NCBI RefSeq assembly: GCF_001424665.1 | Contig: NZ_LMQS01000003.1 | Coordinates: 249,691-313,690, forward strand | From: Methylophilus sp. Leaf416 | GTDB lineage: Bacteria > Pseudomonadota > Gammaproteobacteria > Burkholderiales > Methylophilaceae | Reading direction: 5' to 3' | Length of the DNA stretch: 64,000 bases | In this document: positions 1 through 64,000 of the stretch, piece by piece | Numbering within the stretch: the first letter of the stretch is position 1 | Layout of the letters: each line of letters starts with the position of its first letter | The notes under the pieces: model-generated | What the model saw: only the letters and a program-made list of their open reading frames with translations | Database searches by the model: none | Told to the model about the DNA's origin: nothing | Position numbers and translations under genes: made by a program

Positions 1-677
1 CCATCCGGCACACCGCTGGCACCCACCTGGCCCAGAGTCAGGCGGGTATTGTAACTACGCAAAACATTGGAAATTTCCGACACGCTAACATTCAGGCCTG
101 CCATCTTCTGCGGGTCAGGCCAGATACGCATGGCATATTCCGGGCTGAAAGATTGCACCTTACCCACCCCCTGCACGCGTTTAAGCGTAGGCATCACAGT
201 GGCAGAAGACAACTCTCCAAGGTCAATTTCGCTGTAGCGGTTATCTTCAGAAGTCAGCGACACAATCAGCTGGAAGCTGTCAGCAGATTTTTCGACCATG
301 ATGCCGCTACGGCGGACGATTTCCGGCAAGCGCACTTCCACACTCTTGAGGCGGTTCTGCACATCCACCGCCGCCAGATCGGGGTTAGTGCCCTGGCGGA
401 AAGTGACGCTGATGGAAGCCATGCCCACATTGCTGGTGGCCGATACATACATCAGGCCTGGCATGCCATTCATCTCGCGCTCAATAATCGAGGTGACGGT
501 TTCTTCGACCACTTTTGCTGACGCGCCGGGATAAGTCGCCGCGATATTGACCACTGGCGGTGCGATGTCAGGATATTGTGCAATCGGCAATTGTTTAATC
601 GCCAGGATACCGGCCAGCACAATCAGGATAGCAATCACCCATGCAAATATCGGGCGATCAATAAAGAATCTGCTCAT
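1..677 (-). CDS. RND efflux inner-membrane permease (HAE-1/AcrB family), N-terminal part, runs off window
   Basis: Reading the minus strand from the ATG at 677 gives MSRFFIDRPIFAWVIAIL, the typical first transmembrane segment of AcrB-type drug/proton antiporters, followed by the porter-domain signature QYPDIAPP. About 225 residues are visible of an expected ~1040. The start overlaps the stop of the upstream membrane fusion protein gene by four bases (ATGA), so the two are translationally coupled. The protein would pump substrates from the inner membrane or periplasm with the adaptor encoded just upstream. Whether an outer-membrane factor follows cannot be seen. Family assignment is firm; substrate is unknown. 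Confidence 0.93.
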   Translation of the reverse strand, partial: MSRFFIDRPIFAWVIAILIVLAGILAIKQLPIAQYPDIAPPVVNIAATYPGASAKVVEETVTSIIEREMNGMPGLMYVSATSNVGMASISVTFRQGTNPDLAAVDVQNRLKSVEVRLPEIVRRSGIMVEKSADSFQLIVSLTSEDNRYSEIDLGELSSATVMPTLKRVQGVGKVQSFSPEYAMRIWPDPQKMAGLNVSVSEISNVLRSYNTRLTLGQVGASGVPD

Positions 678-1858
678 GAAGCGGCTTTCGTTGTTTTTTC
701 GGTGGTGTCGCTTTTGCTAGCGTCTTTATCATTTACGCCGACCACTTTCGGCCTCACTTTTGTACCCGCCACTTGTGTAGCCGCATTGGTGATCACTACC
801 TTTTCGCCTGGTTGCAAGCCCTGCTCAATCACCCATTGTTTGCCGGACAGGCTGCCGGTTTGCACTTCACGTGATTCAAGCGCTTGCTGTGCATTCACTA
901 CCCAAACCCTTGCTGAAAACTGGTCGCGAAGCAAGGCATCACGTGGGATCAGAATGGCTTTCGGGTTTGTTGCCTGGCGTATCTTCAGGCGCACATAGGC
1001 GCCTGGCATCAACTCTTGCTGCGGGTTTTCAAAAATGGCGCGCATCACTACTGAGTCTGTGGTCTGGTTGACAGACACATCCGAGAATGACAGTTTTCCA
1101 GCGCTTGGGTAAGCTGTCCCGTCTGGAAGGATCAATTCGATTTTAAATTTGCCATCGCTGCCCTTGAGTTGTCCATCCCGCAGTGCTTTGCGCAAGGCAA
1201 ACACTTCAGAAGAAGATTGCGCGAAGTTGACATAGACCGGATTTACCTGCTCCACCGTGGTCATATGCGTGGCTTCATCCTTCCCCACCAGCGCACCTTC
1301 AGTCACCAGCGCACGTCTTGCCACCCCATCAATAGGTGCAGCCACATTGGCATAGCCAACATCCAGTTTGGCGCGATTGAGTTTGGCATGGGCGGCAGCC
1401 ACTTCGGCTTTTGCCAGCTGCGCTTCGGCTTGCGCCGCACGAAAATCGCGCTGGCTCACCGATTGGTCGCTCACTAATGCCTGGTAGCGTTGCAATTTGT
1501 CATTGGCATTTACCAGGTTGGCTTCTGTCCTGGCTAACTCAGCTTCGGCTTCCAGCTTGGAAGCCTGTAATTGTTCGGGATTCAGCGCAAACAAGATTGT
1601 CCCGGCTTTGACAACTTGCCCTTCCTGGTACAAACGCTTGGCGACAATACCGGTGACGCGTGCCCGCACTTCAGCAATCCGGAAAGCCTCTACCCGACCT
1701 GGCAGCTCCACTTCCGTAGGTATTTCTGTATATTGCACCTGAACCACCTCAACCTCGGGCGCGCCAGCCTGGTCAACGGCTGCCTCTTCAGTTTTGCTGC
1801 AGGCAGCCAAAAACAATAATAAAAACAAGGAAATGGATACTGAACGGAATAGCGACAT
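674..1858 (-). CDS. RND efflux periplasmic adaptor (membrane fusion protein), lipoprotein
   Basis: This AcrA/MexA-type adaptor links the RND pump to an outer-membrane channel. The N-terminus is a lipoprotein signal with lipobox LAAC at about residue 20. It is followed by a split biotinyl-lipoyl domain (VELPGRVEAF near residue 50 and APIDGVARRA near 175), an alpha-helical hairpin rich in A/E/Q (about 100-170), and a beta-barrel and membrane-proximal region. Length (~394 aa) is normal. I chose the ATG at 1858 because AAGG lies 7 nt upstream; an ATG two codons earlier (1864) is possible. It is the first gene of the minus-strand operon and is divergent from an AcrR-like repressor across a palindrome, which suggests repression by that protein. 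Confidence 0.92.
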   Translation of the reverse strand: MSLFRSVSISLFLLLFLAACSKTEEAAVDQAGAPEVEVVQVQYTEIPTEVELPGRVEAFRIAEVRARVTGIVAKRLYQEGQVVKAGTILFALNPEQLQASKLEAEAELARTEANLVNANDKLQRYQALVSDQSVSQRDFRAAQAEAQLAKAEVAAAHAKLNRAKLDVGYANVAAPIDGVARRALVTEGALVGKDEATHMTTVEQVNPVYVNFAQSSSEVFALRKALRDGQLKGSDGKFKIELILPDGTAYPSAGKLSFSDVSVNQTTDSVVMRAIFENPQQELMPGAYVRLKIRQATNPKAILIPRDALLRDQFSARVWVVNAQQALESREVQTGSLSGKQWVIEQGLQPGEKVVITNAATQVAGTKVRPKVVGVNDKDASKSDTTEKTTKAAS

Positions 1859-1904
1859 ACACATGCCTTAAATGCGGATTGCCTCCATTCTATCCGCTGC
1901 CATT

Positions 1905-1932
1905 TAATTAATCAATCGTGACTGATTAATTA
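1905..1932. promoter_or_regulatory. Palindromic operator between the RND operon and acrR-like gene
   Basis: A perfect inverted repeat with 10-bp arms TAATTAATCA (1905-1914) and TGATTAATTA (1923-1932) is separated by 8 bp. It lies in the divergent promoter region of an RND operon and a TetR/AcrR gene, the usual position of an AcrR-type operator. It overlaps the -35 side of the regulator promoter, so autoregulation is likely. Binding by the neighbouring repressor is inference from position and symmetry. Confidence 0.7.
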
Positions 1933-1946
1933 TTTTTTGCTATGAT
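1918..1946 (+). promoter_or_regulatory. Sigma-70 promoter of the acrR-like gene
   Basis: GTGACT at 1918-1923 and TATGAT at 1941-1946 are spaced by 17 bp, 33 bp before the proposed start codon. The -35 box lies inside the palindromic operator, consistent with self-repression. Confidence 0.55.
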
Positions 1947-1979
1947 GAAGCCATTCATTTCTTAAGCATGTCATTAGCC

Positions 1980-2576
1980 ATGGCCAGAAAAACCAAAGAG
2001 GATGCCCAAAAAACCCGCGACCAGATTATGGATGCTGCGGAAACCGTGTTTTACAACAAGGGATTTACGCTCACCACCATGTCAGACATTGCGGAATCCG
2101 CCGCACTTTCGCGCGGTGCCGTCTATGGTCATTACAAAAGCAAGCTGGAACTGGCAACTGCAATGGCTGAACGCGTGATAGAACAAGTCGCACCTTTTCA
2201 TGGGAATGAAAACCTGAGCCCTCTACTCAATCTGAAACACTATTGCCTGCAGGAAATCCGCAGTTACATTGAACCCAGCTCTATACAGAAAGTATTGTTT
2301 TTTCTGTATGTCGGCATTGATGATTCGCCTGAACTATTGCAACACCGCTATGCGTGGGAAAAAAAACGGATTACACAGATTAATGCTTTACTCAAACAAG
2401 CGATCACTGTTGGCGAGTTGAAACCAGATGCAGATTTCGAGCTGATGAGCCTGTATTGTCAATCTATCATTGAAGGAGTATTCAGCATTGTGCATTTTGG
2501 CAATTTGCCGGAAACACAGCGCTGGCATAAAGCCGAACAGCTATGTGAATATGGCCTGCAACGGCTTTCGACTTAG
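1980..2576 (+). CDS. acrR: TetR/AcrR family transcriptional repressor
   Basis: This is an AcrR-like repressor of the divergent RND efflux genes. The N-terminus MARKTKEDAQKTRDQIMDA resembles the start of AcrR proteins, so I place the start at the ATG at 1980 rather than the in-frame ATG at 1968. The helix-turn-helix lies at roughly residues 30-50 (TMSDIAESAALSRGAVYGHY) and is followed by an alpha-helical ligand-binding domain containing an FFLYVGIDDSPEL segment typical of the AcrR C-terminal family. Length is 198 aa, normal for the family. Ligand is unknown; the target is inferred from the shared palindrome. Confidence 0.88.
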   Translation: MARKTKEDAQKTRDQIMDAAETVFYNKGFTLTTMSDIAESAALSRGAVYGHYKSKLELATAMAERVIEQVAPFHGNENLSPLLNLKHYCLQEIRSYIEPSSIQKVLFFLYVGIDDSPELLQHRYAWEKKRITQINALLKQAITVGELKPDADFELMSLYCQSIIEGVFSIVHFGNLPETQRWHKAEQLCEYGLQRLST

Positions 2577-2664
2577 AAAAACAGGCATTGTCTGGATATG
2601 CAAATGGGCTGGTTTTTCATGCATTAAACATTGACGACTGGCCTTGGCTTCCTGCAAGATAAGG

Positions 2665-2700
2665 GTTGAATGCATTTATGTAAATTTATAAATGTTCAAC
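2665..2700. promoter_or_regulatory. Inverted repeat upstream of the Kef-type antiporter gene
   Basis: GTTGAATGCATTTAT (2665-2679) faces ATAAATGTTCAAC (2688-2700). The arms match apart from a two-base difference in the middle. It sits 89 bp before the antiporter start in a 212-bp AT-rich gap. It could be an operator or a weak terminator-like structure; there is no T-run. Confidence 0.4.
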
Positions 2701-2788
2701 TTTTTAGTATGAACATGGTCATTCATTCAAACTTATAAAAACAGCTTTTACAAAACCTAATCAATCTGCCAGAAGAAAAACACGCCTT

Positions 2789-4486
2789 ATGGATCACAAC
2801 CTTTCCCTCATTACTACCATTGCCGCAGCCTTTGCGCTTTCGCTGATTTTTGGATTAATTGCCGAAAAACTAAAATTACCCGCCCTGATTGGTTATTTAT
2901 TTGCCGGAATATTAATCGGACCGGCTACACCCGGCTTCGTGGCAGATATTGAAATCGCGTCTCAATTGTCAGAGTTAGGCGTCATGCTGCTGATGTTTGG
3001 CGTCGGCTTGCATTTCTCCATCCAGGATCTGATGTCAGTCAAACGGATTGCCTTGCCCGGCGCACTCGTGCAAATGGCATTGGCCACCCTGCTGGGCATG
3101 TTGGTCGCCCATTATTGGGGCTGGAGCGTGGGTCATGGCCTGGTGTTCGGCTTATCCCTTTCGTGCGCCAGTACCGTGGTGTTACTGAAGGCCTTGGAAT
3201 CCAGACGCATCCTCGAAAGCATGAACGGCAAAATTGCCGTAGGCTGGCTGGTGGTGGAAGATATGATTACCGTGCTGGTACTGGTGTTGATGCCCGCACT
3301 GGCTGGCGCATTAGGCGGTCAGGGTGAGGTTGCCAATGCCGGTGCCATTTGGGAAACCATAGGCATGACTATGCTCGAAATTGCCGGTTTTGTCGCAGTC
3401 ATGCTGGTGGTTGGCCGACGTGTATTGCCATGGCTTTTGTGGTATGTCGCAGGCACTGGTTCACGTGAATTATTTACGCTTACCGTGATTGCAGTTGCGA
3501 TTGGTGTCGCTTTTTTTGCATCGTCCTTATTTAACGTCTCTTTTGCGCTGGGGGCATTCTTTGCCGGGATGATCATGCGCGAATCAGAATACAGTCATCG
3601 CGCGGCAGAAGATTCCCTGCCATTCCGCGATGCATTCGCAGTCCTGTTCTTTGTGGCTGTCGGGATGCTGTTTGACCCAAGCATCCTGATCAAGCAACCT
3701 TACCAGGTGCTGGCCGTAGTGGGCATTATTGTGGTCGGTAAATCGCTGGCAGCGGTTGCTATCGTACTTGCGCTTCGCTACCCGCTGAACACCGCCTTAA
3801 CTGTTGCTGCCAGCCTGGCGCAAATTGGTGAATTTTCGTTCATTCTGGCAGGGCTGGGCGTTTCGCTGGGCTTACTCTCCCAGGACGCAATGAGCCTGGT
3901 ACTGGCAGGGGCATTGATTTCAATTGCACTTAATCCGTTAGTGTTTGCCTCGATCAAACCGTTTGCCAACTGGGTGGTGAATAAATCTGATGTCGCGCGT
4001 CGCCTTTCACAACGCATAGACCCCTACGGTGAATTGCCGATGACTACCGAAAGAAAATTCCTGGAAGGCCAGGTGGTACTCGTGGGTTATGGCCGTGTTG
4101 GTAAACGCATTGCCATGTCATTGGAAGCTTCCAGCATCCCGTTTGTGGTGGCTGAGCAAAACCGGGAACTGGTAGAAAAACTGCGTAAAAAGGGCCAGCC
4201 TGCGGTGTCAGGTAACGCAGCTGACCCAATGGTATTGATACAGGCTCACATTGCTAACGCTGCCATGCTGATTATTGCCACACCGGACTCCATGGATATC
4301 CGTAAAATTGTCGATATTGCCAAGCAGTTGAAGCCCGATATCGAAGTGGTGATCCGCACGCATCACGAAGACGAATATCAGCGCCTGCAAAAAGAAGTCG
4401 GCGATACGGTGTTTTTTGGTGAGGAAGAATTGGCCAAAGGTATGTCAGCACACGTCCTAAAACGCTTTGAACGCCATGTACTCTGA
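2789..4486 (+). CDS. ybaL: Monovalent cation:proton antiporter, Kef/YbaL type with RCK domain
   Basis: The 565-aa protein has about 12 hydrophobic segments over residues 1-395 (Na/H exchanger fold of the CPA2 family). A cytoplasmic RCK/TrkA-N nucleotide-binding domain starts near residue 425, with the dinucleotide motif VVLVGYGRVGKRIAMS. The layout equals that of E. coli YbaL and KefB/KefC: inner-membrane K+/H+ exchange gated by ligand binding to the RCK domain. It has no apparent operon partner; neighbours are an acrR-like gene and the amide operon. Family is secure; ion specificity and whether it responds to glutathione conjugates are not decided by sequence. Confidence 0.9.
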   Translation: MDHNLSLITTIAAAFALSLIFGLIAEKLKLPALIGYLFAGILIGPATPGFVADIEIASQLSELGVMLLMFGVGLHFSIQDLMSVKRIALPGALVQMALATLLGMLVAHYWGWSVGHGLVFGLSLSCASTVVLLKALESRRILESMNGKIAVGWLVVEDMITVLVLVLMPALAGALGGQGEVANAGAIWETIGMTMLEIAGFVAVMLVVGRRVLPWLLWYVAGTGSRELFTLTVIAVAIGVAFFASSLFNVSFALGAFFAGMIMRESEYSHRAAEDSLPFRDAFAVLFFVAVGMLFDPSILIKQPYQVLAVVGIIVVGKSLAAVAIVLALRYPLNTALTVAASLAQIGEFSFILAGLGVSLGLLSQDAMSLVLAGALISIALNPLVFASIKPFANWVVNKSDVARRLSQRIDPYGELPMTTERKFLEGQVVLVGYGRVGKRIAMSLEASSIPFVVAEQNRELVEKLRKKGQPAVSGNAADPMVLIQAHIANAAMLIIATPDSMDIRKIVDIAKQLKPDIEVVIRTHHEDEYQRLQKEVGDTVFFGEEELAKGMSAHVLKRFERHVL

Positions 4487-4613
4487 TACGCGTATAAAAA
4501 CTAAAGTCCGGGCGGCAATTTACGTCAAATAACGCATAGCTGTTTGCCACACCGCCGCTTAAACTAGCTTCACGAATGAAGATTGCCGTTACAGGCACCT
4601 GACATATTTCTCA

Positions 4614-4690
4614 CGCCGTCAACAGAGCCGGCGATGAGCAGAGCAAAAAAGCTCACCCACCGTTTTAAAACGGCAGGTGAGCTTTTTTTT
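4614..4690 (+). promoter_or_regulatory. amiE leader: candidate ANTAR-controlled antiterminator/terminator
   Basis: The leader contains an intrinsic terminator (next entry) and two short hairpins before it. Hairpin 1 has arms CGCCG (4614-4618) and CGGCG (4629-4633), with an inner C-G pair closing a hexaloop AACAGA (4621-4626). Hairpin 2 has arms GAGC (4641-4644) and GCTC (4651-4654) with hexaloop AAAAAA. The 3' arm of hairpin 2 is also the start of the terminator 5' arm, so the two structures exclude each other. AmiR-type ANTAR proteins are known to antiterminate amidase leaders. Both loops have A at position 1 but A, not the usual G, at position 4, so the match to the ANTAR consensus is partial. 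Confidence 0.55.
4651..4690 (+). terminator. Intrinsic terminator in the amiE leader
   Basis: GCTCACC (4651-4657) pairs with GGTGAGC (4676-4682), with an inner stem CCGTTTT/AAAACGG separated by a CA/CA internal loop, followed by eight T residues (4683-4690). It lies 56 bp upstream of the amiE start and downstream of ybaL. It could end ybaL transcripts, but its overlap with an alternative hairpin and the presence of amiR argue for attenuation of the ami operon. Confidence 0.85.
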
Positions 4691-4745
4691 CGTCTGTTGC
4701 CAGCGTGATTCATTCATTTCACTTACTTTTATTCAGGAGAAGCAC

Positions 4746-5765
4746 ATGATACATGGTGATATTTCAAGCAGTAACGATACCGTCGGCGTAGCTGTGGTGA
4801 ACTACAAAATGCCACGACTACATACTAAAGCAGAAATACTGGACAACTGCCGCAACATTGCAGACATGGTGGTCAACATGAAAGCTGGCCTGCCTGGCAT
4901 GGACCTGGTGATTTTCCCGGAATACAGTACGCACGGCATTATGTATGATGGCCAGGAGATGTATGACAATGCGACGACGGTCCCCGGCCCCGAGACGGAC
5001 ATTTTTGCCGAAGCCTGTCGCAAGGCGAAAGTCTGGGGCGTGTTTTCCATTACTGGCGAGCAGCACGAAGAGCATCCGAACAAAGCGCCTTACAACACCT
5101 TGATTCTGATGAATGACAAAGGCGAGATTGTTCAGAAATACCGCAAGATTATGCCTTGGGTGCCAATCGAAGGCTGGTACCCCGGCAAGGAAACCTTTAT
5201 CAGCGAGGGGCCCAAAGGACTCAAGGTCAGCCTGATTATCTGTGATGACGGCAACTACCCTGAAATCTGGCGTGACTGCGCCATGAAAGGTGCCGAGCTG
5301 ATTGTACGTTGCCAGGGCTATATGTATCCGGCCAAAGAGCAGCAAATCCTGATCAGCAAGGCCATGGCGTTTGCCAATAACACCTATGTCGCGGTGTCCA
5401 ATGCTGCCGGCTTTGATGGCGTCTATTCCTACTTTGGTCACTCTGCGATTATCGGTTTTGACGGCCGGACCCTGGGCGAATGTGGCGAAGAGGAAAATGG
5501 CGTGCAGTATGCAGCACTGAGCAAGCACTTGATCCGCGACTTTCGCAAACATGGTCAATCTGAAAATCACTTATTCAAGTTGCTGCACCGCGGTTATACC
5601 GGGGTGCTTAACTCTGGCGATGGTGACCAAGGCATCGCACAGTGCCCTTACAGCTTTTACAGCAAGTGGATACAAGACCCGGCAGCCGCACGCGACATGG
5701 TAGAATCGTTTACACGCCCCACCTTGGGCACCAAAGAAGCACCAATAGACGGCATACCAAACTAA
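4746..5765 (+). CDS. amiE: Aliphatic amidase
   Basis: AmiE hydrolyses short-chain aliphatic amides such as acetamide to the acid and ammonia in the cytoplasm. The 339-aa protein is a nitrilase-superfamily enzyme whose N-terminus ([19 protein letters not shown]) is close to Pseudomonas AmiE. The catalytic triad is visible as Glu59 (VIFPEY), Lys134 (KYRKIMPW) and Cys166 (LIICDDGN), at the same numbering as AmiE. The start is the ATG at 4746, preceded by AGGAG; an upstream in-frame start at 4677 would fall inside the terminator. It is first in amiE-amiC-amiR. The amiB and amiS genes found in Pseudomonas are absent. Formamidase (AmiF) is a close relative, but the AmiC/AmiR neighbours favour AmiE. 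Confidence 0.95.
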
Positions 5766-5823
5766 AGCGAATCAACCGCAATCCGGCATCCAGGCCACAC
5801 GGGATGCCGCAAGGAACAGCATC

Positions 5824-6981
5824 ATGGCAAATACCGACCCGATTTCGGTCGGCGTCCTGTTTTCGACCAGCGGCGCCACTGCAACCATAGAACGCTCACA
5901 GGCATTTGCGACCTTTTTCGCCATCAACGAAATCAACGCGGCTGGCGGCATTTGTGGCCGCGAACTGTTGCCAGTACATTACAATCCGCAAGGCATTTCG
6001 CAACAATATCAAGCATTGGCTGAACGCATGATCCGTGAGGACAAAGTCAATGTGATTTTTGGCTGCTACATGTCCAGCACGCGCAAAGCGGTGATCCCGG
6101 TAGTTGAGAAATGGCGCAAGTTGTTGTTTTACCCAACCCCTTATGAGGGTTTTGAGTTTTCGCCACATGTGATTTACACAGGCGCCGCACCTAACCAGAA
6201 TAGTGCACAACTGGCGGATTATATGACCCGTCACTTTGGTGCGCGTGTTTACCTGATTGGCTGTGATTATATCTATCCCTATGAGTCCAACCGTATCATG
6301 AGTGACTTTATCCTCGAGGTCCCTGGTGGCAAAAAGCTGGCCGAGCGCTATTTGCCACTGGATGCCACGGAAAAAGACTTTTTGCCGATTGCGCGCGACA
6401 TCAAGGCAAAATCTCCTGACTTTGTATTCTCCACTGTGGTTGGCAAAGCCACCCGCATGTTGTACCAGGCCTACGCTGACATTGGCATGGATGCCATGAA
6501 AACACCGATTGCAAGCCTGACCACTTGTGAAGCGGAAGCCGCTGAAATGGGCAGCAGGATTGCGGCTGGACATTTCACGTCAGCGCCCTACTTCCAGTCG
6601 ATTCAGACTGCAGAAAACCAGGCCTGCCTACGCAAGTTCCGTGAACAATATGGCGACGAGATTGAGCCTAACATGTGCTGGGAAGCCGCTTACTTTCAAA
6701 CACACTTATTCGCTGAAGCCATGCGTGCAGCAGGCGACGATACCTACGATGTGTTGTTGCCCCATATACTCGGTCGTGAACATCAGGCACTGCAGGGTCG
6801 TGTGGCGATTAACCCCGCCAACCATCACACTTTACTGCATCCTCGTATAGGTCGCGTCAATCACCATGGTCAGTTCGACATTGTGGCCGAGTCAGCCGGC
6901 GTGAGCCCGGATCCATATCTTGTCACGCATACCAATGAGACTTGGCGTCAGTTTATGATGCCGGAGCCGCAAATTGGCTAA
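5824..6981 (+). CDS. amiC: Amide sensor and negative regulator of AmiR
   Basis: AmiC is a periplasmic-binding-protein-like sensor that works in the cytoplasm: it holds AmiR inactive and releases it when it binds an amide. The 385-aa length equals Pseudomonas AmiC, there is no signal peptide, and diagnostic stretches are present (FGCYMSSTRKAVIPVVEKW, YPTPYEGFEFSPH, PNQNSAQLADY, FSTVVG). It begins 58 bp after amiE. Its 3' end overlaps the amiR start by eight bases, so the two regulators are probably made in a coupled ratio, as expected for a stoichiometric complex. Confidence 0.94.
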   Translation: MANTDPISVGVLFSTSGATATIERSQAFATFFAINEINAAGGICGRELLPVHYNPQGISQQYQALAERMIREDKVNVIFGCYMSSTRKAVIPVVEKWRKLLFYPTPYEGFEFSPHVIYTGAAPNQNSAQLADYMTRHFGARVYLIGCDYIYPYESNRIMSDFILEVPGGKKLAERYLPLDATEKDFLPIARDIKAKSPDFVFSTVVGKATRMLYQAYADIGMDAMKTPIASLTTCEAEAAEMGSRIAAGHFTSAPYFQSIQTAENQACLRKFREQYGDEIEPNMCWEAAYFQTHLFAEAMRAAGDDTYDVLLPHILGREHQALQGRVAINPANHHTLLHPRIGRVNHHGQFDIVAESAGVSPDPYLVTHTNETWRQFMMPEPQIG

Positions 6982-7594
6982 CAAAGGTGCAACAGGCTCA
7001 CGCTCAACCCTGGAGCTATTCCGCCAGCTACGACAGTCACGCATGACCATTTTTCATCCACGCGATGAAAAATGCAGTACATTGATACAGCAACTAGAGC
7101 GCATAGGCTGCCAGACCGTGTCACTGTGGCCACCCACTGCTGAACTGCCCGAAAAAACAGATCTGGTGATTTTTCTGTTGAATGCGGAGGCCAGTAATAG
7201 AAAAAAACTGCCCTGGTTAATGCCTGACTCGCCAATTCCGCTGATTGGCATGATTGAGTATGAAAACCCGACCATTCTCGATACGGCTACAACACTCGGC
7301 TGTCATGGCATTCTGGTCAGTCCGACGCAACCACATGGCATCCTGTCTACTCTTATTATGGCGATTCACCATTTTCATGAAGTCAGGACCTTACAAAAGC
7401 GGAACCAGCGCCTGGAGCAAAAACTGCAGGCAGCAAATGAAATCAGCGCCGCACAGGCGATCCTGGCCCGTGCACGCGGTATCAGCGCCATCGCAGCCTA
7501 CAAACTCATGCGCGAACAAGCCATGCTCAAGCGTGTGACAGTGGAAGAAATTGCGCGAGCGATTGTGCATGCCGAAGGGACTTTATTCAATTAA
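6974..7594 (+). CDS. amiR: ANTAR-domain transcription antiterminator AmiR
   Basis: AmiR is an RNA-binding antiterminator of the amidase operon, sequestered by AmiC. The 206-aa protein has a degenerate receiver-like N-terminal half, a coiled coil (about 135-155), and a C-terminal ANTAR domain ending near residue 200 (AQAILARARGISAIAAYKLM). The likely start is TTG at 6974, preceded by GGAG seven bases upstream. The alternative ATG at 7043 would remove residues that align with the N-terminus of Pseudomonas AmiR (the run leading to LERIGC). The start overlaps the amiC stop codon. The expected target is the terminator-containing amiE leader at 4614-4690. Confidence 0.9.
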   Translation: MANKGATGSRSTLELFRQLRQSRMTIFHPRDEKCSTLIQQLERIGCQTVSLWPPTAELPEKTDLVIFLLNAEASNRKKLPWLMPDSPIPLIGMIEYENPTILDTATTLGCHGILVSPTQPHGILSTLIMAIHHFHEVRTLQKRNQRLEQKLQAANEISAAQAILARARGISAIAAYKLMREQAMLKRVTVEEIARAIVHAEGTLFN

Positions 7595-7819
7595 TGCATG
7601 CTTGTGTATGCAAGAAACCCTGCTACAGCTCATGTTCAACCATGGCGATAATAATCGTTCCCTCCTTCACAAATAGCCTCGATCTCATCTTTTCCTGACG
7701 TCCAACTAACCACACCCTTCAACTTGTACACATGCAGATACGTATCGTTACACCTGCATGCAATCAAACGCAGTACAATTTTGTCAGACATGAATAATGA
7801 CTTCCTCATTGGTACTTCT

Positions 7820-9031
7820 ATGAACACTTCCTGCGTCTTTTTCAAGCACTGCCTGTGGCTGATATGCGGCATTGGCCTGACAATGACCGCCTGCACCTCG
7901 GGCAAGGGCGACAATAAACCTGTCCCAAAAATCCCGGAAGTTGGGGTCATGACTGTGCAGAAGGTTACCCAGCCTATCGTGGCCGATCTGCCCGGGCGGA
8001 CCAATGCTTACCTGATTGCCGAAATTCGCCCGCAGGTGAGCGGCATCATTCGCCAACGCACTTTTACTGAAGGCGCACTGGTCAAAGCGGGCGACCTGCT
8101 CTACCAGATTGAACCTGCACCGTATCTGGCGAGTTATCAAAGTGCTGCAGCAGCGCTGCAAAAAACCGAAGCCACCCTGGTCACCCTGAAACTTAAAGCA
8201 GACCGTTATAAAGAATTGGTCAAAATCAACGCGATCAGCCGGCAGGATAACGATGATACCCAAGCCGCGCTGCAACAAGGCGAAGCAGATGTGGCGGCGG
8301 CCAGGGCGGCACTAAGCACCGCCAAAATCAACCTGGATTTCACCAAACTGGTATCACCGATTACCGGCTTTGTTTCCACCTCTACCTTTACCCCGGGCGC
8401 GCTGGTGACGGCCAACCAGGAAACGGCTTTAACCACAGTCCAACAGCTGGATCCGATTTATGTGGATGTGATTCAGTCGAGTAGTGATCTTCTAAAACTG
8501 AAACGCGATATTGCTGCCGGCAAACTGACCGGCAATACGCAAAAAGAAGTGCCGGTGCGGGTCGTGCTGGAGGACGGTTCTATTTACAAACATGCCGGAA
8601 AACTCAAATTCAGTGGCGTGAGTGTGAATACTGCATCCGACGCAGTGACGCTACGAGCTGTCGTGCCTAACCCTGATGGCGTATTGCTGCCAGGCATGTA
8701 TGTACACGCCCTGATTGACGTGGCGCAGGATAAGGATGCCATCATGGTGCCGCAACGGGCAGTGACGCGTAATACGCGTGGCGAACCTACGGTACTCGTC
8801 GTAGACGCCGGGCAAAAGGTGCAACAGAGAAACATAGAAACCAATGGTACATACGGGGATGAATGGCGAGTCAGCAAAGGCTTGCAGGCCGGTGAACGTG
8901 TGGTAATGGATGGTGTCCAGAAAATCAGCGTTGGCACGATAGTCAAGCCGGTACCATTTGACAAAGCGACTGGCGCTGCACCGGGGACTGTCATTACTCC
9001 CGCGGCTACAACGAATAGCCAACCGCGTTAA
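7820..9031 (+). CDS. RND efflux periplasmic adaptor (membrane fusion protein), lipoprotein
   Basis: AcrA/MexA-family adaptor and first gene of a three-gene tripartite efflux operon (adaptor, permease, outer-membrane factor). From the ATG at 7820 the protein begins with a lipoprotein signal ending LTMTAC at about residue 25. It continues with the split lipoyl domain (DLPGRTNAYLIAEIRPQVSG and SPITGFVSTSTFTPG), a helical hairpin between them and the barrel domain. Length is ~403 aa. Starts at 7724 and 7790 are in frame but put a long non-hydrophobic extension before the signal sequence. A TACAAT at 7774-7779 could be a -10 box. No regulator gene is directly adjacent. Confidence 0.92.
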   Translation: MNTSCVFFKHCLWLICGIGLTMTACTSGKGDNKPVPKIPEVGVMTVQKVTQPIVADLPGRTNAYLIAEIRPQVSGIIRQRTFTEGALVKAGDLLYQIEPAPYLASYQSAAAALQKTEATLVTLKLKADRYKELVKINAISRQDNDDTQAALQQGEADVAAARAALSTAKINLDFTKLVSPITGFVSTSTFTPGALVTANQETALTTVQQLDPIYVDVIQSSSDLLKLKRDIAAGKLTGNTQKEVPVRVVLEDGSIYKHAGKLKFSGVSVNTASDAVTLRAVVPNPDGVLLPGMYVHALIDVAQDKDAIMVPQRAVTRNTRGEPTVLVVDAGQKVQQRNIETNGTYGDEWRVSKGLQAGERVVMDGVQKISVGTIVKPVPFDKATGAAPGTVITPAATTNSQPR

Positions 9032-9087
9032 GAGATTGCCAAAACTCATTCACAGCGTACCAATCACATACGATAAAGACTAACTTC

Positions 9088-12000
9088 ATGGCTGCCTTTT
9101 TTATTCAACGTCCGATCTTTGCCTGGGTGATTGCCATCGTCATCATGCTGGCCGGGATAGGCTCCATCGAATGGCTGCCACTGGAGCAATACCCTGATAT
9201 TGCCCCCCCACGCGTATCGATTAACGCTACTTACACCGGTGCTGCAGCCGATACGATCGAGAACTCGGTCACCCAGGTGATTGAGCAGTACATGAAAGGT
9301 ATCGATAACCTGACCTATATGTCGGCCAGCAGCACCTCTTCCGGCACGGCCAGTATCAGTCTGACGTTTGATGCCGGCACCAACCCCGATGTGGCACAGA
9401 TGCAGGTGCAAAACAAATTGCAGCAGGCCATGCCAAGGTTGCCCCAGATTGTCCAGAGCCAGGGTGTGACAGTCGCTAAAACCGGTATCGATTTCCTGAT
9501 GGTGGTATCGCTGATGTCCGATAACAGCAGCGTAAGCGCGATTGATATTGGTGATTATATTTCCAGCAACCTGATAGACCAGATCAGCCGCCTGGATGGC
9601 GTGGGTGATGTGCAAACACTGGGCTCGGGCTACGCCATGCGTATCTGGCTGGATCCGGCCAAACTGCAAAAATACAATCTGATCCCTTCCGATATTTCAG
9701 CCGCGGTGCAGGCACAGAATACCGAAGTCTCCTCCGGCCAGCTGGGCGCATTACCTGCCGTGAACAGCCAGGAACTCAACGCGCCAATCACCGCACGCAG
9801 CAAATTACAGACGGTAGACCAGTTTAAGAAGATCATCGTCAAATCCGGGGCTGACGGTTTCCTGGTACATTTATCTGATGTTGCCAGAGTAGAACTTGGC
9901 GCTGAGGGTTATACGCCGGTCGCCAGGCTCAATGGTAAAACCTCGGCCGCTTTTGGGGTACGGCTGGCTTCCGGTGCCAATGCGCTGGCGACTGCGCAGG
10001 CAGTGAAAGACAAACTGGTCGAACTTGAACCCTACTTCCCCGCTGAGTTGAAGCTTAGCGTGTATATTCCTTATGACACCACGCCATTCGTGCGGCTTTC
10101 TATCAAGGAAGTGGTGAAATCGCTGGTGGAGGCGATCTTACTGGTGGTGATTATCATGTACGTGTTCCTGCAGAACCTGCGTGCGACCCTGATCCCGGCG
10201 ATTGCGGTGCCAGTGGTCTTACTGGGTACTTTCGGCGTGCTGGCGGCATTTGGCTTCTCCATTAACACATTGACCATGTTTGGCCTGGTACTGGCCATTG
10301 GCCTGCTGGTGGATGACGCCATCGTAGTGGTTGAAAACGTGGAGCGTATCATGCGTGAAGAAGGCCTGAGTCCCAAGGAGGCCACCCGCAAATCCATGAC
10401 CGAGATCACCAGCGCGCTGGTCGGTATTTCACTGGTGTTGTCTGCGGTATTTATCCCGATGGCTTTCTTTGGTGGTGCCACGGGCGTGATTTACCGCCAG
10501 TTCTCCATCACCATCGTCTCAGCCATGCTGCTGTCCGTGCTGGTCGCATTAACGCTGACACCAGCGCTGTGTGCAACCTTGCTAAAACCGGTCTCGCATG
10601 AAAAATCCACCTCGGGGGGCATGTTTGGCTGGTTCTTCCGCTGGTTTAACCCTGCGTTCGATACGATGTCAGCCCGATACCATGCCTCGGTGGAAACCAT
10701 ACTGCGTAGAAAAACGCTGACCATGCTGGTATATGGCGTCATCATCATAGTGCTGGCAGTGTTATTCGCTAGACTGCCCAGCTCTTTTCTGCCGACCGAA
10801 GACCAGGGCACACTGAGCGCACAAATCCAGCTGCCGGTAGGCGCGACTGATGCACGTATGCAACAAGTGCTGAAACAGGTTGAAAAATACCTGAATAGCC
10901 AGGATGCGGTGATAGACCAGTTTTTAACAATTGCAGGGCAGGGACAAGGTGGTGGGGGCAGCCAGAACTCGGGGCGCGCATTTATCCGTCTTAAAGACTG
11001 GTCGGTACGTGGCGAAGGCGAGGATGCCGCGTCACTGGCTGACAGGGCGACCAAAGCTTTATCCGGGATACGCGATGCAAAGCTATTTGTGACGCAGCCA
11101 GCACCGGTGCGCGGCCTGGGCCAGGGTTCCGGCTTTACGCTGGAATTGAAAGATGTAGGGGGGTTGGGCCATGATGGCTTGATGGCGGCCAGGAACCGCT
11201 TTATTGAACTGGCGTCACAAAACGCAAAATTGAACCGGGTGCGCCCGAGCGGGCTGGATGACACGCCTATGTTCAGGGTAAATATCGATGACCAGAAAAC
11301 CGGCATTTACAACCTGACAACTGCCAGCATTAACTCCACGCTCTCGATTGCCATGGGTGGTACCTATGTGAATGATTTCATTAATAAAGGTCGCGTGAAA
11401 AGAGTCTATCTGCAAGGTGACGCGCCGTTCCGCATGCAACCTGAAGATATCGAACGCTGGTACGTTCGCAACACCACGAATGATATGGTGCCGTTCTCGG
11501 CTTTCTCCAGCACGAAATGGGTGTCCGGCTCGCCTTTGCTTGAACGCTTTAACGGCATTTCCTCTATGGAAATTGTTGGCGAACCGGCCAAAGGCATCAG
11601 TACTGGTGAAGCCATGCAGATTGCCGAAGACATCATTAAACAATTGCCGGATGGCATAGGTTATGAATGGAGTGCGCAATCTTACCAGGAGCGTTTATCC
11701 GGCTCGCAGGCACCGTTACTCTATGCCGTCTCCATCATCTTTGTCTTCCTGTGCCTGGCTGCATTGTATGAAAGCTGGGCGGTACCCTTCTCGGTCATTC
11801 TGGTCGTACCGCTGGGTATTTTGGGTGCCGTACTGGCCACCACTTTGCGCGGATTGACGGCTGACGTTTACTTCCAGGTCGGCTTGCTGACCACCATAGG
11901 GCTCGCAGCCAAAAATGCGATCCTGATTGTGGAGTTTGCCAAACACCTGCAAGAACAGGGCAAGCCGCTGATTGAAGCAACATTGGAAGCGGTGCAATTG

Positions 12001-12252
12001 CGCCTGCGGCCTATTTTGATGACTTCGCTGGCGTTTATTTTCGGCGTATTGCCGCTGGCGTTCAGTGAAGGCGCAGGTGCCGTCAGCCGCCAGGCGATTG
12101 GTACCGGGGTACTCGGCGGTATGCTGACGGCGACTTTCCTTGGTATATTTTTCGTGCCTTTATTTTATGTGTTGATACGTACTTTGTTCCCTTATCAGGT
12201 CGAAAGTGTTTCAGCCGATGTATCACAGCACAGTAAGGCAGAACATGAGTAA
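9088..12252 (+). CDS. RND efflux inner-membrane permease (HAE-1/AcrB family)
   Basis: Full-length (1054 aa) proton-driven multidrug exporter. It starts MAAFFIQRPIFAWVIAIVI (TM1) and shows QYPDIAPP, the TM4 proton-relay aspartates in GLLVDDAIVVVENVER (near residue 405), and the TM10 lysine in LAAKNAILIVEF (near 940). Two large periplasmic loops are present (about 35-335 and 570-870). It lies 56 bp after the adaptor and overlaps the outer-membrane factor by eight bases. The set is complete for a functional tripartite pump. Substrate cannot be read from sequence; AcrB/MexB-type pumps export drugs, solvents and dyes. Confidence 0.96.
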   Translation: MAAFFIQRPIFAWVIAIVIMLAGIGSIEWLPLEQYPDIAPPRVSINATYTGAAADTIENSVTQVIEQYMKGIDNLTYMSASSTSSGTASISLTFDAGTNPDVAQMQVQNKLQQAMPRLPQIVQSQGVTVAKTGIDFLMVVSLMSDNSSVSAIDIGDYISSNLIDQISRLDGVGDVQTLGSGYAMRIWLDPAKLQKYNLIPSDISAAVQAQNTEVSSGQLGALPAVNSQELNAPITARSKLQTVDQFKKIIVKSGADGFLVHLSDVARVELGAEGYTPVARLNGKTSAAFGVRLASGANALATAQAVKDKLVELEPYFPAELKLSVYIPYDTTPFVRLSIKEVVKSLVEAILLVVIIMYVFLQNLRATLIPAIAVPVVLLGTFGVLAAFGFSINTLTMFGLVLAIGLLVDDAIVVVENVERIMREEGLSPKEATRKSMTEITSALVGISLVLSAVFIPMAFFGGATGVIYRQFSITIVSAMLLSVLVALTLTPALCATLLKPVSHEKSTSGGMFGWFFRWFNPAFDTMSARYHASVETILRRKTLTMLVYGVIIIVLAVLFARLPSSFLPTEDQGTLSAQIQLPVGATDARMQQVLKQVEKYLNSQDAVIDQFLTIAGQGQGGGGSQNSGRAFIRLKDWSVRGEGEDAASLADRATKALSGIRDAKLFVTQPAPVRGLGQGSGFTLELKDVGGLGHDGLMAARNRFIELASQNAKLNRVRPSGLDDTPMFRVNIDDQKTGIYNLTTASINSTLSIAMGGTYVNDFINKGRVKRVYLQGDAPFRMQPEDIERWYVRNTTNDMVPFSAFSSTKWVSGSPLLERFNGISSMEIVGEPAKGISTGEAMQIAEDIIKQLPDGIGYEWSAQSYQERLSGSQAPLLYAVSIIFVFLCLAALYESWAVPFSVILVVPLGILGAVLATTLRGLTADVYFQVGLLTTIGLAAKNAILIVEFAKHLQEQGKPLIEATLEAVQLRLRPILMTSLAFIFGVLPLAFSEGAGAVSRQAIGTGVLGGMLTATFLGIFFVPLFYVLIRTLFPYQVESVSADVSQHSKAEHE

Positions 12253-13699
12253 GCTGCATGCCATGAGCCAATATTTTAAACAGGCTGCGTTAATCACGTG
12301 CTCACTATTACTGACTGCCTGCATCAACCTGGCGCCGTTTTTCAGCCCGCCTGAAGCACCGGTGCCTGCCACCTTTGGCACAGTCGACAATGATCAGAAA
12401 GCGCTGACCGAACTTGGCTGGCAATCGTTTATTACCGATAAACGTTTGCAGCAAGTGGTGGATCTTTCATTAAAAAATAACCGCGATTTGCGGGTGGCCT
12501 CGCTGAATATAGAAAAAGCCAGGGCGCAATATCAGGTACAGCGCGCAGATTTGTTTCCCACCGTAGCCGCCACCTTGTCAGAAACTGCCTCTAAAGGTCT
12601 TTCTAACGTTGGCAACAATGGCAATGTCTCTGCAGGCACTGTCGCCGCAAGTAATAATAACAGCGGGAACGTATCGCATGTTTACCGCGCCACGGTTGGT
12701 TTTAGTGCTTATGAACTGGACCTGTTTGGCCGTATCCGTAATCTAAATGCGCAGGCCTTGCAGACGTTTTATTCACAGGAGGAAAACCGCAAAAGTACGC
12801 AAATCAGCCTGGTCGCCGAAGTCGCCACAGCCTGGCTGACGCTGGCTGCCGATAAACGGCGGCTGGAAATCGCCCAGCAAACATTGAAAAGCCAGCAAAA
12901 TACTTACGAGATCAACCAGAAAATGTTTGAGCTCGGCGTCGCCAACGCCCTGACCTTAAGGCAGTTGCAAACCAGTGTTGATAATGCGCGCGTCGCCGTC
13001 GCCACTTACAATATCCAGATCAAGCAGGATATCAACGCCCTCAACCTGCTGGCTGGCAGTATGGTGGCTTCAACCTTTTTGCCGGATAGCGCTCTTTCCA
13101 GCGTGGCACTTACTACAGCATTGCCGCGTGGCGTCACCTCCACGACTTTGCAGCAACGGCCTGATGTACGTGCAGCCGAACACTTGCTGGAAGGTGCCAA
13201 CGCCAACATTGGCGCGCTGCGTGCTGCGTTCTTCCCAACCATCAGCCTGACCACCACCATCGGTACGGCCAGCACCGAGCTGGATGGCTTGTTTGGTCCG
13301 GGCTCCCGCATCTGGACTTTTGTGCCACAAATCAGCCTGCCAATTTTCAATGCCGGTCGTAACCGCTCTAACCTGGAAATTGGTGAAAAAAACCAGCAGA
13401 TTCTGCTCGCGCAATATGAAAAAACCGTACAAACTGCTTTCAGGGAAGTGGCAGATGTACTGGTACAGCGCGAAGGTTTGCAGGCACAGCTGGAAGCACA
13501 ACAGTCATTAAATGGCGCCGCCGCTGAAGCATTCAGACTGGCCGATGCCCGTTTTAAAAATGGCGTCGATAGTTACCTGGTCGTTCTCGATGCGCAAAGA
13601 ACGCTTTATACTGCCGAGCAAACACTGGTGACTTTGCAGTTAAGCGATGCCGCCAGCCAACTGACCTTATACAAAGTATTGGGTGGTGGCTGGCATTAG
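12245..13699 (+). CDS. Efflux outer-membrane factor, NodT/OprM family lipoprotein
   Basis: Outer-membrane channel of the pump encoded upstream. The start ATG at 12245 overlaps the permease stop (ATGAGTAA) and is preceded by AAGG. The 484-aa protein has a lipoprotein signal with lipobox LLTAC at about residue 24, then two TolC-type repeats: ELDLFGRIRNL in the first and PQISLPIFNAGRNRSNLEIG in the second. It also has long Q/A/E-rich helices forming the periplasmic tunnel. The C-terminus (LYKVLGGGWH) is typical of OprM-like proteins. It is the only outer-membrane factor gene in view, so it may also serve the pump at the left edge. Confidence 0.94.
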   Translation: MSKLHAMSQYFKQAALITCSLLLTACINLAPFFSPPEAPVPATFGTVDNDQKALTELGWQSFITDKRLQQVVDLSLKNNRDLRVASLNIEKARAQYQVQRADLFPTVAATLSETASKGLSNVGNNGNVSAGTVAASNNNSGNVSHVYRATVGFSAYELDLFGRIRNLNAQALQTFYSQEENRKSTQISLVAEVATAWLTLAADKRRLEIAQQTLKSQQNTYEINQKMFELGVANALTLRQLQTSVDNARVAVATYNIQIKQDINALNLLAGSMVASTFLPDSALSSVALTTALPRGVTSTTLQQRPDVRAAEHLLEGANANIGALRAAFFPTISLTTTIGTASTELDGLFGPGSRIWTFVPQISLPIFNAGRNRSNLEIGEKNQQILLAQYEKTVQTAFREVADVLVQREGLQAQLEAQQSLNGAAAEAFRLADARFKNGVDSYLVVLDAQRTLYTAEQTLVTLQLSDAASQLTLYKVLGGGWH

Positions 13700-13793
13700 T
13701 GGACTCCTGGTTCACGACTGCTTCGCTGCCGCGTCATCCGTATCAGGTTCCTCTTTCATTAAGCCTGCTTTAATTCCGTTTTAAACAAAAATG

Positions 13794-13822
13794 AATGTGC
13801 ATCGGGAACGTGCACATTTTTT
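13794..13822 (+). terminator. Intrinsic terminator after the efflux operon
   Basis: AATGTGCA (13794-13801) pairs with TGCACATT (13811-13818) around a 9-nt loop, followed by a T-run to 13822. It lies between the outer-membrane factor and the NIT-ANTAR gene. It overlaps a possible upstream start (13791) of that gene, which argues for the later start at 13839. Confidence 0.75.
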
Positions 13823-13838
13823 GCTTAGGTTTTCAGTA

Positions 13839-15107
13839 ATGAGTACAGATATTTCCCCCGAACAAACCATTATCCTGGCCAAAATCAGGCATATCGAAGA
13901 GCTTGAACGCCTGGATACCTGCATTCAATTTGTCGAAAGCATAGGCCAGATGGTGCACCAGATGCAGGCTGAACGTGGGGCAAGCTCCCTGTACCTGGCT
14001 TCTGCGGGCAAGCGCTTTGCTTCCGAACGCGCAGAGATCATCAGCAAAAATCTTGCGCTGGAAACACGCTTCAAAAAGGCGTTAACGCAGCATCTTGATC
14101 AGAACGCACTGGCAGATGCTAAGCAGCTGACTTTAATTTCCTGGATACTGCTAGGCCTGGACCAGCAAACATCGTTGCGCCACCAGATCACCCTGCAAAA
14201 GATTTCTTTTACCGATTGCATTGAGTCATTCAGCCGCCTGATTGCCAGCCTGATTTCGCTCATTTTTGAAATCACGGATAGTTCGGTAAACAATAAGATT
14301 TCCACCTGTTTACTCACGCTGTACAACTTGATTCAAGGTAAGGAGTTTGCAGGCCAGGAACGCGCGGTCGGTTCTTATATCTTTGGTTCAGGTAGCTTGC
14401 AACTGCCGCACCAGCAAAAACTACTGGAACTGGTCGCCCAGCAAGAGCGGCATTTTGAATTATTCAGCCAACTGGGCGGTGATGAGTTAAGACAAGCCTG
14501 GACTGCATTGCAAGCAACCAGCCTGCACCGGCAGCACCTGAAATATCGTCATAAACTGACCTCCGCCCTGGACCAGCAGCCGCTGAAATCCAGTGATGCA
14601 GATATCTGGTTTGATTTATGCACGCAACTGCAAACTGAAATCTGGCAGATTCAATGCCAGTTAATCGAGAAAATGCATAGCATGCTGAAAGCGCTGGCAC
14701 ACCAGGCCAGGCACGATCTGGAACAAACGCAGGAATATTTAAATACGATTGCGGCCAAGCGCTCTTCAACCTTGGATAGCACGTTTTTCAACCTGGCAAT
14801 CCCGGTGGAAAGTGCCTTGAATTTCCAGGCGCAAGACACAATCCAGACTTACCCGATCGCCTCGATGATCAGCCTGTTGCAGCAACAATCACAGCAGATC
14901 GCAGATATGGAAAGCGAGCTGGCGGATACCCGCAAAGCCCTGGTTGAACGCAAGCAGATTGAGCGTGCGAAAGGCTTGCTGATGAGTACACTGGGCATCA
15001 ATGAAATGGAGGCTTACAAGTCTCTGCGCAGCATGGCGATGGAACAAAACCGCAAGGTGATTGATGTCGCCGAGAATATCCTCGCCCTGCACAAAAACAC
15101 CGGTTAA
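13839..15107 (+). CDS. nasR: NIT-domain nitrate/nitrite-sensing ANTAR antiterminator (NasR-like)
   Basis: One-component regulator with an N-terminal NIT sensing domain and a C-terminal ANTAR RNA-binding domain, the architecture of Klebsiella NasR, which binds nitrate or nitrite and antiterminates the nitrate assimilation leader. The NIT region (about residues 25-270) contains the family hallmark MQAERGASSLYLAS. The ANTAR region (about 365-415) reads ERAKGLLMSTLGINEMEAYK. From the ATG at 13839 it has 422 residues; a start at 13791 would lie inside a terminator hairpin. It sits directly upstream of the nrtA leader, which carries a matching ANTAR-type terminator overlap. Substrate is inferred from family and context. 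Confidence 0.93.
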   Translation: MSTDISPEQTIILAKIRHIEELERLDTCIQFVESIGQMVHQMQAERGASSLYLASAGKRFASERAEIISKNLALETRFKKALTQHLDQNALADAKQLTLISWILLGLDQQTSLRHQITLQKISFTDCIESFSRLIASLISLIFEITDSSVNNKISTCLLTLYNLIQGKEFAGQERAVGSYIFGSGSLQLPHQQKLLELVAQQERHFELFSQLGGDELRQAWTALQATSLHRQHLKYRHKLTSALDQQPLKSSDADIWFDLCTQLQTEIWQIQCQLIEKMHSMLKALAHQARHDLEQTQEYLNTIAAKRSSTLDSTFFNLAIPVESALNFQAQDTIQTYPIASMISLLQQQSQQIADMESELADTRKALVERKQIERAKGLLMSTLGINEMEAYKSLRSMAMEQNRKVIDVAENILALHKNTG

Positions 15108-15129
15108 TCACGCTTTCCTTGGTGCATCC

Positions 15130-15144
15130 GCACTTGTATGGTGC
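15130..15144 (+). promoter_or_regulatory. NtrC-type enhancer dyad upstream of nrtA
   Basis: GCACT-N5-GGTGC (15130-15144) has the 15-bp layout of the NtrC binding site (GCACC-N5-GGTGC in glnAp2) and lies about 79 bp upstream of the -24 element. A further partial dyad (GCGATG-CA-CATCGC) adjoins it. Position and spacing fit activation of the sigma-54 promoter under nitrogen limitation. Confidence 0.6.
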
Positions 15145-15220
15145 GATGCACATCGCTCACTTCTTTAAAGAATATTACAAAAAACCTCAATAGAACAACC
15201 ACTTAAATCCAACACCATTT

Positions 15221-15237
15221 TTGGCATAACAATTGCT
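15221..15237 (+). promoter_or_regulatory. Sigma-54 (-24/-12) promoter of the nrt operon
   Basis: TTGGCATAACAATTGCT places GG at 15223-15224 and GC at 15235-15236, the exact -24/-12 spacing of RpoN promoters, with TTGC complete at -12. Transcription should begin near 15248, just before the ANTAR hairpin region. The surrounding 354-bp gap (15108-15461) is otherwise accounted for by the enhancer site, leader hairpins, terminator and ribosome binding site. Confidence 0.75.
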
Positions 15238-15255
15238 GAACAGGTTTTAAGTACT

Positions 15256-15405
15256 CAGCTAACGGCGGTTGGATACGAGTAGAGTAAGTTGAAATTGCGA
15301 GCTTGATAAAAATCAGGCCACTCATCGTAAGCAGTTTTTAAAGATTGAGGACAAAGGCGTCCTGAGTGTAAACGAACCCTCGTTTGCACTCAGGACGCCT
15401 TTTTT
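15256..15405 (+). promoter_or_regulatory. nrt operon leader: two ANTAR-type hexaloop hairpins overlapping a terminator
   Basis: Hairpin P1 has arms CAGCT (15256-15260) and GGTTG (15267-15271; two G-U pairs) around hexaloop AACGGC. Hairpin P2 has arms AGGAC (15348-15352) and GTCCT (15359-15363) around hexaloop AAAGGC. Both loops have A at 1 and G at 4, the hallmark of ANTAR RNA targets. The loop end and 3' arm of P2 are also the beginning of the terminator 5' arm, so P2 and the terminator are mutually exclusive. The spacing between P1 and P2 (about 76 nt) is long compared with described tandem motifs. The natural binder is the NIT-ANTAR protein encoded just upstream. Confidence 0.75.
15356..15405 (+). 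terminator. Intrinsic terminator in the nrt leader
   Basis: GGCGTCCTGAGTG (15356-15368) pairs with CACTCAGGACGCC (15387-15399), the stem is prolonged inward by further A-T/G-C pairs, and a T-run follows (15400-15405). It is located after the predicted sigma-54 start and 57 bp before nrtA, so it would block the operon unless antiterminated. Confidence 0.9.
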
Positions 15406-15461
15406 CGTTTTACGTTTCCCAAATTCATCATTATCCAGATTAATCATATCAAGGAGCAGCA

Positions 15462-16766
15462 ATGAGCAGTTCAGATAAGAAAACAGTCATTCTTCCCGCG
15501 GCAGACAGTCAACCTGAGCAGGTAGATAACCAGCGCCGCCATTTCTTTATGCATACCCTAGCCGGTGCATTTGGAGCCGCCGCCATGATGAACATGGTGC
15601 CGTCTGCAATCCGCAGCCAGGCATGGGCTGCCGGTTCTGATGCACCTGAAATCACCGAAGTGAAAGTCGGCTTTATCCCACTGACAGACTGTGCGCCTAT
15701 CGTAGTCGCCGCGCAAATGGGTTTTGATAAAAAATACGGCATCAAGATTGTGCCTTCGAAAGAAGCTTCCTGGGCTGGCGTGCGCGACAAGATGGTGAAC
15801 GGTGAACTGCATGCTGCACATGTGCTGTACGGCCTGGTGTATGGCGTGCAAATGGGCATCGGTGGCCAGCAAAAAGACATGAATGTACTGATGACGCTCA
15901 ACCACAATGGCCAGGGCATCACGCTTGCCAACCAGTTGAAAGAAAAAGGCGTCACCAGCGGCGGCACCCTGAAACGCCTGCTGGACAACGAAAACCGTGA
16001 CTTCACGTTCGCACAGACTTTTCCGACCGGCACCCACGCCATGTGGCTGTATTACTGGCTGGCCAACTACGGCATCAACCCGATGAAAGATGTGAAAACC
16101 ATCGTCGTGCCTCCACCACAAATGGTCGCCAATATGCGTATCGGCAATATGGATGGCTACTGTGTTGGCGAGCCGTGGAATGCACGTGCGATCTACGACA
16201 AGATCGGTTTTACCGTGGCGACCACCCAGGATATCTGGACCGATCATCCGGAAAAAGTATTGGGTACTACTGCAGACTTTGCTACGAAAAACCCGAATAC
16301 CGCACTGGCACTGACCAAAGCAATCCTGGAAGCCTGCCGCTACATAGACGCCACCAAAAACCGCCCTGAAGTAGCCAAGCTGATTGCCGGTAAAGCCTAT
16401 GTCAATGCGCCTGAAGAAGTGATTGAAGGCCGCTTCCTCGGCCATTACGACAATGGCATCGGCAAAAAATGGGAAGACCCTAACTACATGAAGTTCTTCA
16501 ACGACGGCAAGGTCAACTTCCCTTACCTGTCTGACGGTATGTGGTTCCTGACACAGCACAAACGCTGGGGCCTGCTGAAGTCTGACCCGGATTACCTGGG
16601 CGTGGCGAAGAAAGTGAACCGGATTGATATTTACACCGAAGCGGCCAAAGCGCTTGGCATTAACGTCCCCGCAGACCCAATGCGCAGCAGCAAGCTGATT
16701 GATGGCGTCGTCTGGGATGGTAAAGACCCGAAAGCCTATGCCAACAGCTTCAAGGTTAAAGCTTAA
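15462..16766 (+). CDS. nrtA: ABC nitrate transporter substrate-binding protein
   Basis: Periplasmic nitrate/nitrite-binding component of an NrtABC/NasFED-type ABC importer. It has 434 aa and belongs to the NrtA/CmpA/SsuA-like family (VKVGFIPLTDCAPIVVAAQ near residue 68, FPTGTHAMWLYYWLANYGI near 190, NMDGYCVGEPWNARAIYDK near 230). The N-terminus carries a twin-arginine-like signal (NQRRHFFMHTLAGAF) before a hydrophobic stretch, suggesting Tat export. AAGGAG precedes the ATG. It is the first gene after the leader and is followed 18 bp later by nrtB. Confidence 0.94.
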   Translation: MSSSDKKTVILPAADSQPEQVDNQRRHFFMHTLAGAFGAAAMMNMVPSAIRSQAWAAGSDAPEITEVKVGFIPLTDCAPIVVAAQMGFDKKYGIKIVPSKEASWAGVRDKMVNGELHAAHVLYGLVYGVQMGIGGQQKDMNVLMTLNHNGQGITLANQLKEKGVTSGGTLKRLLDNENRDFTFAQTFPTGTHAMWLYYWLANYGINPMKDVKTIVVPPPQMVANMRIGNMDGYCVGEPWNARAIYDKIGFTVATTQDIWTDHPEKVLGTTADFATKNPNTALALTKAILEACRYIDATKNRPEVAKLIAGKAYVNAPEEVIEGRFLGHYDNGIGKKWEDPNYMKFFNDGKVNFPYLSDGMWFLTQHKRWGLLKSDPDYLGVAKKVNRIDIYTEAAKALGINVPADPMRSSKLIDGVVWDGKDPKAYANSFKVKA

Positions 16767-16784
16767 TTCTTAAGGAGAGTCACC

Positions 16785-17711
16785 ATGAGTGTCGTCAGCT
16801 TTAACAAGGAAAAAATGATCCAGACAAGCGAGAGCGCTGTTCAAGCAGCGCCTGCACAACCTGTTGTTGCTGTGGTTATCCCTCTCTCGACCACAGCTGC
16901 AGTAGCCACTCCGTCGTTGCAGCGGCGGAGCGCATGGGCGGCAACCACCAAACCTGTGTTTGAATGGTTGTTGCCGCCTGTGATTGGCTTACTGGTATTC
17001 GGCGCCATTTGGGCGACTGTGGCAGCCCTGACGCAAGGCTTGCCTGGCCCGGTAAAAACCTGGCAGTCGGCAGTCGAGCTGTTTAGCGACCCGTTTTATA
17101 TCAATAACCCGAACGACATGGGCATAGGCTGGAACATCCTCAGCTCGCTCAAACGCGTGGCGACCGGTTTTGCGCTGGCTGCGATTGTCGGTATTCCCAT
17201 GGGCTTTGTGATTGGCCGTTACGCATTCATGTCGCGCATGGCAGCACCCATCATCAGCCTGCTGAAACCGGTATCACCCCTGGCCTGGTTGCCAATCGGC
17301 CTGCTGGTCTTCAAAGCCGCTGACCCTGCGGCGATCTGGGTGATTTTCATCACTGCGGTGTGGCCCATGATCATCAACACTGCCGTCGGCGTCAGCAAGG
17401 TGCCACAGGACTATATGAACGTAGCCAAGGTACTTAACCTGTCGGAATGGAAAGTGGTCACCAAAATCCTGCTGCCTTATGTCATGCCTTACATGATGAC
17501 CGGTGTACGCCTGTCTATCGGTGCCGCCTGGCTGGTGATTGTGGCGGCAGAAATGCTGACCGGCGGTGTGGGCATTGGTTTCTGGGTATGGGATGAGTGG
17601 AATAACCTGAATGTAGAGCACATCATCATCGCCATTTTTATCGTCGGCATTGTCGGCTTGTTGCTGGAACAGTTGCTGGTACTGGCAGCTAAACGCTACA
17701 GCTACGAATAA
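16785..17711 (+). CDS. nrtB: ABC nitrate transporter permease
   Basis: Inner-membrane permease of the NrtABC importer, 308 aa. It has a ~55-residue hydrophilic N-terminal extension, then about six transmembrane helices. The binding-protein-dependent transport signature (EAA loop) appears as NVAKVLNLSEWKVVTKILLP around residue 210. AAGGAG lies upstream of the ATG. It sits between the binding protein and the ATPase, with short gaps, in one operon. Confidence 0.94.
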   Translation: MSVVSFNKEKMIQTSESAVQAAPAQPVVAVVIPLSTTAAVATPSLQRRSAWAATTKPVFEWLLPPVIGLLVFGAIWATVAALTQGLPGPVKTWQSAVELFSDPFYINNPNDMGIGWNILSSLKRVATGFALAAIVGIPMGFVIGRYAFMSRMAAPIISLLKPVSPLAWLPIGLLVFKAADPAAIWVIFITAVWPMIINTAVGVSKVPQDYMNVAKVLNLSEWKVVTKILLPYVMPYMMTGVRLSIGAAWLVIVAAEMLTGGVGIGFWVWDEWNNLNVEHIIIAIFIVGIVGLLLEQLLVLAAKRYSYE

Positions 17712-17740
17712 GCCATCACAATAAACCCATAAAGGAATTC

Positions 17741-18550
17741 ATGATGACAACCGCACTGCAAGACCGTTATGTCCTGATCGAAAACGTCAATATGACGTTT
17801 CAAACAAAAAAAGGCAGCTTCCAGGCCTTGAAAGATATCAACCTCGATATCCGCGAAGGCGAATTTATCTCCATCATCGGCCACTCCGGATGCGGCAAAT
17901 CCACCGTGCTCAACCTGATTGCCGGGCTGCTGCAACCGACTGATGGCTACCTGTTCTGTGCCGGGCGTGAAATCGCCAAGCCCGGCCCTGAGCGGGCAGT
18001 TGTGTTCCAGAACCATTCCCTGCTGCCATGGCTGACCTGTTTTGAAAACGTGTACCTAGCAGTAGAACGTGTTTTTGCTGATACAGAAAGCAAAATGCAA
18101 CTGGCAGAGCGCACCAGCGCGGCATTGGGGCTGGTCGGCTTGAGCCATGCCATGGAAAAGCGTCCGAATGAAATCTCGGGCGGCATGAAACAGCGCGTGG
18201 GCATCGCCCGTGCCCTGTCCATGGAACCCAAAGTCTTGCTGCTGGATGAACCGTTTGGCGCGCTGGATGCGCTGACCCGCGCCGGATTGCAGGATGAACT
18301 GATGAACATCATGGCACGTTCTGGTTGTACTGCGGTGATGGTCACCCACGATGTGGATGAAGCAGTGTTGCTGTCTGACCGCATCGTCATGATGACCAAT
18401 GGCCCGGCAGCCACCATAGGCGAAATCCTGGAAGTCGACCTACCACGTCCGCGCCACCGGCTGGAATTGGTGGAAGACGCTGCTTACACGCACCTGCGTA
18501 GCGAAGTATTGAAGTTTTTATATGAAAGACACGCCAAAAAGGCGGCATAA
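17741..18550 (+). CDS. nrtC: ABC nitrate transporter ATPase
   Basis: Cytoplasmic ATPase driving the nitrate importer (NrtC/NrtD/NasD class, without the NrtA-like C-terminal fusion of cyanobacterial NrtC). It has 269 aa with Walker A IGHSGCGKST (about 46-55), Q-loop, ABC signature ISGGMKQRVGIARAL (about 146-160), Walker B VLLLDEPFGALD (about 167-178) and H-loop VTHDVDEAV. Two ATG codons are adjacent; the second (17744) has slightly better spacing from AAAGGA. Confidence 0.94.
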   Translation: MMTTALQDRYVLIENVNMTFQTKKGSFQALKDINLDIREGEFISIIGHSGCGKSTVLNLIAGLLQPTDGYLFCAGREIAKPGPERAVVFQNHSLLPWLTCFENVYLAVERVFADTESKMQLAERTSAALGLVGLSHAMEKRPNEISGGMKQRVGIARALSMEPKVLLLDEPFGALDALTRAGLQDELMNIMARSGCTAVMVTHDVDEAVLLSDRIVMMTNGPAATIGEILEVDLPRPRHRLELVEDAAYTHLRSEVLKFLYERHAKKAA

Positions 18551-18637
18551 ATAAAAGTGGTGCTGACGGGCGGCAACCCACCAGCACCGCATACCTCATC
18601 GAAGTATGGTTACCCACTTAAGCAAAGGAGCAACAAC

Positions 18638-20083
18638 ATGAAAGCTAACTCTTACCAACGATTGCGTCAAGTCTCATTGGCTGTATTGATGGCAGCAATG
18701 AGCATGCAAGTGGTGGCTGAAGAAGAAGTTTTACCTGAATACACATTTATGGATGCCATTAAAACCGGCAAGAATATGACCAGTTTCAGATTACGTTACG
18801 AGCATGTTGACCAGGATGGCCTACAGCCGGCAACCTTTGCCAATGGCTCTGCCAACCCGACCGCAAACCGTGAGCTGGACAATGCCAACGCGGTCACTTT
18901 GCGCAGCCTGATCGGCTGGCAAACTGCACCTTACAAAAACTGGAGTTTTGCCGCACAAATCACCAATGTCAGCAAACTCAAGGATGATTTTAATGACAGT
19001 ACCAATACGGTCAGGACCAATGGCGCATCAAACGAAAGCGACAGGATCAACTATGCCAAAGTGGTAGACCCCGACTATACCGATATCAACCAGTTGTTTG
19101 TGGACTGGACCGGTATCAAGAACACCCGTGTCCGTGCAGGCCGTCAGGCGATCAACCTAGATAACGTACGTTTCATAGGCGACATCGCCTTCCGCCAGAA
19201 CACTCAGGTATTTGACGGTGTGTCGGTTTTCAATAAAACCTTGCCGGATACCGAGATCTACTTAGCCCACTTTGACCGCGTCAGACAGATATTCACCACG
19301 CACCGCAGCGGCGATCTTGAAATCGCCAATGCCCGCTACCGCATCTCACCTACCGAATTCCTGGTCGGTTACGGCTATTTCTCCAACTTCGAAAACCTGG
19401 GACTGGGCAATGCCTGGTTTGGACAAGGCGCGTTGAACAACACGTTCAATAATTTACTGGCCGACCAATCCAACAAAATCATAGGCTTGCGCCTGGATGG
19501 CACACACCCATTCACGCCTAACTACCGTGCACATTACACGGCTGAATATGCCAAACAGACCGATTACAAAGGCGGTGACAACCGCATTGATGCCCATTAC
19601 TACAAAGTGGGCGGCGGCTTCGGCATAGATAACTTCAACTTGCGCGTGGACCAGGAACTGCTCTCCAGTAATGACGGCCAGTATGCATTCCAGACGCCGT
19701 TTGGTACCAACCATTTATTCCAGGGCTGGGTAGACAAATTCCTGGTGACGCCACGCCAGGGCATCAAGGACTCTTTCATTACTGCCACTTATAAATATGG
19801 CGACTTTCTGTTTTTTGTCGATTACCACGACATCAGTTCCGATGAGGATTTCTTCACTGTCAATGGCGGTGCAACTGCCAATGGTAACCGCTATGGCCGC
19901 GAGTGGAATGCTGCCGTCACCTGGAATATCGACAAAAACTGGATGACCAAATTTGAATACGGCAAATATACCGAAAATGACCAGTACGCAGCAGGCCCTA
20001 ATGCCGTGACCAATGGCGCGACCAATCGTGCACGTTTTCAAGATACCGAGAAATTATGGCTGACCGCCATGTACACCTTTTAA
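18638..20083 (+). CDS. Outer-membrane porin, alginate-export-like family, predicted nitrate porin
   Basis: The 481-aa protein starts at the ATG at 18638 with AAAGGAG seven bases upstream; a start at 18557 is not needed. It has a Sec signal peptide ending near QVVAEEE, then an amphipathic beta-strand-rich chain with many aromatic-capped strands, ending in MYTF with a terminal Phe, the usual outer-membrane barrel signal. It resembles the alginate-export porin family. Its place between the nitrate ABC importer and cobA in the same operon suggests it lets nitrate or another anion cross the outer membrane; that role is inferred from context. Confidence 0.8.
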   Translation: MKANSYQRLRQVSLAVLMAAMSMQVVAEEEVLPEYTFMDAIKTGKNMTSFRLRYEHVDQDGLQPATFANGSANPTANRELDNANAVTLRSLIGWQTAPYKNWSFAAQITNVSKLKDDFNDSTNTVRTNGASNESDRINYAKVVDPDYTDINQLFVDWTGIKNTRVRAGRQAINLDNVRFIGDIAFRQNTQVFDGVSVFNKTLPDTEIYLAHFDRVRQIFTTHRSGDLEIANARYRISPTEFLVGYGYFSNFENLGLGNAWFGQGALNNTFNNLLADQSNKIIGLRLDGTHPFTPNYRAHYTAEYAKQTDYKGGDNRIDAHYYKVGGGFGIDNFNLRVDQELLSSNDGQYAFQTPFGTNHLFQGWVDKFLVTPRQGIKDSFITATYKYGDFLFFVDYHDISSDEDFFTVNGGATANGNRYGREWNAAVTWNIDKNWMTKFEYGKYTENDQYAAGPNAVTNGATNRARFQDTEKLWLTAMYTF

Positions 20084-20107
20084 TTGTCTGAATGTAAGGA
20101 AAAAGTG

Positions 20108-20887
20108 ATGACTCCAGCCGGAAAAGTTTTTTTAGTAGGTGCCGGACCCGGTGACCCCGATCTCATTACGCTCAAGGCCATCAAGGCCTTGCAGCAAGCT
20201 GAAGTCGTGCTGGTCGATGACCTGGTCAACCCGGACCTGCTCACGCATTGCCCGCAGGCACGCATCGTGCACGTGGGTAAGCGTGGCGGCTGCAAGTCTA
20301 CCCCGCAACACTTTATCAACCGCATGATGATTGCGCTGGCCGAACAAGGGCAAACAGTCGTGCGCCTGAAAGGCGGTGACCCGTTTGTGTTTGGCCGTGG
20401 CGGTGAAGAAATGCTGGCTATGCGTGCAGCAGGTGTGACCTATGAGATTATCCCCGGCATGACCAGCGGCCTCAGCGCCTGCGCCAGTATGGATGTACCG
20501 GCCACGCACCGCGGCTTGAACCATGGTGTGACACTGGTAACCGGCCATACGCAGGATGGCGGACCATTACCCTGGCGTGCACTGGTTGAAAGCAACACCA
20601 CACTGGTGATTTATATGGGCATGCAACACCTGGCCGACATCAGCCGCGAATTGATCGCTGCCGGCATGTCAACAAATATGCCCTGCATGATTGTAGAAAG
20701 CGCCACCCGTGCAGATGAGCGCGCACTGGTCAGCACCATTGAAGCCATGCCTATGCTGAGCCACCAGCACCAGATGAAAAGCCCGGCCATGATAGTCGTC
20801 GGTGAAGTGGTGACAATGGCGAATAGTGCCAAGACTCTGGAAATGCTGGGCCAGGTTGAATATTTACAAGCGGTGAATGGCAACTAG
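20108..20887 (+). CDS. cobA: Uroporphyrinogen-III C-methyltransferase
   Basis: SAM-dependent methyltransferase converting uroporphyrinogen III to precorrin-2, the first committed step to siroheme, the cofactor of the nitrite reductase NirB encoded in this block. From the ATG at 20108 (AAGGA upstream) it has 259 aa and shows the SUMT signatures VFLVGAGPGDPDLITLKA at the N-terminus and RLKGGDPFVFGRGGEE near residue 85. It is a stand-alone methyltransferase, without the CysG dehydrogenase/ferrochelatase half. Its operon position explains its role in supplying siroheme. Confidence 0.95.
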   Translation: MTPAGKVFLVGAGPGDPDLITLKAIKALQQAEVVLVDDLVNPDLLTHCPQARIVHVGKRGGCKSTPQHFINRMMIALAEQGQTVVRLKGGDPFVFGRGGEEMLAMRAAGVTYEIIPGMTSGLSACASMDVPATHRGLNHGVTLVTGHTQDGGPLPWRALVESNTTLVIYMGMQHLADISRELIAAGMSTNMPCMIVESATRADERALVSTIEAMPMLSHQHQMKSPAMIVVGEVVTMANSAKTLEMLGQVEYLQAVNGN

Positions 20888-20948
20888 AAAAAGACCTCAT
20901 TCACACGCGTCAAGAATAGAATGTTTTTGAAATAAACGGAGATTTAAC

Positions 20949-22160
20949 ATGAAAAAGAGTTTTTGGGATGTAGGCCACAAGCCTACGCTGTTTTCAGCGT
21001 TCTTTTATTTTGACCTTAGCTTTATGGTGTGGGTCATGCTGGGACCACTGGCTGTTCAGATCGCCGCCGACTTGCAATTAAACCCGGCACAAAAAGGCCT
21101 GATGGTGGCAACACCGGTACTCACCGGCGCATTATTACGCATCGTGATGGGCGTGCTGGTAGACCAGCTTAAGCCTAAAAAAGCCGGCCTGATTGGCCAG
21201 GTGATTGTGCTGGCTGCTTTGTTGATTGCCTGGTTGCATGGCATACATACTTATCAGCAAGCGTTACTGTTAGGCGTGTTTCTTGGTTTTGCCGGTGCCG
21301 CTTTTGCCGTCGCCTTGCCATTGGCTTCACGCTGGTATCCACCTGAACACCAAGGCACCGCTTTAGGCATTGCAGGTGCAGGTAACTCTGGCACGGCATT
21401 GGCGGCATTATTCGCGCCTGGCCTGGCCGTGGCGTTTGGCTGGAACAATGTGTTTGGCCTGGCCCTGATCCCTTTATTGCTGGCATTGATTGTATATACG
21501 GTGTTTGCCAAAGATGCGCCGGATACGCCTGCACCTAAATCGCTGGCGCAATACCTGTCTGTGCTTAAAGACAAGGACGCATGGTGGTTTATGCTGTTTT
21601 ACTGCGTGACTTTCGGCGGTTTTGTCGGCATGGCTTCTTCACTGACCATTTACTTCCACGACCAGTACGGCCTGGACCCTGTGCATGCCGGATACTTTAC
21701 CGCAGCCTGCGTATTTGCCGGTTCACTGGTGCGTCCGTTCGGCGGCCTTCTGGCTGACCGTATCGGTGGTATCCGTACCTTAAGTACCATGTATACACTG
21801 GCGGCTGTATTCCTGTTTACCCTGAGTTTCGGCATGAGCACGCAACTGGCTGGCCTGGGCATAGTCATTCTGGCGATGGCGGCACTTGGTATGGGCAATG
21901 GCGCAGTGTTCCAACTGGTGCCGCAACGCTTCCGCAAAGAGATAGGGGTGATGACTGGCCTGGTAGGGATGGCTGGTGGTATCGGCGGTTTCTACCTGGC
22001 TTCCAGCCTGGGTTACTCCAAGCAGATCACCGGTAGCTATCAGCTGGGCTTAATTATTTTTGCCGGATTAGCTATCCTGGCACTGGTAGGTTTGACTGGT
22101 GTTAAAAACCGCTGGCGTACTACCTGGGGTGCAGCGAGCGTGACGGCGGCCAAGGTATAA
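20949..22160 (+). CDS. narK: MFS nitrate/nitrite transporter, NarK/NasA type
   Basis: 403-aa major facilitator with 12 hydrophobic segments and the nitrate-porter signature GIAGAGNSGTALAALFAPG near residue 140, plus a second glycine-rich motif (GMAGGIGGFYLASSLG) in the C-terminal half. NarK-family members import nitrate or exchange nitrate and nitrite. This operon thus encodes two inner-membrane nitrate uptake routes, one ABC and one MFS. A ribosome binding site (GGAG) precedes the ATG. Confidence 0.93.
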   Translation: MKKSFWDVGHKPTLFSAFFYFDLSFMVWVMLGPLAVQIAADLQLNPAQKGLMVATPVLTGALLRIVMGVLVDQLKPKKAGLIGQVIVLAALLIAWLHGIHTYQQALLLGVFLGFAGAAFAVALPLASRWYPPEHQGTALGIAGAGNSGTALAALFAPGLAVAFGWNNVFGLALIPLLLALIVYTVFAKDAPDTPAPKSLAQYLSVLKDKDAWWFMLFYCVTFGGFVGMASSLTIYFHDQYGLDPVHAGYFTAACVFAGSLVRPFGGLLADRIGGIRTLSTMYTLAAVFLFTLSFGMSTQLAGLGIVILAMAALGMGNGAVFQLVPQRFRKEIGVMTGLVGMAGGIGGFYLASSLGYSKQITGSYQLGLIIFAGLAILALVGLTGVKNRWRTTWGAASVTAAKV

Positions 22161-22219
22161 ACCGGCCAATAGATAGACTAGCCACCGTATAATTCCAAAA
22201 ACCTTTAAATGGCTGGCTT

Positions 22220-23908
22220 ATGAGTCTCGTTTTTACAGTCGGTGAACATAGCGTAACCGGTCCCAGGCTGCGTAACGAAGACTATGTCACCGTGGTCACC
22301 CCCGCTGCCTCGCAGTTGGCAATCAAAGGTGCCTTGATGCTGGTCGCCGATGGTGTCAGCGGTGGTGCCGGTGGTGCTGAAGCGTCGGAAATGACTGCCA
22401 GGAGTATTTCGGCGGATTATTACGCCACCCCGGAAACCTGGACGGTGCAGCATGCGCTGGACAAGGTCGTGCAGGCGGCCAACCTGTGGGTACTGTCGCA
22501 GGCACGCAAGAACAGCAAGATGGCGGGCATGGCAACGACCTTGTCCATGCTGGTATTGCGCGGTCAGCGCTATGTGCTGGCACATGTGGGCGACACGCGT
22601 ATTTACCGCCTGCGCGAGCAATCATTGCAGTGCCTGACTACGGATCACGTTTGGGACAGACCGGACATGCGGCATGTGCTTAAACGTGCGATCGGGCTGG
22701 ATGACCAGCTAACGGTGGATTATGCTGAAGGCTTGCTGCAACCCGGTGATGTGTATGCCATCCTCAGTGATGGGGTATGGGATGCAGTGGGCGATGCGGA
22801 AATTCACCGCGCGTTGATGCTCTACCACTCCCCGCAAATGGTGGCTGAATACCTGACTGCACTGGCGATCGAAAAAGGCGGCCAGGATAATGCTTCCGCG
22901 GTGATCGTTAATATTGAAAGCGTCGGCCAGGACCATCTGACCGATATGCTAGCCGATGCGCTCAGCCTGCCGTTGCCGCCTAAACTTTCTGTAGGCGACC
23001 AGATCGATGGTTTCACCGTGACCAGGGTGATTCACGATTCGCGCCTGAGTATCCTCTACCAGGTGAAAAATCCAGCCGGGCAACTGTTTGTTTTAAAAAC
23101 CCTGCAACCCTCACGTGCGGACGACAAGGAAAGTTGCGAAGCTTTACTGAATGAAGAGTGGCTAGCCAAGCGCGTCGTCTCGCAATGTGTGCCGCAGATA
23201 TTGCCGCTGACGCTGGAACAGCGCAGCGCACTTTATTATGTGATGACCTGGCACGAAGGCTCAACCTTGCAGCAACGGCTGGATGCCGGCCACCATTTCA
23301 CCATGAATGGCGTTGCCAATATCGGCCAGGATTTATTGCGCGGTTTGAGCATGTTGCACCGCCTGAATATTGTGCACCGCGATATCAAACCAGCCAATAT
23401 CCATATCGGTAGTGACACCCGCCTGCGGATTCTGGATCTGGGTGTCGCGCTCAACCCTACCCTGCCGATGCCAGAGCAGATGGAAAACCCGGGCACACCC
23501 AGTTTTATGGCACCCGAGTTGTTTGACGGTAAAGTGGCTGACCGACAAGCAGACATTTATGCAGCCGGCGTGACACTTTATCATTTGCTCACCCGTAAAT
23601 ATCCCTACGGCGAAATAGAGCCTTTCCAGTCACCACGTTTTGGCGAGCCGATCAAACCCAGCCGCTACCGGCCAGAAATCCCCGCCTGGCTGGAAAACGT
23701 GATTCTTAAAGCGATCGCCAGGAAAGCGGAAGACCGTTTTGAAACGGCCGAAGAAATGCTGCTTGCCATGGAGCATGGCGAATTGAAGCCGGTAGTGATT
23801 CCACGCATGCCACTGATTGCGCGCGCCAGGCTTGTCAAATGGCAGTGGCTGGCTATCTGCTCGTTGCTGGCTAATCTTATCCTGATCTACTTGTTGTTTA
23901 TTACCTGA
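22220..23908 (+). CDS. Bifunctional PP2C-type phosphatase / Ser-Thr protein kinase, membrane-anchored
   Basis: The N-terminal ~240 residues form a PP2C phosphatase (RLRNEDYV, LMLVADGVSGG, ILSDGVWD, GGQDNASAVIV). Residues about 260-515 form a Hanks-type kinase with ATP lysine in FVLKTL, HRDIKPANI, DLG in place of DFG (RILDLGVAL), and MAPE. A single hydrophobic helix ends the protein (WLAICSLLANLILIYLLF). The 562-aa protein thus carries opposing activities on one chain at the inner membrane. Similar fusions lie in nitrate-assimilation clusters of pseudomonads, but targets are not known to me. A TATAAT at 22188-22193 hints at its own promoter. Confidence 0.9.
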   Translation: MSLVFTVGEHSVTGPRLRNEDYVTVVTPAASQLAIKGALMLVADGVSGGAGGAEASEMTARSISADYYATPETWTVQHALDKVVQAANLWVLSQARKNSKMAGMATTLSMLVLRGQRYVLAHVGDTRIYRLREQSLQCLTTDHVWDRPDMRHVLKRAIGLDDQLTVDYAEGLLQPGDVYAILSDGVWDAVGDAEIHRALMLYHSPQMVAEYLTALAIEKGGQDNASAVIVNIESVGQDHLTDMLADALSLPLPPKLSVGDQIDGFTVTRVIHDSRLSILYQVKNPAGQLFVLKTLQPSRADDKESCEALLNEEWLAKRVVSQCVPQILPLTLEQRSALYYVMTWHEGSTLQQRLDAGHHFTMNGVANIGQDLLRGLSMLHRLNIVHRDIKPANIHIGSDTRLRILDLGVALNPTLPMPEQMENPGTPSFMAPELFDGKVADRQADIYAAGVTLYHLLTRKYPYGEIEPFQSPRFGEPIKPSRYRPEIPAWLENVILKAIARKAEDRFETAEEMLLAMEHGELKPVVIPRMPLIARARLVKWQWLAICSLLANLILIYLLFIT

Positions 23909-24007
23909 CCAGATAACCCTACTCGTAAAGAATTAAAAACATCTCTGGGTTCAGATTGAAACGCTTACCCTCAATCAAGACCCATTCTGGTGCAAACGCT
24001 CTAATTT

Positions 24008-24022
24008 GCATCATTCCCGTGC
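24008..24022 (+). promoter_or_regulatory. Possible NtrC-type dyad upstream of nirB
   Basis: GCATC-N5-CGTGC has the 15-bp spacing of an NtrC site with mismatches in both arms. It lies about 130 bp upstream of the -24 box. It is weaker than the sites near nrtA and the ammonium transporter gene. Confidence 0.35.
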
Positions 24023-24151
24023 GCTCAGCTGGTTTTTCAAGCCATGCCACCTTTACAAAAATACATCCAGACACTTCAAAAACCGGAATTAAACATCAAT
24101 AAAACAATCACTTAAAAAATTTTCAGATTTTATCAATACTCTATATCCAGA

Positions 24152-24168
24152 TTGGCATGTCGCTTGCT
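24152..24168 (+). promoter_or_regulatory. Sigma-54 (-24/-12) promoter of nirB
   Basis: TTGGCATGTCGCTTGCT has GG at 24154-24155 and GC at 24166-24167, exact RpoN spacing, and shares TTGGCAT...TTGCT with the nrtA promoter. Transcription should start near 24179. The 461-bp gap between the kinase gene and nirB (23909-24369) is explained by this promoter, the leader and the terminator; nothing coding is seen in it. Confidence 0.78.
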
Positions 24169-24214
24169 AATTGCTCTATAGATATTAAATCTCGTTTTAT
24201 TAACGATTAGTTTT

Positions 24215-24290
24215 TATGGACAACGGCGTCCATAGCTTGTTTTTCGAACTGCCATCGGTAGTCGCTAGATAAGCTATGGACGCCTTTTTT
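24215..24290 (+). promoter_or_regulatory. nirB leader: ANTAR-type hexaloop hairpin overlapping a terminator
   Basis: TATGGAC (24215-24221) and GTCCATA (24228-24234) form a perfect 7-bp stem closing hexaloop AACGGC, with A at 1 and G at 4. The loop end and 3' arm are the first part of the terminator 5' arm (24225-24238), so the two folds exclude each other. The loop is identical to the first hairpin of the nrt leader. A second upstream hexaloop hairpin, usual in ANTAR motifs, was searched for in 24170-24214 and not found. Confidence 0.8.
24225..24290 (+). terminator. Intrinsic terminator in the nirB leader
   Basis: GGCGTCCATAGCTT (24225-24238) pairs perfectly over 14 bp with AAGCTATGGACGCC (24271-24284), followed by six T residues (24285-24290). 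The 32-nt apical region may fold further. It lies between the sigma-54 promoter and nirB. Confidence 0.92.
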
Positions 24291-24369
24291 CGTTTTTAGC
24301 TTAGTAAACAGCAATGCATGATCAATGAAATAACGTGTCACATGCTTGCATCTGATGGGGAACATTACG

Positions 24370-26934
24370 ATGAATCAACACACCCGCATAGTAGTTGTCG
24401 GCAACGGCATGGTGGGACATTACTTTATGCAGGAGCTGGTCAAGCGCCACCCTGACCTGGCGGCCGCCAACCTGCAAGTGACAGTATTGGGCGAAGAACC
24501 ACGCCCTGCTTATGACCGTGTGCATCTTTCCAGCTTTTTCTCCGGCAGCACAGCTGAAGACCTGTCACTGGTTGAGCCTGGTTTTTATGACCGCCCTGGC
24601 CTGGAATTGCGACTGAATGCGCGTGTGAGCCATATTGATAGACATCAGCATGTCGTCACCCTGACTGACAACACGACGCTGCCATACGACAAACTGGTAC
24701 TGGCCACCGGCTCGGTACCGTTCGTGCCATCGGTGGCGGGTCGTGACCGCGAAAACTGCTTTGTGTACCGCACCATTGAAGACCTTGAAGCGATGACCGC
24801 GGCAGGTAAAACCTCCAAGAGCGGCGTGGTGGTCGGCGGTGGCCTGCTGGGCCTGGAATGCGCCAAGGCATTGCGTGACATGGGCCTGGATACCCACGTG
24901 GTGGAATTCGCCCCGCGCCTGATGGCGGTGCAAGTGGACGAAGCCGGTGGCCGTGTGCTGCGCAGCAAGATTGAGGAGCTTGGTGTGCATGTACATACCA
25001 GCCGCAATACCACCGCGATTGTCGATGGCGCGACTGCACGCCACCGCATGGTGTTTTTTGATGAAACCTGGCTGGAGACCGACATGATCGTGTTCTCTGC
25101 CGGTATCCGTCCGCGTGATGAACTGGCGCGTGAATCCGGCCTGGCGATAGGCGCACGTGGCGGTATCGCGATTGACGATTTCTCACGCTCCAGCGACCAC
25201 GACATTTACGCCATCGGCGAATGTGCCAGCTGGAACGACGAGATGTTTGGCCTGGTAGCCCCTGGCTACGATATGGCCCGCACGGCCTGCGCGCATCTGG
25301 CTGGCGAAACCGCATCAACTTTCCAGGGTGCAGATATGAGCACCAAGCTCAAGCTGATGGGCGTCGATGTCGCCAGTGTCGGTGATGCGCATGGCAAGAC
25401 CCATGGCTGCCGTAGCTACCAGTACACAGATGAAGTGCGCAACATCTACAAAAAAATCGTCGTCAGCGAAGATGGCAAGAAACTGCTGGGCGCGGTGCTG
25501 ATCGGCAATGCCGATGAATACGGCACCTTGCAGCAAATGACCGTCAACAACATGGCCTTGCCGGAAAATCCTGAATTCCTGATCCTGCCTGCCAGTGATG
25601 GCAAGGAAAAACCTGGCCTGGGTGTGGATGCATTGCCAGACACGGCGGTGCTATGTTCTTGCAACAACGTCAACAAAGGCGAGATTGGCGAAGCGGTGGC
25701 TGCCGGCAATTGCAGCATAGGCGCCATCAAATCCTGCACCAAGGCGGGTACGGCCTGCGGTGGCTGCGTACCTTTAGTGACGCAAGTGATGAAAGCGCAT
25801 ATGGTCAAGCTGGGCATGACCGTCAACAATCACCTGTGCGAACACTTTCCCTATTCACGCCAGGAGCTTTACCACCTGGTGCGCGTAGAGCAGATCAGGA
25901 CCTTTGACGAACTGTTGCACAAGCATGGTAAAGGCCTGGGCTGCGATATCTGCAAGCCGACTGCCGCCAGTGTACTGGCTTCAGTCTGGAATGATTTTAT
26001 CCTGAAGAAAGACCTGGCTTCACTGCAGGATTCCAACGACTACTTCCTCGGCAATATCCAGAAAGATGGCAGCTACTCCGTGGTACCGCGCATGCCGGGT
26101 GGCGAAGTCACACCGGATGGCCTGATCGCCATCGGCCAGATCGCCAAGAAATACAAGCTGTATACCAAAGTGACTGGTGGTGCACGAGTGGATATGTTCG
26201 GTGCCCGCGTCGAGCAATTACCTAATATCTGGGAAGAGCTGATCGCTGCCGGTTTTGAATCCGGCCATGCCTACGGCAAATCGCTACGTACTGTAAAAAG
26301 CTGCGTCGGTTCCACCTGGTGCCGCTATGGCGTGGACGACAGTGTCGGCCTGGCGGTACAGCTGGAGAACCGCTACAAAGGCTTGCGTGCGCCACACAAG
26401 ATCAAGTTTGGGGTTTCCGGTTGCACGCGTGAATGCGCCGAAGCACAAGGCAAGGATGTGGGTTTGATCGCAACCGAAAGCGGCTGGAACCTTTACGTTT
26501 GCGGTAACGGCGGTATGAAACCTCGCCATGCCGAACTCATCGCCAGCGACCTCAGCAAAGAAGACGCCATCCGCATGATAGACCGCTTCCTGATGTTCTA
26601 CATCCGCACTGCTGACCGTTTGCAACGCACCAGTACCTGGCGTGACAACCTGGAAGGTGGCCTTGATTACCTGAAAGACGTGGTCATCAACGATAGCCTG
26701 GGCCTGGGCGCAGAGCTGGAAGCGCAGATGCAGCATGTGGTGGATAACTACCAGGATGAGTGGAAAACCGCCGTCAATGATCCTGAAGTGCGCAAACGTT
26801 TCCGCAGCTTCGTCAACAGCGTGGCTGGCGACAACAACATCGTCTTCGTCAAGGAACGCGACCAGATGCGCCCGGCAACAGTAGAAGAAAAGAAGCAGGC
26901 AAAGGTCATCCCAATCCTGGCAACGACCGAGTAA
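24370..26934 (+). CDS. nirB: Assimilatory nitrite reductase, large subunit
   Basis: Cytoplasmic NAD(P)H-dependent siroheme nitrite reductase reducing nitrite to ammonium. From the ATG at 24370 (GGGGA upstream) it has 854 aa. It contains an FAD-binding fold (RIVVVGNGMVG), a NAD-binding fold (SGVVVGGGLLGLECAKALR near residue 148) and a BFD-like [2Fe-2S] domain (CSCNNVNKGE and CTKAGTACGGC, about 430-465). The siroheme/[4Fe-4S] cysteines lie in KSCVGSTWCRYG (about 645) and SGCTRECAEAQGKD (about 685). nirD follows after 16 bp. Confidence 0.97.
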   Translation: MNQHTRIVVVGNGMVGHYFMQELVKRHPDLAAANLQVTVLGEEPRPAYDRVHLSSFFSGSTAEDLSLVEPGFYDRPGLELRLNARVSHIDRHQHVVTLTDNTTLPYDKLVLATGSVPFVPSVAGRDRENCFVYRTIEDLEAMTAAGKTSKSGVVVGGGLLGLECAKALRDMGLDTHVVEFAPRLMAVQVDEAGGRVLRSKIEELGVHVHTSRNTTAIVDGATARHRMVFFDETWLETDMIVFSAGIRPRDELARESGLAIGARGGIAIDDFSRSSDHDIYAIGECASWNDEMFGLVAPGYDMARTACAHLAGETASTFQGADMSTKLKLMGVDVASVGDAHGKTHGCRSYQYTDEVRNIYKKIVVSEDGKKLLGAVLIGNADEYGTLQQMTVNNMALPENPEFLILPASDGKEKPGLGVDALPDTAVLCSCNNVNKGEIGEAVAAGNCSIGAIKSCTKAGTACGGCVPLVTQVMKAHMVKLGMTVNNHLCEHFPYSRQELYHLVRVEQIRTFDELLHKHGKGLGCDICKPTAASVLASVWNDFILKKDLASLQDSNDYFLGNIQKDGSYSVVPRMPGGEVTPDGLIAIGQIAKKYKLYTKVTGGARVDMFGARVEQLPNIWEELIAAGFESGHAYGKSLRTVKSCVGSTWCRYGVDDSVGLAVQLENRYKGLRAPHKIKFGVSGCTRECAEAQGKDVGLIATESGWNLYVCGNGGMKPRHAELIASDLSKEDAIRMIDRFLMFYIRTADRLQRTSTWRDNLEGGLDYLKDVVINDSLGLGAELEAQMQHVVDNYQDEWKTAVNDPEVRKRFRSFVNSVAGDNNIVFVKERDQMRPATVEEKKQAKVIPILATTE

Positions 26935-26950
26935 TGAGTGGAGTAGAACG

Positions 26951-27343
26951 ATGAGTCAATTACAACAAGCAGCCGTATCAGACAGTACAGCCAATCAGGC
27001 GGCGATTTCCACTGCCGCTTCAGGCACCTGGCATGCAGTGTGCGCACTGGATGATATCTGGCCCAACACCGGCGTATGCGCCCTGGTAGAGGGTCGCCAG
27101 GTGGCGATTTTCCGCTTGCAGGACGACCTGCTGTACGCCATCGACAACTACGATCCGCACAGTGATGCCAACGTCATTTCGCGTGGCATCGTCGGTGACC
27201 TGGGTGGCGAACGTGTCGTCGCGTCCCCCATTTACAAGCACCATTACCAGTTGAGTACCGGCATCTGCGTGGAAGATACGGATATCCGCCTGCAAACCTA
27301 CCCGGTGGAACTGCGCGATGGCGCAGTCTGGGTACAGGTATAG
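26951..27343 (+). CDS. nirD: Assimilatory nitrite reductase, small subunit
   Basis: 130-aa Rieske-fold partner of NirB. It shows the NirD stretch DNYDPHSDANVISRGIVGDL, but the Cys-X-His ligand pairs of true Rieske proteins are absent, as is normal for NirD, so it binds no cluster. A ~25-residue disordered N-terminal tail precedes the fold. Tightly linked to nirB and followed 30 bp later by the nitrate reductase gene. Confidence 0.94.
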   Translation: MSQLQQAAVSDSTANQAAISTAASGTWHAVCALDDIWPNTGVCALVEGRQVAIFRLQDDLLYAIDNYDPHSDANVISRGIVGDLGGERVVASPIYKHHYQLSTGICVEDTDIRLQTYPVELRDGAVWVQV

Positions 27344-27373
27344 GCTGACTGGATAGAATCGGGACCAGCAACA

Positions 27374-30300
27374 ATGGTGAAGCAGGTTAAATCAGTTTGC
27401 CCGTATTGTGGCGTAGGTTGTGGCATTGTCATGGAAGTGGAGGATGACTTAGCAACCAAGACCCGGCGCGTGATCAAGGTCTACGGTGACAAGCAGCATC
27501 CGACCAACTATGGCCGCTTGTGTACCAAAGGCAGCACCTGCATACAAGCCATTGCTGAATCCGGGCGCCTCGAATCTGCCTATGTGCGCCCTGAACGCGG
27601 GCAGGAGTCCGTGCGTACCGGCATGGACGAAGCCATCAAGGAAACCGCACGCCGATTGCGTGGCATTCTCGACGAGCATGGCCCGGACGCCATTGCCTTA
27701 TATGTTTCCGGCCAGATGTCGATTGAATCCCAGTACCTGGCAAACAAGCTGGTCAAAGGCTACCTCGGAAGCAATAACATTGAATCCAATTCCCGCCTGT
27801 GTATGGCCAGTGCCGGCAGCGGTTATAAACTGTCGTTAGGCGCAGATGGTCCACCGGGTTCCTACCAGGACTTTGACCAGACCGACCTGTTTTTTGTGAC
27901 CGGCGCCAATATGGCCGATTGCCACCCTATCCTGTTCCTGCGCATGATGGACAGGGTCAAGGCTGGTGCCAAACTGATCGTGGTAGATCCACGCCGCAGT
28001 ACCACTGCCGATAAAGCACACCTGTTTATGCAGATCAAGCCGGGAACCGACCTCGCCTTGCTGAATGGCCTGCTGCACCTGCTGGTGAAAAACGGCCATA
28101 CTGATGCCGAATTCATCGCCGAATTTACCGAAGGCTGGGAAGTGATGCCGGCCTTTCTGGAAGATTACTCGCCGGAAAAAGTGGCCGAGATCACCGGCCT
28201 GAATATCGCGGATATCCTCCAGGCGGCTGAATGGATAGGCACCAGCAAAAACTGGATGAGTTGCTGGACCATGGGCCTGAACCAAAGCACGCATGGCACC
28301 TGGAATACCAATGCGATTTGTAACCTGCACTTGGCTACCGGCGCGATTTGCCGTCCGGGTAGCGGCCCGTTTTCACTGACCGGGCAACCGAATGCCATGG
28401 GCGGACGTGAAATGGGCTATATGGGCCCGGGCTTACCCGGTCAGCGTTCTGTGCTGGTCGAACAGGACAGACAGTTTATCGAACAGCTTTGGAAAGTGCC
28501 GGAAGGCACCCTGCATACCCGTCTCGGCGGCGGCACCGTAGCCATGTTCGAGCAGATGATGGCAGGCAAGATCAAAGCCTGCTGGGTGATCTGCACCAAC
28601 CCGGTCGCCAGCATGGCCAACCGCAAAAATGTGATTGCCGGCCTAGAGAAAGCCGAACTGGTCATTGCACAGGATGCCTTCCTCGACACCGAAACCAACC
28701 GTTATGCCGACATTCTGCTACCAGGCGCCTTGTGGGCCGAAGCAGAAGGTGTGATGATCAACTCCGAACGCAATATGACCCTGATGCAACAGGCAGTCAA
28801 TGCACCTGGCGAAGCCATGGCTGACTGGCAGATCATCGCCAAAGTCGCTTGCGAGATGGGTTTTAGCGATGGATTCAGTTACAACAGTGGTGCCGAAGTA
28901 TTTGAAGAAATTACGCGCACGACCAATCTCAACACCGGCTATGACATCCGTGGCGTCAGCCATGGAAAGTTACGCGAAACATCGCTGCAATGGCCGTGTT
29001 CACCGGATAGCCAGAATGACAGAAACCCGATTCGCTACCTTAACGATGGCATCAACCAGGTTTTAAAAATACGTGAAGACGGCAGCCGGCCACGTATTGC
29101 ATTTGCGACAGCGAGTGGTAAAGGCGTGTTCTTTGCCCGCCCGCATATGGATCCGGCCGAACTGCCCGACGACGACTTCCCGTTTGTGCTCAACACCGGT
29201 CGCTTGCAGCACCAGTGGCACACTATGACCAAAACCGGCAAGATCGCTACCCTGAATAAACTCAACCCGGGACCGTTTGTTGAAATGCATCCTGAAGATG
29301 CCGCCGCCTTAGGGATTAAAGACAAGGACCAGGTTGAAATCCGCTCACGACGCGGCCGTGCAGTATTACCCGCCGTGGTGACCGACCGCGTACGCCCTGG
29401 CAACTGCTTCGCCCCCTTCCACTGGAATGATGTGTATGGCGACGACCTGACAATCAATGCCGTGACCAGCGATGCGATTGACCCTATCTCGCAACAACCC
29501 GAATTCAAATTTTGCGCCGTGACCATGACACGCGTTGCCAGCGCGCCTGCCCCGCTTAGTCAGGACGCAGAAGAGCTTGCCCTGATCGCCACCGGTGAGG
29601 CGAGCAAGAATAACAAGGAACTCGACATGAGAGATATCGATGCTTTGGCCAGGTTACTTGGCCTGGATACCGCACCCGAAATTGTCCTCGAGGCGCAGGA
29701 ACAGCTTTATCTGCAAGGTTTTATTAGTGGTTTACGTAGCGAAGAATCACGCAAAATGGGCGGTGTACCCATGCTGCCGGAAAGCGCACCACTGGCTCCG
29801 GCCAAACACCTGCTGGTCAATGGCATGCTGGCGGGATTATTTGCGCGTAGCTGGTTACCGCATGGCGACCAGTTTCCCAGCGGCTTGCCGGATTTTTCGG
29901 CCAACCCGGCAACGGCTGCCGCTACTGTGGCTATTCTATGGGCATCACAAACCGGCAATGCCGAAGGCTTTGCCGAGAAATGTGCCGAGCGCATCAGATC
30001 AGGCGGTCTGCAAACGTCAGTCAAGGCCATGGATAGTATCAACATGGCAGACCTGGCTAAATACGCACAAGTCTTGCTGCTGACCAGTACCTTTGGTGAC
30101 GGTGACCCGCCAGACAATGCCAGCCTGTTTTGGAGTGGACTGCAGGCAGAGAATGCGCCATCACTTGAAAATACCCGTTTTGCCGTGCTGGCCTTTGGCG
30201 ACTCCAGCTATGCCCAGTTCTGCGGCTTTGGCCGCAAACTGGATGCCAGACTGGAAGCACTAGGCGCGCAACGCCTGCTTGACCGCGTTGACTGCGAACC

Positions 30301-31558
30301 GGATTTTGAGGAACCAGCCAATGCCTGGCTAGAGAAAACAGTGGCGGCTTTGGCGGCTGTGTCTGCCCCCGTCAACCAACCGGTGCTGGCAATGGCGGAT
30401 TTAATCGATGAAGCAGTCAGCGATATTGCAGCATACCCGGCAGCGCCCGCATACACACGTCAACATCCGCTAAAAACCAGGCTGATCATCAACCAGCGCC
30501 TGAACGCGGAAGGTGCTGAAAAAGAAATCCGCCAGTTTGGCTTTGATTTGAACAATAGCGGGTTCAAATATGAAGCTGGCGATGCGCTGGGGGTGTGGCC
30601 AACAAACAACCCGGAGTTGGTCAGTGAAATGTTGCGCGCATTAAAGCTTTCCGCTTCGACCATGGTCACCGTCAAAGAGCAAGGTGAGCTTGCACTAGGC
30701 GATGCTTTGCTACATCACTACGAAATCGCACGGATTACCCCGGACTTGGTGAAATTTGTGCAGGAACATAGCGCCAGCCCGGCCCTGGCATTATTGATGG
30801 AAGATGACGAACGCCTCAAAGACTGGCTATGGGGAAAACAAATCATCGATCTTTTACTGGCCTTCCCGTTTAAAGTCGAAGCTAGCAAATGGCTGGCCGT
30901 ATTAAAGCGTTTGCAGCCACGTTTGTACTCCATTTCGTCCAGCCCTAAAGTTTTTCCGGACCAGGTGCATTTAACGGTATCCACAGTACGTTACGGAAAA
31001 GACCTGGCACGTGGTGGCGTCTGCTCTACGTTTATGGCAGACCGCGCACAAGAGGCAGAAGTCTATATTTTCTTGCAACGCTCTGCACACTTTCGCCCAC
31101 CAAAAAACCCTGATGCGCCGCTGATCATGGTGGGCCCTGGCACTGGCATTGCCCCATTCATCGCCTTTTTACAGGAACGCCAGGCAATTGCCGCCAAAGG
31201 TAAAAACTGGTTGTTTTTTGGCGAACAGCATGCCGCCACTGATTTTTACTATAAAGAAGAGCTCGATTCTCTGCAAAAAACAGGTGTGCTGGACAAGCTG
31301 AATACTGCTTTCTCACGCGACCAGAAAGAAAAGATCTATGTGCAACATCGCATGCTGGAGCAAGGTGCAGAGTTGTGGCAATGGCTGCAACAGGGCGCGC
31401 AGTTCTGCGTGTGTGGTGATGCCAGCCGCATGGCGAAAGATGTGGATGCCACCTTGAAAGCCATTATCAAGACGCATGGCAACATGACCGCAGAACAGGC
31501 GGCTGATTACGTTTCAACCATGGCCCGAGAAAAACGGTATGTGCGTGATGTGTACTAA
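27374..31558 (+). CDS. nasA: Assimilatory nitrate reductase fused to a CysJ-like diflavin reductase
   Basis: 1394-aa fusion reducing nitrate to nitrite. The N-terminal part is a molybdopterin oxidoreductase with [4Fe-4S] ligands Cys9, Cys12, Cys16 and Cys50 (CPYCGVGC...LCTKG), catalytic and MopB-type folds to about residue 570 and a MopB C-terminal domain to about 720. The second half is a diflavin reductase: FMN-binding flavodoxin ([17 protein letters not shown] near 857), FAD domain ([19 protein letters not shown] near 1180) and NADPH domain ([18 protein letters not shown] near 1255), ending KRYVRDVY like CysJ. NADPH electrons would reach the molybdenum site within one chain, replacing a separate NasB/NasC reductase. 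Confidence 0.95.
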
Positions 31559-31566
31559 TCATATGC

Positions 31567-32832
31567 TTATATTTTATCAGCCACAAACTTCAATACAGCA
31601 CTATTAATGCAGTAACGCTTGCCAGTCGGGGGCGGACCATCGTCAAACACATGGCCTAAATGAATACCGGAACTGGCGCTGAGTACCTCTGTGCGGCGCA
31701 TGCCCTGGCTTGAATCTTCTTTCATCACCAGCGCGCCTGGCAATGGGTCAAAAAAGCTGGGCCAGCCGGTTTTGCTGTTAAATTTCTTATCGCTCCTGAA
31801 CAGTCGCTCGCCGGAAACCGGGTCCACATAATAGCCCGACGCATGATTATCAAGCAGCGAACCGCTAAACGTCATTTCGGTACCTTTTTCAAACGCGATT
31901 TTCCTTTGCTCAGCGCTTAAGGTCTGCACCCCAAGCCAGCGCCAAAAACGCTGTTTATTACCGTCATAACCGGTGTAGCGCGACGCTTCTTTACCATTTT
32001 CAAACAAGACAATAGTAGGCGTTGCCCATAAAGAATCTTTCAGTGCCCAGCCAGCCGGCGCCTGGGTAGAGTAGGTTTTAGCGATAGCGAGTTCAGACTT
32101 CCACTGACTCATGATGTCCTTCTCGAACGCTTTGCAGAAATGGCAGGTTTCAGACTCGAAAACCACCAATTGCCTGTTCGCAAGTTTCTTGCCATCCAGT
32201 GGTGCTGTCGCGACTGGCGTCACTTGCGTGGTCCCAGGAAACGCAACGCCAGTACCACCTAATCCACAATAACCGTTGGGATTTTTCTTCAGGTATTGTT
32301 GGTGATAACCTTCAGCTGGGTAAAACGTTTTCAGCGGCGTGATTTCAGTGGTGATCTTCCCCAACCCGGCCTTGGTCAGGGCCTGCTGGTAGATTTCCCT
32401 GGTTTGCAGAGCGGCTTGCTGCTGGCTATCAGAACTATAAAAAATAGCACTGCGATAATTTGAACCAACATCATTGCCCTGCCGGTTACCCTGGGTTGGG
32501 TTATGGTTTTGCCAGAACGCAGCTAACACTTTTTCCAGCGTACCCGCATTTTTATCGTAGGTCACCTTGACAACCTCAGCATGGGTTTCTGCTTTGTTTG
32601 CGTGCCCCTCTCTGGAAACGGTTTCATAGGTCGGAGACTTGGTATTGCCGCCCGCGTAACCCACTTCAGTGCGGATAACCCCAGGGGTTTCTGCTATGCG
32701 TTTTTCTGCACCCCAAAAGCAACCCATGCCTAAAACAATAGTGTCAGATGCCGTCGCGTTTTCTGCACTTGCAGACATGGCAACACATGCAAGCAAACAT
32801 AGCGCTGCTGCCTGAACTTTTTTGATTAACAT
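31567..32832 (-). CDS. msrAB: Periplasmic methionine sulfoxide reductase fusion MsrA-thioredoxin-MsrB
   Basis: 421-aa repair enzyme for oxidised methionine. From the ATG at 32832 (AAGGAG eight bases upstream; the earlier GTG/ATG are too close) it starts with a Sec signal (MLIKKVQAAALCLLACVAMS). MsrA follows, with catalytic Cys in GMGCFWGAEKR (about residue 40). A thioredoxin-like domain carries CHFC (ESETCHFCKAF, about 235). MsrB covers roughly 295-421, with HLGHVFDDGPPPTGKRYCIN containing its catalytic Cys. Export and the fused thioredoxin suggest a self-contained periplasmic system. Domain order differs from the better-known Trx-MsrA-MsrB (PilB). It converges with nasA, eight bases apart. 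Confidence 0.92.
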   Translation of the reverse strand: MLIKKVQAAALCLLACVAMSASAENATASDTIVLGMGCFWGAEKRIAETPGVIRTEVGYAGGNTKSPTYETVSREGHANKAETHAEVVKVTYDKNAGTLEKVLAAFWQNHNPTQGNRQGNDVGSNYRSAIFYSSDSQQQAALQTREIYQQALTKAGLGKITTEITPLKTFYPAEGYHQQYLKKNPNGYCGLGGTGVAFPGTTQVTPVATAPLDGKKLANRQLVVFESETCHFCKAFEKDIMSQWKSELAIAKTYSTQAPAGWALKDSLWATPTIVLFENGKEASRYTGYDGNKQRFWRWLGVQTLSAEQRKIAFEKGTEMTFSGSLLDNHASGYYVDPVSGERLFRSDKKFNSKTGWPSFFDPLPGALVMKEDSSQGMRRTEVLSASSGIHLGHVFDDGPPPTGKRYCINSAVLKFVADKI

Positions 32833-33033
32833 AGTCATCACTCCTTATGACTTAACGTATCTTCGAACATGTCGAGAAAAAAGCTGTTCCGTCGTATGCA
32901 GTTTTTTGATGCAATTTTCACTTGTTAGTACGCTGCTACGGTCTGATTGGTTACAGAAGGTGATGAAAATGACTAACTATTTCTCGCAAGTTTCGGCCGG
33001 CTTAAGTGCACAAGTGCTTTGTGAATGTCCACA

Positions 33034-33062
33034 AAAGAAAAAAGGAAGGCTTTAAGCCTTCC
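33034..33062 (-). terminator. Intrinsic terminator of the fec-type operon
   Basis: On the minus strand GGAAGGCTT pairs with AAGCCTTCC around a one-base centre (33044-33062) and is followed by a T-rich run (A-run at 33034-33043 on the plus strand). It lies just beyond the TonB receptor stop codon. Confidence 0.8.
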
Positions 33063-33100
33063 CTATTCAATACGACCCTGTTTATTTCTGTTTAATGCAT

Positions 33101-35467
33101 TTAAAAATCAGCCGTCACAGAGAGCAATACAGTTCTTGGTGCCCCCACTGACAGTCCTTGACGTGCAGCAGAAAGCCAGTAGTTTTTGTCAAACAGGTTC
33201 TCAATAGATCCTCTCACAGTGACAGGCACTTTGCCGGTAGTAAACGCATACCGCGCACCCAAATCATAGCGATTCCATGACGGAATTTTTTGCGTATTTT
33301 CAGGATCCAGATATTGCTCGCCAGTGTGCAACATTCTGGCAGTCAGTGTCAGTCCAGGCAGCATGGACGTGTCCCATTCAGCGGCAAGATTGAATTGCTG
33401 TCTAGGCACTGCAGGTGCCGTATTACCATCGGTTGTACCACCCTCTGTTTTAACAAGTTTTCCTTCAGTCAACGCCAGACCACCTAATATCCGTACATTC
33501 TCGACTACTTCTCCTTGCGTTAGGAATTCAATCCCGCGATTGCGCTGTTTCCCATTCACTTCTAACAGCAAAGTGGCCGGGTCAGTAATCTCGCTTGCGC
33601 GCTCAATCTCAAACACACTCACAGTAGTGGCAAACCGGCCAAAATCATATTTCATACCTGCTTCGCGCTGCTTGGAGACCATAGGAGCAAATGTCTGTCC
33701 GCTATTCGGGTCGATAGGTCCCTGATTCAATGCCTCAATGTAGTTGGCATACAAAGACAACTTTTCGGTTGGTCGAATGACCACGGCAACGGTAGGTGTC
33801 AGTTTAGATTCATCATAGTGTTGATCAAGTCGACGGTTGCCAGCTGCGTCAAAGCTATCGACAATGACTTCTTGATGACGCACGCCAAGTGTGAGTTGTA
33901 CTGCGTTATCCAGAATAGACATGGTATCGGCCAAAGCAATACTGCGAAGCCTGGTCTCCACCGCTTTCGGGACATTGCCTATTAATGAAATAGCTGGTTT
34001 AGCTACGTCTTGCGGTGAGTAGATATTTGAAAATGTTGCTCCTATTCGATCTGATTGGAATCCAGACTCCATAAAATAATTAGTAACACTTAACACCGGC
34101 TGGTGATTCAAGGCGCCTGTAACAAACTTTCCTCTAACTCCCATCTCACCGGTCAGGGTTTTGACATATTGTTGTGTGCGTGCTGGACGTGAGGCAATAT
34201 CTCCTTGTTGATTGGTCAATAACCAGCTTGTTTGCAAACTACTGAAGTCATACTCAGAACCACCGAATGCACCATAAACCATCCAGTTTGTTGTCAGGTC
34301 AAATTCCGCACGTGTTGTGCCTGAAATCTGGTTACTGTCCCAATAAGTCCATTTTGGGAAAAAGTTGCTCTTAGCGTCTGGCGCTGAACCTATTCTTACC
34401 CCAGTATCTGCAAACAGCAGACCGCTACGCGCATAAGTCAGGCGATTTTGATAATTGATGTCACCTTCCAGACGGAACCGTTCGCCTTGAAAATCGAGAC
34501 CGATGGCAATGGCATCCAGCCGTTCTTTGGAATGGTCCACTGGCGTATCACCAGAACTTTTAATCGCATTCAAACGCACGCCAAATTGTTGATCTGCGCC
34601 AAAACGTCTTGCCACATCCGCATGGGCCGCCAGCTGGCTATCGTCAATATAAGATAAGGTCATACGATTAAGCGGTTGATAGCCGGCACGTTTAGGGACC
34701 AGATTGATTGCACCACCTACTGAGCCACCGGGCGCGATTCCGTTTAACAGCGCATTCGGGCCTCTTAGCACTTCAACACGTTCGATACCTATCATCGAAC
34801 TAGAGTCACGCGGCGAAATACCGTACAAGCCATTAAACATGGCATCGTAATTGAATAGCGTAAAGCCACGGATATTGAATTCGTCACGGCCTGAGCCACG
34901 CGAATAGGTATTGCGGATGGAAGGGTCGTTCACGAGCACATCGCCAAGATTCTGCGCCTGCTGGTCTTCGATTAATTTAGAAGTATATTGTGTGGCGCTG
35001 AAAGGCGTATCCATCAAATCCTTATTGCCCAGCAAACCTACTTTACCACCGCGTGCAACCTGGCCCCCGGGATATTCAGCGGTGATATCTTTAATCGCTT
35101 TATCCTTGATTTGCACCTCAGGCAGCGTCTCAGTATTATTTTCGACCTGTTTAACGACTGAATACCCGGCCGGGGTTTTCTGGGTGGTTAAGCCGGTGCC
35201 TTTTAAAAGCAACTCCAAAGCCTGCTGAACACTGTAATTACCTTTCACAGCAGGCGCTTTCAGTGTGCTGGCCAAATCTGATGGGAAGGCAATATTTTCA
35301 CCACTTTGCTTGCCCAGCGACAGGATAGCCTGATCTAGTGATTGCGCGACAATATCTATATTGGCAGTGGCTGCATGCACATGCAGGCTGATTGAAAGTA
35401 ATGCGGCGATAGATAACTGTTTCAACTTAGTACGACGGCTAAGCTGAAAATTAGTACGTGCTGTCAT
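33101..35467 (-). CDS. TonB-dependent siderophore receptor with signalling (STN) domain
   Basis: 788-aa FpvA/FecA-type outer-membrane transducer. It has a signal peptide (KLKQLSIAALLSISLHVHA), an STN signalling domain (about residues 50-105, QSLDQAILSLGKQSGENIAF), a plug domain (DTPFSATQYTSKLIEDQQAQ; IERVEVLRGPNALLNG near 235) and a 22-strand barrel ending SVTADF with a terminal Phe. The STN domain signals through the adjacent FecR-like anti-sigma factor to the FecI-like sigma factor, so ligand binding should induce this operon. Substrate is a ferric siderophore by family; which one is unknown. Ribosome binding bases AAGGG precede the ATG. Confidence 0.93.
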   Translation of the reverse strand: MTARTNFQLSRRTKLKQLSIAALLSISLHVHAATANIDIVAQSLDQAILSLGKQSGENIAFPSDLASTLKAPAVKGNYSVQQALELLLKGTGLTTQKTPAGYSVVKQVENNTETLPEVQIKDKAIKDITAEYPGGQVARGGKVGLLGNKDLMDTPFSATQYTSKLIEDQQAQNLGDVLVNDPSIRNTYSRGSGRDEFNIRGFTLFNYDAMFNGLYGISPRDSSSMIGIERVEVLRGPNALLNGIAPGGSVGGAINLVPKRAGYQPLNRMTLSYIDDSQLAAHADVARRFGADQQFGVRLNAIKSSGDTPVDHSKERLDAIAIGLDFQGERFRLEGDINYQNRLTYARSGLLFADTGVRIGSAPDAKSNFFPKWTYWDSNQISGTTRAEFDLTTNWMVYGAFGGSEYDFSSLQTSWLLTNQQGDIASRPARTQQYVKTLTGEMGVRGKFVTGALNHQPVLSVTNYFMESGFQSDRIGATFSNIYSPQDVAKPAISLIGNVPKAVETRLRSIALADTMSILDNAVQLTLGVRHQEVIVDSFDAAGNRRLDQHYDESKLTPTVAVVIRPTEKLSLYANYIEALNQGPIDPNSGQTFAPMVSKQREAGMKYDFGRFATTVSVFEIERASEITDPATLLLEVNGKQRNRGIEFLTQGEVVENVRILGGLALTEGKLVKTEGGTTDGNTAPAVPRQQFNLAAEWDTSMLPGLTLTARMLHTGEQYLDPENTQKIPSWNRYDLGARYAFTTGKVPVTVRGSIENLFDKNYWLSAARQGLSVGAPRTVLLSVTADF

Positions 35468-35543
35468 GGTTTCCCTTAAAAATATTTGCGACTACATTTG
35501 CCGCTATACCCTTAAGGCGATTAACGTCGATGAAACTAGCACG

Positions 35544-36404
35544 TCATGAATGCATTTTTTGAATATTTATTTCCCCATTATTCGAACGAGTCACTTTTAC
35601 CGGGAACATGGTATCCATGCTATCGAGCAATTGCTCAACCTTGCTGACGTCATAAATACCAGTGATCAGCATGTTTTCTACTCGGGGGTCCAGCTGGATA
35701 GGCGCTTTTCGGTAGCGCTGGATGCTGGCTATCGCGTCTTTTAATGGCGTTTTGTTAAACAGAATTTTCCCGATATGCCAGGCCGTTACCGCATCCATCT
35801 CTGCCAGATATGGTGTACCAGCCTTCCCGGCAGACGCTTTAATCGATTGACTGGCAATCAACCTGGTCTGCTGGTCACCAGTTTGTAACTCCACTTCACC
35901 TTCCAAAACAGTGGTAACAAACGATTGTTCCCATTTCGAGATATTAAACACCGTACCGATATCTACCACTTTGGATGTATCCACCGCAACCGTGAATGGC
36001 CGCCACTCATGTTTGACCGTAAAGGAAGCTTCCCCTTTATCCAGCGTCAATTCCCGGGAATGCAACCTGAATCTGGTCAGCAATGTCGTGTTGGAATTTA
36101 AATGCACACGACTGCCATCAGTCAATGTGTACTCTGCATTCTCGGAGTATCGAGTGGAATAAGTATCCGTTGAAATGGTTGGATTGACCGTCCACACCCC
36201 CAAAGCACAGAAAACCAGCGCTGCGGTATATTGCACCGTTTTAAGGACTTTTTTGCGGTTATCTCTATCCCGGTTCACCTCAGAAAATAATTCCTCTTTC
36301 GATGGAAACTTATCTCTAGCCGCTTTGATATAAGGCAACAAATCCGAAATAGTAGACTCGGTGTCTGGAGGCTGATGCGGCTGCGGTTGTTTGGAAGTAT
36401 TCAT
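35544..36404 (-). CDS. fecR: FecR-family anti-sigma regulator
   Basis: 286-aa inner-membrane signal relay between the STN domain of the receptor and the ECF sigma factor. A cytoplasmic N-terminal region of about 55 residues precedes one transmembrane helix (VQYTAALVFCALGVWTV). A periplasmic FecR domain follows (YTLTDGSRVHLNSNTTL; LDKGEASFTVKHE; VDIGTVFNISKW), with a C-terminal STN-interacting part. It lies between the sigma factor and the receptor gene in a minus-strand operon. Confidence 0.92.
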   Translation of the reverse strand: MNTSKQPQPHQPPDTESTISDLLPYIKAARDKFPSKEELFSEVNRDRDNRKKVLKTVQYTAALVFCALGVWTVNPTISTDTYSTRYSENAEYTLTDGSRVHLNSNTTLLTRFRLHSRELTLDKGEASFTVKHEWRPFTVAVDTSKVVDIGTVFNISKWEQSFVTTVLEGEVELQTGDQQTRLIASQSIKASAGKAGTPYLAEMDAVTAWHIGKILFNKTPLKDAIASIQRYRKAPIQLDPRVENMLITGIYDVSKVEQLLDSMDTMFPVKVTRSNNGEINIQKMHS

Positions 36405-36442
36405 CTGGTAAGAAGTGGGAGTGGGTTGACAGCTTATTTATT

Positions 36443-36955
36443 CTAAATGGATAGCTGTTTCCTGGCTATGGTGATATTTACCAGCGCCTTATTGAAATGC
36501 CGTGACACCATATTGGCGGATATTCCCATTTCGACCGCAATTTCATGCTGCGAAATTTCGTACAACTGATGCAATAAAAATACCTGCCGTTGCTTTTTCG
36601 GCAAGGCATCAATCATTTGCCGGATCTGCTCAATTTTTTGCGCAAACTCCAGTGCGGCGGCGCCATCATAAAAATGGCTATCGCCTTCAGCAGGCAGATT
36701 TGCAATGTAGCTCGCACCTACCTTTTCATGCCGGGTGCGGTCCAGCGCCCTGTTCATGCTTATTGTTCTCAGGTAGCTCAATGGCGTCCTGATCTCGGCA
36801 GTTGGGGGATTCTCCATGAGCTGGATGCAGACATCGTGCACGACGTCTTCGGCAAAATGGCGGCTGCCAAAATGATGATTAAGGTGATTGACTAACTCAC
36901 CATAATGCAAGACCAGTGATGACAGCAGCCTACTTTTTGTGAGATCAATCTGCAA
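36443..36955 (-). CDS. fecI: ECF sigma factor, FecI family
   Basis: Iron-starvation-type ECF sigma factor directing transcription of its receptor operon. Region 2 (HFAEDVVHDVCIQLMENPP) and region 4 (ALPKKQRQVFLLHQLYEISQ ...) are clear. The open frame extends to a TTG at 36994, but that codon overlaps the predicted -10 box (36994-36999). The true start must be downstream; TTG at 36955 (giving 170 aa, the usual FecI length) is my choice, with only a weak ribosome binding site (AGAAG). It is first gene of fecI-fecR-receptor under a Fur box. Confidence 0.85.
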   Translation of the reverse strand: MQIDLTKSRLLSSLVLHYGELVNHLNHHFGSRHFAEDVVHDVCIQLMENPPTAEIRTPLSYLRTISMNRALDRTRHEKVGASYIANLPAEGDSHFYDGAAALEFAQKIEQIRQMIDALPKKQRQVFLLHQLYEISQHEIAVEMGISANMVSRHFNKALVNITIARKQLSI

Positions 36956-36993
36956 AGAGATACTTCTGTGAACAAACGGTTGAAAGACAATCA

Positions 36994-37022
36994 ATTATAT
37001 TGATAATGATTCTCATTGGCAA
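36994..37022 (-). promoter_or_regulatory. Fur-controlled sigma-70 promoter of the fec-type operon
   Basis: On the minus strand TTGCCA and TATAAT (-10 at plus 36994-36999) are separated by exactly 17 bp. The spacer and flanks contain a Fur box, read on the plus strand as GATAATGATTCTCATTGGC (37002-37020), a good match to the 19-bp Fur consensus. Fe-Fur would cover the promoter and shut the operon off in iron-replete cells. Confidence 0.85.
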
Positions 37023-37192
37023 CCTGGCTTGCTGCAATCCAACAAACTTTAACTTGGTGCTGCACTCATCAATATGCGCTGCAATCCTCGAATGCATGCT
37101 AACCATTGGCTGGCTAAAAGACAGCAAACACCACAGCAGCCACTTTCAGGGAGTGACTGGCTGAGGGTGCTGGTTAAAGGTGAATGGAAAAA

Positions 37193-37852
37193 TTAGCTTT
37201 GCGGGTAAACCACTTCAGCTGTCCAGGTATCTTTGGGCTGGGAATACAGTTTCCAGAATTCCTCACCGATATCGGTCGCCTCTTTGGAATCCGGATTGAC
37301 GAATGTGGCTACCGTAACACTTGCTATATGGATGCCCTGCTCTTTTAGGGATTCGAACAATGCCAGCGCCTGGGCGCGTATCCCCGCTTTCCCGATACTG
37401 ATCGAAAGGTAGTCAGGATGCGGCGACAGCGCAAAACCACCGCCGGTTAATAATACTGTGCCTGAACCGTGCTTGATCATGCCTGGTGCAGCCGCTTGGG
37501 TAGCGGCCAGCGAGCCGCCGATATTCACGGCCAGATCGCTATTAAAGCTTTCGACAGGTTGTGTAGCAATCGTCGCCTGGCGTATAAATGCTGCGTTGTA
37601 ATGCAGCACGTCAATCGCACCCTGTTGCTTTTCGACTGCGCTCACCAGCGCTGTTACGCTGGCAGGATTACCGGCATCCACCGTTTTCGCTTCCGCGGAA
37701 TAACCTTTAGCCTTGAGTTTCTCCACCAAGGCGCTGGTTTTTTCTACGGTACGCGCACTTAACACTACGTGGAATCCCTCTTTGGCAAAACGTTCAGCCG
37801 TGGCGAAACCAATGCCAGGGCCACTACCAATACTTAAGAATGTTTTCATCAT
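37193..37852 (-). CDS. SDR-family oxidoreductase-like protein lacking the catalytic Tyr
   Basis: 219-aa Rossmann protein with an NAD(P) motif GSGPGIGFATAERFA at the N-terminus, DAGNPASVTALV (the D-x-x region) and LHYNAAF in place of NNAG. Where classical SDRs have Y-x-x-x-K the sequence reads ISIGK, so the catalytic Tyr is Ile while the Lys remains. It may therefore be a non-classical SDR or a binding protein. It is divergent from a LysR regulator, which probably controls it. Substrate unknown. Confidence 0.82.
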   Translation of the reverse strand: MMKTFLSIGSGPGIGFATAERFAKEGFHVVLSARTVEKTSALVEKLKAKGYSAEAKTVDAGNPASVTALVSAVEKQQGAIDVLHYNAAFIRQATIATQPVESFNSDLAVNIGGSLAATQAAAPGMIKHGSGTVLLTGGGFALSPHPDYLSISIGKAGIRAQALALFESLKEQGIHIASVTVATFVNPDSKEATDIGEEFWKLYSQPKDTWTAEVVYPQS

Positions 37853-37994
37853 TGCTCCAGTCAGTTATAAATTGTAGGTTTAATTCAAAGCATCATTGCA
37901 GTTGATAAAGAAACACATCAGCGATTGATAGCTTTCATGCATGCATTTCTTATCGACATCACAGGTTGGTATTAGCTCAACCCAATCCGTTTTT

Positions 37995-38046
37995 TCACCT
38001 TTGAAATAAGTGATGACAGACATTGTGGTTTATTCACCAAAAGTGA
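37995..38046. promoter_or_regulatory. LysR-type operator candidates in the SDR/LysR divergent region
   Basis: Two TCAC/GTGA dyads are present: TCAC-N11-GTGA (37995-38013) and TCAC-N5-GTGA (38034-38046). LysR proteins bind dyads in divergent promoter regions and regulate both sides. The assignment is by position only. Confidence 0.4.
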
Positions 38047-38091
38047 TAAATAGCTTATTATTAAAAATATTATTTACCTATAGTGTTCAAT

Positions 38092-38973
38092 ATGGATAGA
38101 GTCGAAAGCATGGAAGTGTTTACCAGGGTAGTAGAGCTTGGGAGCTTTACTGCGGCAGCGACTGAATGCCGGCTCTCGCCCTCCATGATCAGCAAACACA
38201 TCAATGCATTGGAAAAGCGGCTTGGCTCTACTTTGTTAAAGAGAACCACCCGTACATTGAAGCTTACCGAAATCGGAAGTAATTATTACGAGAACTGCAA
38301 AGAGATTCTTAAGCAAATCAATGAAGCTGAAGCTGGCGCAGAAATATTGCGCGGCAAGCCCAGAGGCCAACTCAGGGTAAGCGCGCCTATCTGGTTTGGA
38401 TCAATTACATTGACACCCTTGATCGCCGATTTCCTGCTTGAATACCCGGAAGTATCGATAGAGCTGACTTTAGCGGACCGGTTTGTGGATATTATTGATG
38501 AAGGCTTTGATGTAGCGATCAGGATAGGCGAGCTGGATGACTCAACCTATGTGGCGAGAAAACTTACCGAGTTTGAAGTGGCTACCTGCGCCTCGCCTGC
38601 TTACCTGGAAAGATATGGCACACCACAGCACCCGGATGATTTAAAACAATTTCAGTGCCTGAATTTCACCAACTGGAAACATGATGGCGGATGGAAACTG
38701 CTGAGCAAACATCTGGATAGCACCCTGCAGGCAAATTCGCGCTTTGATGCGAACCATGCCCAGTCACTGCGCACCGCCGCGATCAAGGGTCTGGGTTTGA
38801 TTCTTTCTCCCAGGCTATTGCTCGATCAGGATATCAAAAGCGGTGCCCTGGTAGAGGTGCTTCAGGACTTCAAGCCGTCACCGAGACCGGTAAACGCTAT
38901 TTATCCGAAAGAACGCCAGACGACGCCCAAGCTGGCATCTTTTGTCGATTACCTGATCGCACACCTGGCATAA
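38092..38973 (+). CDS. LysR-family transcriptional regulator
   Basis: 293-aa LysR regulator with an N-terminal winged helix (FTRVVELGSFTAAATECRLS, SKHINALEKRLG) and a C-terminal periplasmic-binding-like effector domain (DEGFDVAIRIGELDDSTYVA; ISPR-type LGLILSPRLL). This pattern matches the subfamily that controls quinone, electrophile or oxidoreductase genes. I prefer the ATG at 38092 (MDRVESMEVF) to an in-frame GTG at 38083. It is divergent from the SDR gene. Confidence 0.9.
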   Translation: MDRVESMEVFTRVVELGSFTAAATECRLSPSMISKHINALEKRLGSTLLKRTTRTLKLTEIGSNYYENCKEILKQINEAEAGAEILRGKPRGQLRVSAPIWFGSITLTPLIADFLLEYPEVSIELTLADRFVDIIDEGFDVAIRIGELDDSTYVARKLTEFEVATCASPAYLERYGTPQHPDDLKQFQCLNFTNWKHDGGWKLLSKHLDSTLQANSRFDANHAQSLRTAAIKGLGLILSPRLLLDQDIKSGALVEVLQDFKPSPRPVNAIYPKERQTTPKLASFVDYLIAHLA

Positions 38974-38991
38974 GCTCAAACTGCAAAAATC

Positions 38992-39318
38992 TTAAACCGT
39001 GGTATCAGCGGCGGGACTTAGGACCCTGAGCACCGATTGCAGCACCCCGGGAAACTTCTGCTCTATTTCTTTCACCCTCAGTGCATTCAAATGCTCCGTG
39101 CCTTCAATCAGGGTTTCAACCAGCCCGGCTGCACGCAGGATTTTAAAGTGATGTGACATGCTGGATTTTGGACGATTCAAGTCGAACTCGCCACAGGTCA
39201 TCTTGCGGCCAGCACTCGCCAGTCGCCCGACAATCTCCAGGCGTGTCGGGTCCGACAGCGCATACATGATGTCCGTCAGTTCAACTTGATCCAGACTTGG
39301 ATGTTTGATTTGTCGCAT
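38992..39318 (-). CDS. ArsR-family winged-helix repressor
   Basis: 108-aa ArsR/SmtB-type regulator (MYALSDPTRLEIVGRLASAG; recognition helix KSSMSHHFKILRAAGLVET). The metal-binding ELCVCD motif of metal-sensing members is absent; a single Cys (TCGEF) is present. It is probably a non-metal sensor. It is divergent from an MFS efflux gene across a long perfect palindrome, so it most likely represses that gene and itself. Confidence 0.9.
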   Translation of the reverse strand: MRQIKHPSLDQVELTDIMYALSDPTRLEIVGRLASAGRKMTCGEFDLNRPKSSMSHHFKILRAAGLVETLIEGTEHLNALRVKEIEQKFPGVLQSVLRVLSPAADTTV

Positions 39319-39347
39319 GACTAAAATTTATCACAGTACTTGATATT

Positions 39348-39381
39348 ATTCTATTGTTCGATTATATTCGAACAATAGAAT
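39348..39381. promoter_or_regulatory. Symmetric operator and bidirectional promoter between arsR-like and MFS genes
   Basis: A perfect inverted repeat with 14-bp arms ATTCTATTGTTCGA (39348-39361) and TCGAACAATAGAAT (39368-39381) has a 6-bp spacer. Because of the symmetry, each strand reads TTGTTC, 16 bp, TAGAAT, so the same palindrome holds a -35/-10 pair in both directions. Predicted starts lie 20-25 bp before each gene. Repressor bound here would block both promoters at once. Confidence 0.75.
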
Positions 39382-39409
39382 TTCATCTAAGCATTTTTAA
39401 ACAGGCAAT

Positions 39410-40600
39410 ATGAAAAAAGAAAAATCCTCCCAGGGCATTCCCCTCGCCCTCTATGCATTGATGGCGGGCGCGTTTGGTATAGGCACTACCGAATTCGTCA
39501 TTATGGGATTGTTGCCGGAAGTCAGCCGGGACCTGATGGTCAGCATTCCAATGGCAGGATTATTAATTACCGGTTATGCACTTGGTGTTGCTGTGGGCGC
39601 CCCGATTATGTCGATATTAATGACTAAATTTTCACGCAAGAATTCGCTGCTGTGGCTGATGGGAATATTTACCTTGGGCAATTTGATTTGTGCAATCGCT
39701 CCTGACTACACCACGCTCATGGTAGCCAGGGTAGTCACCTCATTTGCACATGGTACTTTCTTTGGCATAGGCGCCATTGTAGCGACCGACCTCGTACCAA
39801 AAGAAAAACGCGCGTTTGCGCTGGCACTGATGTTTACCGGACTGACGGTGGCAAATGTGGTTGGTGTGCCGGCAGGCACCTGGTTAGGCCAGATGCTGGG
39901 CTGGCGATCAACGTTCTGGGCGGTAACCATGATCGGTCCTATAGCATTGGCAGCGCTGTTTTACTTGCTGCCTAAAGATCATCATGCTGAAAAAGTGGAT
40001 GTGAAATCAGAGATAACTACCCTGCTGCAACCGCAGGTCATTGCGGGACTGTTGCTGACTATTATTGCTGATACTGGGCTGTTTGCCGTGCTGACTTACC
40101 TGGCACCGATACTTACCGATGTAGCCCTTTTTTCATCCACCGCTATCTCACCAGTGTTTCTGTTATTCGGCGTTGGCATGGTGATCGGCAATATCCTGGG
40201 TGCCAAGCTTGCCGACATTCATCTTGATAAAACACTGATAGGCGCATTGATATTCATCATCGCCATTTTGGCTTCGTTTTCATTATTCGCGCACAATCAG
40301 ATTGCGGTAGTCACCCTCGTCGGTCTGCTGGGTGTTGCCGGTTTTGCTGCGGTGCCTTCATTACAGATCAAGATCCTGGAAAAAGCCAGCGGCGCGCCAA
40401 CATTGGCTTCTGCCATGAATATAGGGGCATTCAATATCGGTAATGCCGCCGGTGCCTGGGTAGGCGGACTGGTGATTTCACATGGCCTTGGGCTGACCTC
40501 AATTGGCTGGATTGCTGCCAGCATCGTATTCGTTGGGCTGGTATTGGCAGTGATCGAAATGCAATTAGTCTCAGGCAAAACATATTCAACACCAGCATAA
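39410..40600 (+). CDS. MFS exporter, DHA1 (arabinose/sugar or drug efflux, YdhP-like)
   Basis: 396-aa inner-membrane protein with 12 transmembrane segments. It carries GIGTTEFVIMGLLPEVSRDL near the N-terminus, the motif typical of the AraJ/YdhP/PbuE branch, plus NVVGVPAGTWLGQMLGWRST (motif C) near residue 150. A proton-coupled exporter under ArsR-type control is followed 33 bp later by an ene-reductase, suggesting a response to a xenobiotic or electrophile. Confidence 0.9.
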   Translation: MKKEKSSQGIPLALYALMAGAFGIGTTEFVIMGLLPEVSRDLMVSIPMAGLLITGYALGVAVGAPIMSILMTKFSRKNSLLWLMGIFTLGNLICAIAPDYTTLMVARVVTSFAHGTFFGIGAIVATDLVPKEKRAFALALMFTGLTVANVVGVPAGTWLGQMLGWRSTFWAVTMIGPIALAALFYLLPKDHHAEKVDVKSEITTLLQPQVIAGLLLTIIADTGLFAVLTYLAPILTDVALFSSTAISPVFLLFGVGMVIGNILGAKLADIHLDKTLIGALIFIIAILASFSLFAHNQIAVVTLVGLLGVAGFAAVPSLQIKILEKASGAPTLASAMNIGAFNIGNAAGAWVGGLVISHGLGLTSIGWIAASIVFVGLVLAVIEMQLVSGKTYSTPA

Positions 40601-40633
40601 ACATCATTTAAAAACTTAAGTAAAAGGACTCCT

Positions 40634-41740
40634 ATGGCTGACTTATTTTCAAGCTACCAGTTAAAAGACGTAACTCTCAGAAACCGCATTGCCATCCCGC
40701 CGATGTGCCAGTATATGGCAGAAGATGGTGTAGTGAATGACTGGCACCTTGCCCATTACACCAGCCTGGCACGTGGTGGTAGTGGCCTGGTGATTGTAGA
40801 AGCTACCGGCGTCGCGCCGGAAGGCCGCATCACGCCGGGATGTTTAGGCATCTGGAATGATGCCCAGGCAGAAAAACTGCGCGAGATCGCGGCAGCAATC
40901 AAGGCGGCTGGCGCAGTGCCCGGCATCCAGATTGCGCATGCCGGACGTAAAGCCAGTGCCAACAAACCGTGGGAAGGCGACGACCATATCCCTGAAAACG
41001 ATCCTCGCGCATGGCAAACCATAGGCGCTTCGCCGATTGCCTTTGGCGGCGACCTGCCACGCGTGCCTAAAGAAATGACCATCGCTGACATTACCCGAGT
41101 TAAGAATGACTTTGCTGCTGCTGCCAAACGCGCGCTGGATGCAGGATTTGAATGGCTGGAAATCCATTTTGCCCATGGCTACCTGGGTCAAAGCTTTACT
41201 TCAGCACACTCTAACCAGCGCACGGATATTTACGGCGGCAGTTTTGAAAACCGTTCACGCTTTACTATTGAAACACTGGAAGCCATTCGTGAAGTCTGGC
41301 CGGAAAACCTGCCACTTACCGCACGATTTGGTGTGATTGAATATGATGGTAAAGATGAAGAAACCCTGAGCGAATCCATTCAACTGGTCAAAGCCTGGAA
41401 ACAGCGCGGACTGGATATGCTGAGTGTCAGTGTCGGCTTCACCATTCCGGAAACGAATATTCCCTGGGGACCGGCATTCCTGGCACCGGTTGCGCAGCGC
41501 GTACGCAATGAAGCGGGTATTCCGGTGTCATCCGCCTGGGGTTTTGGTGCGCCCACATTGGCAGATAATGCGATTCGCAATGAAGAACTGGACTTAGCCA
41601 TGATAGGCCGCGCGCATCTGGAAAACCCGCATTGGCCTTATTTTGCGGCAAAAGCATTGAATCAGGAAAACGCAGCCTGGGTATTGCCTGCACCATATGC
41701 GCACTGGCTGGCTCGTTACAGAAGCCCGACAGAGGCCTGA
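40634..41740 (+). CDS. Old yellow enzyme family NADH:flavin oxidoreductase (YqjM/XenA type)
   Basis: 368-aa FMN-dependent ene-reductase. It has the thermophilic-like/YqjM-class motifs PPMCQYM (the flavin-tuning Cys at about residue 24), IQLAHAGRK-like IQIAHAGRKAS, substrate-binding HFAHGYLGQSF with both His residues, and DIYGGSFENRSRF. Such enzymes reduce activated C=C bonds or nitro compounds with NADPH. It follows the MFS gene closely, so both are probably induced together by the ArsR-like regulator. AAAAGGA precedes the ATG and a good terminator follows the gene. Confidence 0.93.
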   Translation: MADLFSSYQLKDVTLRNRIAIPPMCQYMAEDGVVNDWHLAHYTSLARGGSGLVIVEATGVAPEGRITPGCLGIWNDAQAEKLREIAAAIKAAGAVPGIQIAHAGRKASANKPWEGDDHIPENDPRAWQTIGASPIAFGGDLPRVPKEMTIADITRVKNDFAAAAKRALDAGFEWLEIHFAHGYLGQSFTSAHSNQRTDIYGGSFENRSRFTIETLEAIREVWPENLPLTARFGVIEYDGKDEETLSESIQLVKAWKQRGLDMLSVSVGFTIPETNIPWGPAFLAPVAQRVRNEAGIPVSSAWGFGAPTLADNAIRNEELDLAMIGRAHLENPHWPYFAAKALNQENAAWVLPAPYAHWLARYRSPTEA

Positions 41741-41766
41741 TACGCACCTCTTCGCTCTTGTTCAAT

Positions 41767-41795
41767 AAACCTGCCATTCGGCAGGTTTATTTTTT
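41767..41795 (+). terminator. Intrinsic terminator after the ene-reductase gene
   Basis: AAACCTGCC (41767-41775) pairs with GGCAGGTTT (41780-41788) around ATTC, followed by T residues to 41795. Confidence 0.88.
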
Positions 41796-41949
41796 CCGGG
41801 TATCAAGCACATTTAGATTCCTCAACCTGCAAGGCTGATCATGGCCTATGCATTTCTCACAATCATGGCTCTGTAGCTATCTTGCCGTCTCCAATAACAT
41901 TCGTTCTGTCATTTAGTATCAATCATCAGGCATTTAGAGGAGAGATTTC

Positions 41950-42714
41950 ATGAAAGCAGTCGTTTTTGGCGGTAGAGGTTTAATCGGTAGCAAGGTAGTT
42001 GAAGTATTGAACACACAAGGTCACGAGGCGATCGTTGCTTCACGCAATCTGGGTGTAGATGCATACACAGGCCAGGGCCTGGATGCGGTGCTGCAAAATG
42101 CAGATATCATTATCGACACCATGGATTCGCCAAGTTTTGAGGACAATATTGCGCGGGAGTTTTTTGAGAAAGCTACCAGCAATATTATTGCCGCAGCCAA
42201 AGACCAAGCCATTAAACACTACATTGCGCTATCAGTCGTTGGTACGCAGAACCTGCAAATTTCAGGTTATTTCCAGGGAAAACTACAACAGGAAAACCTG
42301 ATCAAGGTTTCCGGCATTCCTTACACCATCGGACGTGCGACGCAATTTTTCGAGTTTGCCAGATTTATTGCGCAAGCTGCGACTGAAGATGACATCGTGC
42401 GTTTGCCCTCGGCAAAAATGCAGCCGATTGCTGCAATTGATGTGGCTCAGGCAATTGCAGGCATCGCGACCGGCACGCCCTACAACGCTATTGTCGATAT
42501 CGCCGGCCCGGAACAGATTGCCATGAGCGAGTTTGCCCGCAGAACACTTGCTGCTGAGCAGGATGGCCGTGATGTCGTAACAGATGAAAGCGCCCTTTAT
42601 GTACAGACTTTCCCAGTCAATGACGGCACCCTTACCCCAAGCCTGCACCCTGTTTTAATTGGCAGCCTAACCTTTAACCAGTGGTTGAGCAATCCTGGCA
42701 GAGCTTATAAATAA
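41950..42714 (+). CDS. NAD(P)H-binding NmrA/SDR-like protein
   Basis: 254-aa atypical SDR with an N-terminal Rossmann motif KAVVFGGRGLIGSKVVEVL and a YFQGKLQQENL stretch in place of the catalytic YxxxK of extended SDRs. The rest resembles NmrA-type or quinone-oxidoreductase-2-type proteins that bind NAD(P) and sense redox state or reduce quinones. GAGGAGAG precedes the ATG. It is followed after 31 bp by a secreted cupin. Function not determinable beyond family. Confidence 0.85.
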   Translation: MKAVVFGGRGLIGSKVVEVLNTQGHEAIVASRNLGVDAYTGQGLDAVLQNADIIIDTMDSPSFEDNIAREFFEKATSNIIAAAKDQAIKHYIALSVVGTQNLQISGYFQGKLQQENLIKVSGIPYTIGRATQFFEFARFIAQAATEDDIVRLPSAKMQPIAAIDVAQAIAGIATGTPYNAIVDIAGPEQIAMSEFARRTLAAEQDGRDVVTDESALYVQTFPVNDGTLTPSLHPVLIGSLTFNQWLSNPGRAYK

Positions 42715-42745
42715 GACACCCTTATTGATTGAAAGGATACTCATC

Positions 42746-43153
42746 ATGAAATTGATTCAAACAGTACTGATTTCCATCGCGTTATTCACCACGACTGCTG
42801 CAATTGCGCATGAGGGCAGTCATGATCACCCGGAGCTGACCATGATCATGAATAAAGACCTGAGCAATATTCCCGGCAAAGAAATGATTATGCTTACCGT
42901 GAATTACAAACCAGGCGAGATCGAAACGCCGCACAAACATGAAGCCCAAGCTTTTGTATATGTGCTGGAAGGTGAAATCGTGATGGCAGTCAAAGGGGGC
43001 AAAGAGCTCACCCTGGGCGCGGGCCAAAGCTTCTATGAAAGCCCTGAAGATATTCACACTGTGGGCCGTAACGCCAGCAAAACAAAACCTGCAAAATTCC
43101 TGGTATTACTGTTGAAAGACAAAAACAAAGCACCTGTTTTGCCAATCGACTAA
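42746..43153 (+). CDS. Secreted cupin-domain protein
   Basis: 135 aa from the ATG at 42746 (AAGGA upstream). It has a Sec signal peptide (MKLIQTVLISIALFTTTAAIA) and a single cupin barrel with metal-ligand positions HKHEAQAFVYVLEGE (motif 1) and a second motif ending ESPEDIHTVGRN. It could bind a divalent metal and a small ligand in the periplasm. It forms a probable two-gene unit with the NmrA-like gene. Enzymatic role unknown. Confidence 0.88.
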   Translation: MKLIQTVLISIALFTTTAAIAHEGSHDHPELTMIMNKDLSNIPGKEMIMLTVNYKPGEIETPHKHEAQAFVYVLEGEIVMAVKGGKELTLGAGQSFYESPEDIHTVGRNASKTKPAKFLVLLLKDKNKAPVLPID

Positions 43154-43163
43154 ACCTTAGCCA

Positions 43164-43195
43164 GATACTGGATGATGGTTTAAACATCCAGTATC
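43164..43195 (+). other. Perfect hairpin after the cupin gene
   Basis: GATACTGGATG (43164-43174) and CATCCAGTATC (43185-43195) form an 11-bp perfect stem with a 10-nt loop, 10 bp beyond the cupin stop. There is no T-run, so it is either a T-less terminator/transcript-end stabiliser or an operator. Confidence 0.5.
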
Positions 43196-43226
43196 CATGC
43201 ACATTATTACGTGTCGGTGGATAGAT

Positions 43227-43420
43227 ATGAGAGTCATGCACGTAGACGCCAGACCGAAAATAACAGGTTCCAGTTCCAAGATGCTGTCAGCTTATCTTAT
43301 TGCACAGCTCAAGCAAAAATTTGCCGGTTTGGAAGTCGATTATATGGATACTTCGGTACAACACCGCCCAACATTTCCCACGATTTTATTGAAGCGATAT
43401 ATACACCAGACATATAACGC
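43227..43420 (+). pseudogene. Remnant of an FMN-dependent NADH-azoreductase (AzoR/flavodoxin-like fold)
   Basis: From the ATG at 43227 one frame reads MRVMHVDARPKITGSSSKML and continues to GLEVDYMDTS, matching the N-terminus of AzoR-type proteins (first strand, FMN-phosphate loop with SSSK, second strand). The next expected segment continues in another frame as SHDFIEAIYTPDI before a stop at about 43420. A frameshift near 43355-43375 and loss of the remaining ~130 residues show a decayed gene. The following minus-strand MocR gene begins its 3' end at 43453. Confidence 0.7.
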
Positions 43421-43452
43421 AACCTGGAGATGAAAAAGGTGTTGTTGTATTT

Positions 43453-44895
43453 CTATTCAATGATGAAACTATTCTTCAGCTTGATCGCCATTTCTTCGGC
43501 GACTTTCTTGTTAGGCACATTGCTGAACCCGATCAGCAGACCGTTGTATTTGGGATCGATGGTCCATTTTGAAATAGGATAAATACCATAGCCCAGCTTG
43601 TTAAAGCTGCTACAGACTTCAGTATCAGAATACTGATGATCTAGAGACGCTACGAAGTGCATGCCGTTTTTGTGCGAGCTGATCTGTATTTTGTCCTCAA
43701 ACACATCCATCAGCGCCTTGCTGGCCAGTTCGCGCCTGTGTGCATACAAGTCACGCATCTTTTTCAGGTGGCGCGAAAAATGCCCTTCGGTAATGAAATC
43801 ATTCACTACCATTTGCGAAGTAATGGTAAAGCCGCGTTGATAGATAGCGGCCTTCTCGTTGCAGATATCCACCAGTCCAGACGGAACGACGATATAACCA
43901 ATCTTCAATGCAGGAAAAATGGTTTTACTGAAACTGCCGGCATAAATCACCCTGTCGTATTGATCCAGGCTTTTTAATGAAGGCAGCGGATAGCCGGAAT
44001 AGCGGAATTCCCCATCATAGTCATCCTCAATGATCCATGAATCATTAGCACTTGCCCATTGCAGCAGCTCAATCCTCCGCGCAGCCGAAAGTGGCAATCC
44101 CAGCGGGCTATGGTGTGAAGGCGTCACAATGGCCAATTTGGCATCTAGACATTTGTCGACTCCAGCAGACACGATCAGGCCCTGTTCATCAATCGGCACG
44201 CGGATGATATTGGCACCAAGGTCCTTGAGCAGCATGGCTGCCAGCAAAAATCCCGGATCTTCCATCCAGATATTCTCACCGTAAAACTTGAAGACCTTAC
44301 TCAAAAAATCCAGGGCGCCCTGGTAACCATTGGTGATGAAAACCTGTTCCGGCTCGCACACCACACCGCGCGCAAGCCGCAAGTAGGCTGCGATGGATTG
44401 CCTTAATGGCTCATACCCTTGAGGCTCTTTGAGACGCATCTCTTCCGCTGACATTGCACGGACCCGGTTACCACTTAATCTTGACCATATTTTTCTGGGG
44501 AAAGCATCAAATGCCGGACAACCAGGTAAATAAATGGGAGAAACAGATTTTGCCAGTTCGATATCAGCTGTTTGTGAGACAGGTTGTTTGGCAACAGGTG
44601 GTACAACAGTCCTCAGTTTTTTAGCAGCCGGCTTGCGCAACAAAGTGGAGACATAAGTGCCGGATTGACCTTTGGAGATAAAAACCCCCTCTCCCAGCAG
44701 CATGGCATAAGCACTTTCAACCGTGCCTCTGGCGACATTCAGTTCGCTCGCCAATGTCCTGGTAGAAGGAATCCGGTCGCCATCATTCAGCAAGTTACTT
44801 TCAATGGCCGCTTTAAACCTATGGTATATCTGCAAATGGATAGGCTGCGTTTCCGAGCTATCAAGCTTGATGAATGTTCGTGGAGAGGAATCCAT
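43453..44895 (-). CDS. MocR-family regulator (GntR DNA-binding domain fused to aminotransferase-like domain)
   Basis: 480-aa PLP-dependent regulator. The GntR-type winged helix is at about residues 15-80 (IPSTRTLASELNVARGTVES). The fold-type I aminotransferase-like domain spans about 115-480, with NGYQGALDFLSKVF, the aspartate region IIEDDYDGEFRYSG and the PLP-lysine segment AGSFSKTIFPALKIGY. Members usually control PLP, amino-acid or polyamine metabolism genes, often divergently encoded. Here the divergent neighbour is a TetR gene read on the same strand, so the target is unclear; the lost azoreductase downstream may have been a former partner. Confidence 0.92.
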   Translation of the reverse strand: MDSSPRTFIKLDSSETQPIHLQIYHRFKAAIESNLLNDGDRIPSTRTLASELNVARGTVESAYAMLLGEGVFISKGQSGTYVSTLLRKPAAKKLRTVVPPVAKQPVSQTADIELAKSVSPIYLPGCPAFDAFPRKIWSRLSGNRVRAMSAEEMRLKEPQGYEPLRQSIAAYLRLARGVVCEPEQVFITNGYQGALDFLSKVFKFYGENIWMEDPGFLLAAMLLKDLGANIIRVPIDEQGLIVSAGVDKCLDAKLAIVTPSHHSPLGLPLSAARRIELLQWASANDSWIIEDDYDGEFRYSGYPLPSLKSLDQYDRVIYAGSFSKTIFPALKIGYIVVPSGLVDICNEKAAIYQRGFTITSQMVVNDFITEGHFSRHLKKMRDLYAHRRELASKALMDVFEDKIQISSHKNGMHFVASLDHQYSDTEVCSSFNKLGYGIYPISKWTIDPKYNGLLIGFSNVPNKKVAEEMAIKLKNSFIIE

Positions 44896-44956
44896 CTGTT
44901 AGCGGCATGGTTATTTATAATTAATCACACCTTAACAGATTCATATATTGATGTAA

Positions 44957-45568
44957 TTACTTTGCTTTTGGCCAGGCACTTAAAGCCAAGTCGGCAATTG
45001 CCTTTAAATCGTCGTTAGAGGCGCCACTGGTCGCCTGCACCGACATGCCCTGATGCAAGGTTGCAAGATATTTCGCCAACGCATGCGGGTCGGCGTCACT
45101 TAATAAGTCGCCATCCTGTTTAGCCTGCTCAAAACGTTTGGTCAGCAAGTTTTCATAAGCGTTTCTATATTGTATAAGCACTTTTTTCACCATCTCGGCA
45201 CTTTCGCCGCCGGATAACGCGCCCTGCACAATCATGCAACCTTTGGGATGAGAAGGCTGGGTTAAAAAATCGGCTGCTTCATATAGAAAACGCTTAGCCA
45301 CAGCATGCGAGGTAGGTTCATTGATCACATCCCTCACAAAAGCCACCGGGCCCGTGGTGTATTTTGATAATGCCTTCATAAATAACTCTTCTTTATTACC
45401 GAAGGCGGCATACAAACTGGGCTTATTGACGCCTAAGGCTTCGGTCAGTTCAGCGAGCGATGCACCTTCATAACCTCTTTGCCAGAAAATCTGCAGGGCC
45501 TTATCAAGTGCCTCATCCATATCAAACACCCGTGGACGCCCTCGTAATTTTTTGGTCTCGGTAGTCAT
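44957..45568 (-). CDS. TetR-family repressor (short AT-rich target, hydrolase cluster)
   Basis: 203 aa from the ATG at 45568 (AAGG seven bases upstream); the frame is open further to 45622. The start GRPRVFDMDEALDKALQIFW and helix-turn-helix ASLAELTEALGVNKPSLYAA define the subfamily, with GKGCMIVQ-like PKGCMIVQGALS in the ligand domain. It is divergent from an alpha/beta hydrolase gene whose promoter carries an ATACC/GGTAT dyad, so it probably represses the hydrolase-MFS-KAS-hydrolase run. Confidence 0.9.
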   Translation of the reverse strand: MTTETKKLRGRPRVFDMDEALDKALQIFWQRGYEGASLAELTEALGVNKPSLYAAFGNKEELFMKALSKYTTGPVAFVRDVINEPTSHAVAKRFLYEAADFLTQPSHPKGCMIVQGALSGGESAEMVKKVLIQYRNAYENLLTKRFEQAKQDGDLLSDADPHALAKYLATLHQGMSVQATSGASNDDLKAIADLALSAWPKAK

Positions 45569-45615
45569 GCTTAAGCCTTTCAAATAAATAATATACCAAT
45601 TGTTACAAAAAAATA

Positions 45616-45662
45616 TTGACAAGGCAAGTGTTGCTGAATATTATTTATATACCAAACGGTAT
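45616..45662 (+). promoter_or_regulatory. Sigma-70 promoter and TetR operator of the hydrolase cluster
   Basis: TTGACA (45616-45621) and TATTAT (45639-45644) are spaced by 17 bp. The dyad ATACC-AAAC-GGTAT (45649-45662) covers the expected transcription start. A related ATACCAATTGTTA lies at 45593-45605 near the TetR start. Repressor binding at the start site is inferred. Confidence 0.7.
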
Positions 45663-45708
45663 TAAATAAAAAAACTTTATCAAAATCGTATTAAAAAAGG
45701 AGCTGTTT

Positions 45709-46614
45709 ATGCACAAATTTATCAAATCATTATTATTAATTGCCACTACATTTTCAATTGTAGAGCCTGGTATTGCCTCGGCAGCAGACAAACTGGAAAC
45801 TGCTCCTACCCAATTTTTAGAAACCAATGGCGTTAAATTCTCCTATCGCGCATTAGGCCCTAAAACAGGAACGCCTTTAGTATTCCTGCAACACTTTACC
45901 GGCACCATGGATGCATGGGATCCGGCTGTGGTGAATGCCTTTGCAAAAACAAGGCCGGTAGTGGTCTTTAACAACCGGGGCGTGGGTGCTACTAATGGTG
46001 TCGTTGCTGACAATGTCGCACAAATGACCACTGACGCTTATGCTTTTATCCAGGCGCTCGGTTACAAAAAAGTAGACCTGTTGGGATTTTCACTGGGCGG
46101 GTTCGTTGCACAAGAACTGGCTGCGCAACATCCGGAACTCATCCATAAAGTCATTCTTGCCGGAACGACACATCAAGGCGGTGGTAACAATCTCATGAAG
46201 GTGCTGAATGAGGCATTTTCGAGAGCCAATGCGCCTGACCCCCGTGACTACCTGTTCTTCTCTCAAACCGATGCCGGCAAAAAAGCGGGCGCTGAATTTT
46301 TATCCCGCGTCTACGCCAGAACAAAAGACCGTGACCCTGAGAGTGGTAAAGACATTGCCGATGCGCATGGCAAAGCGCTGATCGTATGGACCAGCACGCC
46401 GGATCCGGAATACAAAACACTTACCGCCATCCAGCAACCGGTACTGGTGGTGACCGGAAGCAATGACACCATGTTGGACACTGCAGGGTCGATCACACTC
46501 TACAAACACATTAAAAATGCCCAATTAGTGCTTTACCCGGACTCAAACCACGGCTCTATTTTTCAGTATCACGATAGCTTTGTTAACACAGCCAACTATT
46601 TCCTGAATCATTAA
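45709..46614 (+). CDS. Exported alpha/beta hydrolase
   Basis: 301-aa alpha/beta-fold hydrolase with a signal peptide (MHKFIKSLLLIATTFSIV...IASA), so probably periplasmic. The nucleophile elbow is GFSLGGFV (Ser near residue 127), the acid is probably in GSNDTML and the His in SNHGSIF. It resembles chloroperoxidase/haloalkane-dehalogenase-like general hydrolases. AAAAGGAG precedes the ATG. It is first of a cluster under a TetR-type operator. Confidence 0.9.
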   Translation: MHKFIKSLLLIATTFSIVEPGIASAADKLETAPTQFLETNGVKFSYRALGPKTGTPLVFLQHFTGTMDAWDPAVVNAFAKTRPVVVFNNRGVGATNGVVADNVAQMTTDAYAFIQALGYKKVDLLGFSLGGFVAQELAAQHPELIHKVILAGTTHQGGGNNLMKVLNEAFSRANAPDPRDYLFFSQTDAGKKAGAEFLSRVYARTKDRDPESGKDIADAHGKALIVWTSTPDPEYKTLTAIQQPVLVVTGSNDTMLDTAGSITLYKHIKNAQLVLYPDSNHGSIFQYHDSFVNTANYFLNH

Positions 46615-46620
46615 TTACAA

Positions 46621-46646
46621 AAGCCACCAGCAGTGGTGGCTTGTTT
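46621..46646 (+). terminator. Hairpin between hydrolase and MFS genes
   Basis: AAGCCACCA (46621-46629) pairs with TGGTGGCTT (46634-46642) around GCAG and is followed by a short GTTT. It is a weak terminator that may reduce, not stop, read-through into the MFS gene. Confidence 0.55.
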
Positions 46647-46671
46647 CATTCATGATGGATACGAGAAAAAT

Positions 46672-48096
46672 ATGACGACCACTGAAGCAACATACAGCCC
46701 GCCGGACAAAGCCACGCATAATGGATGGCGCGTGTTTGCGATTGCCTGTATCGCCATTTTTATGGTGTCGCTGGATACCACCATTCTGTATGCAGGCTTC
46801 AGCAATATCCTGCGTAGCTTCCCGGGCGCAACCGCCGCCGATTTATCCTGGGCGATGAATGCCTACTCGATTGTATATGCGGCTATGCTCATTCCAGCCG
46901 GGGGGATCGCAGATAAATTCGGCAGGAAAAAAATATTTATGCTGGGTGTGTTGCTGTTTGTCAGCGCCTCATTTGCCTGCGGCGCCTCACCCAATGTCGG
47001 CTTTCTGATCGTTGCCCGGATAGTGCAATCCATAGGCGCATGTTTGCTATCCCCCGCTGCGCTTGCCATTGTGCTTGAGGCTTTCCCAAGGGAAAAACGC
47101 ATGGTCGTCATGGGCGCCTGGGGTGCGGTGGGCGCTTTGGCAGCGGCCCTGGGTCCAGGGATAGGCTCATTGATTATTGACATAGGCGGCTGGCAGTGGG
47201 CATTTTTTATCAACATCCCGATTGGCTTATTTTGTGTCTGGCAAAGCGCCTCTTCGTTGCAAGAGTCGATCCAGCCCAGGGATAAATTACGTCTGGATTG
47301 GGTAGGCATACTGCAACTGATGACGGGCGTCGGTGCGATTGCTTTCGGCCTTGTCGAGCTTAACTCTATTCACTGGTCTGCTGTAGAACTGCTCAGTATC
47401 GTAGTACTCGGCCTGGCCCTGTTACTCAGTTACATCCCTTGGGCAAAGTCTAATCCTGAGCCGTTATTCGAGTTAGGCCTGTTCAAGAGCGACACCTTCC
47501 TGTTTGCCAATATTGCCGGGTTTATATTTGCCATCGCCTTTGCCATTATGTTTTTTTCATTCTTTTTCTGGATGAAGAATATCTGGCACTTTAGCCAGTC
47601 GATGGCTGGCACTTCTATCATGCCAGGTCCATTAACGGTGGTACCAACCGCGATTCTTTCAGGCAAGCTTGCCTCAAAAATCGGCCATAGACCTTTATTG
47701 ATTACCGGCACCATCACCTATGCCTTGAGTGGCTTGTGGTTCATGTTGGTACCGGATGCCAGCCCCGACTACCTGACTGAGTGGTTACCAGGATTAATAT
47801 TGAGCGGCTTATCGGTAGGCCTGGTGATCCCTTCATTATCCGCAGCCTCCGTATTTGGTTTACCCGCCAAAGATTATGCAGTAGGTAGCGCCATCAATCA
47901 TGCCGTGCGCCAGATAGGCACAGTTATTGGCGTTTCGCTGACCGTGCTGTTACTAGCCAAAGCAGAATTACAGATTGCGGACTTTCATCGCATCTATGCC
48001 ATCCATATAACGCTGGCGCTGATCACCGGCTTATTGTGTTTACCCATCAATACGCATCCCAAACAATTACTAGTGAAAACAAGCGGCACTATTTGA
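46672..48096 (+). CDS. MFS exporter, DHA2 (14-TMS) family
   Basis: 474 aa from the ATG at 46672. About 14 hydrophobic segments are visible, with motif A-like GGIADKFGRKKIFMLGVLLF and the DHA2 D1 motif in MVSLDTTILYAGFSNILRSF. Members of this group (EmrB/QacA) export drugs or metabolites with protons. It lies inside the TetR-controlled cluster, just before a ketoacyl-ACP synthase gene. Confidence 0.92.
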   Translation: MTTTEATYSPPDKATHNGWRVFAIACIAIFMVSLDTTILYAGFSNILRSFPGATAADLSWAMNAYSIVYAAMLIPAGGIADKFGRKKIFMLGVLLFVSASFACGASPNVGFLIVARIVQSIGACLLSPAALAIVLEAFPREKRMVVMGAWGAVGALAAALGPGIGSLIIDIGGWQWAFFINIPIGLFCVWQSASSLQESIQPRDKLRLDWVGILQLMTGVGAIAFGLVELNSIHWSAVELLSIVVLGLALLLSYIPWAKSNPEPLFELGLFKSDTFLFANIAGFIFAIAFAIMFFSFFFWMKNIWHFSQSMAGTSIMPGPLTVVPTAILSGKLASKIGHRPLLITGTITYALSGLWFMLVPDASPDYLTEWLPGLILSGLSVGLVIPSLSAASVFGLPAKDYAVGSAINHAVRQIGTVIGVSLTVLLLAKAELQIADFHRIYAIHITLALITGLLCLPINTHPKQLLVKTSGTI

Positions 48097-48133
48097 CACC
48101 CGTTAATGTTGAAAAGTTATTAAGGTCATTATT

Positions 48134-49402
48134 ATGAAAAGAATTGTTGTTACCGGAATGGGCGTGGTCAGCCCGCTAGGCACAGGTGTTGAATTAGCCT
48201 GGAAGCATTTACTGGAAGGAAAATCCGGCATCTCAACGTTGCCAGATATCTTGGCAGAAGGCAGCCCGGTCAATATTGCCGGCTGGGTAAAACCATTAGA
48301 GACTGATCCGGTTTTTGGGCTGGATTTATCACAGCATATCAGCGCCAAGGAGTTGCGCAGGATAGACAGGTTTATCCAGTTTGCGCTGATTGCGGCAGAA
48401 GAAGCGATTCATCAGGCACAATGGCATCCAAAGAATGATGCTGAAAGCGAACGCACCGCCACGATTATCGCCTCGGGCATTGGCGGCTTTCCGGCCATCG
48501 CACAGGCAGTCCGCAAAGGCGAGCAGGAAGGCGTTGAGCGCTTATCACCTTTTACCATTCCGTCATTCCTGGTGAACCTCGCCGCTGGTCAGGTGGCGCT
48601 AAAACATCAATTCAAGGGGCCGCTGGGCGCACCGGTCACCGCGTGTGCAGCGGGTGTGCAGGCGATTGGCGATGCTGCCAGGCTAATCCATGCGAATGAG
48701 GCTGACATTGTCATTTGCGGTGGCGCCGAAGCCTGTATCGACAAAGTAAGCCTGGGCGGCTTTGCCGCAGCCAAAGCGTTGAGTAGCCGATATGCAGATA
48801 CCCCCGAGCAAGCTTCAAGGCCATTTGATCAGGACCGGGATGGATTCGTCATGGGCGAAGGCGCCGGTATTCTGGTGATTGAATCTTATGAACATGCCAT
48901 GGCAAGAGGTGCCACGCCAATTGCCGAATTGGTAGGTTACGGCACCACTTCGGATGCCTACCACATCACCTCCAGCCCGGAAGACGGTTCCGGTGCGGCG
49001 CGAGCAATGTCGATAGCCTTGAATCAGGCAGGATTAACACCCGCTGCAATTGATCACATCAATGCACATGCCACCTCTACCCCTGTCGGTGATGCAGGTG
49101 AACTGGCAGCGATCAAGCGTGTATTTGGAACTCAGGATGCCCCAGTGATCAGTGCCACCAAATCTTCTACAGGTCACTTATTGGGCGCAGCGGGCGGGCT
49201 GGAAGCTATCTTCACCATTAAAGCCATTCAAACCCAATATTGCCCGCCAACTATTAATCTTGAGAAAGCTGACGAACGCGCCAGTGGACTGACTATTGTC
49301 GGCCAACAACCTCTAGTCAAGAACATTGACTATGCCTTATCCAATGGCTTTGGCTTCGGCGGCGTCAATGCGTCAGTGATTTTCAAACGCTTCTATTTTT
49401 AA
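48134..49402 (+). CDS. fabF: Beta-ketoacyl-ACP synthase II (FabF) paralogue
   Basis: 422-aa thiolase-fold condensing enzyme. The Cys-His-His triad is complete: VTACAAGVQAIGDA (Cys near 169), INAHATSTPVGD (His near 311) and SSTGHLLGAAGG (His near 348). It begins KRIVVTGMGVVSPLGTGVEL as FabF does. No acpP, fabD or fabG lies nearby, so this is not the housekeeping fab cluster. In the company of an exporter, hydrolases and a TetR gene it could make or modify an acyl product, or act as an inhibitor-resistant spare FabF. Confidence 0.92.
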   Translation: MKRIVVTGMGVVSPLGTGVELAWKHLLEGKSGISTLPDILAEGSPVNIAGWVKPLETDPVFGLDLSQHISAKELRRIDRFIQFALIAAEEAIHQAQWHPKNDAESERTATIIASGIGGFPAIAQAVRKGEQEGVERLSPFTIPSFLVNLAAGQVALKHQFKGPLGAPVTACAAGVQAIGDAARLIHANEADIVICGGAEACIDKVSLGGFAAAKALSSRYADTPEQASRPFDQDRDGFVMGEGAGILVIESYEHAMARGATPIAELVGYGTTSDAYHITSSPEDGSGAARAMSIALNQAGLTPAAIDHINAHATSTPVGDAGELAAIKRVFGTQDAPVISATKSSTGHLLGAAGGLEAIFTIKAIQTQYCPPTINLEKADERASGLTIVGQQPLVKNIDYALSNGFGFGGVNASVIFKRFYF

Positions 49403-49461
49403 CAGTCGAACGCTTTACCAACAACGTGGCAATTAACCAACCAATCAATAGGGGAAACTAA

Positions 49462-50319
49462 ATGAACTATGCACCAAAAGACTTGAAATTTAATGGTGAA
49501 GAACGCTTCATCAAACTGGCGAATGGAGAAACCATACGTGTGATAAAAACCGGCCAGGGCGCACCGCTTTTACTGATGCACACCATACGCACGCAGATTG
49601 AGTTTTTTAGCGAGATGATCCCATTTTATGCAAAAAACTACACTGTTTATGCCGTCGACTTGCCTGGGCACGGCCTGTCATCCATTAACAAATCAATCAA
49701 TTATGATGAACCTTATTTGAGGAATGCATTGATTGAAGTCATCAACCAGTTAGGACTATACAACCTGACGCTGGTCGGCGAGTCTATCGGTGCAACGCTC
49801 GCACTCACCATCGCAGCCACCCTGCCGGAGAAAATCAAGCAGGTGTTTGCGGTCAATACTTATGACTATGAAACCCGGTATGCCGATGGCATCCGTCGTG
49901 GCAACTTTATTGCTAACTTCATATTGTGGAATTATTCCATTCCTGTGCATGGTGCCATCTTCGCAGCGTTAGAAAACCGCTTTTTCTTGAGCCTGGTGAT
50001 GAATGGTGGCGTGACCAATATCAAGAGAATACCAACCTGGCTAATGAAACTATTTGATCAGACAGGTCACAGGCCAGGTTATAAGTTTCTTGGCAGAAAT
50101 ATCCTGAAAAACTGGCGAAGCTGGTCTAAAGCATCTGAGCTTTATGCGCAGGTGAAATGCCCGGTCATTTTGGTATATGGCGAGTTTGATTGGTCAACCC
50201 AGCAGGAAAGATCGCGTACATTCAATCAATTACCTGCTGCCACATTGCAGACAATTGCCGGTGCCGGTCATTTCCTCAGCATTGATAACCCGGAAGCGCT
50301 TAAATTGGTTTTCAAATAA
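49462..50319 (+). CDS. Alpha/beta hydrolase (cytoplasmic)
   Basis: 285-aa alpha/beta hydrolase without signal peptide. The oxyanion region TGQGAPLLLMHTIRTQIEFF, nucleophile elbow GESIGATLAL (Ser near residue 112), acid in YGEFDWSTQ and His in GAGHFLSID are present. The residue after the HG-like position is HT rather than HG. AGGGGAAA precedes the ATG. Last gene of the TetR-controlled run. Confidence 0.9.
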   Translation: MNYAPKDLKFNGEERFIKLANGETIRVIKTGQGAPLLLMHTIRTQIEFFSEMIPFYAKNYTVYAVDLPGHGLSSINKSINYDEPYLRNALIEVINQLGLYNLTLVGESIGATLALTIAATLPEKIKQVFAVNTYDYETRYADGIRRGNFIANFILWNYSIPVHGAIFAALENRFFLSLVMNGGVTNIKRIPTWLMKLFDQTGHRPGYKFLGRNILKNWRSWSKASELYAQVKCPVILVYGEFDWSTQQERSRTFNQLPAATLQTIAGAGHFLSIDNPEALKLVFK

Positions 50320-50347
50320 GTGTTAAATTGACTGTTGGCTAAGCCGC

Positions 50348-51010
50348 TCAGCCATATGTTTTTTCAATTAACCCTTTTAAATCATTCATATCGCCGAATG
50401 TTTTTGAGGCGCCGGCATTGATGAGTTTCTCGGCAGGGAAAGTGCCGGTATAACCGAACACATTCATTCCCGCAGCCACTGCGGCAGTGACGCCTATATG
50501 CGTGTCTTCTATCACCAGAACATTTTCGGGAGACACGCCATTGGCTTTGGCTGCATGCAAGTAAATATCGGGCGCTGGTTTCGGTGCGGCAACCAGGCTG
50601 GAAGTAAAAATCTTTCCATCAAACCTGTTAAAAAGTGTTGTCTTTTTGAGCATCAAACGTACTTTCTCTGGTGAGCTATTTGAAGCCAGGCAGAATGGCA
50701 CATTGAGATCATCAATCGCTTTTTCAACATTTTTGACTGCTTTCAAATCTCGCTCCAGCGCCTCTATACTCATGGCATTGAATGATTTGAAAAAGTCATC
50801 CGGGAGTGTGAAATTGTGATGCTGATATAAAAGCGCTTTGACTACGCTCATGCCACTGCCTACATATTTGGCGACAAACTCTTCGTGTGGAATGGATAGA
50901 CCATAACCTTGCAAGATATCTAAAAATATTTGATTAGTGATGGGCTCGCTGTCCACCAGTACACCATCACAATCAAAGATGACTAATTTTAATGCTTTCA
51001 TTGCCTTCAT
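50348..51010 (-). CDS. HAD-superfamily hydrolase (phosphatase / beta-phosphoglucomutase-like)
   Basis: 220-aa HAD subfamily IA protein with nucleophile motif VIFDCDGVLVDSEP, Thr/Ser motif CLASNSSPEKV, Lys in AAPKPAPDIYL and acidic motif VLVIEDTHIGVTAA. The family dephosphorylates small sugar or glycolate phosphates. The start could be either ATG of the MKAMKAL run (51010 or 51001). Converges on the hydrolase gene; no evident operon partner. Confidence 0.9.
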   Translation of the reverse strand: MKAMKALKLVIFDCDGVLVDSEPITNQIFLDILQGYGLSIPHEEFVAKYVGSGMSVVKALLYQHHNFTLPDDFFKSFNAMSIEALERDLKAVKNVEKAIDDLNVPFCLASNSSPEKVRLMLKKTTLFNRFDGKIFTSSLVAAPKPAPDIYLHAAKANGVSPENVLVIEDTHIGVTAAVAAGMNVFGYTGTFPAEKLINAGASKTFGDMNDLKGLIEKTYG

Positions 51011-51163
51011 TTCCCATCAATCCGCTAAAGATTTAAGTCCGACAAATCCTACATCAATAGCAGTGAATGCCTGATAAATTTAATAATCCTGTTTGATTAT
51101 TCTGCAACCGTTGGGACCGAAAGTGGAAGCTATATAGGATTCCCGTGTTTGGTTACCGGCACC

Positions 51164-51188
51164 GCGGTAGTTCCTGAGGAGCTACCGC
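51164..51188. other. Strong hairpin upstream of the CBS protein gene
   Basis: GCGGTAGTTCC (51164-51174) pairs with GGAGCTACCGC (51178-51188) over 11 bp with one T-G pair and a TGA loop. No T-run follows. It lies 53 bp before the CBS gene in a 230-bp gap between divergent genes. Possible leader structure or palindromic protein site. Confidence 0.5.
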
Positions 51189-51240
51189 ATCTATGTCCAC
51201 AGTACGCCCAGATTAATATCATAGTAAAAGGACTAAAAAA

Positions 51241-51717
51241 ATGATGATTAGCCAATGGATGACCTCTCAGGTTGCTACCGCCTCCCCTCAAGATTCTCTC
51301 AAATTTGCTGCACAACTCATGGAAGAAAATGATTTCGATGCGATACCCGTTTGTGAAAACGGCCGTTTGGTCGGCATGCTTTCAATCAGAGATATCGCGA
51401 TGAAAGCAGTTGCCCATGGACGATCCCTCGAAGAAACTAAAGTTGCGCAGTGCATGGCTGTTGAGGCGAAATATGTGTTTGCTGATCAGGCCACGTCGTA
51501 TGTCATCAACTTTATGATTGAACAGCAGCTCAAAAGTTTGCTGGTATTAGACAGGGATTACGAATTAGTTGGCATCGTCTGCCTCGAAGACCTGGATATC
51601 TCCAACAAGATCACAGGTTCCTTTAGTATCAAAAATAAAGCCCCTATAGAAGTTGTCACGTCTCAATGGCAAAAACCTAGCACCCATAAAAATTACCAGA
51701 ACCTGGTTCAGGCCTAG
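51241..51717 (+). CDS. Tandem CBS-domain protein
   Basis: 158-aa cytoplasmic protein made of two CBS domains (QWMTSQVATASPQDSLKFA with GMLSIRDIAMKAV; CMAVEAKYVFADQA with GIVCLEDLDIS). CBS pairs bind adenosine nucleotides and act as energy or redox sensors. There is no fused effector domain. The ATG at 41-43 in the block is followed by a second ATG; AAAGGA lies upstream. Partner unknown. Confidence 0.9.
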   Translation: MMISQWMTSQVATASPQDSLKFAAQLMEENDFDAIPVCENGRLVGMLSIRDIAMKAVAHGRSLEETKVAQCMAVEAKYVFADQATSYVINFMIEQQLKSLLVLDRDYELVGIVCLEDLDISNKITGSFSIKNKAPIEVVTSQWQKPSTHKNYQNLVQA

Positions 51718-51753
51718 ACTTATTGATTAACACTTAACCTGAGTTAAAAAATA

Positions 51754-52233
51754 ATGAAAAAAATCACTCTATTCGCACTCGCTTTTGTACTTACCAATTC
51801 TTTTAATACTAATGCTGACACCCTGGGTTTTGCGGTAGGTAGTTATGATTTCGATGGATCCCGTTCTGCGACCGATTTTCGTGTTGATTATGAATATGAT
51901 ACTTCAGTCATCGTCGATCATTTAAAACCATGGCTAGGTGTGCAAGCGACCACCGATGGTTCGCTGTGGCTAGGCGGCGGCGTGTTGTATGATTGGCAGT
52001 TTGCTGATACCTGGCACCTGAAGCCTGGTTTGGGTTTGGGGTATTACAGTCGCGGAAGCAGTGATCTCGACTTGGGCCATCCGGTTGAGTTCCGTTCACA
52101 GCTCGAGATTGCAAAAGATATCAATGCACAAAATAGCCTAGGTTTGGCAGTCAGCCACTTGTCCAACGCCGATTTGGATGATAGAAATCCTGGTGTAGAA
52201 GTGCTGAGCTTGTACTGGCACTACAACTTCTAA
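51754..52233 (+). CDS. pagL: Lipid A 3-O-deacylase PagL
   Basis: 159-aa outer-membrane enzyme removing the 3-O acyl chain of lipid A. It has a signal peptide ending near TNADT, a beta-rich barrel with GVLYDWQF and GLGLGYYSRG strands, and the catalytic PagL region SHLSNADLDDRNPGVEVLSL (His and Ser close together, Glu further on), with a terminal aromatic (HYNF). Such trimming weakens recognition by host and phage and changes membrane properties. A terminator follows. Confidence 0.88.
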   Translation: MKKITLFALAFVLTNSFNTNADTLGFAVGSYDFDGSRSATDFRVDYEYDTSVIVDHLKPWLGVQATTDGSLWLGGGVLYDWQFADTWHLKPGLGLGYYSRGSSDLDLGHPVEFRSQLEIAKDINAQNSLGLAVSHLSNADLDDRNPGVEVLSLYWHYNF

Positions 52234-52278
52234 GCCCAAGCGCTCTAAGTATAAATTTTCACCTTTCAGTTCATAAGC

Positions 52279-52306
52279 AAAAAGCCCCGGTCTCCCGGGG
52301 CTTTTT
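52279..52306. terminator. Bidirectional intrinsic terminator after pagL
   Basis: GCCCCGG (52284-52290) pairs with CCGGGGC (52295-52301) and is flanked by an A-run on the left and a T-run on the right. It can end pagL (plus) and the small peptide gene (minus), which converge here. Confidence 0.9.
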
Positions 52307-52327
52307 CATCAGATGATTGATATCAGC

Positions 52328-52471
52328 TTAATCTGTATTGACATCATCACTGTCCTGGTCTGCTGTAGATTTCAGATCCGGGTTATTGATCACCTCTGGG
52401 CTCAAGAGGTTAGAATCAAATCCATCCTGGTTATTAATAATTTCTGGATTCAGAATATCTGGATTAGCCAT
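52328..52471 (-). CDS. Small acidic repeat peptide, 47 aa, unrecognised
   Basis: A short minus-strand frame from ATG at 52471 to TAA at 52328 has a near-perfect ribosome binding site (AGGAG with six bases to the ATG) and a terminator just downstream (52279-52306). The peptide begins MANPDILNPEIINN and contains two copies of an 11-residue unit, ILNPEIINNQD and LLSPEVINNPD, separated by a GFDSN linker. A D-rich tail follows (ADQDSDDVNTD). It is strongly acidic, lacks Cys and has no signal or membrane segment. I do not recognise the family. The repeat, the ribosome binding site and the terminator together support a real gene. A structural or precursor peptide is possible; function not assigned. 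Confidence 0.7.
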   Translation of the reverse strand: MANPDILNPEIINNQDGFDSNLLSPEVINNPDLKSTADQDSDDVNTD

Positions 52472-52539
52472 ATTTAACTCCTAGGTTATTGGTCAGAGGT
52501 TTTCCCCTTACACACAGGATATGGAAGTTTCTGTTAGCT

Positions 52540-52564
52540 GCTTATCAGAAAAAGTCTGATAAGC
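52540..52564. promoter_or_regulatory. Perfect inverted repeat upstream of the small peptide gene
   Basis: GCTTATCAGA (52540-52549) and TCTGATAAGC (52555-52564) are perfect 10-bp arms with a 5-bp spacer, 69 bp before the peptide start and downstream of the cytochrome gene. No T-run follows on either strand, so an operator is more likely than a terminator. Confidence 0.5.
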
Positions 52565-52641
52565 GCGTAAGAATCATCCTTGATTATGCCTCCCCCATAC
52601 CTTTGCGACACTGAGCTTTATTCATTCAAGCAAAGTCATCA

Positions 52642-53922
52642 TCAATGGGCAGAAGGTGGCATCTTACGAATTTTGGCCACCTGTTTGGCATCAGTCGCAT
52701 CCAGATTGTGATTCCAACCCTTTTGCATAAAAGTCACCAACTGGGCAACCTCTGTATCATTCAGTATATGGCGGAATTTTGGCATATTGTACGGAGCTGC
52801 AACACCCTGCGGTTTTAGCTGGGGCGAGCCGTTCAGGATGACATTAATCAATGAAGATGGGTCCGGATCCATCACTGCCGGATTTCCGGCAAGCGGTGAT
52901 AAATAAGGAGCGACACCCTGACCATTCTGGCTATGACAGGCAGCACAATATTGTTGATATAACTTGGCACCGGGATGCTTTGCCGGTTCTTTGAATTGCG
53001 CTAGCGTAGCAGAGGGGTCGTATTTATAAGGCTTTTGGCCTTTATCATCTGAGCCTTTTATTGTTTTTAAATAGCTGGACATTCCGGTTAAGTCTTCAAG
53101 CGTCATGCCTTCTGTACTGTTATTAATCACCGGGGTCATAGTACCGAAAGCGGAACTATGCTGATTAGCGCCTGATTTGAGGTAAACAACAATGTCGCTT
53201 TCTGACCATCGGCCTAGGCCGGTGTTATGGTCGTCGCGTAAGTTGGTCGCAGACCAGCCTTCGAGTGTTTCACCACTTAAAAATTTACCTGATTCATGGG
53301 TAAGCCCTTTTTCCTGAAATGCCAAGCCACGGGGAGTGTGGCAAGCGCCACAATGTCCTAACCCCTGCACAAGATAAGCCCCACGATTCCAGTTTGCATC
53401 CTTATCAGGATCAGGTTTGTATGTCTCTTTATCCAGAAAAAATGCATTCCAGATTGCCAACGGAAATCTGTAATTCAAGGGCCATGGAATTTCACTGGCT
53501 TTGTTTGCCTGCCGCACAGGTTTGACGCCATGCTTGAAATAAAGATACAGGTAATGAATGTCAGTATCACTGACTTTGGCATAAGAAGGATACGGCATGG
53601 CCGGATACAGATGGTGGCCATCTTTTGCCACACCACGACGTAGCGCTTTGGCAAAATCAGATTCCGTATATTTACCTATGCCGGTTTCAGGGTCTGGAGT
53701 GATATTCGTAGTGTAAATAGCACCAACCGGGGTAAGCATGGGCAGCCCGCCGGCAAAGTCTTTACCATGTGGGGCTGTATGGCAGGATACACAGTCGCCC
53801 ACCCGCGCAAGGTATTCTCCTTTCTTAATGTCTGCCGGACTGATGGCGAAGACATTCAGGGAAAAACTGAAAGCGATGATGGTGGCGCATATGTTCATCA
53901 AACCTGATGTTATCTTCATCAT
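52642..53922 (-). CDS. Triheme cytochrome c subunit of a periplasmic dehydrogenase
   Basis: 426-aa exported cytochrome with a signal peptide (ATIIAFSFSLNVFA) and three CxxCH haem sites: CVSCH (near residue 43), CGACH (near 193) and CAACH (near 330). It resembles the cytochrome subunit of membrane-bound alcohol/gluconate dehydrogenases that also pairs with IorAB-type aldehyde oxidoreductases. It lies five bases after the molybdenum subunit gene, so it should accept electrons from it and pass them to the quinone pool or terminal oxidase. Confidence 0.93.
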   Translation of the reverse strand: MMKITSGLMNICATIIAFSFSLNVFAISPADIKKGEYLARVGDCVSCHTAPHGKDFAGGLPMLTPVGAIYTTNITPDPETGIGKYTESDFAKALRRGVAKDGHHLYPAMPYPSYAKVSDTDIHYLYLYFKHGVKPVRQANKASEIPWPLNYRFPLAIWNAFFLDKETYKPDPDKDANWNRGAYLVQGLGHCGACHTPRGLAFQEKGLTHESGKFLSGETLEGWSATNLRDDHNTGLGRWSESDIVVYLKSGANQHSSAFGTMTPVINNSTEGMTLEDLTGMSSYLKTIKGSDDKGQKPYKYDPSATLAQFKEPAKHPGAKLYQQYCAACHSQNGQGVAPYLSPLAGNPAVMDPDPSSLINVILNGSPQLKPQGVAAPYNMPKFRHILNDTEVAQLVTFMQKGWNHNLDATDAKQVAKIRKMPPSAH

Positions 53923-53927
53923 GGCTC

Positions 53928-56144
53928 CTATGCTTGTAGTTGGTTGCCAATTGGCAGTTTACGGATGCGTTTTCCGGTTGCCGAGAACACCGCATTTGCC
54001 AGGGCAGCACCAATAGCCGCCGTACCTGGTTCACCGATGCCACCAGGCGCTTCGGCGCTTTTAATCAAATGGATATCAAACACGGGCGTTTCATTGATGC
54101 GCATTACACGATAGTCATTAAAGTTGGTTTGTTCCACACGTCCATTTTTGATGGTAATTTCGTTGTAGAGCACAGCACTGAGACCAAATATCACGCCGCC
54201 TTCAATTTGGGCTAATACCGTATTGGGATTAACCGTCAACCCGCAATCCACCGCGCATACCACTTTATCTACTTTGACTTCACCCTGTGGGTTCACAGTG
54301 ATTTCTACTATCATCGCCAGGAAGCTGCCGAAGGCATGCATGACTGAAACGCCACGGCCTTTCCCTTTTGCCAACGGTTTGCCCCAGTCACTTTTGCTTA
54401 CAGCAAGTTGCAAAGCGTTTTTCAGCCTTGGAGTTTTATTCAACAGTTCAAGACGGTATTTGACCGGGTCGACTTTAGCCAGGGCTGCCAGTTCATCGAT
54501 AAAACTCTCGACCACAAAAGTACCTCGGGTAGGGCCTACACCGCGCCAGAATGCCGTGGGTACGTCGCGGGGCTCAACACGCACATAATCGACATACAGA
54601 TTAGGCAATTCATAAGGAGGGTCAGCAGACACTTCTACTGCATCAGGATCCACACCATTTTTGACTGCTGGCGGTGCAAATCTCGCCATGACTGAAGAAC
54701 CTACAATCCGGTGCGACCAGGAAACGGGTTTGCCTTTCGCGTCCAGGCCCGCTGAAATACGATCAAAGTAATAGGGCCGGAACATATCGTGCTGGATATC
54801 CTCTTCGCGTGTCCAGATGACCTTGACTGGCCCTTTGACTTGCTTGGCGATTTTGACAGCTTGCACGACACCATCGAACTCCAGCCTTCTGCCAAAACCG
54901 CCACCAATCAGGAAGTTATGCAGCCTGACTTTTTCAACGGGAATACCTAGCGTTTTTGCAGCCATTCCCTGCGCAAAAGTCGGTATCTGGGTGCCTACCC
55001 AGATGTCGCAACCTGAAGCACCGACTTCTACCGTGCAGTTCATGGGCTCCATCGTCGCATGTGCCAGAAATGGCTGCTCATATTCCACACTCAGGGTTTT
55101 ATCGGCTTTTTTAAATGCACTGGCTGCATTACCTTCTTTTTTGGCAACCGCCCCTGGTTTTTTGGATGCATCCCGCAAGTCCTGGATCAGATCACCCGTT
55201 TTCACTGCAGTGCTTTTACCTTCATCCCATTTGATTTCTAGCGCACCCAAGCCGCGCTTGGCCGCCCAGGTATGAATGCCAATCACGGCAACAGCATTAT
55301 CCACCTTGACCACCTGAAGGACTCCAGGCATCTTCAAGGCACGACTATCATCCACGCTAATCAACTTTCCACCGAACACCGGGCTGGTGGCGATTACTGC
55401 GAACTTCACTTTGTCCGGATGCGCATCAATACCAAATTTGGCCAAACCATTTACTTTATCGGGGGTATCTAATCTTTTGGCCGAGGTACCGATGACTTTG
55501 AAATCTTTGGGGTCTTTGAGAGCAACTTTAGTGAGGACAGGTAATGCACTGGCAACTTTTACCAGTTCACCATAACCCAATTTCCGACCTGACGCTTCAT
55601 GATAGATCACCCCTGACCTGGCTTGGCAGGTAGATTCATCTACTTTCCATTTCTGGGCAGCAGCAGTCACCAGCAGTGAGCGGCAAACAGCCCCAGCCTG
55701 GCGCAGCGGATCCCACATTGCACGGATAGAGGTTGACCCGCCTGTGACTTGTGCACCCAGCATCGCGTCTCCATAAAGCTTGTCATTCGGCGGGGCATGC
55801 TCCAGCTTCACCGTTTGCACATCGACTTCAAGCTCTTCAGCCAGCAACATGGGCAGTGAGGTATAAACACCCTGGCCCATTTCAACCTTGGGCATAATCA
55901 TGGTGACTTCACCATTCGTATCAATCTTGATGAAGGCATTCGGCGCTAACACATTCTTGCCGGCCTCAAGCTCATCATAGGACTGTGTTTGTTTATCCTG
56001 GCTCAAGGCGGGCATACTGATACTGAGCACCATACCTCCCGCTGTTGTGGCACTAACCGAGGCGGCAAACTTGAGGAAATTTCTGCGTGGAGGATTGGCA
56101 ACAATATATTTATCGGTCAGACCCTGAATTAATCCTTGCGACAT
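53928..56144 (-). CDS. iorB: Molybdopterin-binding subunit of an aldehyde/isoquinoline oxidoreductase (IorB type)
   Basis: 738 aa from the ATG at 56144 (AAGGAG seven bases upstream; the frame stays open to 56213). It has a twin-arginine signal, PPRRNFLKFAASVSATTAGG, so it is exported folded with cofactor. It shows the xanthine-oxidase-family large-subunit pattern (KVEMGQGVYTSLPMLLAEEL, GGGFGRRLEFDG, FWRGVGPTRGTFVVESFIDE, GGIGEPGTAAIGAALANAVF with the catalytic Glu). It partners the [2Fe-2S] subunit upstream and cytochrome c downstream. Substrate is probably an aldehyde or N-heterocycle; this cannot be decided by sequence. Confidence 0.94.
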   Translation of the reverse strand: MSQGLIQGLTDKYIVANPPRRNFLKFAASVSATTAGGMVLSISMPALSQDKQTQSYDELEAGKNVLAPNAFIKIDTNGEVTMIMPKVEMGQGVYTSLPMLLAEELEVDVQTVKLEHAPPNDKLYGDAMLGAQVTGGSTSIRAMWDPLRQAGAVCRSLLVTAAAQKWKVDESTCQARSGVIYHEASGRKLGYGELVKVASALPVLTKVALKDPKDFKVIGTSAKRLDTPDKVNGLAKFGIDAHPDKVKFAVIATSPVFGGKLISVDDSRALKMPGVLQVVKVDNAVAVIGIHTWAAKRGLGALEIKWDEGKSTAVKTGDLIQDLRDASKKPGAVAKKEGNAASAFKKADKTLSVEYEQPFLAHATMEPMNCTVEVGASGCDIWVGTQIPTFAQGMAAKTLGIPVEKVRLHNFLIGGGFGRRLEFDGVVQAVKIAKQVKGPVKVIWTREEDIQHDMFRPYYFDRISAGLDAKGKPVSWSHRIVGSSVMARFAPPAVKNGVDPDAVEVSADPPYELPNLYVDYVRVEPRDVPTAFWRGVGPTRGTFVVESFIDELAALAKVDPVKYRLELLNKTPRLKNALQLAVSKSDWGKPLAKGKGRGVSVMHAFGSFLAMIVEITVNPQGEVKVDKVVCAVDCGLTVNPNTVLAQIEGGVIFGLSAVLYNEITIKNGRVEQTNFNDYRVMRINETPVFDIHLIKSAEAPGGIGEPGTAAIGAALANAVFSATGKRIRKLPIGNQLQA

Positions 56145-56146
56145 AA

Positions 56147-56605
56147 TCAGGCTCCTTCTTTCGCGGCAACTTTGATCGCGGCGCGTATGCGTGGATAAGT
56201 CCCGCACCGGCAAATATTGCCTGCCATGGCGGTGTCTATCTGTTCATCATTGGGATGAGGATGTTGTCCGAGTAAAGAACATGCAGACATGATCTGGCCG
56301 GACTGGCAATAACCGCACTGCATGACCTCAAGGTCTAGCCAGGCTTTCTGGATAGATTTACCAGCAGAAGTTTCACCCACCGCTTCTATGGTGGTGATTT
56401 TCTTGTCACCGATTGCTGAGATAGGCAGTACACAAGAGCGGGCCGCCTGCCCATCGATATGAACGGTGCATGCGCCACATTGCGCGATACCACACCCAAA
56501 CTTGGTCCCTGTCAGACCGATGATATCTCTGATCACCCAAAGGAGAGGCATGTCATCTGGCGCATCCACCTGGTGGGTGGTGCCATTAATATTCAGTGTC
56601 GCCAT
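56147..56605 (-). CDS. iorA: [2Fe-2S] subunit of an aldehyde/isoquinoline oxidoreductase (IorA type)
   Basis: 152-aa small subunit with two clusters: plant-ferredoxin-type ligands in [16 protein letters not shown] ... SC (about residues 38-62) and the C-terminal four-helix cluster [12 protein letters not shown] ... CRCGTYPRI (about 98-138). It lacks its own signal, so it is presumably carried out by the Tat signal of IorB. The stop lies two bases before the IorB start. First gene of the ior-cytochrome operon. Confidence 0.95.
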
Positions 56606-56741
56606 AGTCGGATCTTCCTTGAAAGAAGTGCATCACTGAGTGATGTCTTATATTTAATCTGATTTTATTTACAACATTAGAGTGGATTAATTCAAACGTC
56701 GAATCAAGCAAAAATTTATTAAATCATTGCCTAAAACAATA

Positions 56742-56779
56742 TTCCTGCCTCTATCAGTCTTAATTGATAGAGACAGGAA
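56742..56779. other. Long inverted repeat between the ammonium transporter gene and iorA
   Basis: Fifteen-bp arms TTCCTGCCTCTATCA (56742-56756) and TGATAGAGACAGGAA (56765-56779) match except one position and have an 8-bp spacer. It lies about 100 bp past the ammonium transporter stop (minus strand) and about 135 bp before iorA. A weak T-rich run follows on the minus strand, so it may end the transporter transcript. Confidence 0.5.
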
Positions 56780-56879
56780 CTCGAATTAAGTTTGAATTAT
56801 CTCTCCCGTGCGGAAGAGACAAGATGGAAGGCGATCAGTTATTAGTCTAGTAAGAATTTAAGTGTTTGCGGGTAAACAC

Positions 56880-58070
56880 TTAATCGGCCGAGACTGATGG
56901 AATTTTATGGATACTTAAATCGGCGCCATCAAACTCAGCCTCTGCATCCAGGCGGATGCCGACAAGTTTTTTCAGCAAACCATACACAATACCGCCGCCA
57001 ATAAATGCGACAGTGATGCCAGCAATAGTACCAAGCAACTGGCTTACCAGGCTGACGCCACCTAAACCGCCTAAACTGGCACTGCCGAAAATACCGGCTG
57101 CTATACCACCCCAGGCACCGCATAAACCATGCAACGGCCATACACCTAATACATCATCAATTTTCAGGCGGTTTTGTGTCATGGTAAACGCCCAGACGAA
57201 GATTACACCAGCTACACCACCGGTGACCAAGGCGCCAAGCGGGTGCATCACATCTGAACCGGCACAGACAGCAACCAGGCCAGCCAAAGGGCCGTTGTGC
57301 ACAAAGCCAGGGTCATTTTTACCGAGTACGAGTGCAGCCAGAGTGCCGCCGGCCAAGGCCATCAGCGAATTGACGGCTACCAGGCCAGAAATGTTTTGGA
57401 TAGCTTGCGCGGACATGACATTAAAGCCAAACCAGCCGACGGTCAGTATCCATGCGCCTAATGCGAGGAAAGGAATATTGGAAGGTGGATAAGCATGCAA
57501 TCTGCCTTCTTTAGTATAGCGTCCACTGCGGGCACCTAATAGCATCACCGCCGCCAGAGCAATCCAGCCGCCCATCGCGTGTACGACAATCGAACCTGCA
57601 AAGTCATGGAAGCTGGCACCAAAGCTGGACTTTAACCACTCCTGGAAACCAAAATGGTTGTTCCAGGCGATCCCTTCAAAAAAGGGATAGACGAAACCGA
57701 CAATCAGGAAGGTTGCTGCCATTTGCGGATTAAACTTGGCGCGCTCGGCAATGCCACCGGAAACAATCGCCGGAATGGCTGCTGCAAAGGTCAGCAGGAA
57801 AAAGAATTTAACGAGGTCATACCCACTTTTAGCTGCCAGGACATCAGCGCCACTAAAGAAATTGATGCCATAAGCGATGCTGTAGCCAATGAAAAAGTAG
57901 GCAATGGTGGAAACACAAAAATCCACCATGATTTTGACCAGTGCGTTGACCTGGTTTTTTTGACGCACTGTACCGACTTCCAAAAATGCAAAACCGGCAT
58001 GCATCGCCAGCACCATGATAGCCCCCAGTAATACAAACAAGACGTCATTAGCGGACACTAATGCTTCCAT
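56880..58070 (-). CDS. amtB: Ammonium transporter, Amt family
   Basis: 396-aa inner-membrane channel for NH4+/NH3. Eleven hydrophobic segments are visible. Amt hallmarks are DFAGSIVVHAMGGWIAL with the first pore His (near residue 157) and VWPLHGLCGAWGGIAAGIFG with the second (near 310), plus GNxxH-like NNHFGFQEW. There is no cleavable signal peptide. GGAG precedes the ATG. No glnK lies next to it. A sigma-54 promoter and an NtrC-type site lie upstream. Confidence 0.95.
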   Translation of the reverse strand: MEALVSANDVLFVLLGAIMVLAMHAGFAFLEVGTVRQKNQVNALVKIMVDFCVSTIAYFFIGYSIAYGINFFSGADVLAAKSGYDLVKFFFLLTFAAAIPAIVSGGIAERAKFNPQMAATFLIVGFVYPFFEGIAWNNHFGFQEWLKSSFGASFHDFAGSIVVHAMGGWIALAAVMLLGARSGRYTKEGRLHAYPPSNIPFLALGAWILTVGWFGFNVMSAQAIQNISGLVAVNSLMALAGGTLAALVLGKNDPGFVHNGPLAGLVAVCAGSDVMHPLGALVTGGVAGVIFVWAFTMTQNRLKIDDVLGVWPLHGLCGAWGGIAAGIFGSASLGGLGGVSLVSQLLGTIAGITVAFIGGGIVYGLLKKLVGIRLDAEAEFDGADLSIHKIPSVSAD

Positions 58071-58148
58071 TTTCGCTCTCCGAATTTAATTATATAAAGA
58101 TGACGTTTTGCCTTTTGGCACGCCTTTTTTAAAAATTCGCAGTGGATA

Positions 58149-58164
58149 AGCAATTATCAGACCA
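58149..58164 (-). promoter_or_regulatory. Sigma-54 (-24/-12) promoter of the ammonium transporter gene
   Basis: On the minus strand TGGTCTGATAATTGCT places GG and GC at the exact RpoN spacing (GG at plus 58163-58162, GC at 58151-58150). The -24 half (TGGTCT) is weaker than in nrtA and nirB, but TTGC is complete. Start expected near 58138. Confidence 0.6.
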
Positions 58165-58245
58165 TTATTACATGGTTGATTTTAAAGAATAAAGTTTTAG
58201 GCTCACTTGAAAAATGCACCACTATTGCACCTTATAAAGTGCATT

Positions 58246-58260
58246 GCACTTTTTTAGTGC
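58246..58260. promoter_or_regulatory. NtrC-type enhancer dyad upstream of the ammonium transporter gene
   Basis: GCACT-N5-AGTGC (58246-58260) is a perfect-symmetry 15-bp NtrC-like site about 82 bp upstream of the -24 box. Several further TGCAC(C) half-sites cluster at 58215-58242, including a 16-bp dyad GCACC-N6-AGTGC, one base too long. Confidence 0.65.
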
Positions 58261-58269
58261 GATTTTGGA

Positions 58270-58944
58270 TTACATGATTTCGGAAGGTTGAAGCTGCTTG
58301 AACATCTCTTCGGCATCTGGGTGTGCGGCCCAGAAGTAATAGAACTCACGCACCGCATTCAAAAATAAATGCCGGGTATGCTTCAGGTTAAATAAGGGCA
58401 AAGTAGCATCCGCCGTAATTCGAAATGCATTTTTCTCTGACAATGGCGCATCACGTAACCTCAGCAACATTAACTTGGCCATACGTGTACGCACTTCAAT
58501 ATCCATATCCTGTTTTTGCTCCATGGATTTAAGCGCTTTAACGTATCCATTCAGTGCCCATAGTTCTGAAGTGGCAAATTTTTCGGCTTGCAAAGCAGGC
58601 CATACCGATTGCAGATCAATGACAGCCGGTTGCCAGCCGATAAGATGTAACTCAAAGCCGACAGTATCCGCATACTGCATGACCGCTTTGACATCGCCAC
58701 GCCAGAAAGGATAAAACTCGCGGATAATGGTAAGCAGCTCAGGCCAACGCTGTGCAGGTTGATCTTCGAGAAAATCGTCCACCGCTTTGCGGTAAACCGC
58801 ACTGGTAGACTCTTGATTTTCCAGCATTGGGCACAATTCACTCAATATTGCATCGCGTTGTGCCATGATGGCTTCATCTGCTCCCTTGGCATGCAATAAA
58901 TTATAATAAGCCTGGATAGCGTCTGTTTCGCGTGATGAACTCAT
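58270..58944 (-). CDS. Hypothetical cytoplasmic helical protein
   Basis: 224 aa from the ATG at 58944 (MSSSRETDAIQAYYNLL); the frame is open to 59010. No signal peptide, membrane helix or Cys-rich motif was seen. The sequence is mainly alpha-helical with W/F/Y-rich patches (REFYPFWRGDVKAVMQY; REFYYFWAAHPD) near the middle and C-terminus. I do not recognise the family. The stop lies next to the NtrC-type site of the downstream ammonium transporter gene. It is divergent from the DUF3301-gluQ pair. Confidence 0.75.
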   Translation of the reverse strand: MSSSRETDAIQAYYNLLHAKGADEAIMAQRDAILSELCPMLENQESTSAVYRKAVDDFLEDQPAQRWPELLTIIREFYPFWRGDVKAVMQYADTVGFELHLIGWQPAVIDLQSVWPALQAEKFATSELWALNGYVKALKSMEQKQDMDIEVRTRMAKLMLLRLRDAPLSEKNAFRITADATLPLFNLKHTRHLFLNAVREFYYFWAAHPDAEEMFKQLQPSEIM

Positions 58945-59043
58945 AGCAAACTGTAGTGAATTGAGGATAAGAAATGAAGATTTTGGAACGGACTCACTTG
59001 TATCATACACCCAAATGCGGCTCCGGCTCTCAGGAGAAATCGA

Positions 59044-59352
59044 ATGGCTGAATGGTCACTGCTGGCACTCATAGTCGCTGGCGCCTGGTTCTGGATGGAC
59101 TCTGTTTCCAAACGGGAAATTGCCCTGAAAATCGGCCGTCAACTGGCCGATCGCTGCAACTTGCAATTTCTCGATGAAACCGTTGCAGGCTCACGTGTTG
59201 GCTTCGCCCGCGACACCAATGGCCGCGTACAGATACTACGCACCTATACTTTTGATGTCTCCAGCCATGGGATTGAACGCATGGCCTGTCATTTACAACT
59301 ACGCGGCGGTCAGCTGGTTGCCTGGCATATTCCGCCATACGCAACCCAATAA
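59044..59352 (+). CDS. DUF3301 family membrane-anchored protein
   Basis: 102-aa protein with an N-terminal membrane helix (WSLLALIVAGAWFWMDS) and a conserved soluble part (RQLADRCNLQFLDETVA; YTFDVSSHGIERMACHL) characteristic of DUF3301. Function unknown. Its stop overlaps the gluQ start by one base (TAATG), so the two are coupled. Confidence 0.88.
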   Translation: MAEWSLLALIVAGAWFWMDSVSKREIALKIGRQLADRCNLQFLDETVAGSRVGFARDTNGRVQILRTYTFDVSSHGIERMACHLQLRGGQLVAWHIPPYATQ

Positions 59353-60221
59353 TGATTGTAGGACGCTTCGCCCCCTCGCCTACCGGCCCTTTGCATTTCG
59401 GCTCGCTGGTCGCAGCGGTCGCGAGCTATTGCGATGCCAAAAGCCGTGGCGGGAAATGGCTGTTGCGTATTGAGGATGTAGACCAAACCCGCAAAATGGC
59501 AGGTGCCAGTGAAGAGATCATCCATACCCTTGAACATTATGGGTTTGTATGGGATGACGAAATTACCTATCAAAGCCAGCGAACCGCATTATATGAAGTA
59601 GCGCTAAACCGGCTTCGTGACAAATACCTGGCTTACCCCTGCACCTGTTCCCGCAAGGAAATTGCGGATTCCAGCAGCATGCATGGTATTGAAGGAGTCA
59701 TTTATCCCGGCACCTGCTTATCACACCCGATAAAACATGACTCCACGGCAGCATGGCGTCTGAAAACAACCGAATCACTGATTAGCTTTCAAGACCTCGT
59801 TCAAGGCAGAATTCAGCACAATATGGCCAGGGAAATTGGTGATTTTGTCATCAAACGTTCCGATGGCTTATACAGCTACCAGCTTGCCGTCGTAGTCGAT
59901 GATGCACTGCAAGGTGTCACGCATGTGGTACGCGGTGCTGATCTTCTCAATTCCACCACCCGTCAGATTTATCTGCAACAACTGTTAGGCTATCCAACAC
60001 CAGTGTACGCGCATATCCCGCTGGTATTGAATGCAGATGGGCAAAAATTGAGCAAGCAGACGCTCGCAGAATCACTGCCTAAAGATGAAGTCATTGCAAC
60101 GTTGCTGAAAGCTTTCCGTTTTTTGCCTAACTTCCCCACACATCCCCAAGCCTTTAAAACGCTTCCCGATTTGTGGCAATGGGCACTGGATAACTGGCAA
60201 CCTTTAGATAGCATAAGGTGA
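59352..60221 (+). CDS. gluQ: Glutamyl-Q tRNA(Asp) synthetase
   Basis: 289-aa class I synthetase paralogue that attaches glutamate to queuosine at the wobble position of tRNA-Asp. It has the HIGH-type motif in GRFAPSPTGPLHFGSLVAA, a KMSKS-type motif KLSKQTL near residue 235, and Zn-ligand-like cysteines CTCSRKEI. It lacks the anticodon-binding domain of GltX, which fixes the assignment. Confidence 0.95.
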   Translation: MIVGRFAPSPTGPLHFGSLVAAVASYCDAKSRGGKWLLRIEDVDQTRKMAGASEEIIHTLEHYGFVWDDEITYQSQRTALYEVALNRLRDKYLAYPCTCSRKEIADSSSMHGIEGVIYPGTCLSHPIKHDSTAAWRLKTTESLISFQDLVQGRIQHNMAREIGDFVIKRSDGLYSYQLAVVVDDALQGVTHVVRGADLLNSTTRQIYLQQLLGYPTPVYAHIPLVLNADGQKLSKQTLAESLPKDEVIATLLKAFRFLPNFPTHPQAFKTLPDLWQWALDNWQPLDSIR

Positions 60222-60249
60222 CTTAGCATTACCAACCGCACACTAATGA

Positions 60250-60266
60250 TTGATAATTGTTATCAA
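60250..60266. promoter_or_regulatory. Fur box upstream of the second TonB receptor gene
   Basis: TTGATAA-TTG-TTATCAA (60250-60266) is a perfect 7-bp inverted repeat matching the core of the Fur box. It lies 30-60 bp before the receptor start in an AT-rich promoter region. Confidence 0.75.
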
Positions 60267-60307
60267 CTTAATTATTATTTCGATAATTTTTTAAAATGAT
60301 TACAACA

Positions 60308-62500
60308 ATGAAAACGCCCTCATCGCTTAAGCTAACTCCTCAGCCAGTCCTCAATGCATTAGGTTTGCTTTTAAGCTCATCTATTCTTTCAATATCGAGT
60401 CTGGCCGCAGCGGAAACTAGCCCCCAGGAATTAAAGGAAGTGGAAGTCACCGCAGAAAAAGAAAGTGATACTAAACCGGTTAAAGGTTACCAGGCCAAAC
60501 GCTCTACAACTGCAACCCGTACCGATTCCGAGCTTGTAGATGTCCCTCAAGCCATTACCGTTATCACACGTGATTTCATTCAGGACCAATCCATGCAAAG
60601 TATCGCGGATGCTGTGCGTTATGTTCCCGGCGTTCAGGCGGCGCAAGGCGAAGGAAACCGCGACCAGTTGGTGCTGCGCGGCAACCAGACCACCGGAGAT
60701 TTGTTCGTAGATGGCTTGAGAGATGATATTCAGACCTACCGCGACCTCTACAATACAGACCGCATCGAAGTACTCAAAGGTGCAAATGGCATGATCTTCG
60801 GACGCGGCGGTGCAGGTGGCGTGGTTAACCGTGTCAGCAAAAAAGCCGGTTGGGACCCAGTTAGGGATATCAGCGTAAGTTACGGCAGCTTTGAGCATCG
60901 CCGCATTGCGGCAGATTACGGACAAGGCCTTTCTGATGAACTGGCGTTCAGGCTGAATGCAGTTTATGAAAACTCAAACTCCTACCGTGATGGTGTTGAG
61001 CTGAGACGCTACGGTATTACGCCGACATTTACCATCAGACCAGGCGACAAGACACAGATCGAACTGAGTGCTGAATACTTTAAAGATGAGCGGATTGCTG
61101 ATCGTGGTGTAGCTTCGTTTATAGGCGCCGATGGTAGCAACCTGAATAATCGGCCATATCGTATCAGCGATTATGACAAGTTTTTTGGTAATGCAAGACT
61201 AAGCCCGACTGAAACTGAAACGGTCGCATTCAATGCCGCCATCACACATGCTTTTGACAATGGCGTACAGGTTAAGAACAGCACGCGCCTGGCCTATTAC
61301 GACAAGTATTATCAAAACGTATATGCCAGGAGCAGTGTGACCACGGGCGGCACTGTTCAGTTAGGGGCTTACAGGGATAATACAAAACGCGAAAACCTGA
61401 TTAATCAGACCGATGTTACTTATTCAGCACACACTGGTAGTGTTGAACATAAATTATTGGCAGGGGCAGAATTTGCTGCACAAAATACCGACAACAAGCG
61501 CCTGACTCCTGCCGGTGGTGAAAACCTTCCTGGAAATTTTTCAGTAGCTAACCCGACCACATCGAATGTTGCATTCAATACAACTTCCAGAGACCAGACT
61601 AGCGACTTCACGGTAGCTGCGTTCTATCTGCAGGACCAGATTGTATTCAATCCGAATTGGCAAGCCATCATTGGATTACGCCACGATCACCTTGAAACTC
61701 GTTACTCGGATTTGAGGACTGGCAACAACATAGATGTATCCAATAATCTGTTATCCCCGCGCGCAGGATTGATTTACAAACCAACAGAGAATAGCTCGCT
61801 GTATGCCAATTACAGTATTTCTTATGTGCCACGCGCCGGCGACCAGTTGATTGGACTTACTATACCAGCTGGCGCCACACAACCTTTTAAACCAGAAAAA
61901 TTCATCAATAAGGAAATCGGCGCAAAATGGGATATCACGCAAAATTTTTCGCTGACAGCAGCTGTATATAAGCTGGAAAGGGAAAATGTACAGGCCATCG
62001 ATCCTAGCAATACCGGAAGCTCGATTCTGCTGGACGGCCAGGAAACAACCGGATTGGAACTTGGCGCTTCTGGCAAAATTAGCGATCAATGGCAAGTCAT
62101 GGGCGGATTTACTTTGCAGGATGGCGAGATCACCGAAAGACAGGCGAATACAAATGCCGCCAACGTGATTAACAAAGGTGCACAACTCGCCATGACGCCG
62201 ACACGCACTTTCTCTTTGTGGAACAAGTACCAGATCAACGACATGTGGGCAGTGGCACTGGGCATAGTCAGCCGCTCAGAAATGTACGCAGCAACACCTA
62301 CAGCAGGCAATAGCACTATCCTGCCGGGATACACCCGTTTTGACGCTGCTATTTTTGCAAAAATAAACCCACAATGGGATGCGCAGATCAATATTGAGAA
62401 TATCACTAACAAAGACTATGCACTTTTTGCGCACAACATTAATAACATCACTCCTGGCGCGCCGTTGAATGCACGGGCGACACTTAATTACCATTTCTGA
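60308..62500 (+). CDS. TonB-dependent siderophore receptor, Fiu/CirA-like
   Basis: About 730-aa outer-membrane receptor for ferric siderophores, probably catecholates. It has a signal peptide ending near SLAAAETS, a TonB box region (KEVEVTAEKES), a plug domain (VDVPQAITVITRDFIQDQSM; DRIEVLKGANGMIFGRGGAG) and a beta barrel ending LNYHF. Unlike the fec-type receptor at 33-35 kb it has no STN domain, so it should be regulated by Fur only. The in-frame ATG at 60296 is an alternative start. Confidence 0.93.
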   Translation: MKTPSSLKLTPQPVLNALGLLLSSSILSISSLAAAETSPQELKEVEVTAEKESDTKPVKGYQAKRSTTATRTDSELVDVPQAITVITRDFIQDQSMQSIADAVRYVPGVQAAQGEGNRDQLVLRGNQTTGDLFVDGLRDDIQTYRDLYNTDRIEVLKGANGMIFGRGGAGGVVNRVSKKAGWDPVRDISVSYGSFEHRRIAADYGQGLSDELAFRLNAVYENSNSYRDGVELRRYGITPTFTIRPGDKTQIELSAEYFKDERIADRGVASFIGADGSNLNNRPYRISDYDKFFGNARLSPTETETVAFNAAITHAFDNGVQVKNSTRLAYYDKYYQNVYARSSVTTGGTVQLGAYRDNTKRENLINQTDVTYSAHTGSVEHKLLAGAEFAAQNTDNKRLTPAGGENLPGNFSVANPTTSNVAFNTTSRDQTSDFTVAAFYLQDQIVFNPNWQAIIGLRHDHLETRYSDLRTGNNIDVSNNLLSPRAGLIYKPTENSSLYANYSISYVPRAGDQLIGLTIPAGATQPFKPEKFINKEIGAKWDITQNFSLTAAVYKLERENVQAIDPSNTGSSILLDGQETTGLELGASGKISDQWQVMGGFTLQDGEITERQANTNAANVINKGAQLAMTPTRTFSLWNKYQINDMWAVALGIVSRSEMYAATPTAGNSTILPGYTRFDAAIFAKINPQWDAQINIENITNKDYALFAHNINNITPGAPLNARATLNYHF

Positions 62501-62514
62501 TTAAATCCATTTTT

Positions 62515-62539
62515 AGCCCGCTTTCGAGCGGGCTTTTTT
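62515..62539 (+). terminator. Intrinsic terminator after the TonB receptor gene
   Basis: AGCCCGCT (62515-62522) pairs with AGCGGGCT (62527-62534) around a TTCG tetraloop and is followed by a T-run to 62539. Confidence 0.93.
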
Positions 62540-62584
62540 ATTTGCACCTTAGAATGGCATGGCTTCAATGTTAAAATAATACCT

Positions 62585-63445
62585 ATGAAACAAGACCTAT
62601 TGCATCCCTTTATTTTTGATCACTCCGCGGTGCGCGGCAACTGTGTGCACCTTGATCAAAGCCTGTTTAATGCGCTTGAACACCAACCACTACCACCCGC
62701 CTTGAAAAAAGTGATCGGCGAGTTCATGGCGGCCAGTGTGCTATTAACGTCTACGTTAAAAATGCAAGGCAAGTTAATTTTGCAATTGCAAAGCCAGGGT
62801 GCATTGCAGTTACTGGTAGTTGAATGTACTTCTGAGCTTGATATCCGTGCCACAGCTAAAGTGCATGAAGAGTTACACGGCGACACGCTGAGCAACTGGC
62901 TTGAGCAAGGGCATTTAGTGATTACGCTGATGCCGGAGGAAGGCGAGCCTTATCAGGGTATTGTGCCAATTGAAGGTGACAGCATTGCCAGTATGCTTGA
63001 AAACTACATGCTCCGTTCGCAGCAAATCGACACCAAATTGTGGCTGGCGGCCGAAGGTGATAGAGCTGCTGGTTTACTGGTGCAAAAACTGCCGCAACAA
63101 CAAGAGCATGACCTCGACCACTGGAACCGGGTGCAGCATTTGGCTAATACGGTGACCAATCGCGAGTTACTGGATTTAGACACTGAAACTTTGTTACAGC
63201 GCCTTTTTGTTGAGGAGGATATCCGTTTGTTTGAAGCGCGTGATATCCGTGCTTTTTGCAGTTGCTCACAAGCCAATGTGGCCAATATGTTGCAGTTACT
63301 GGGTCTGGCGGAAGTACTCAGCGTTCTTGATGAGCAAGGCAGCATTCAGATTCAATGCGACTTTTGTAACAAGCAATATGTGGTCGATGAGCAGGAAGCG
63401 CTCGCTTTATTTGATGACAACGATGACCACGGAGTGACGCATTAA
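62585..63445 (+). CDS. hslO: Redox-regulated chaperone Hsp33
   Basis: 286-aa holdase activated by oxidation. The C-terminal zinc-binding cysteines CSCSQANVANML and CDFCNKQYVVDE (about residues 225-262) give the redox switch. The N-terminal core includes FIFDHSAVRGNCVHLDQSLF and GTLKLQGQ-like STLKMQGKLILQLQS. Length is normal. It converges with the methyltransferase gene at the right edge. Confidence 0.95.
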   Translation: MKQDLLHPFIFDHSAVRGNCVHLDQSLFNALEHQPLPPALKKVIGEFMAASVLLTSTLKMQGKLILQLQSQGALQLLVVECTSELDIRATAKVHEELHGDTLSNWLEQGHLVITLMPEEGEPYQGIVPIEGDSIASMLENYMLRSQQIDTKLWLAAEGDRAAGLLVQKLPQQQEHDLDHWNRVQHLANTVTNRELLDLDTETLLQRLFVEEDIRLFEARDIRAFCSCSQANVANMLQLLGLAEVLSVLDEQGSIQIQCDFCNKQYVVDEQEALALFDDNDDHGVTH

Positions 63446-63446
63446 A

Positions 63447-64000
63447 TCAGCGCACCGGATGATTTACTTCAACCATTCGCTGACGCTGGCACTCGAACAA
63501 GGCGACTGCCGTTGCCGCGGCGGCATTTAGTGATTCCAATGCCAGAACGCCTTGATGCGCCATCGGAATACTGACACATATATTCACCGTATTCTGCAAT
63601 GCCTCCGAAATACCGGCGCCTTCATTACCTACTGCAAACAGGACTGGCGCACTTAACGCTTGATCGTAGAGGTTTTCTCCCTGCATAGTCAATGCCAGTG
63701 TTTTACCGGCGAACTGCCGGGCCACTTCCACAGCATCCACGTTTTCGACTAACGGTAATACCAATTGCGCACCCTGGCCACCACGTAAGGCTTTTGGTGA
63801 CCAGGCATCGGTACAGCCTTTCGTCAGATAAGCAGCCTGCACCCCGGCAGCGGCAGCGGTACGCAATATACTGCCGAGGTTACCGGGATCCTGGATATTT
63901 TCAATTAACAGGGCAAAATTTATTGTTTCCGGCAACGCGATCTCCGGTACAGGTACTAATGCCATGATGCCGCTGCTGCTGGAAACGGGCGTCAGATCGG
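63447..64000 (-). CDS. SpoU/TrmH-family RNA 2'-O-methyltransferase, N-terminus beyond window
   Basis: The C-terminal SPOUT domain is complete with its three motifs: ENIQDPGNLGSILRTAAAAG, FAVGNEGAGIS and IPMAHQGVLALESLNAAAAT. They form the knotted SAM site that methylates rRNA or tRNA ribose. The frame stays open from the ATG at 63965 to the window edge (reading ...TPVSSSSGI before that Met), so the substrate-binding N-terminal domain lies outside. RlmB or YsgA-like members are both possible. Confidence 0.92.
   Translation of the reverse strand, partial: DLTPVSSSSGIMALVPVPEIALPETINFALLIENIQDPGNLGSILRTAAAAGVQAAYLTKGCTDAWSPKALRGGQGAQLVLPLVENVDAVEVARQFAGKTLALTMQGENLYDQALSAPVLFAVGNEGAGISEALQNTVNICVSIPMAHQGVLALESLNAAAATAVALFECQRQRMVEVNHPVR

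Follow-up and report, generated by a model that had tools for sequence, protein, structure and literature searches.

A probable NasR-controlled nitrate attenuator before nirB of Methylophilus sp. Leaf416, with P2 as its sole canonical hexaloop

The nasF leader of Klebsiella oxytoca serves nitrate assimilation, is governed by the NIT-ANTAR regulator NasR and has a C–G-closed hexaloop with A at position 1 and G at position 4 (A1/G4) in a hairpin, P2, that excludes the terminator. The nirB leader of Methylophilus sp. Leaf416 appears to be like it in these respects, but nasF carries two hairpins, P1 and P2, both of which are required for full binding, whereas the nirB leader is without P1. NasR of K. 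oxytoca is reported to bind lone P2 at ~12 μM, compared with ~1 μM for P1P2 (PMC7496416). The eut leaders of Enterococcus faecalis, with their regulator EutV, share the geometry of P2 and terminator; the nirB leader differs from them in having one hexaloop instead of two, and no kinase/receiver input. In the eut leaders the linker is given as 5–12 nt, and linkers of 3 or 14 nt impair induction (PMC3369931).

Both hexaloops are described as necessary for antitermination, which changes to the linker impair or abolish (PMC8934654, PMC3369931). EutV binds single hexaloops, yet reportedly requires both for antitermination; Walshe et al. narrowed the definition of the minimal ANTAR binding site to a single hexaloop and stated that the role of single-hexaloop motifs needs work (PMC8934654). 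A scan of actinobacteria took as its criterion two hexaloops joined by a linker of 2–25 nt (PMC8164766). Our search of the open literature found nothing under Methylophilus by name and, among the matches listed, the term ‘single hexaloop’ solely in PMC8934654.

Two Rfam families also bear on this locus. The consensus of narK RNA (RF03032) begins with a σ54-like GGCaCA...UUGCU and ends in CGAC-AAAGAC-GUCG, an A1/G4 hexaloop. That of P11 (RF00625), which we take to be NalA of Pseudomonas, has GGAC-AAAGGC-GUCC before the terminator, as P2 stands here. Both printed consensus sequences combine an A1/G4 hexaloop hairpin with a σ54-like box, and the printed descriptions are silent on ANTAR. NalA is described as the nirBD leader under the control of NasT, and has a σ54 promoter, nirBD genes downstream and a protein-controlled terminator (PMC12830290), features that the nirB leader probably shares. 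The regulators would differ, NasT in one case and a NIT-ANTAR one-component protein encoded near the leader in the other.

Anatomy of the nirB leader

We analysed a 64,000-nucleotide stretch of the Leaf416 genome, here called the window, in which the nirB leader has the following parts:

24152–24168, + strand: σ54-type −24/−12 box TTGGCATGtcgcTTGCT of the nirB operon (pattern match)
24179, + strand: predicted transcription start, ~12 nt past the −12 GC (σ54 spacing applied to the box)
24192–24206, + strand: P0, a 5′ hairpin (TCGTT-TTATT-AACGA) without an A1/G4 hexaloop (fold, alignment)
24207–24214, + strand: 8-nt spacer with the junction where relatives have the P1 hairpin (pairwise alignment)
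24215–24234, + strand: P2, ANTAR-type antiterminator hairpin, 7 of 7 pairs (direct reading and inverted-repeat search)
24225–24290, + strand: intrinsic terminator, arms 24225–24238 and 24271–24284 (14 of 14 pairs), then T6 at 24285–24290
24370–26934, + strand: nirB, nitrite reductase large subunit, the first gene 3′ of the leader

A preliminary description of this DNA had reported a perfect 7-bp stem with the hexaloop AACGGC (A1, G4), the 3′ half of which also serves in the 5′ arm of a terminator with a 14-bp stem and T6 after it. Direct reading and an inverted-repeat search confirm both points. The arms of P2 are TATGGAC (24215–24221) and GTCCATA (24228–24234), with an extra pair U24214–G24235, and the loop (24222–24227) is closed by a C–G pair. 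The terminator arms are GGCGTCCATAGCTT and AAGCTATGGACGCC, respectively. Ten bases (24225–24234), comprising the end of the P2 loop and its 3′ arm, are common to P2 and the 5′ arm of the terminator, and the two structures are mutually exclusive.

Folded alone, P2 has a free energy of −8.0 kcal/mol (z −4.1), and 1 of 200 shuffles was equally stable; for 24179–24292 the value is −46.9 kcal/mol (z −7.9), and none of 200 shuffles was as stable. These folds begin at the likely start, 24179, and replace a fold from 24170 that was dropped, in which the 5′ arm of P2 paired upstream of that start. The terminator form beats P2 at equilibrium in folds from 24179, so P2 could matter only if it is held during RNA synthesis, as in known ANTAR systems.

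The promoter box reads TTGGCATG-tcgc-TTGCT. Transcription from σ54 promoters starts some 12 nt beyond the −12 GC, and the transcript should therefore begin near 24179. The pattern YTGGYAN6TTGCW occurs three times in the window against 0.62 expected, a number reached by 1 of 100 shuffles, and two of the three matches precede the two nitrate leaders, those of nirB and nrtA. Compared with several relatives, the promoter has seven extra bases within 24156–24175 (7-nt gaps in the alignment), which create a new, correctly spaced TTGCT; by sequence reading, an older AATTGCT remains 7 nt downstream of it.

The motif GGACAAMGGCGTCC has exact matches at two places in the 2,940,342-base genome, the nirB and nrtA leaders, both inside the window, where two matches with at most one mismatch compare with 0.05 expected. 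With two mismatches there are 25 places genome-wide against 91 for the reversed control; because the pattern is then no commoner than its control, only the exact matches are meaningful.

Downstream of nirB lie a frame that we take to be NirD-like (26951–27343) and then one that we take to be nitrate reductase-like (27374–31558), both named from their translations. The nirB leader is separated from an MFS transporter gene by a fused PP2C phosphatase–protein kinase gene (22220–23908).

Candidate regulators

The window encodes two ANTAR proteins, as had been stated:

13791–15107, + strand: NIT-ANTAR regulator (NasR type); Pfam NIT 142.6 bits (cut-off 24.9), ANTAR 64.1 bits (cut-off 27.3)
6974–7594: AmiR-type ANTAR gene, near genes that we take to be AmiC- and amidase-like

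The NIT-ANTAR gene is 9 kb from the nirB leader. Its product is similar to NasR of K. oxytoca (nitrate regulatory protein, PDB 4akk; E 1e-32) and to EutV (6wsh; E 7e-5). In the alignment to 6wsh, by our own count, it has R, K, R, Y and M at the positions equivalent to the RNA-contact residues R142, K143, K147, Y164 and M172 given for EutV (PMC8934654). We regard this protein as the likely binding partner of P2, and the AmiR-type protein as a less likely one. The amiE leader (4486–4720) has no A1/G4 hexaloop hairpin of at least 3 bp. A strong terminator-like hairpin lies at 4590–4700, before the amidase/AmiC/AmiR-like genes, and likewise contains no such hexaloop hairpin.

A third ANTAR match in the genome, outside the window, is a 77-amino-acid frame (G000:C1:972799-972939; L003:1435-1668) with little beyond the ANTAR domain. 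Similar frames of 78–88 amino acids are present in 11 of 12 Methylophilus genomes and in 0 of 6 genomes of a neighbouring genus examined.

Conservation of P2 in orthologous leaders

A search of 150 genomes of the family gave 18 nirB starts (88–100% protein identity), to which a search of 22 genomes of the genus added none. Upstream of 17 of these are a box, P2 and terminator; the remaining start, in G010, has no leader of this kind. The alignment shows GGACAACGGCGT without variation in 17 of 17 leaders, and the position next to it has U for C in G075, which gives a G–U pair. A σ54-type box with at most one mismatch occupies the matching place in all 17. The terminator loop from P2 to the 3′ arm has 46 bases in the window and 45–47 in 14 of the 17 leaders.

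The part of GGACAACGGCGT that lies outside the terminator, GGACAAC, is 100% identical in 17 of 17 leaders; the leader before the P2 core has a mean pairwise identity of 51% among the 16 relatives. GGACAAC is invariant although the terminator does not need it, so the antiterminator pairing, and not termination alone, looks selected; selection appears to act on P2 itself.

Of the 18 genomes searched, 17 contain a relative of the NIT-ANTAR protein, as do 16 of the 17 with a nirB leader; the copy in G010, the genome whose nirB is without the leader, is just 34% identical, and in G139 the match covers only the C-terminal part, where the contig ends. In the one genome without a relative, G030, another ANTAR frame, 217 amino acids long, lies immediately before the nrtA leader, and the genomes of the orthologous nirB leaders carry an ANTAR gene. 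In G030 (L223, minus strand) this shorter protein, with a receiver-like start by eye, replaces the NIT-ANTAR protein, and the P2 leaders are kept. The ANTAR geometry suggested earlier is thus supported by a hexaloop core that recurs in 17 of 17 orthologous leaders, behind a σ54-type box and in genomes with an ANTAR gene; the loss of conservation that had been named as evidence against it was not seen.

Matches to RNA families

A covariance-model search had been proposed as a check. At gathering score, no Rfam family matched the nirB leader. Far below threshold, P11 scored 25.8 bits against a gathering score of 70 (E 0.001 in a 501-base search), in a match that spans the box, P2 and the terminator, and narK scored 18.8 bits against 43.2; by these scores the leader differs from both families. 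At the nrtA leader P11 scored 27.5 bits. A P11 search of the whole genome at E 10 returned that leader and one unrelated place (14 bits) and missed the nirB leader, and P11 matches were also found in 9 of 14 control genomes, so we give the P11 match little weight.

The nrtA leader and the distribution of P1

The window appears to hold a second ANTAR-type attenuator, before nrtA:

15221–15405, + strand: nrtA leader, σ54-type box 15221–15237, terminator through T6 at 15400–15405
15255–15272, + strand: P1 of the nrtA leader, TCAGCT-AACGGC-GGTTGG
15348–15363, + strand: P2 of the nrtA leader, AGGAC-AAAGGC-GTCCT

The two leaders are alike in promoter type, P2 core and terminator, whereas a canonical P1 is present only in the nrtA leader, ~76 nt upstream of P2. 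We read 16 nrtA leaders of the family beside NIT-ANTAR genes, and each has an A1/G4 hairpin, at least 3 bp long, some 30–110 nt upstream of P2; hairpins of at least 4 bp are found in 14 of 16, with a shuffle expectation of 1.8.

We also gathered leaders of the box–P2–terminator kind by pattern. Matches came from 8 of 369 genomes class-wide and, with a somewhat different pattern, 48 of 399 order-wide; all 52 order-wide sites listed were read. A loose contig pattern search gave at least 119 stretches, many of them chance matches. Sites were retained if they had P2, a matching terminator arm and at least T3, and 5 of 64 retained sites that had no box were omitted, leaving 59. Among the matches listed, P1 (at least 4 bp) occurred in 50 of 59 against a shuffle expectation of 3.7, a count that may include chance hairpins (L188, L067). 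It does not represent nitrate leaders in general fairly, because the patterns allow at most 42 (class-wide) or 44 (order-wide) bases from P2 to the terminator 3′ arm and so miss long-loop leaders such as most of the 17 family nirB leaders. Without the nrtA leader of the window and a G115 duplicate the figure is 49 of 57 among the matches listed, and a later batch of leaders gave 13 of 15.

Sorted by downstream gene, and again among the matches listed, P1 was present before 17 of 19 NrtA-like genes, 22 of 23 MFS nitrate transporter-like genes (a class that includes weak matches of 32–45 bits), 4 of 5 unassigned genes, 6 of 8 NirB-like genes (the misses being G115 and G202) and 1 of 4 CobA-like genes, the other three of which have 3-bp A1/G4 hairpins. 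In this sample P1 is the rule, from which the nirB leaders of Methylophilaceae depart. Canonical P1 hairpins are kept in 4 of 4 Paraburkholderia/Burkholderia-type nirB leaders, so nirB leaders do not in general show this departure.

Spacing and number of hairpins vary among the P1-bearing leaders listed. The nearest P1 is more than 25 nt from P2 in 16 of 50, and 20 of 50 have at least two upstream A1/G4 hairpins, a few of which are overlapping alternatives. Some leaders (L091, L129, L175, L201, L205, L207, L213 and others) have two A1/G4 hexaloop hairpins upstream of P2, three in all with P2 itself; these often stand before MFS nitrate transporters.

Another Burkholderiales genus, represented by G825, G601 and G797, has canonical P1 in all three nrtA leaders (genes named by eye). 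The nirB leaders of these genomes have a stem of 4–5 bp in the place of P1, with the hexaloops UUAAUC, CUUUUU and UUCCUC; an overlapping alternative A1/G4 hairpin of five pairs, two of them G–U, can be drawn in G825, and a 3-bp A1/G4 hairpin lies 34 nt from P2 in G601. The split in P1 between nrtA and nirB leaders largely recurs in this second genus. G202 belongs to the same class; each of its two nitrate leaders has P2 and no A1/G4 hairpin of at least 4 bp in the 120 nt upstream; the nirB-side box has one mismatch and the nrtA side has no clear box. This genome has one ANTAR protein, a 420-amino-acid frame before nrtA. A canonical P1 is thus absent and P2 intact in 11 further Methylophilaceae nirB leaders, in the nirB leaders of another genus and in both G202 leaders.

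Loss of P1 from the nirB leader

The preliminary description was right that this leader has a lone hexaloop hairpin, unlike the tandem motif; relatives have an upstream hairpin that the window leader has lost. Between the promoter box and nirB, no A1/G4 hexaloop hairpin other than P2 was found with an unbroken stem of at least 3 bp, nor in the fold. One candidate for a hidden P1, the hexamer AACGAU near P0, would require a U–U closing pair and was rejected by eye. Measured against the dual hexaloop motif (Ramesh 2012), P2 has the A1/G4 hexaloop on a stem of at least 3 bp (7 bp, AACGGC) and its 3′ part lies within the 5′ arm of the terminator (24225–24234), but an upstream P1 with A1 and G4 is missing. 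Because this one defining feature fails, we file the leader as a single-hexaloop variant that would work like the family.

Minimum-energy folds of all 16 relatives place a hairpin just upstream of P2. Its loop is a canonical A1/G4 hexaloop in five, ACCGUC in G105 and AUCGUC in G066, G093, G099 and G081; the other 11 loops differ from this in length or sequence. The folds were used for this count because four of the canonical hairpins have a stem mismatch and a search for unbroken stems (4 bp) therefore undercounts, giving P1 in 2 of 17 nirB leaders (the one in G075 lies at P0) against a shuffle expectation of 1.4; the unbroken-stem count was used for the other leader sets.

Box and P2 are 74–79 nt apart in 15 of 17 leaders, 44 nt apart in G105 and 49 nt apart in the window. 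In pairwise alignments the gap at P1 in the window leader is single and 35–36 nt long against G087, G110, G120, G062 and G053, and split against the other 11 relatives. Close matches to P0 occur in G110, G075 and G115, where P1 lies downstream of P0. As a hairpin occupies the place of P1 in G105 and in 5 of 5 leaders of the neighbouring genus, its deletion from the window leader is the simplest reading. On a tree of nirB coding sequences the window genome and G105 fall outside the 10 other Methylophilus leaders, and the canonical-loop state of P1 requires at least two changes.

Proposed mechanism and alternatives

We consider it probable that the nirB leader is a NasR-controlled nitrate attenuator of the NalA/nasF type, a known kind, with P2 as its only canonical hexaloop. 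From the anatomy of the leader, its conservation, the loss of P1 and the regulator gene, all read in the DNA itself, we infer promoter use, protein binding, read-through and the dependence of read-through on nitrate. Under nitrogen limitation, σ54 RNA polymerase, presumably with NtrC, would start near 24179. When nitrate and nitrite are lacking, the NIT-ANTAR protein would be inactive, the 14-bp terminator would form and transcription would end at ~110 nt, in the U tract. When nitrate is present, the protein would bind the A1/G4 hexaloop of P2 as the hairpin emerges, and bound P2 would retain the terminator 5′ arm (loop GGC and GTCCATA), allowing the polymerase to continue into nirB. Given the deletion of P1, antitermination would use one hexaloop, and the affinity would probably be below that of the nrtA leader, where both P1 and P2 are kept. 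Since binding to a lone P2 is reported for K. oxytoca NasR, and to single hexaloops for EutV, lone P2 could suffice if NasR is abundant or the timing of the leader allows; we conjecture that the threshold of nirB would then lie above that of nrtA. The need for both hexaloops and the effect of linker changes in published work, the restriction of the deletion to one genome, the Rfam scores below gathering, the failure of the whole-genome P11 search to return this leader and the P1 of Paraburkholderia/Burkholderia-type nirB leaders count against the attenuator reading.

Some other hairpin might stand in for P1, namely P0 in the window and P1 with a variant loop in relatives, in which case the dual-hairpin rule would hold with a relaxed loop. 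All 16 relatives do have a predicted hairpin just before P2, even where the A1/G4 loop is missing; P1 in another genus retains its stem and a six-base loop while A1/G4 is lost; and the deletion puts P0 8 nt before P2, within the 5–12 nt reported for E. faecalis eut leaders (PMC3369931). The loop of P0, however, is five bases (UUAUU) and lacks G, the P1 loop of nasF reportedly depends on its A1 and G4, which are essential, and the P1 loops of relatives vary in length and sequence, so we judge such a substitution unlikely.

We think it less probable still that the attenuator is decaying, the loss of P1 having left nirB poorly inducible or not inducible, with basal read-through and P2 as a recent relic. 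This would agree with the need for both hairpins reported for tested systems (PMC3369931, PMC8934654) and with a deletion in 1 of 17 leaders; since it is confined to one genome, P2 may simply not have decayed yet. Yet P2 has 7–8 pairs in the window, more than in several relatives (4 in G043 and G053, 5 in G105), the downstream reading frames are open, and the branch of this genome is not short (0.096 changes per site on the nirB tree), with the deletion datable only to somewhere within it. That the leader is just an ordinary terminator or a small RNA gene, free of ANTAR control and with an incidental hexaloop hairpin, could be argued from the Rfam description of P11 as a Pseudomonas sRNA; with GGACAAC invariant outside the terminator in all 17 leaders and the exact motif co-occurring with nitrate operons and ANTAR genes, we hold it to be very improbable.

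Implications for the two-hexaloop rule

Beyond the NasR-controlled attenuator, we put forward a broader idea tentatively, a little short of even confidence. One canonical hexaloop may be enough for NasR-type antitermination, and nirB leaders may more than once have lost the ANTAR signature of P1 (in Methylophilaceae, the further Burkholderiales genus and G202), with the nrtA leader keeping it in the first two; one regulator would then serve two operons with different affinity, through a one-hexaloop and a two-hexaloop leader. If true, the two-hexaloop rule would be a tuning device and not a requirement. The published requirement for P1 makes the nirB leader a natural test case, and together with the two-hexaloop nrtA leader of the same genome it offers a ready-made pair for testing the role of a single hexaloop. 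A scan for two hexaloops with a linker of 2–25 nt would by its criterion skip both the nirB leader and, with its 76-nt linker, the nrtA leader.
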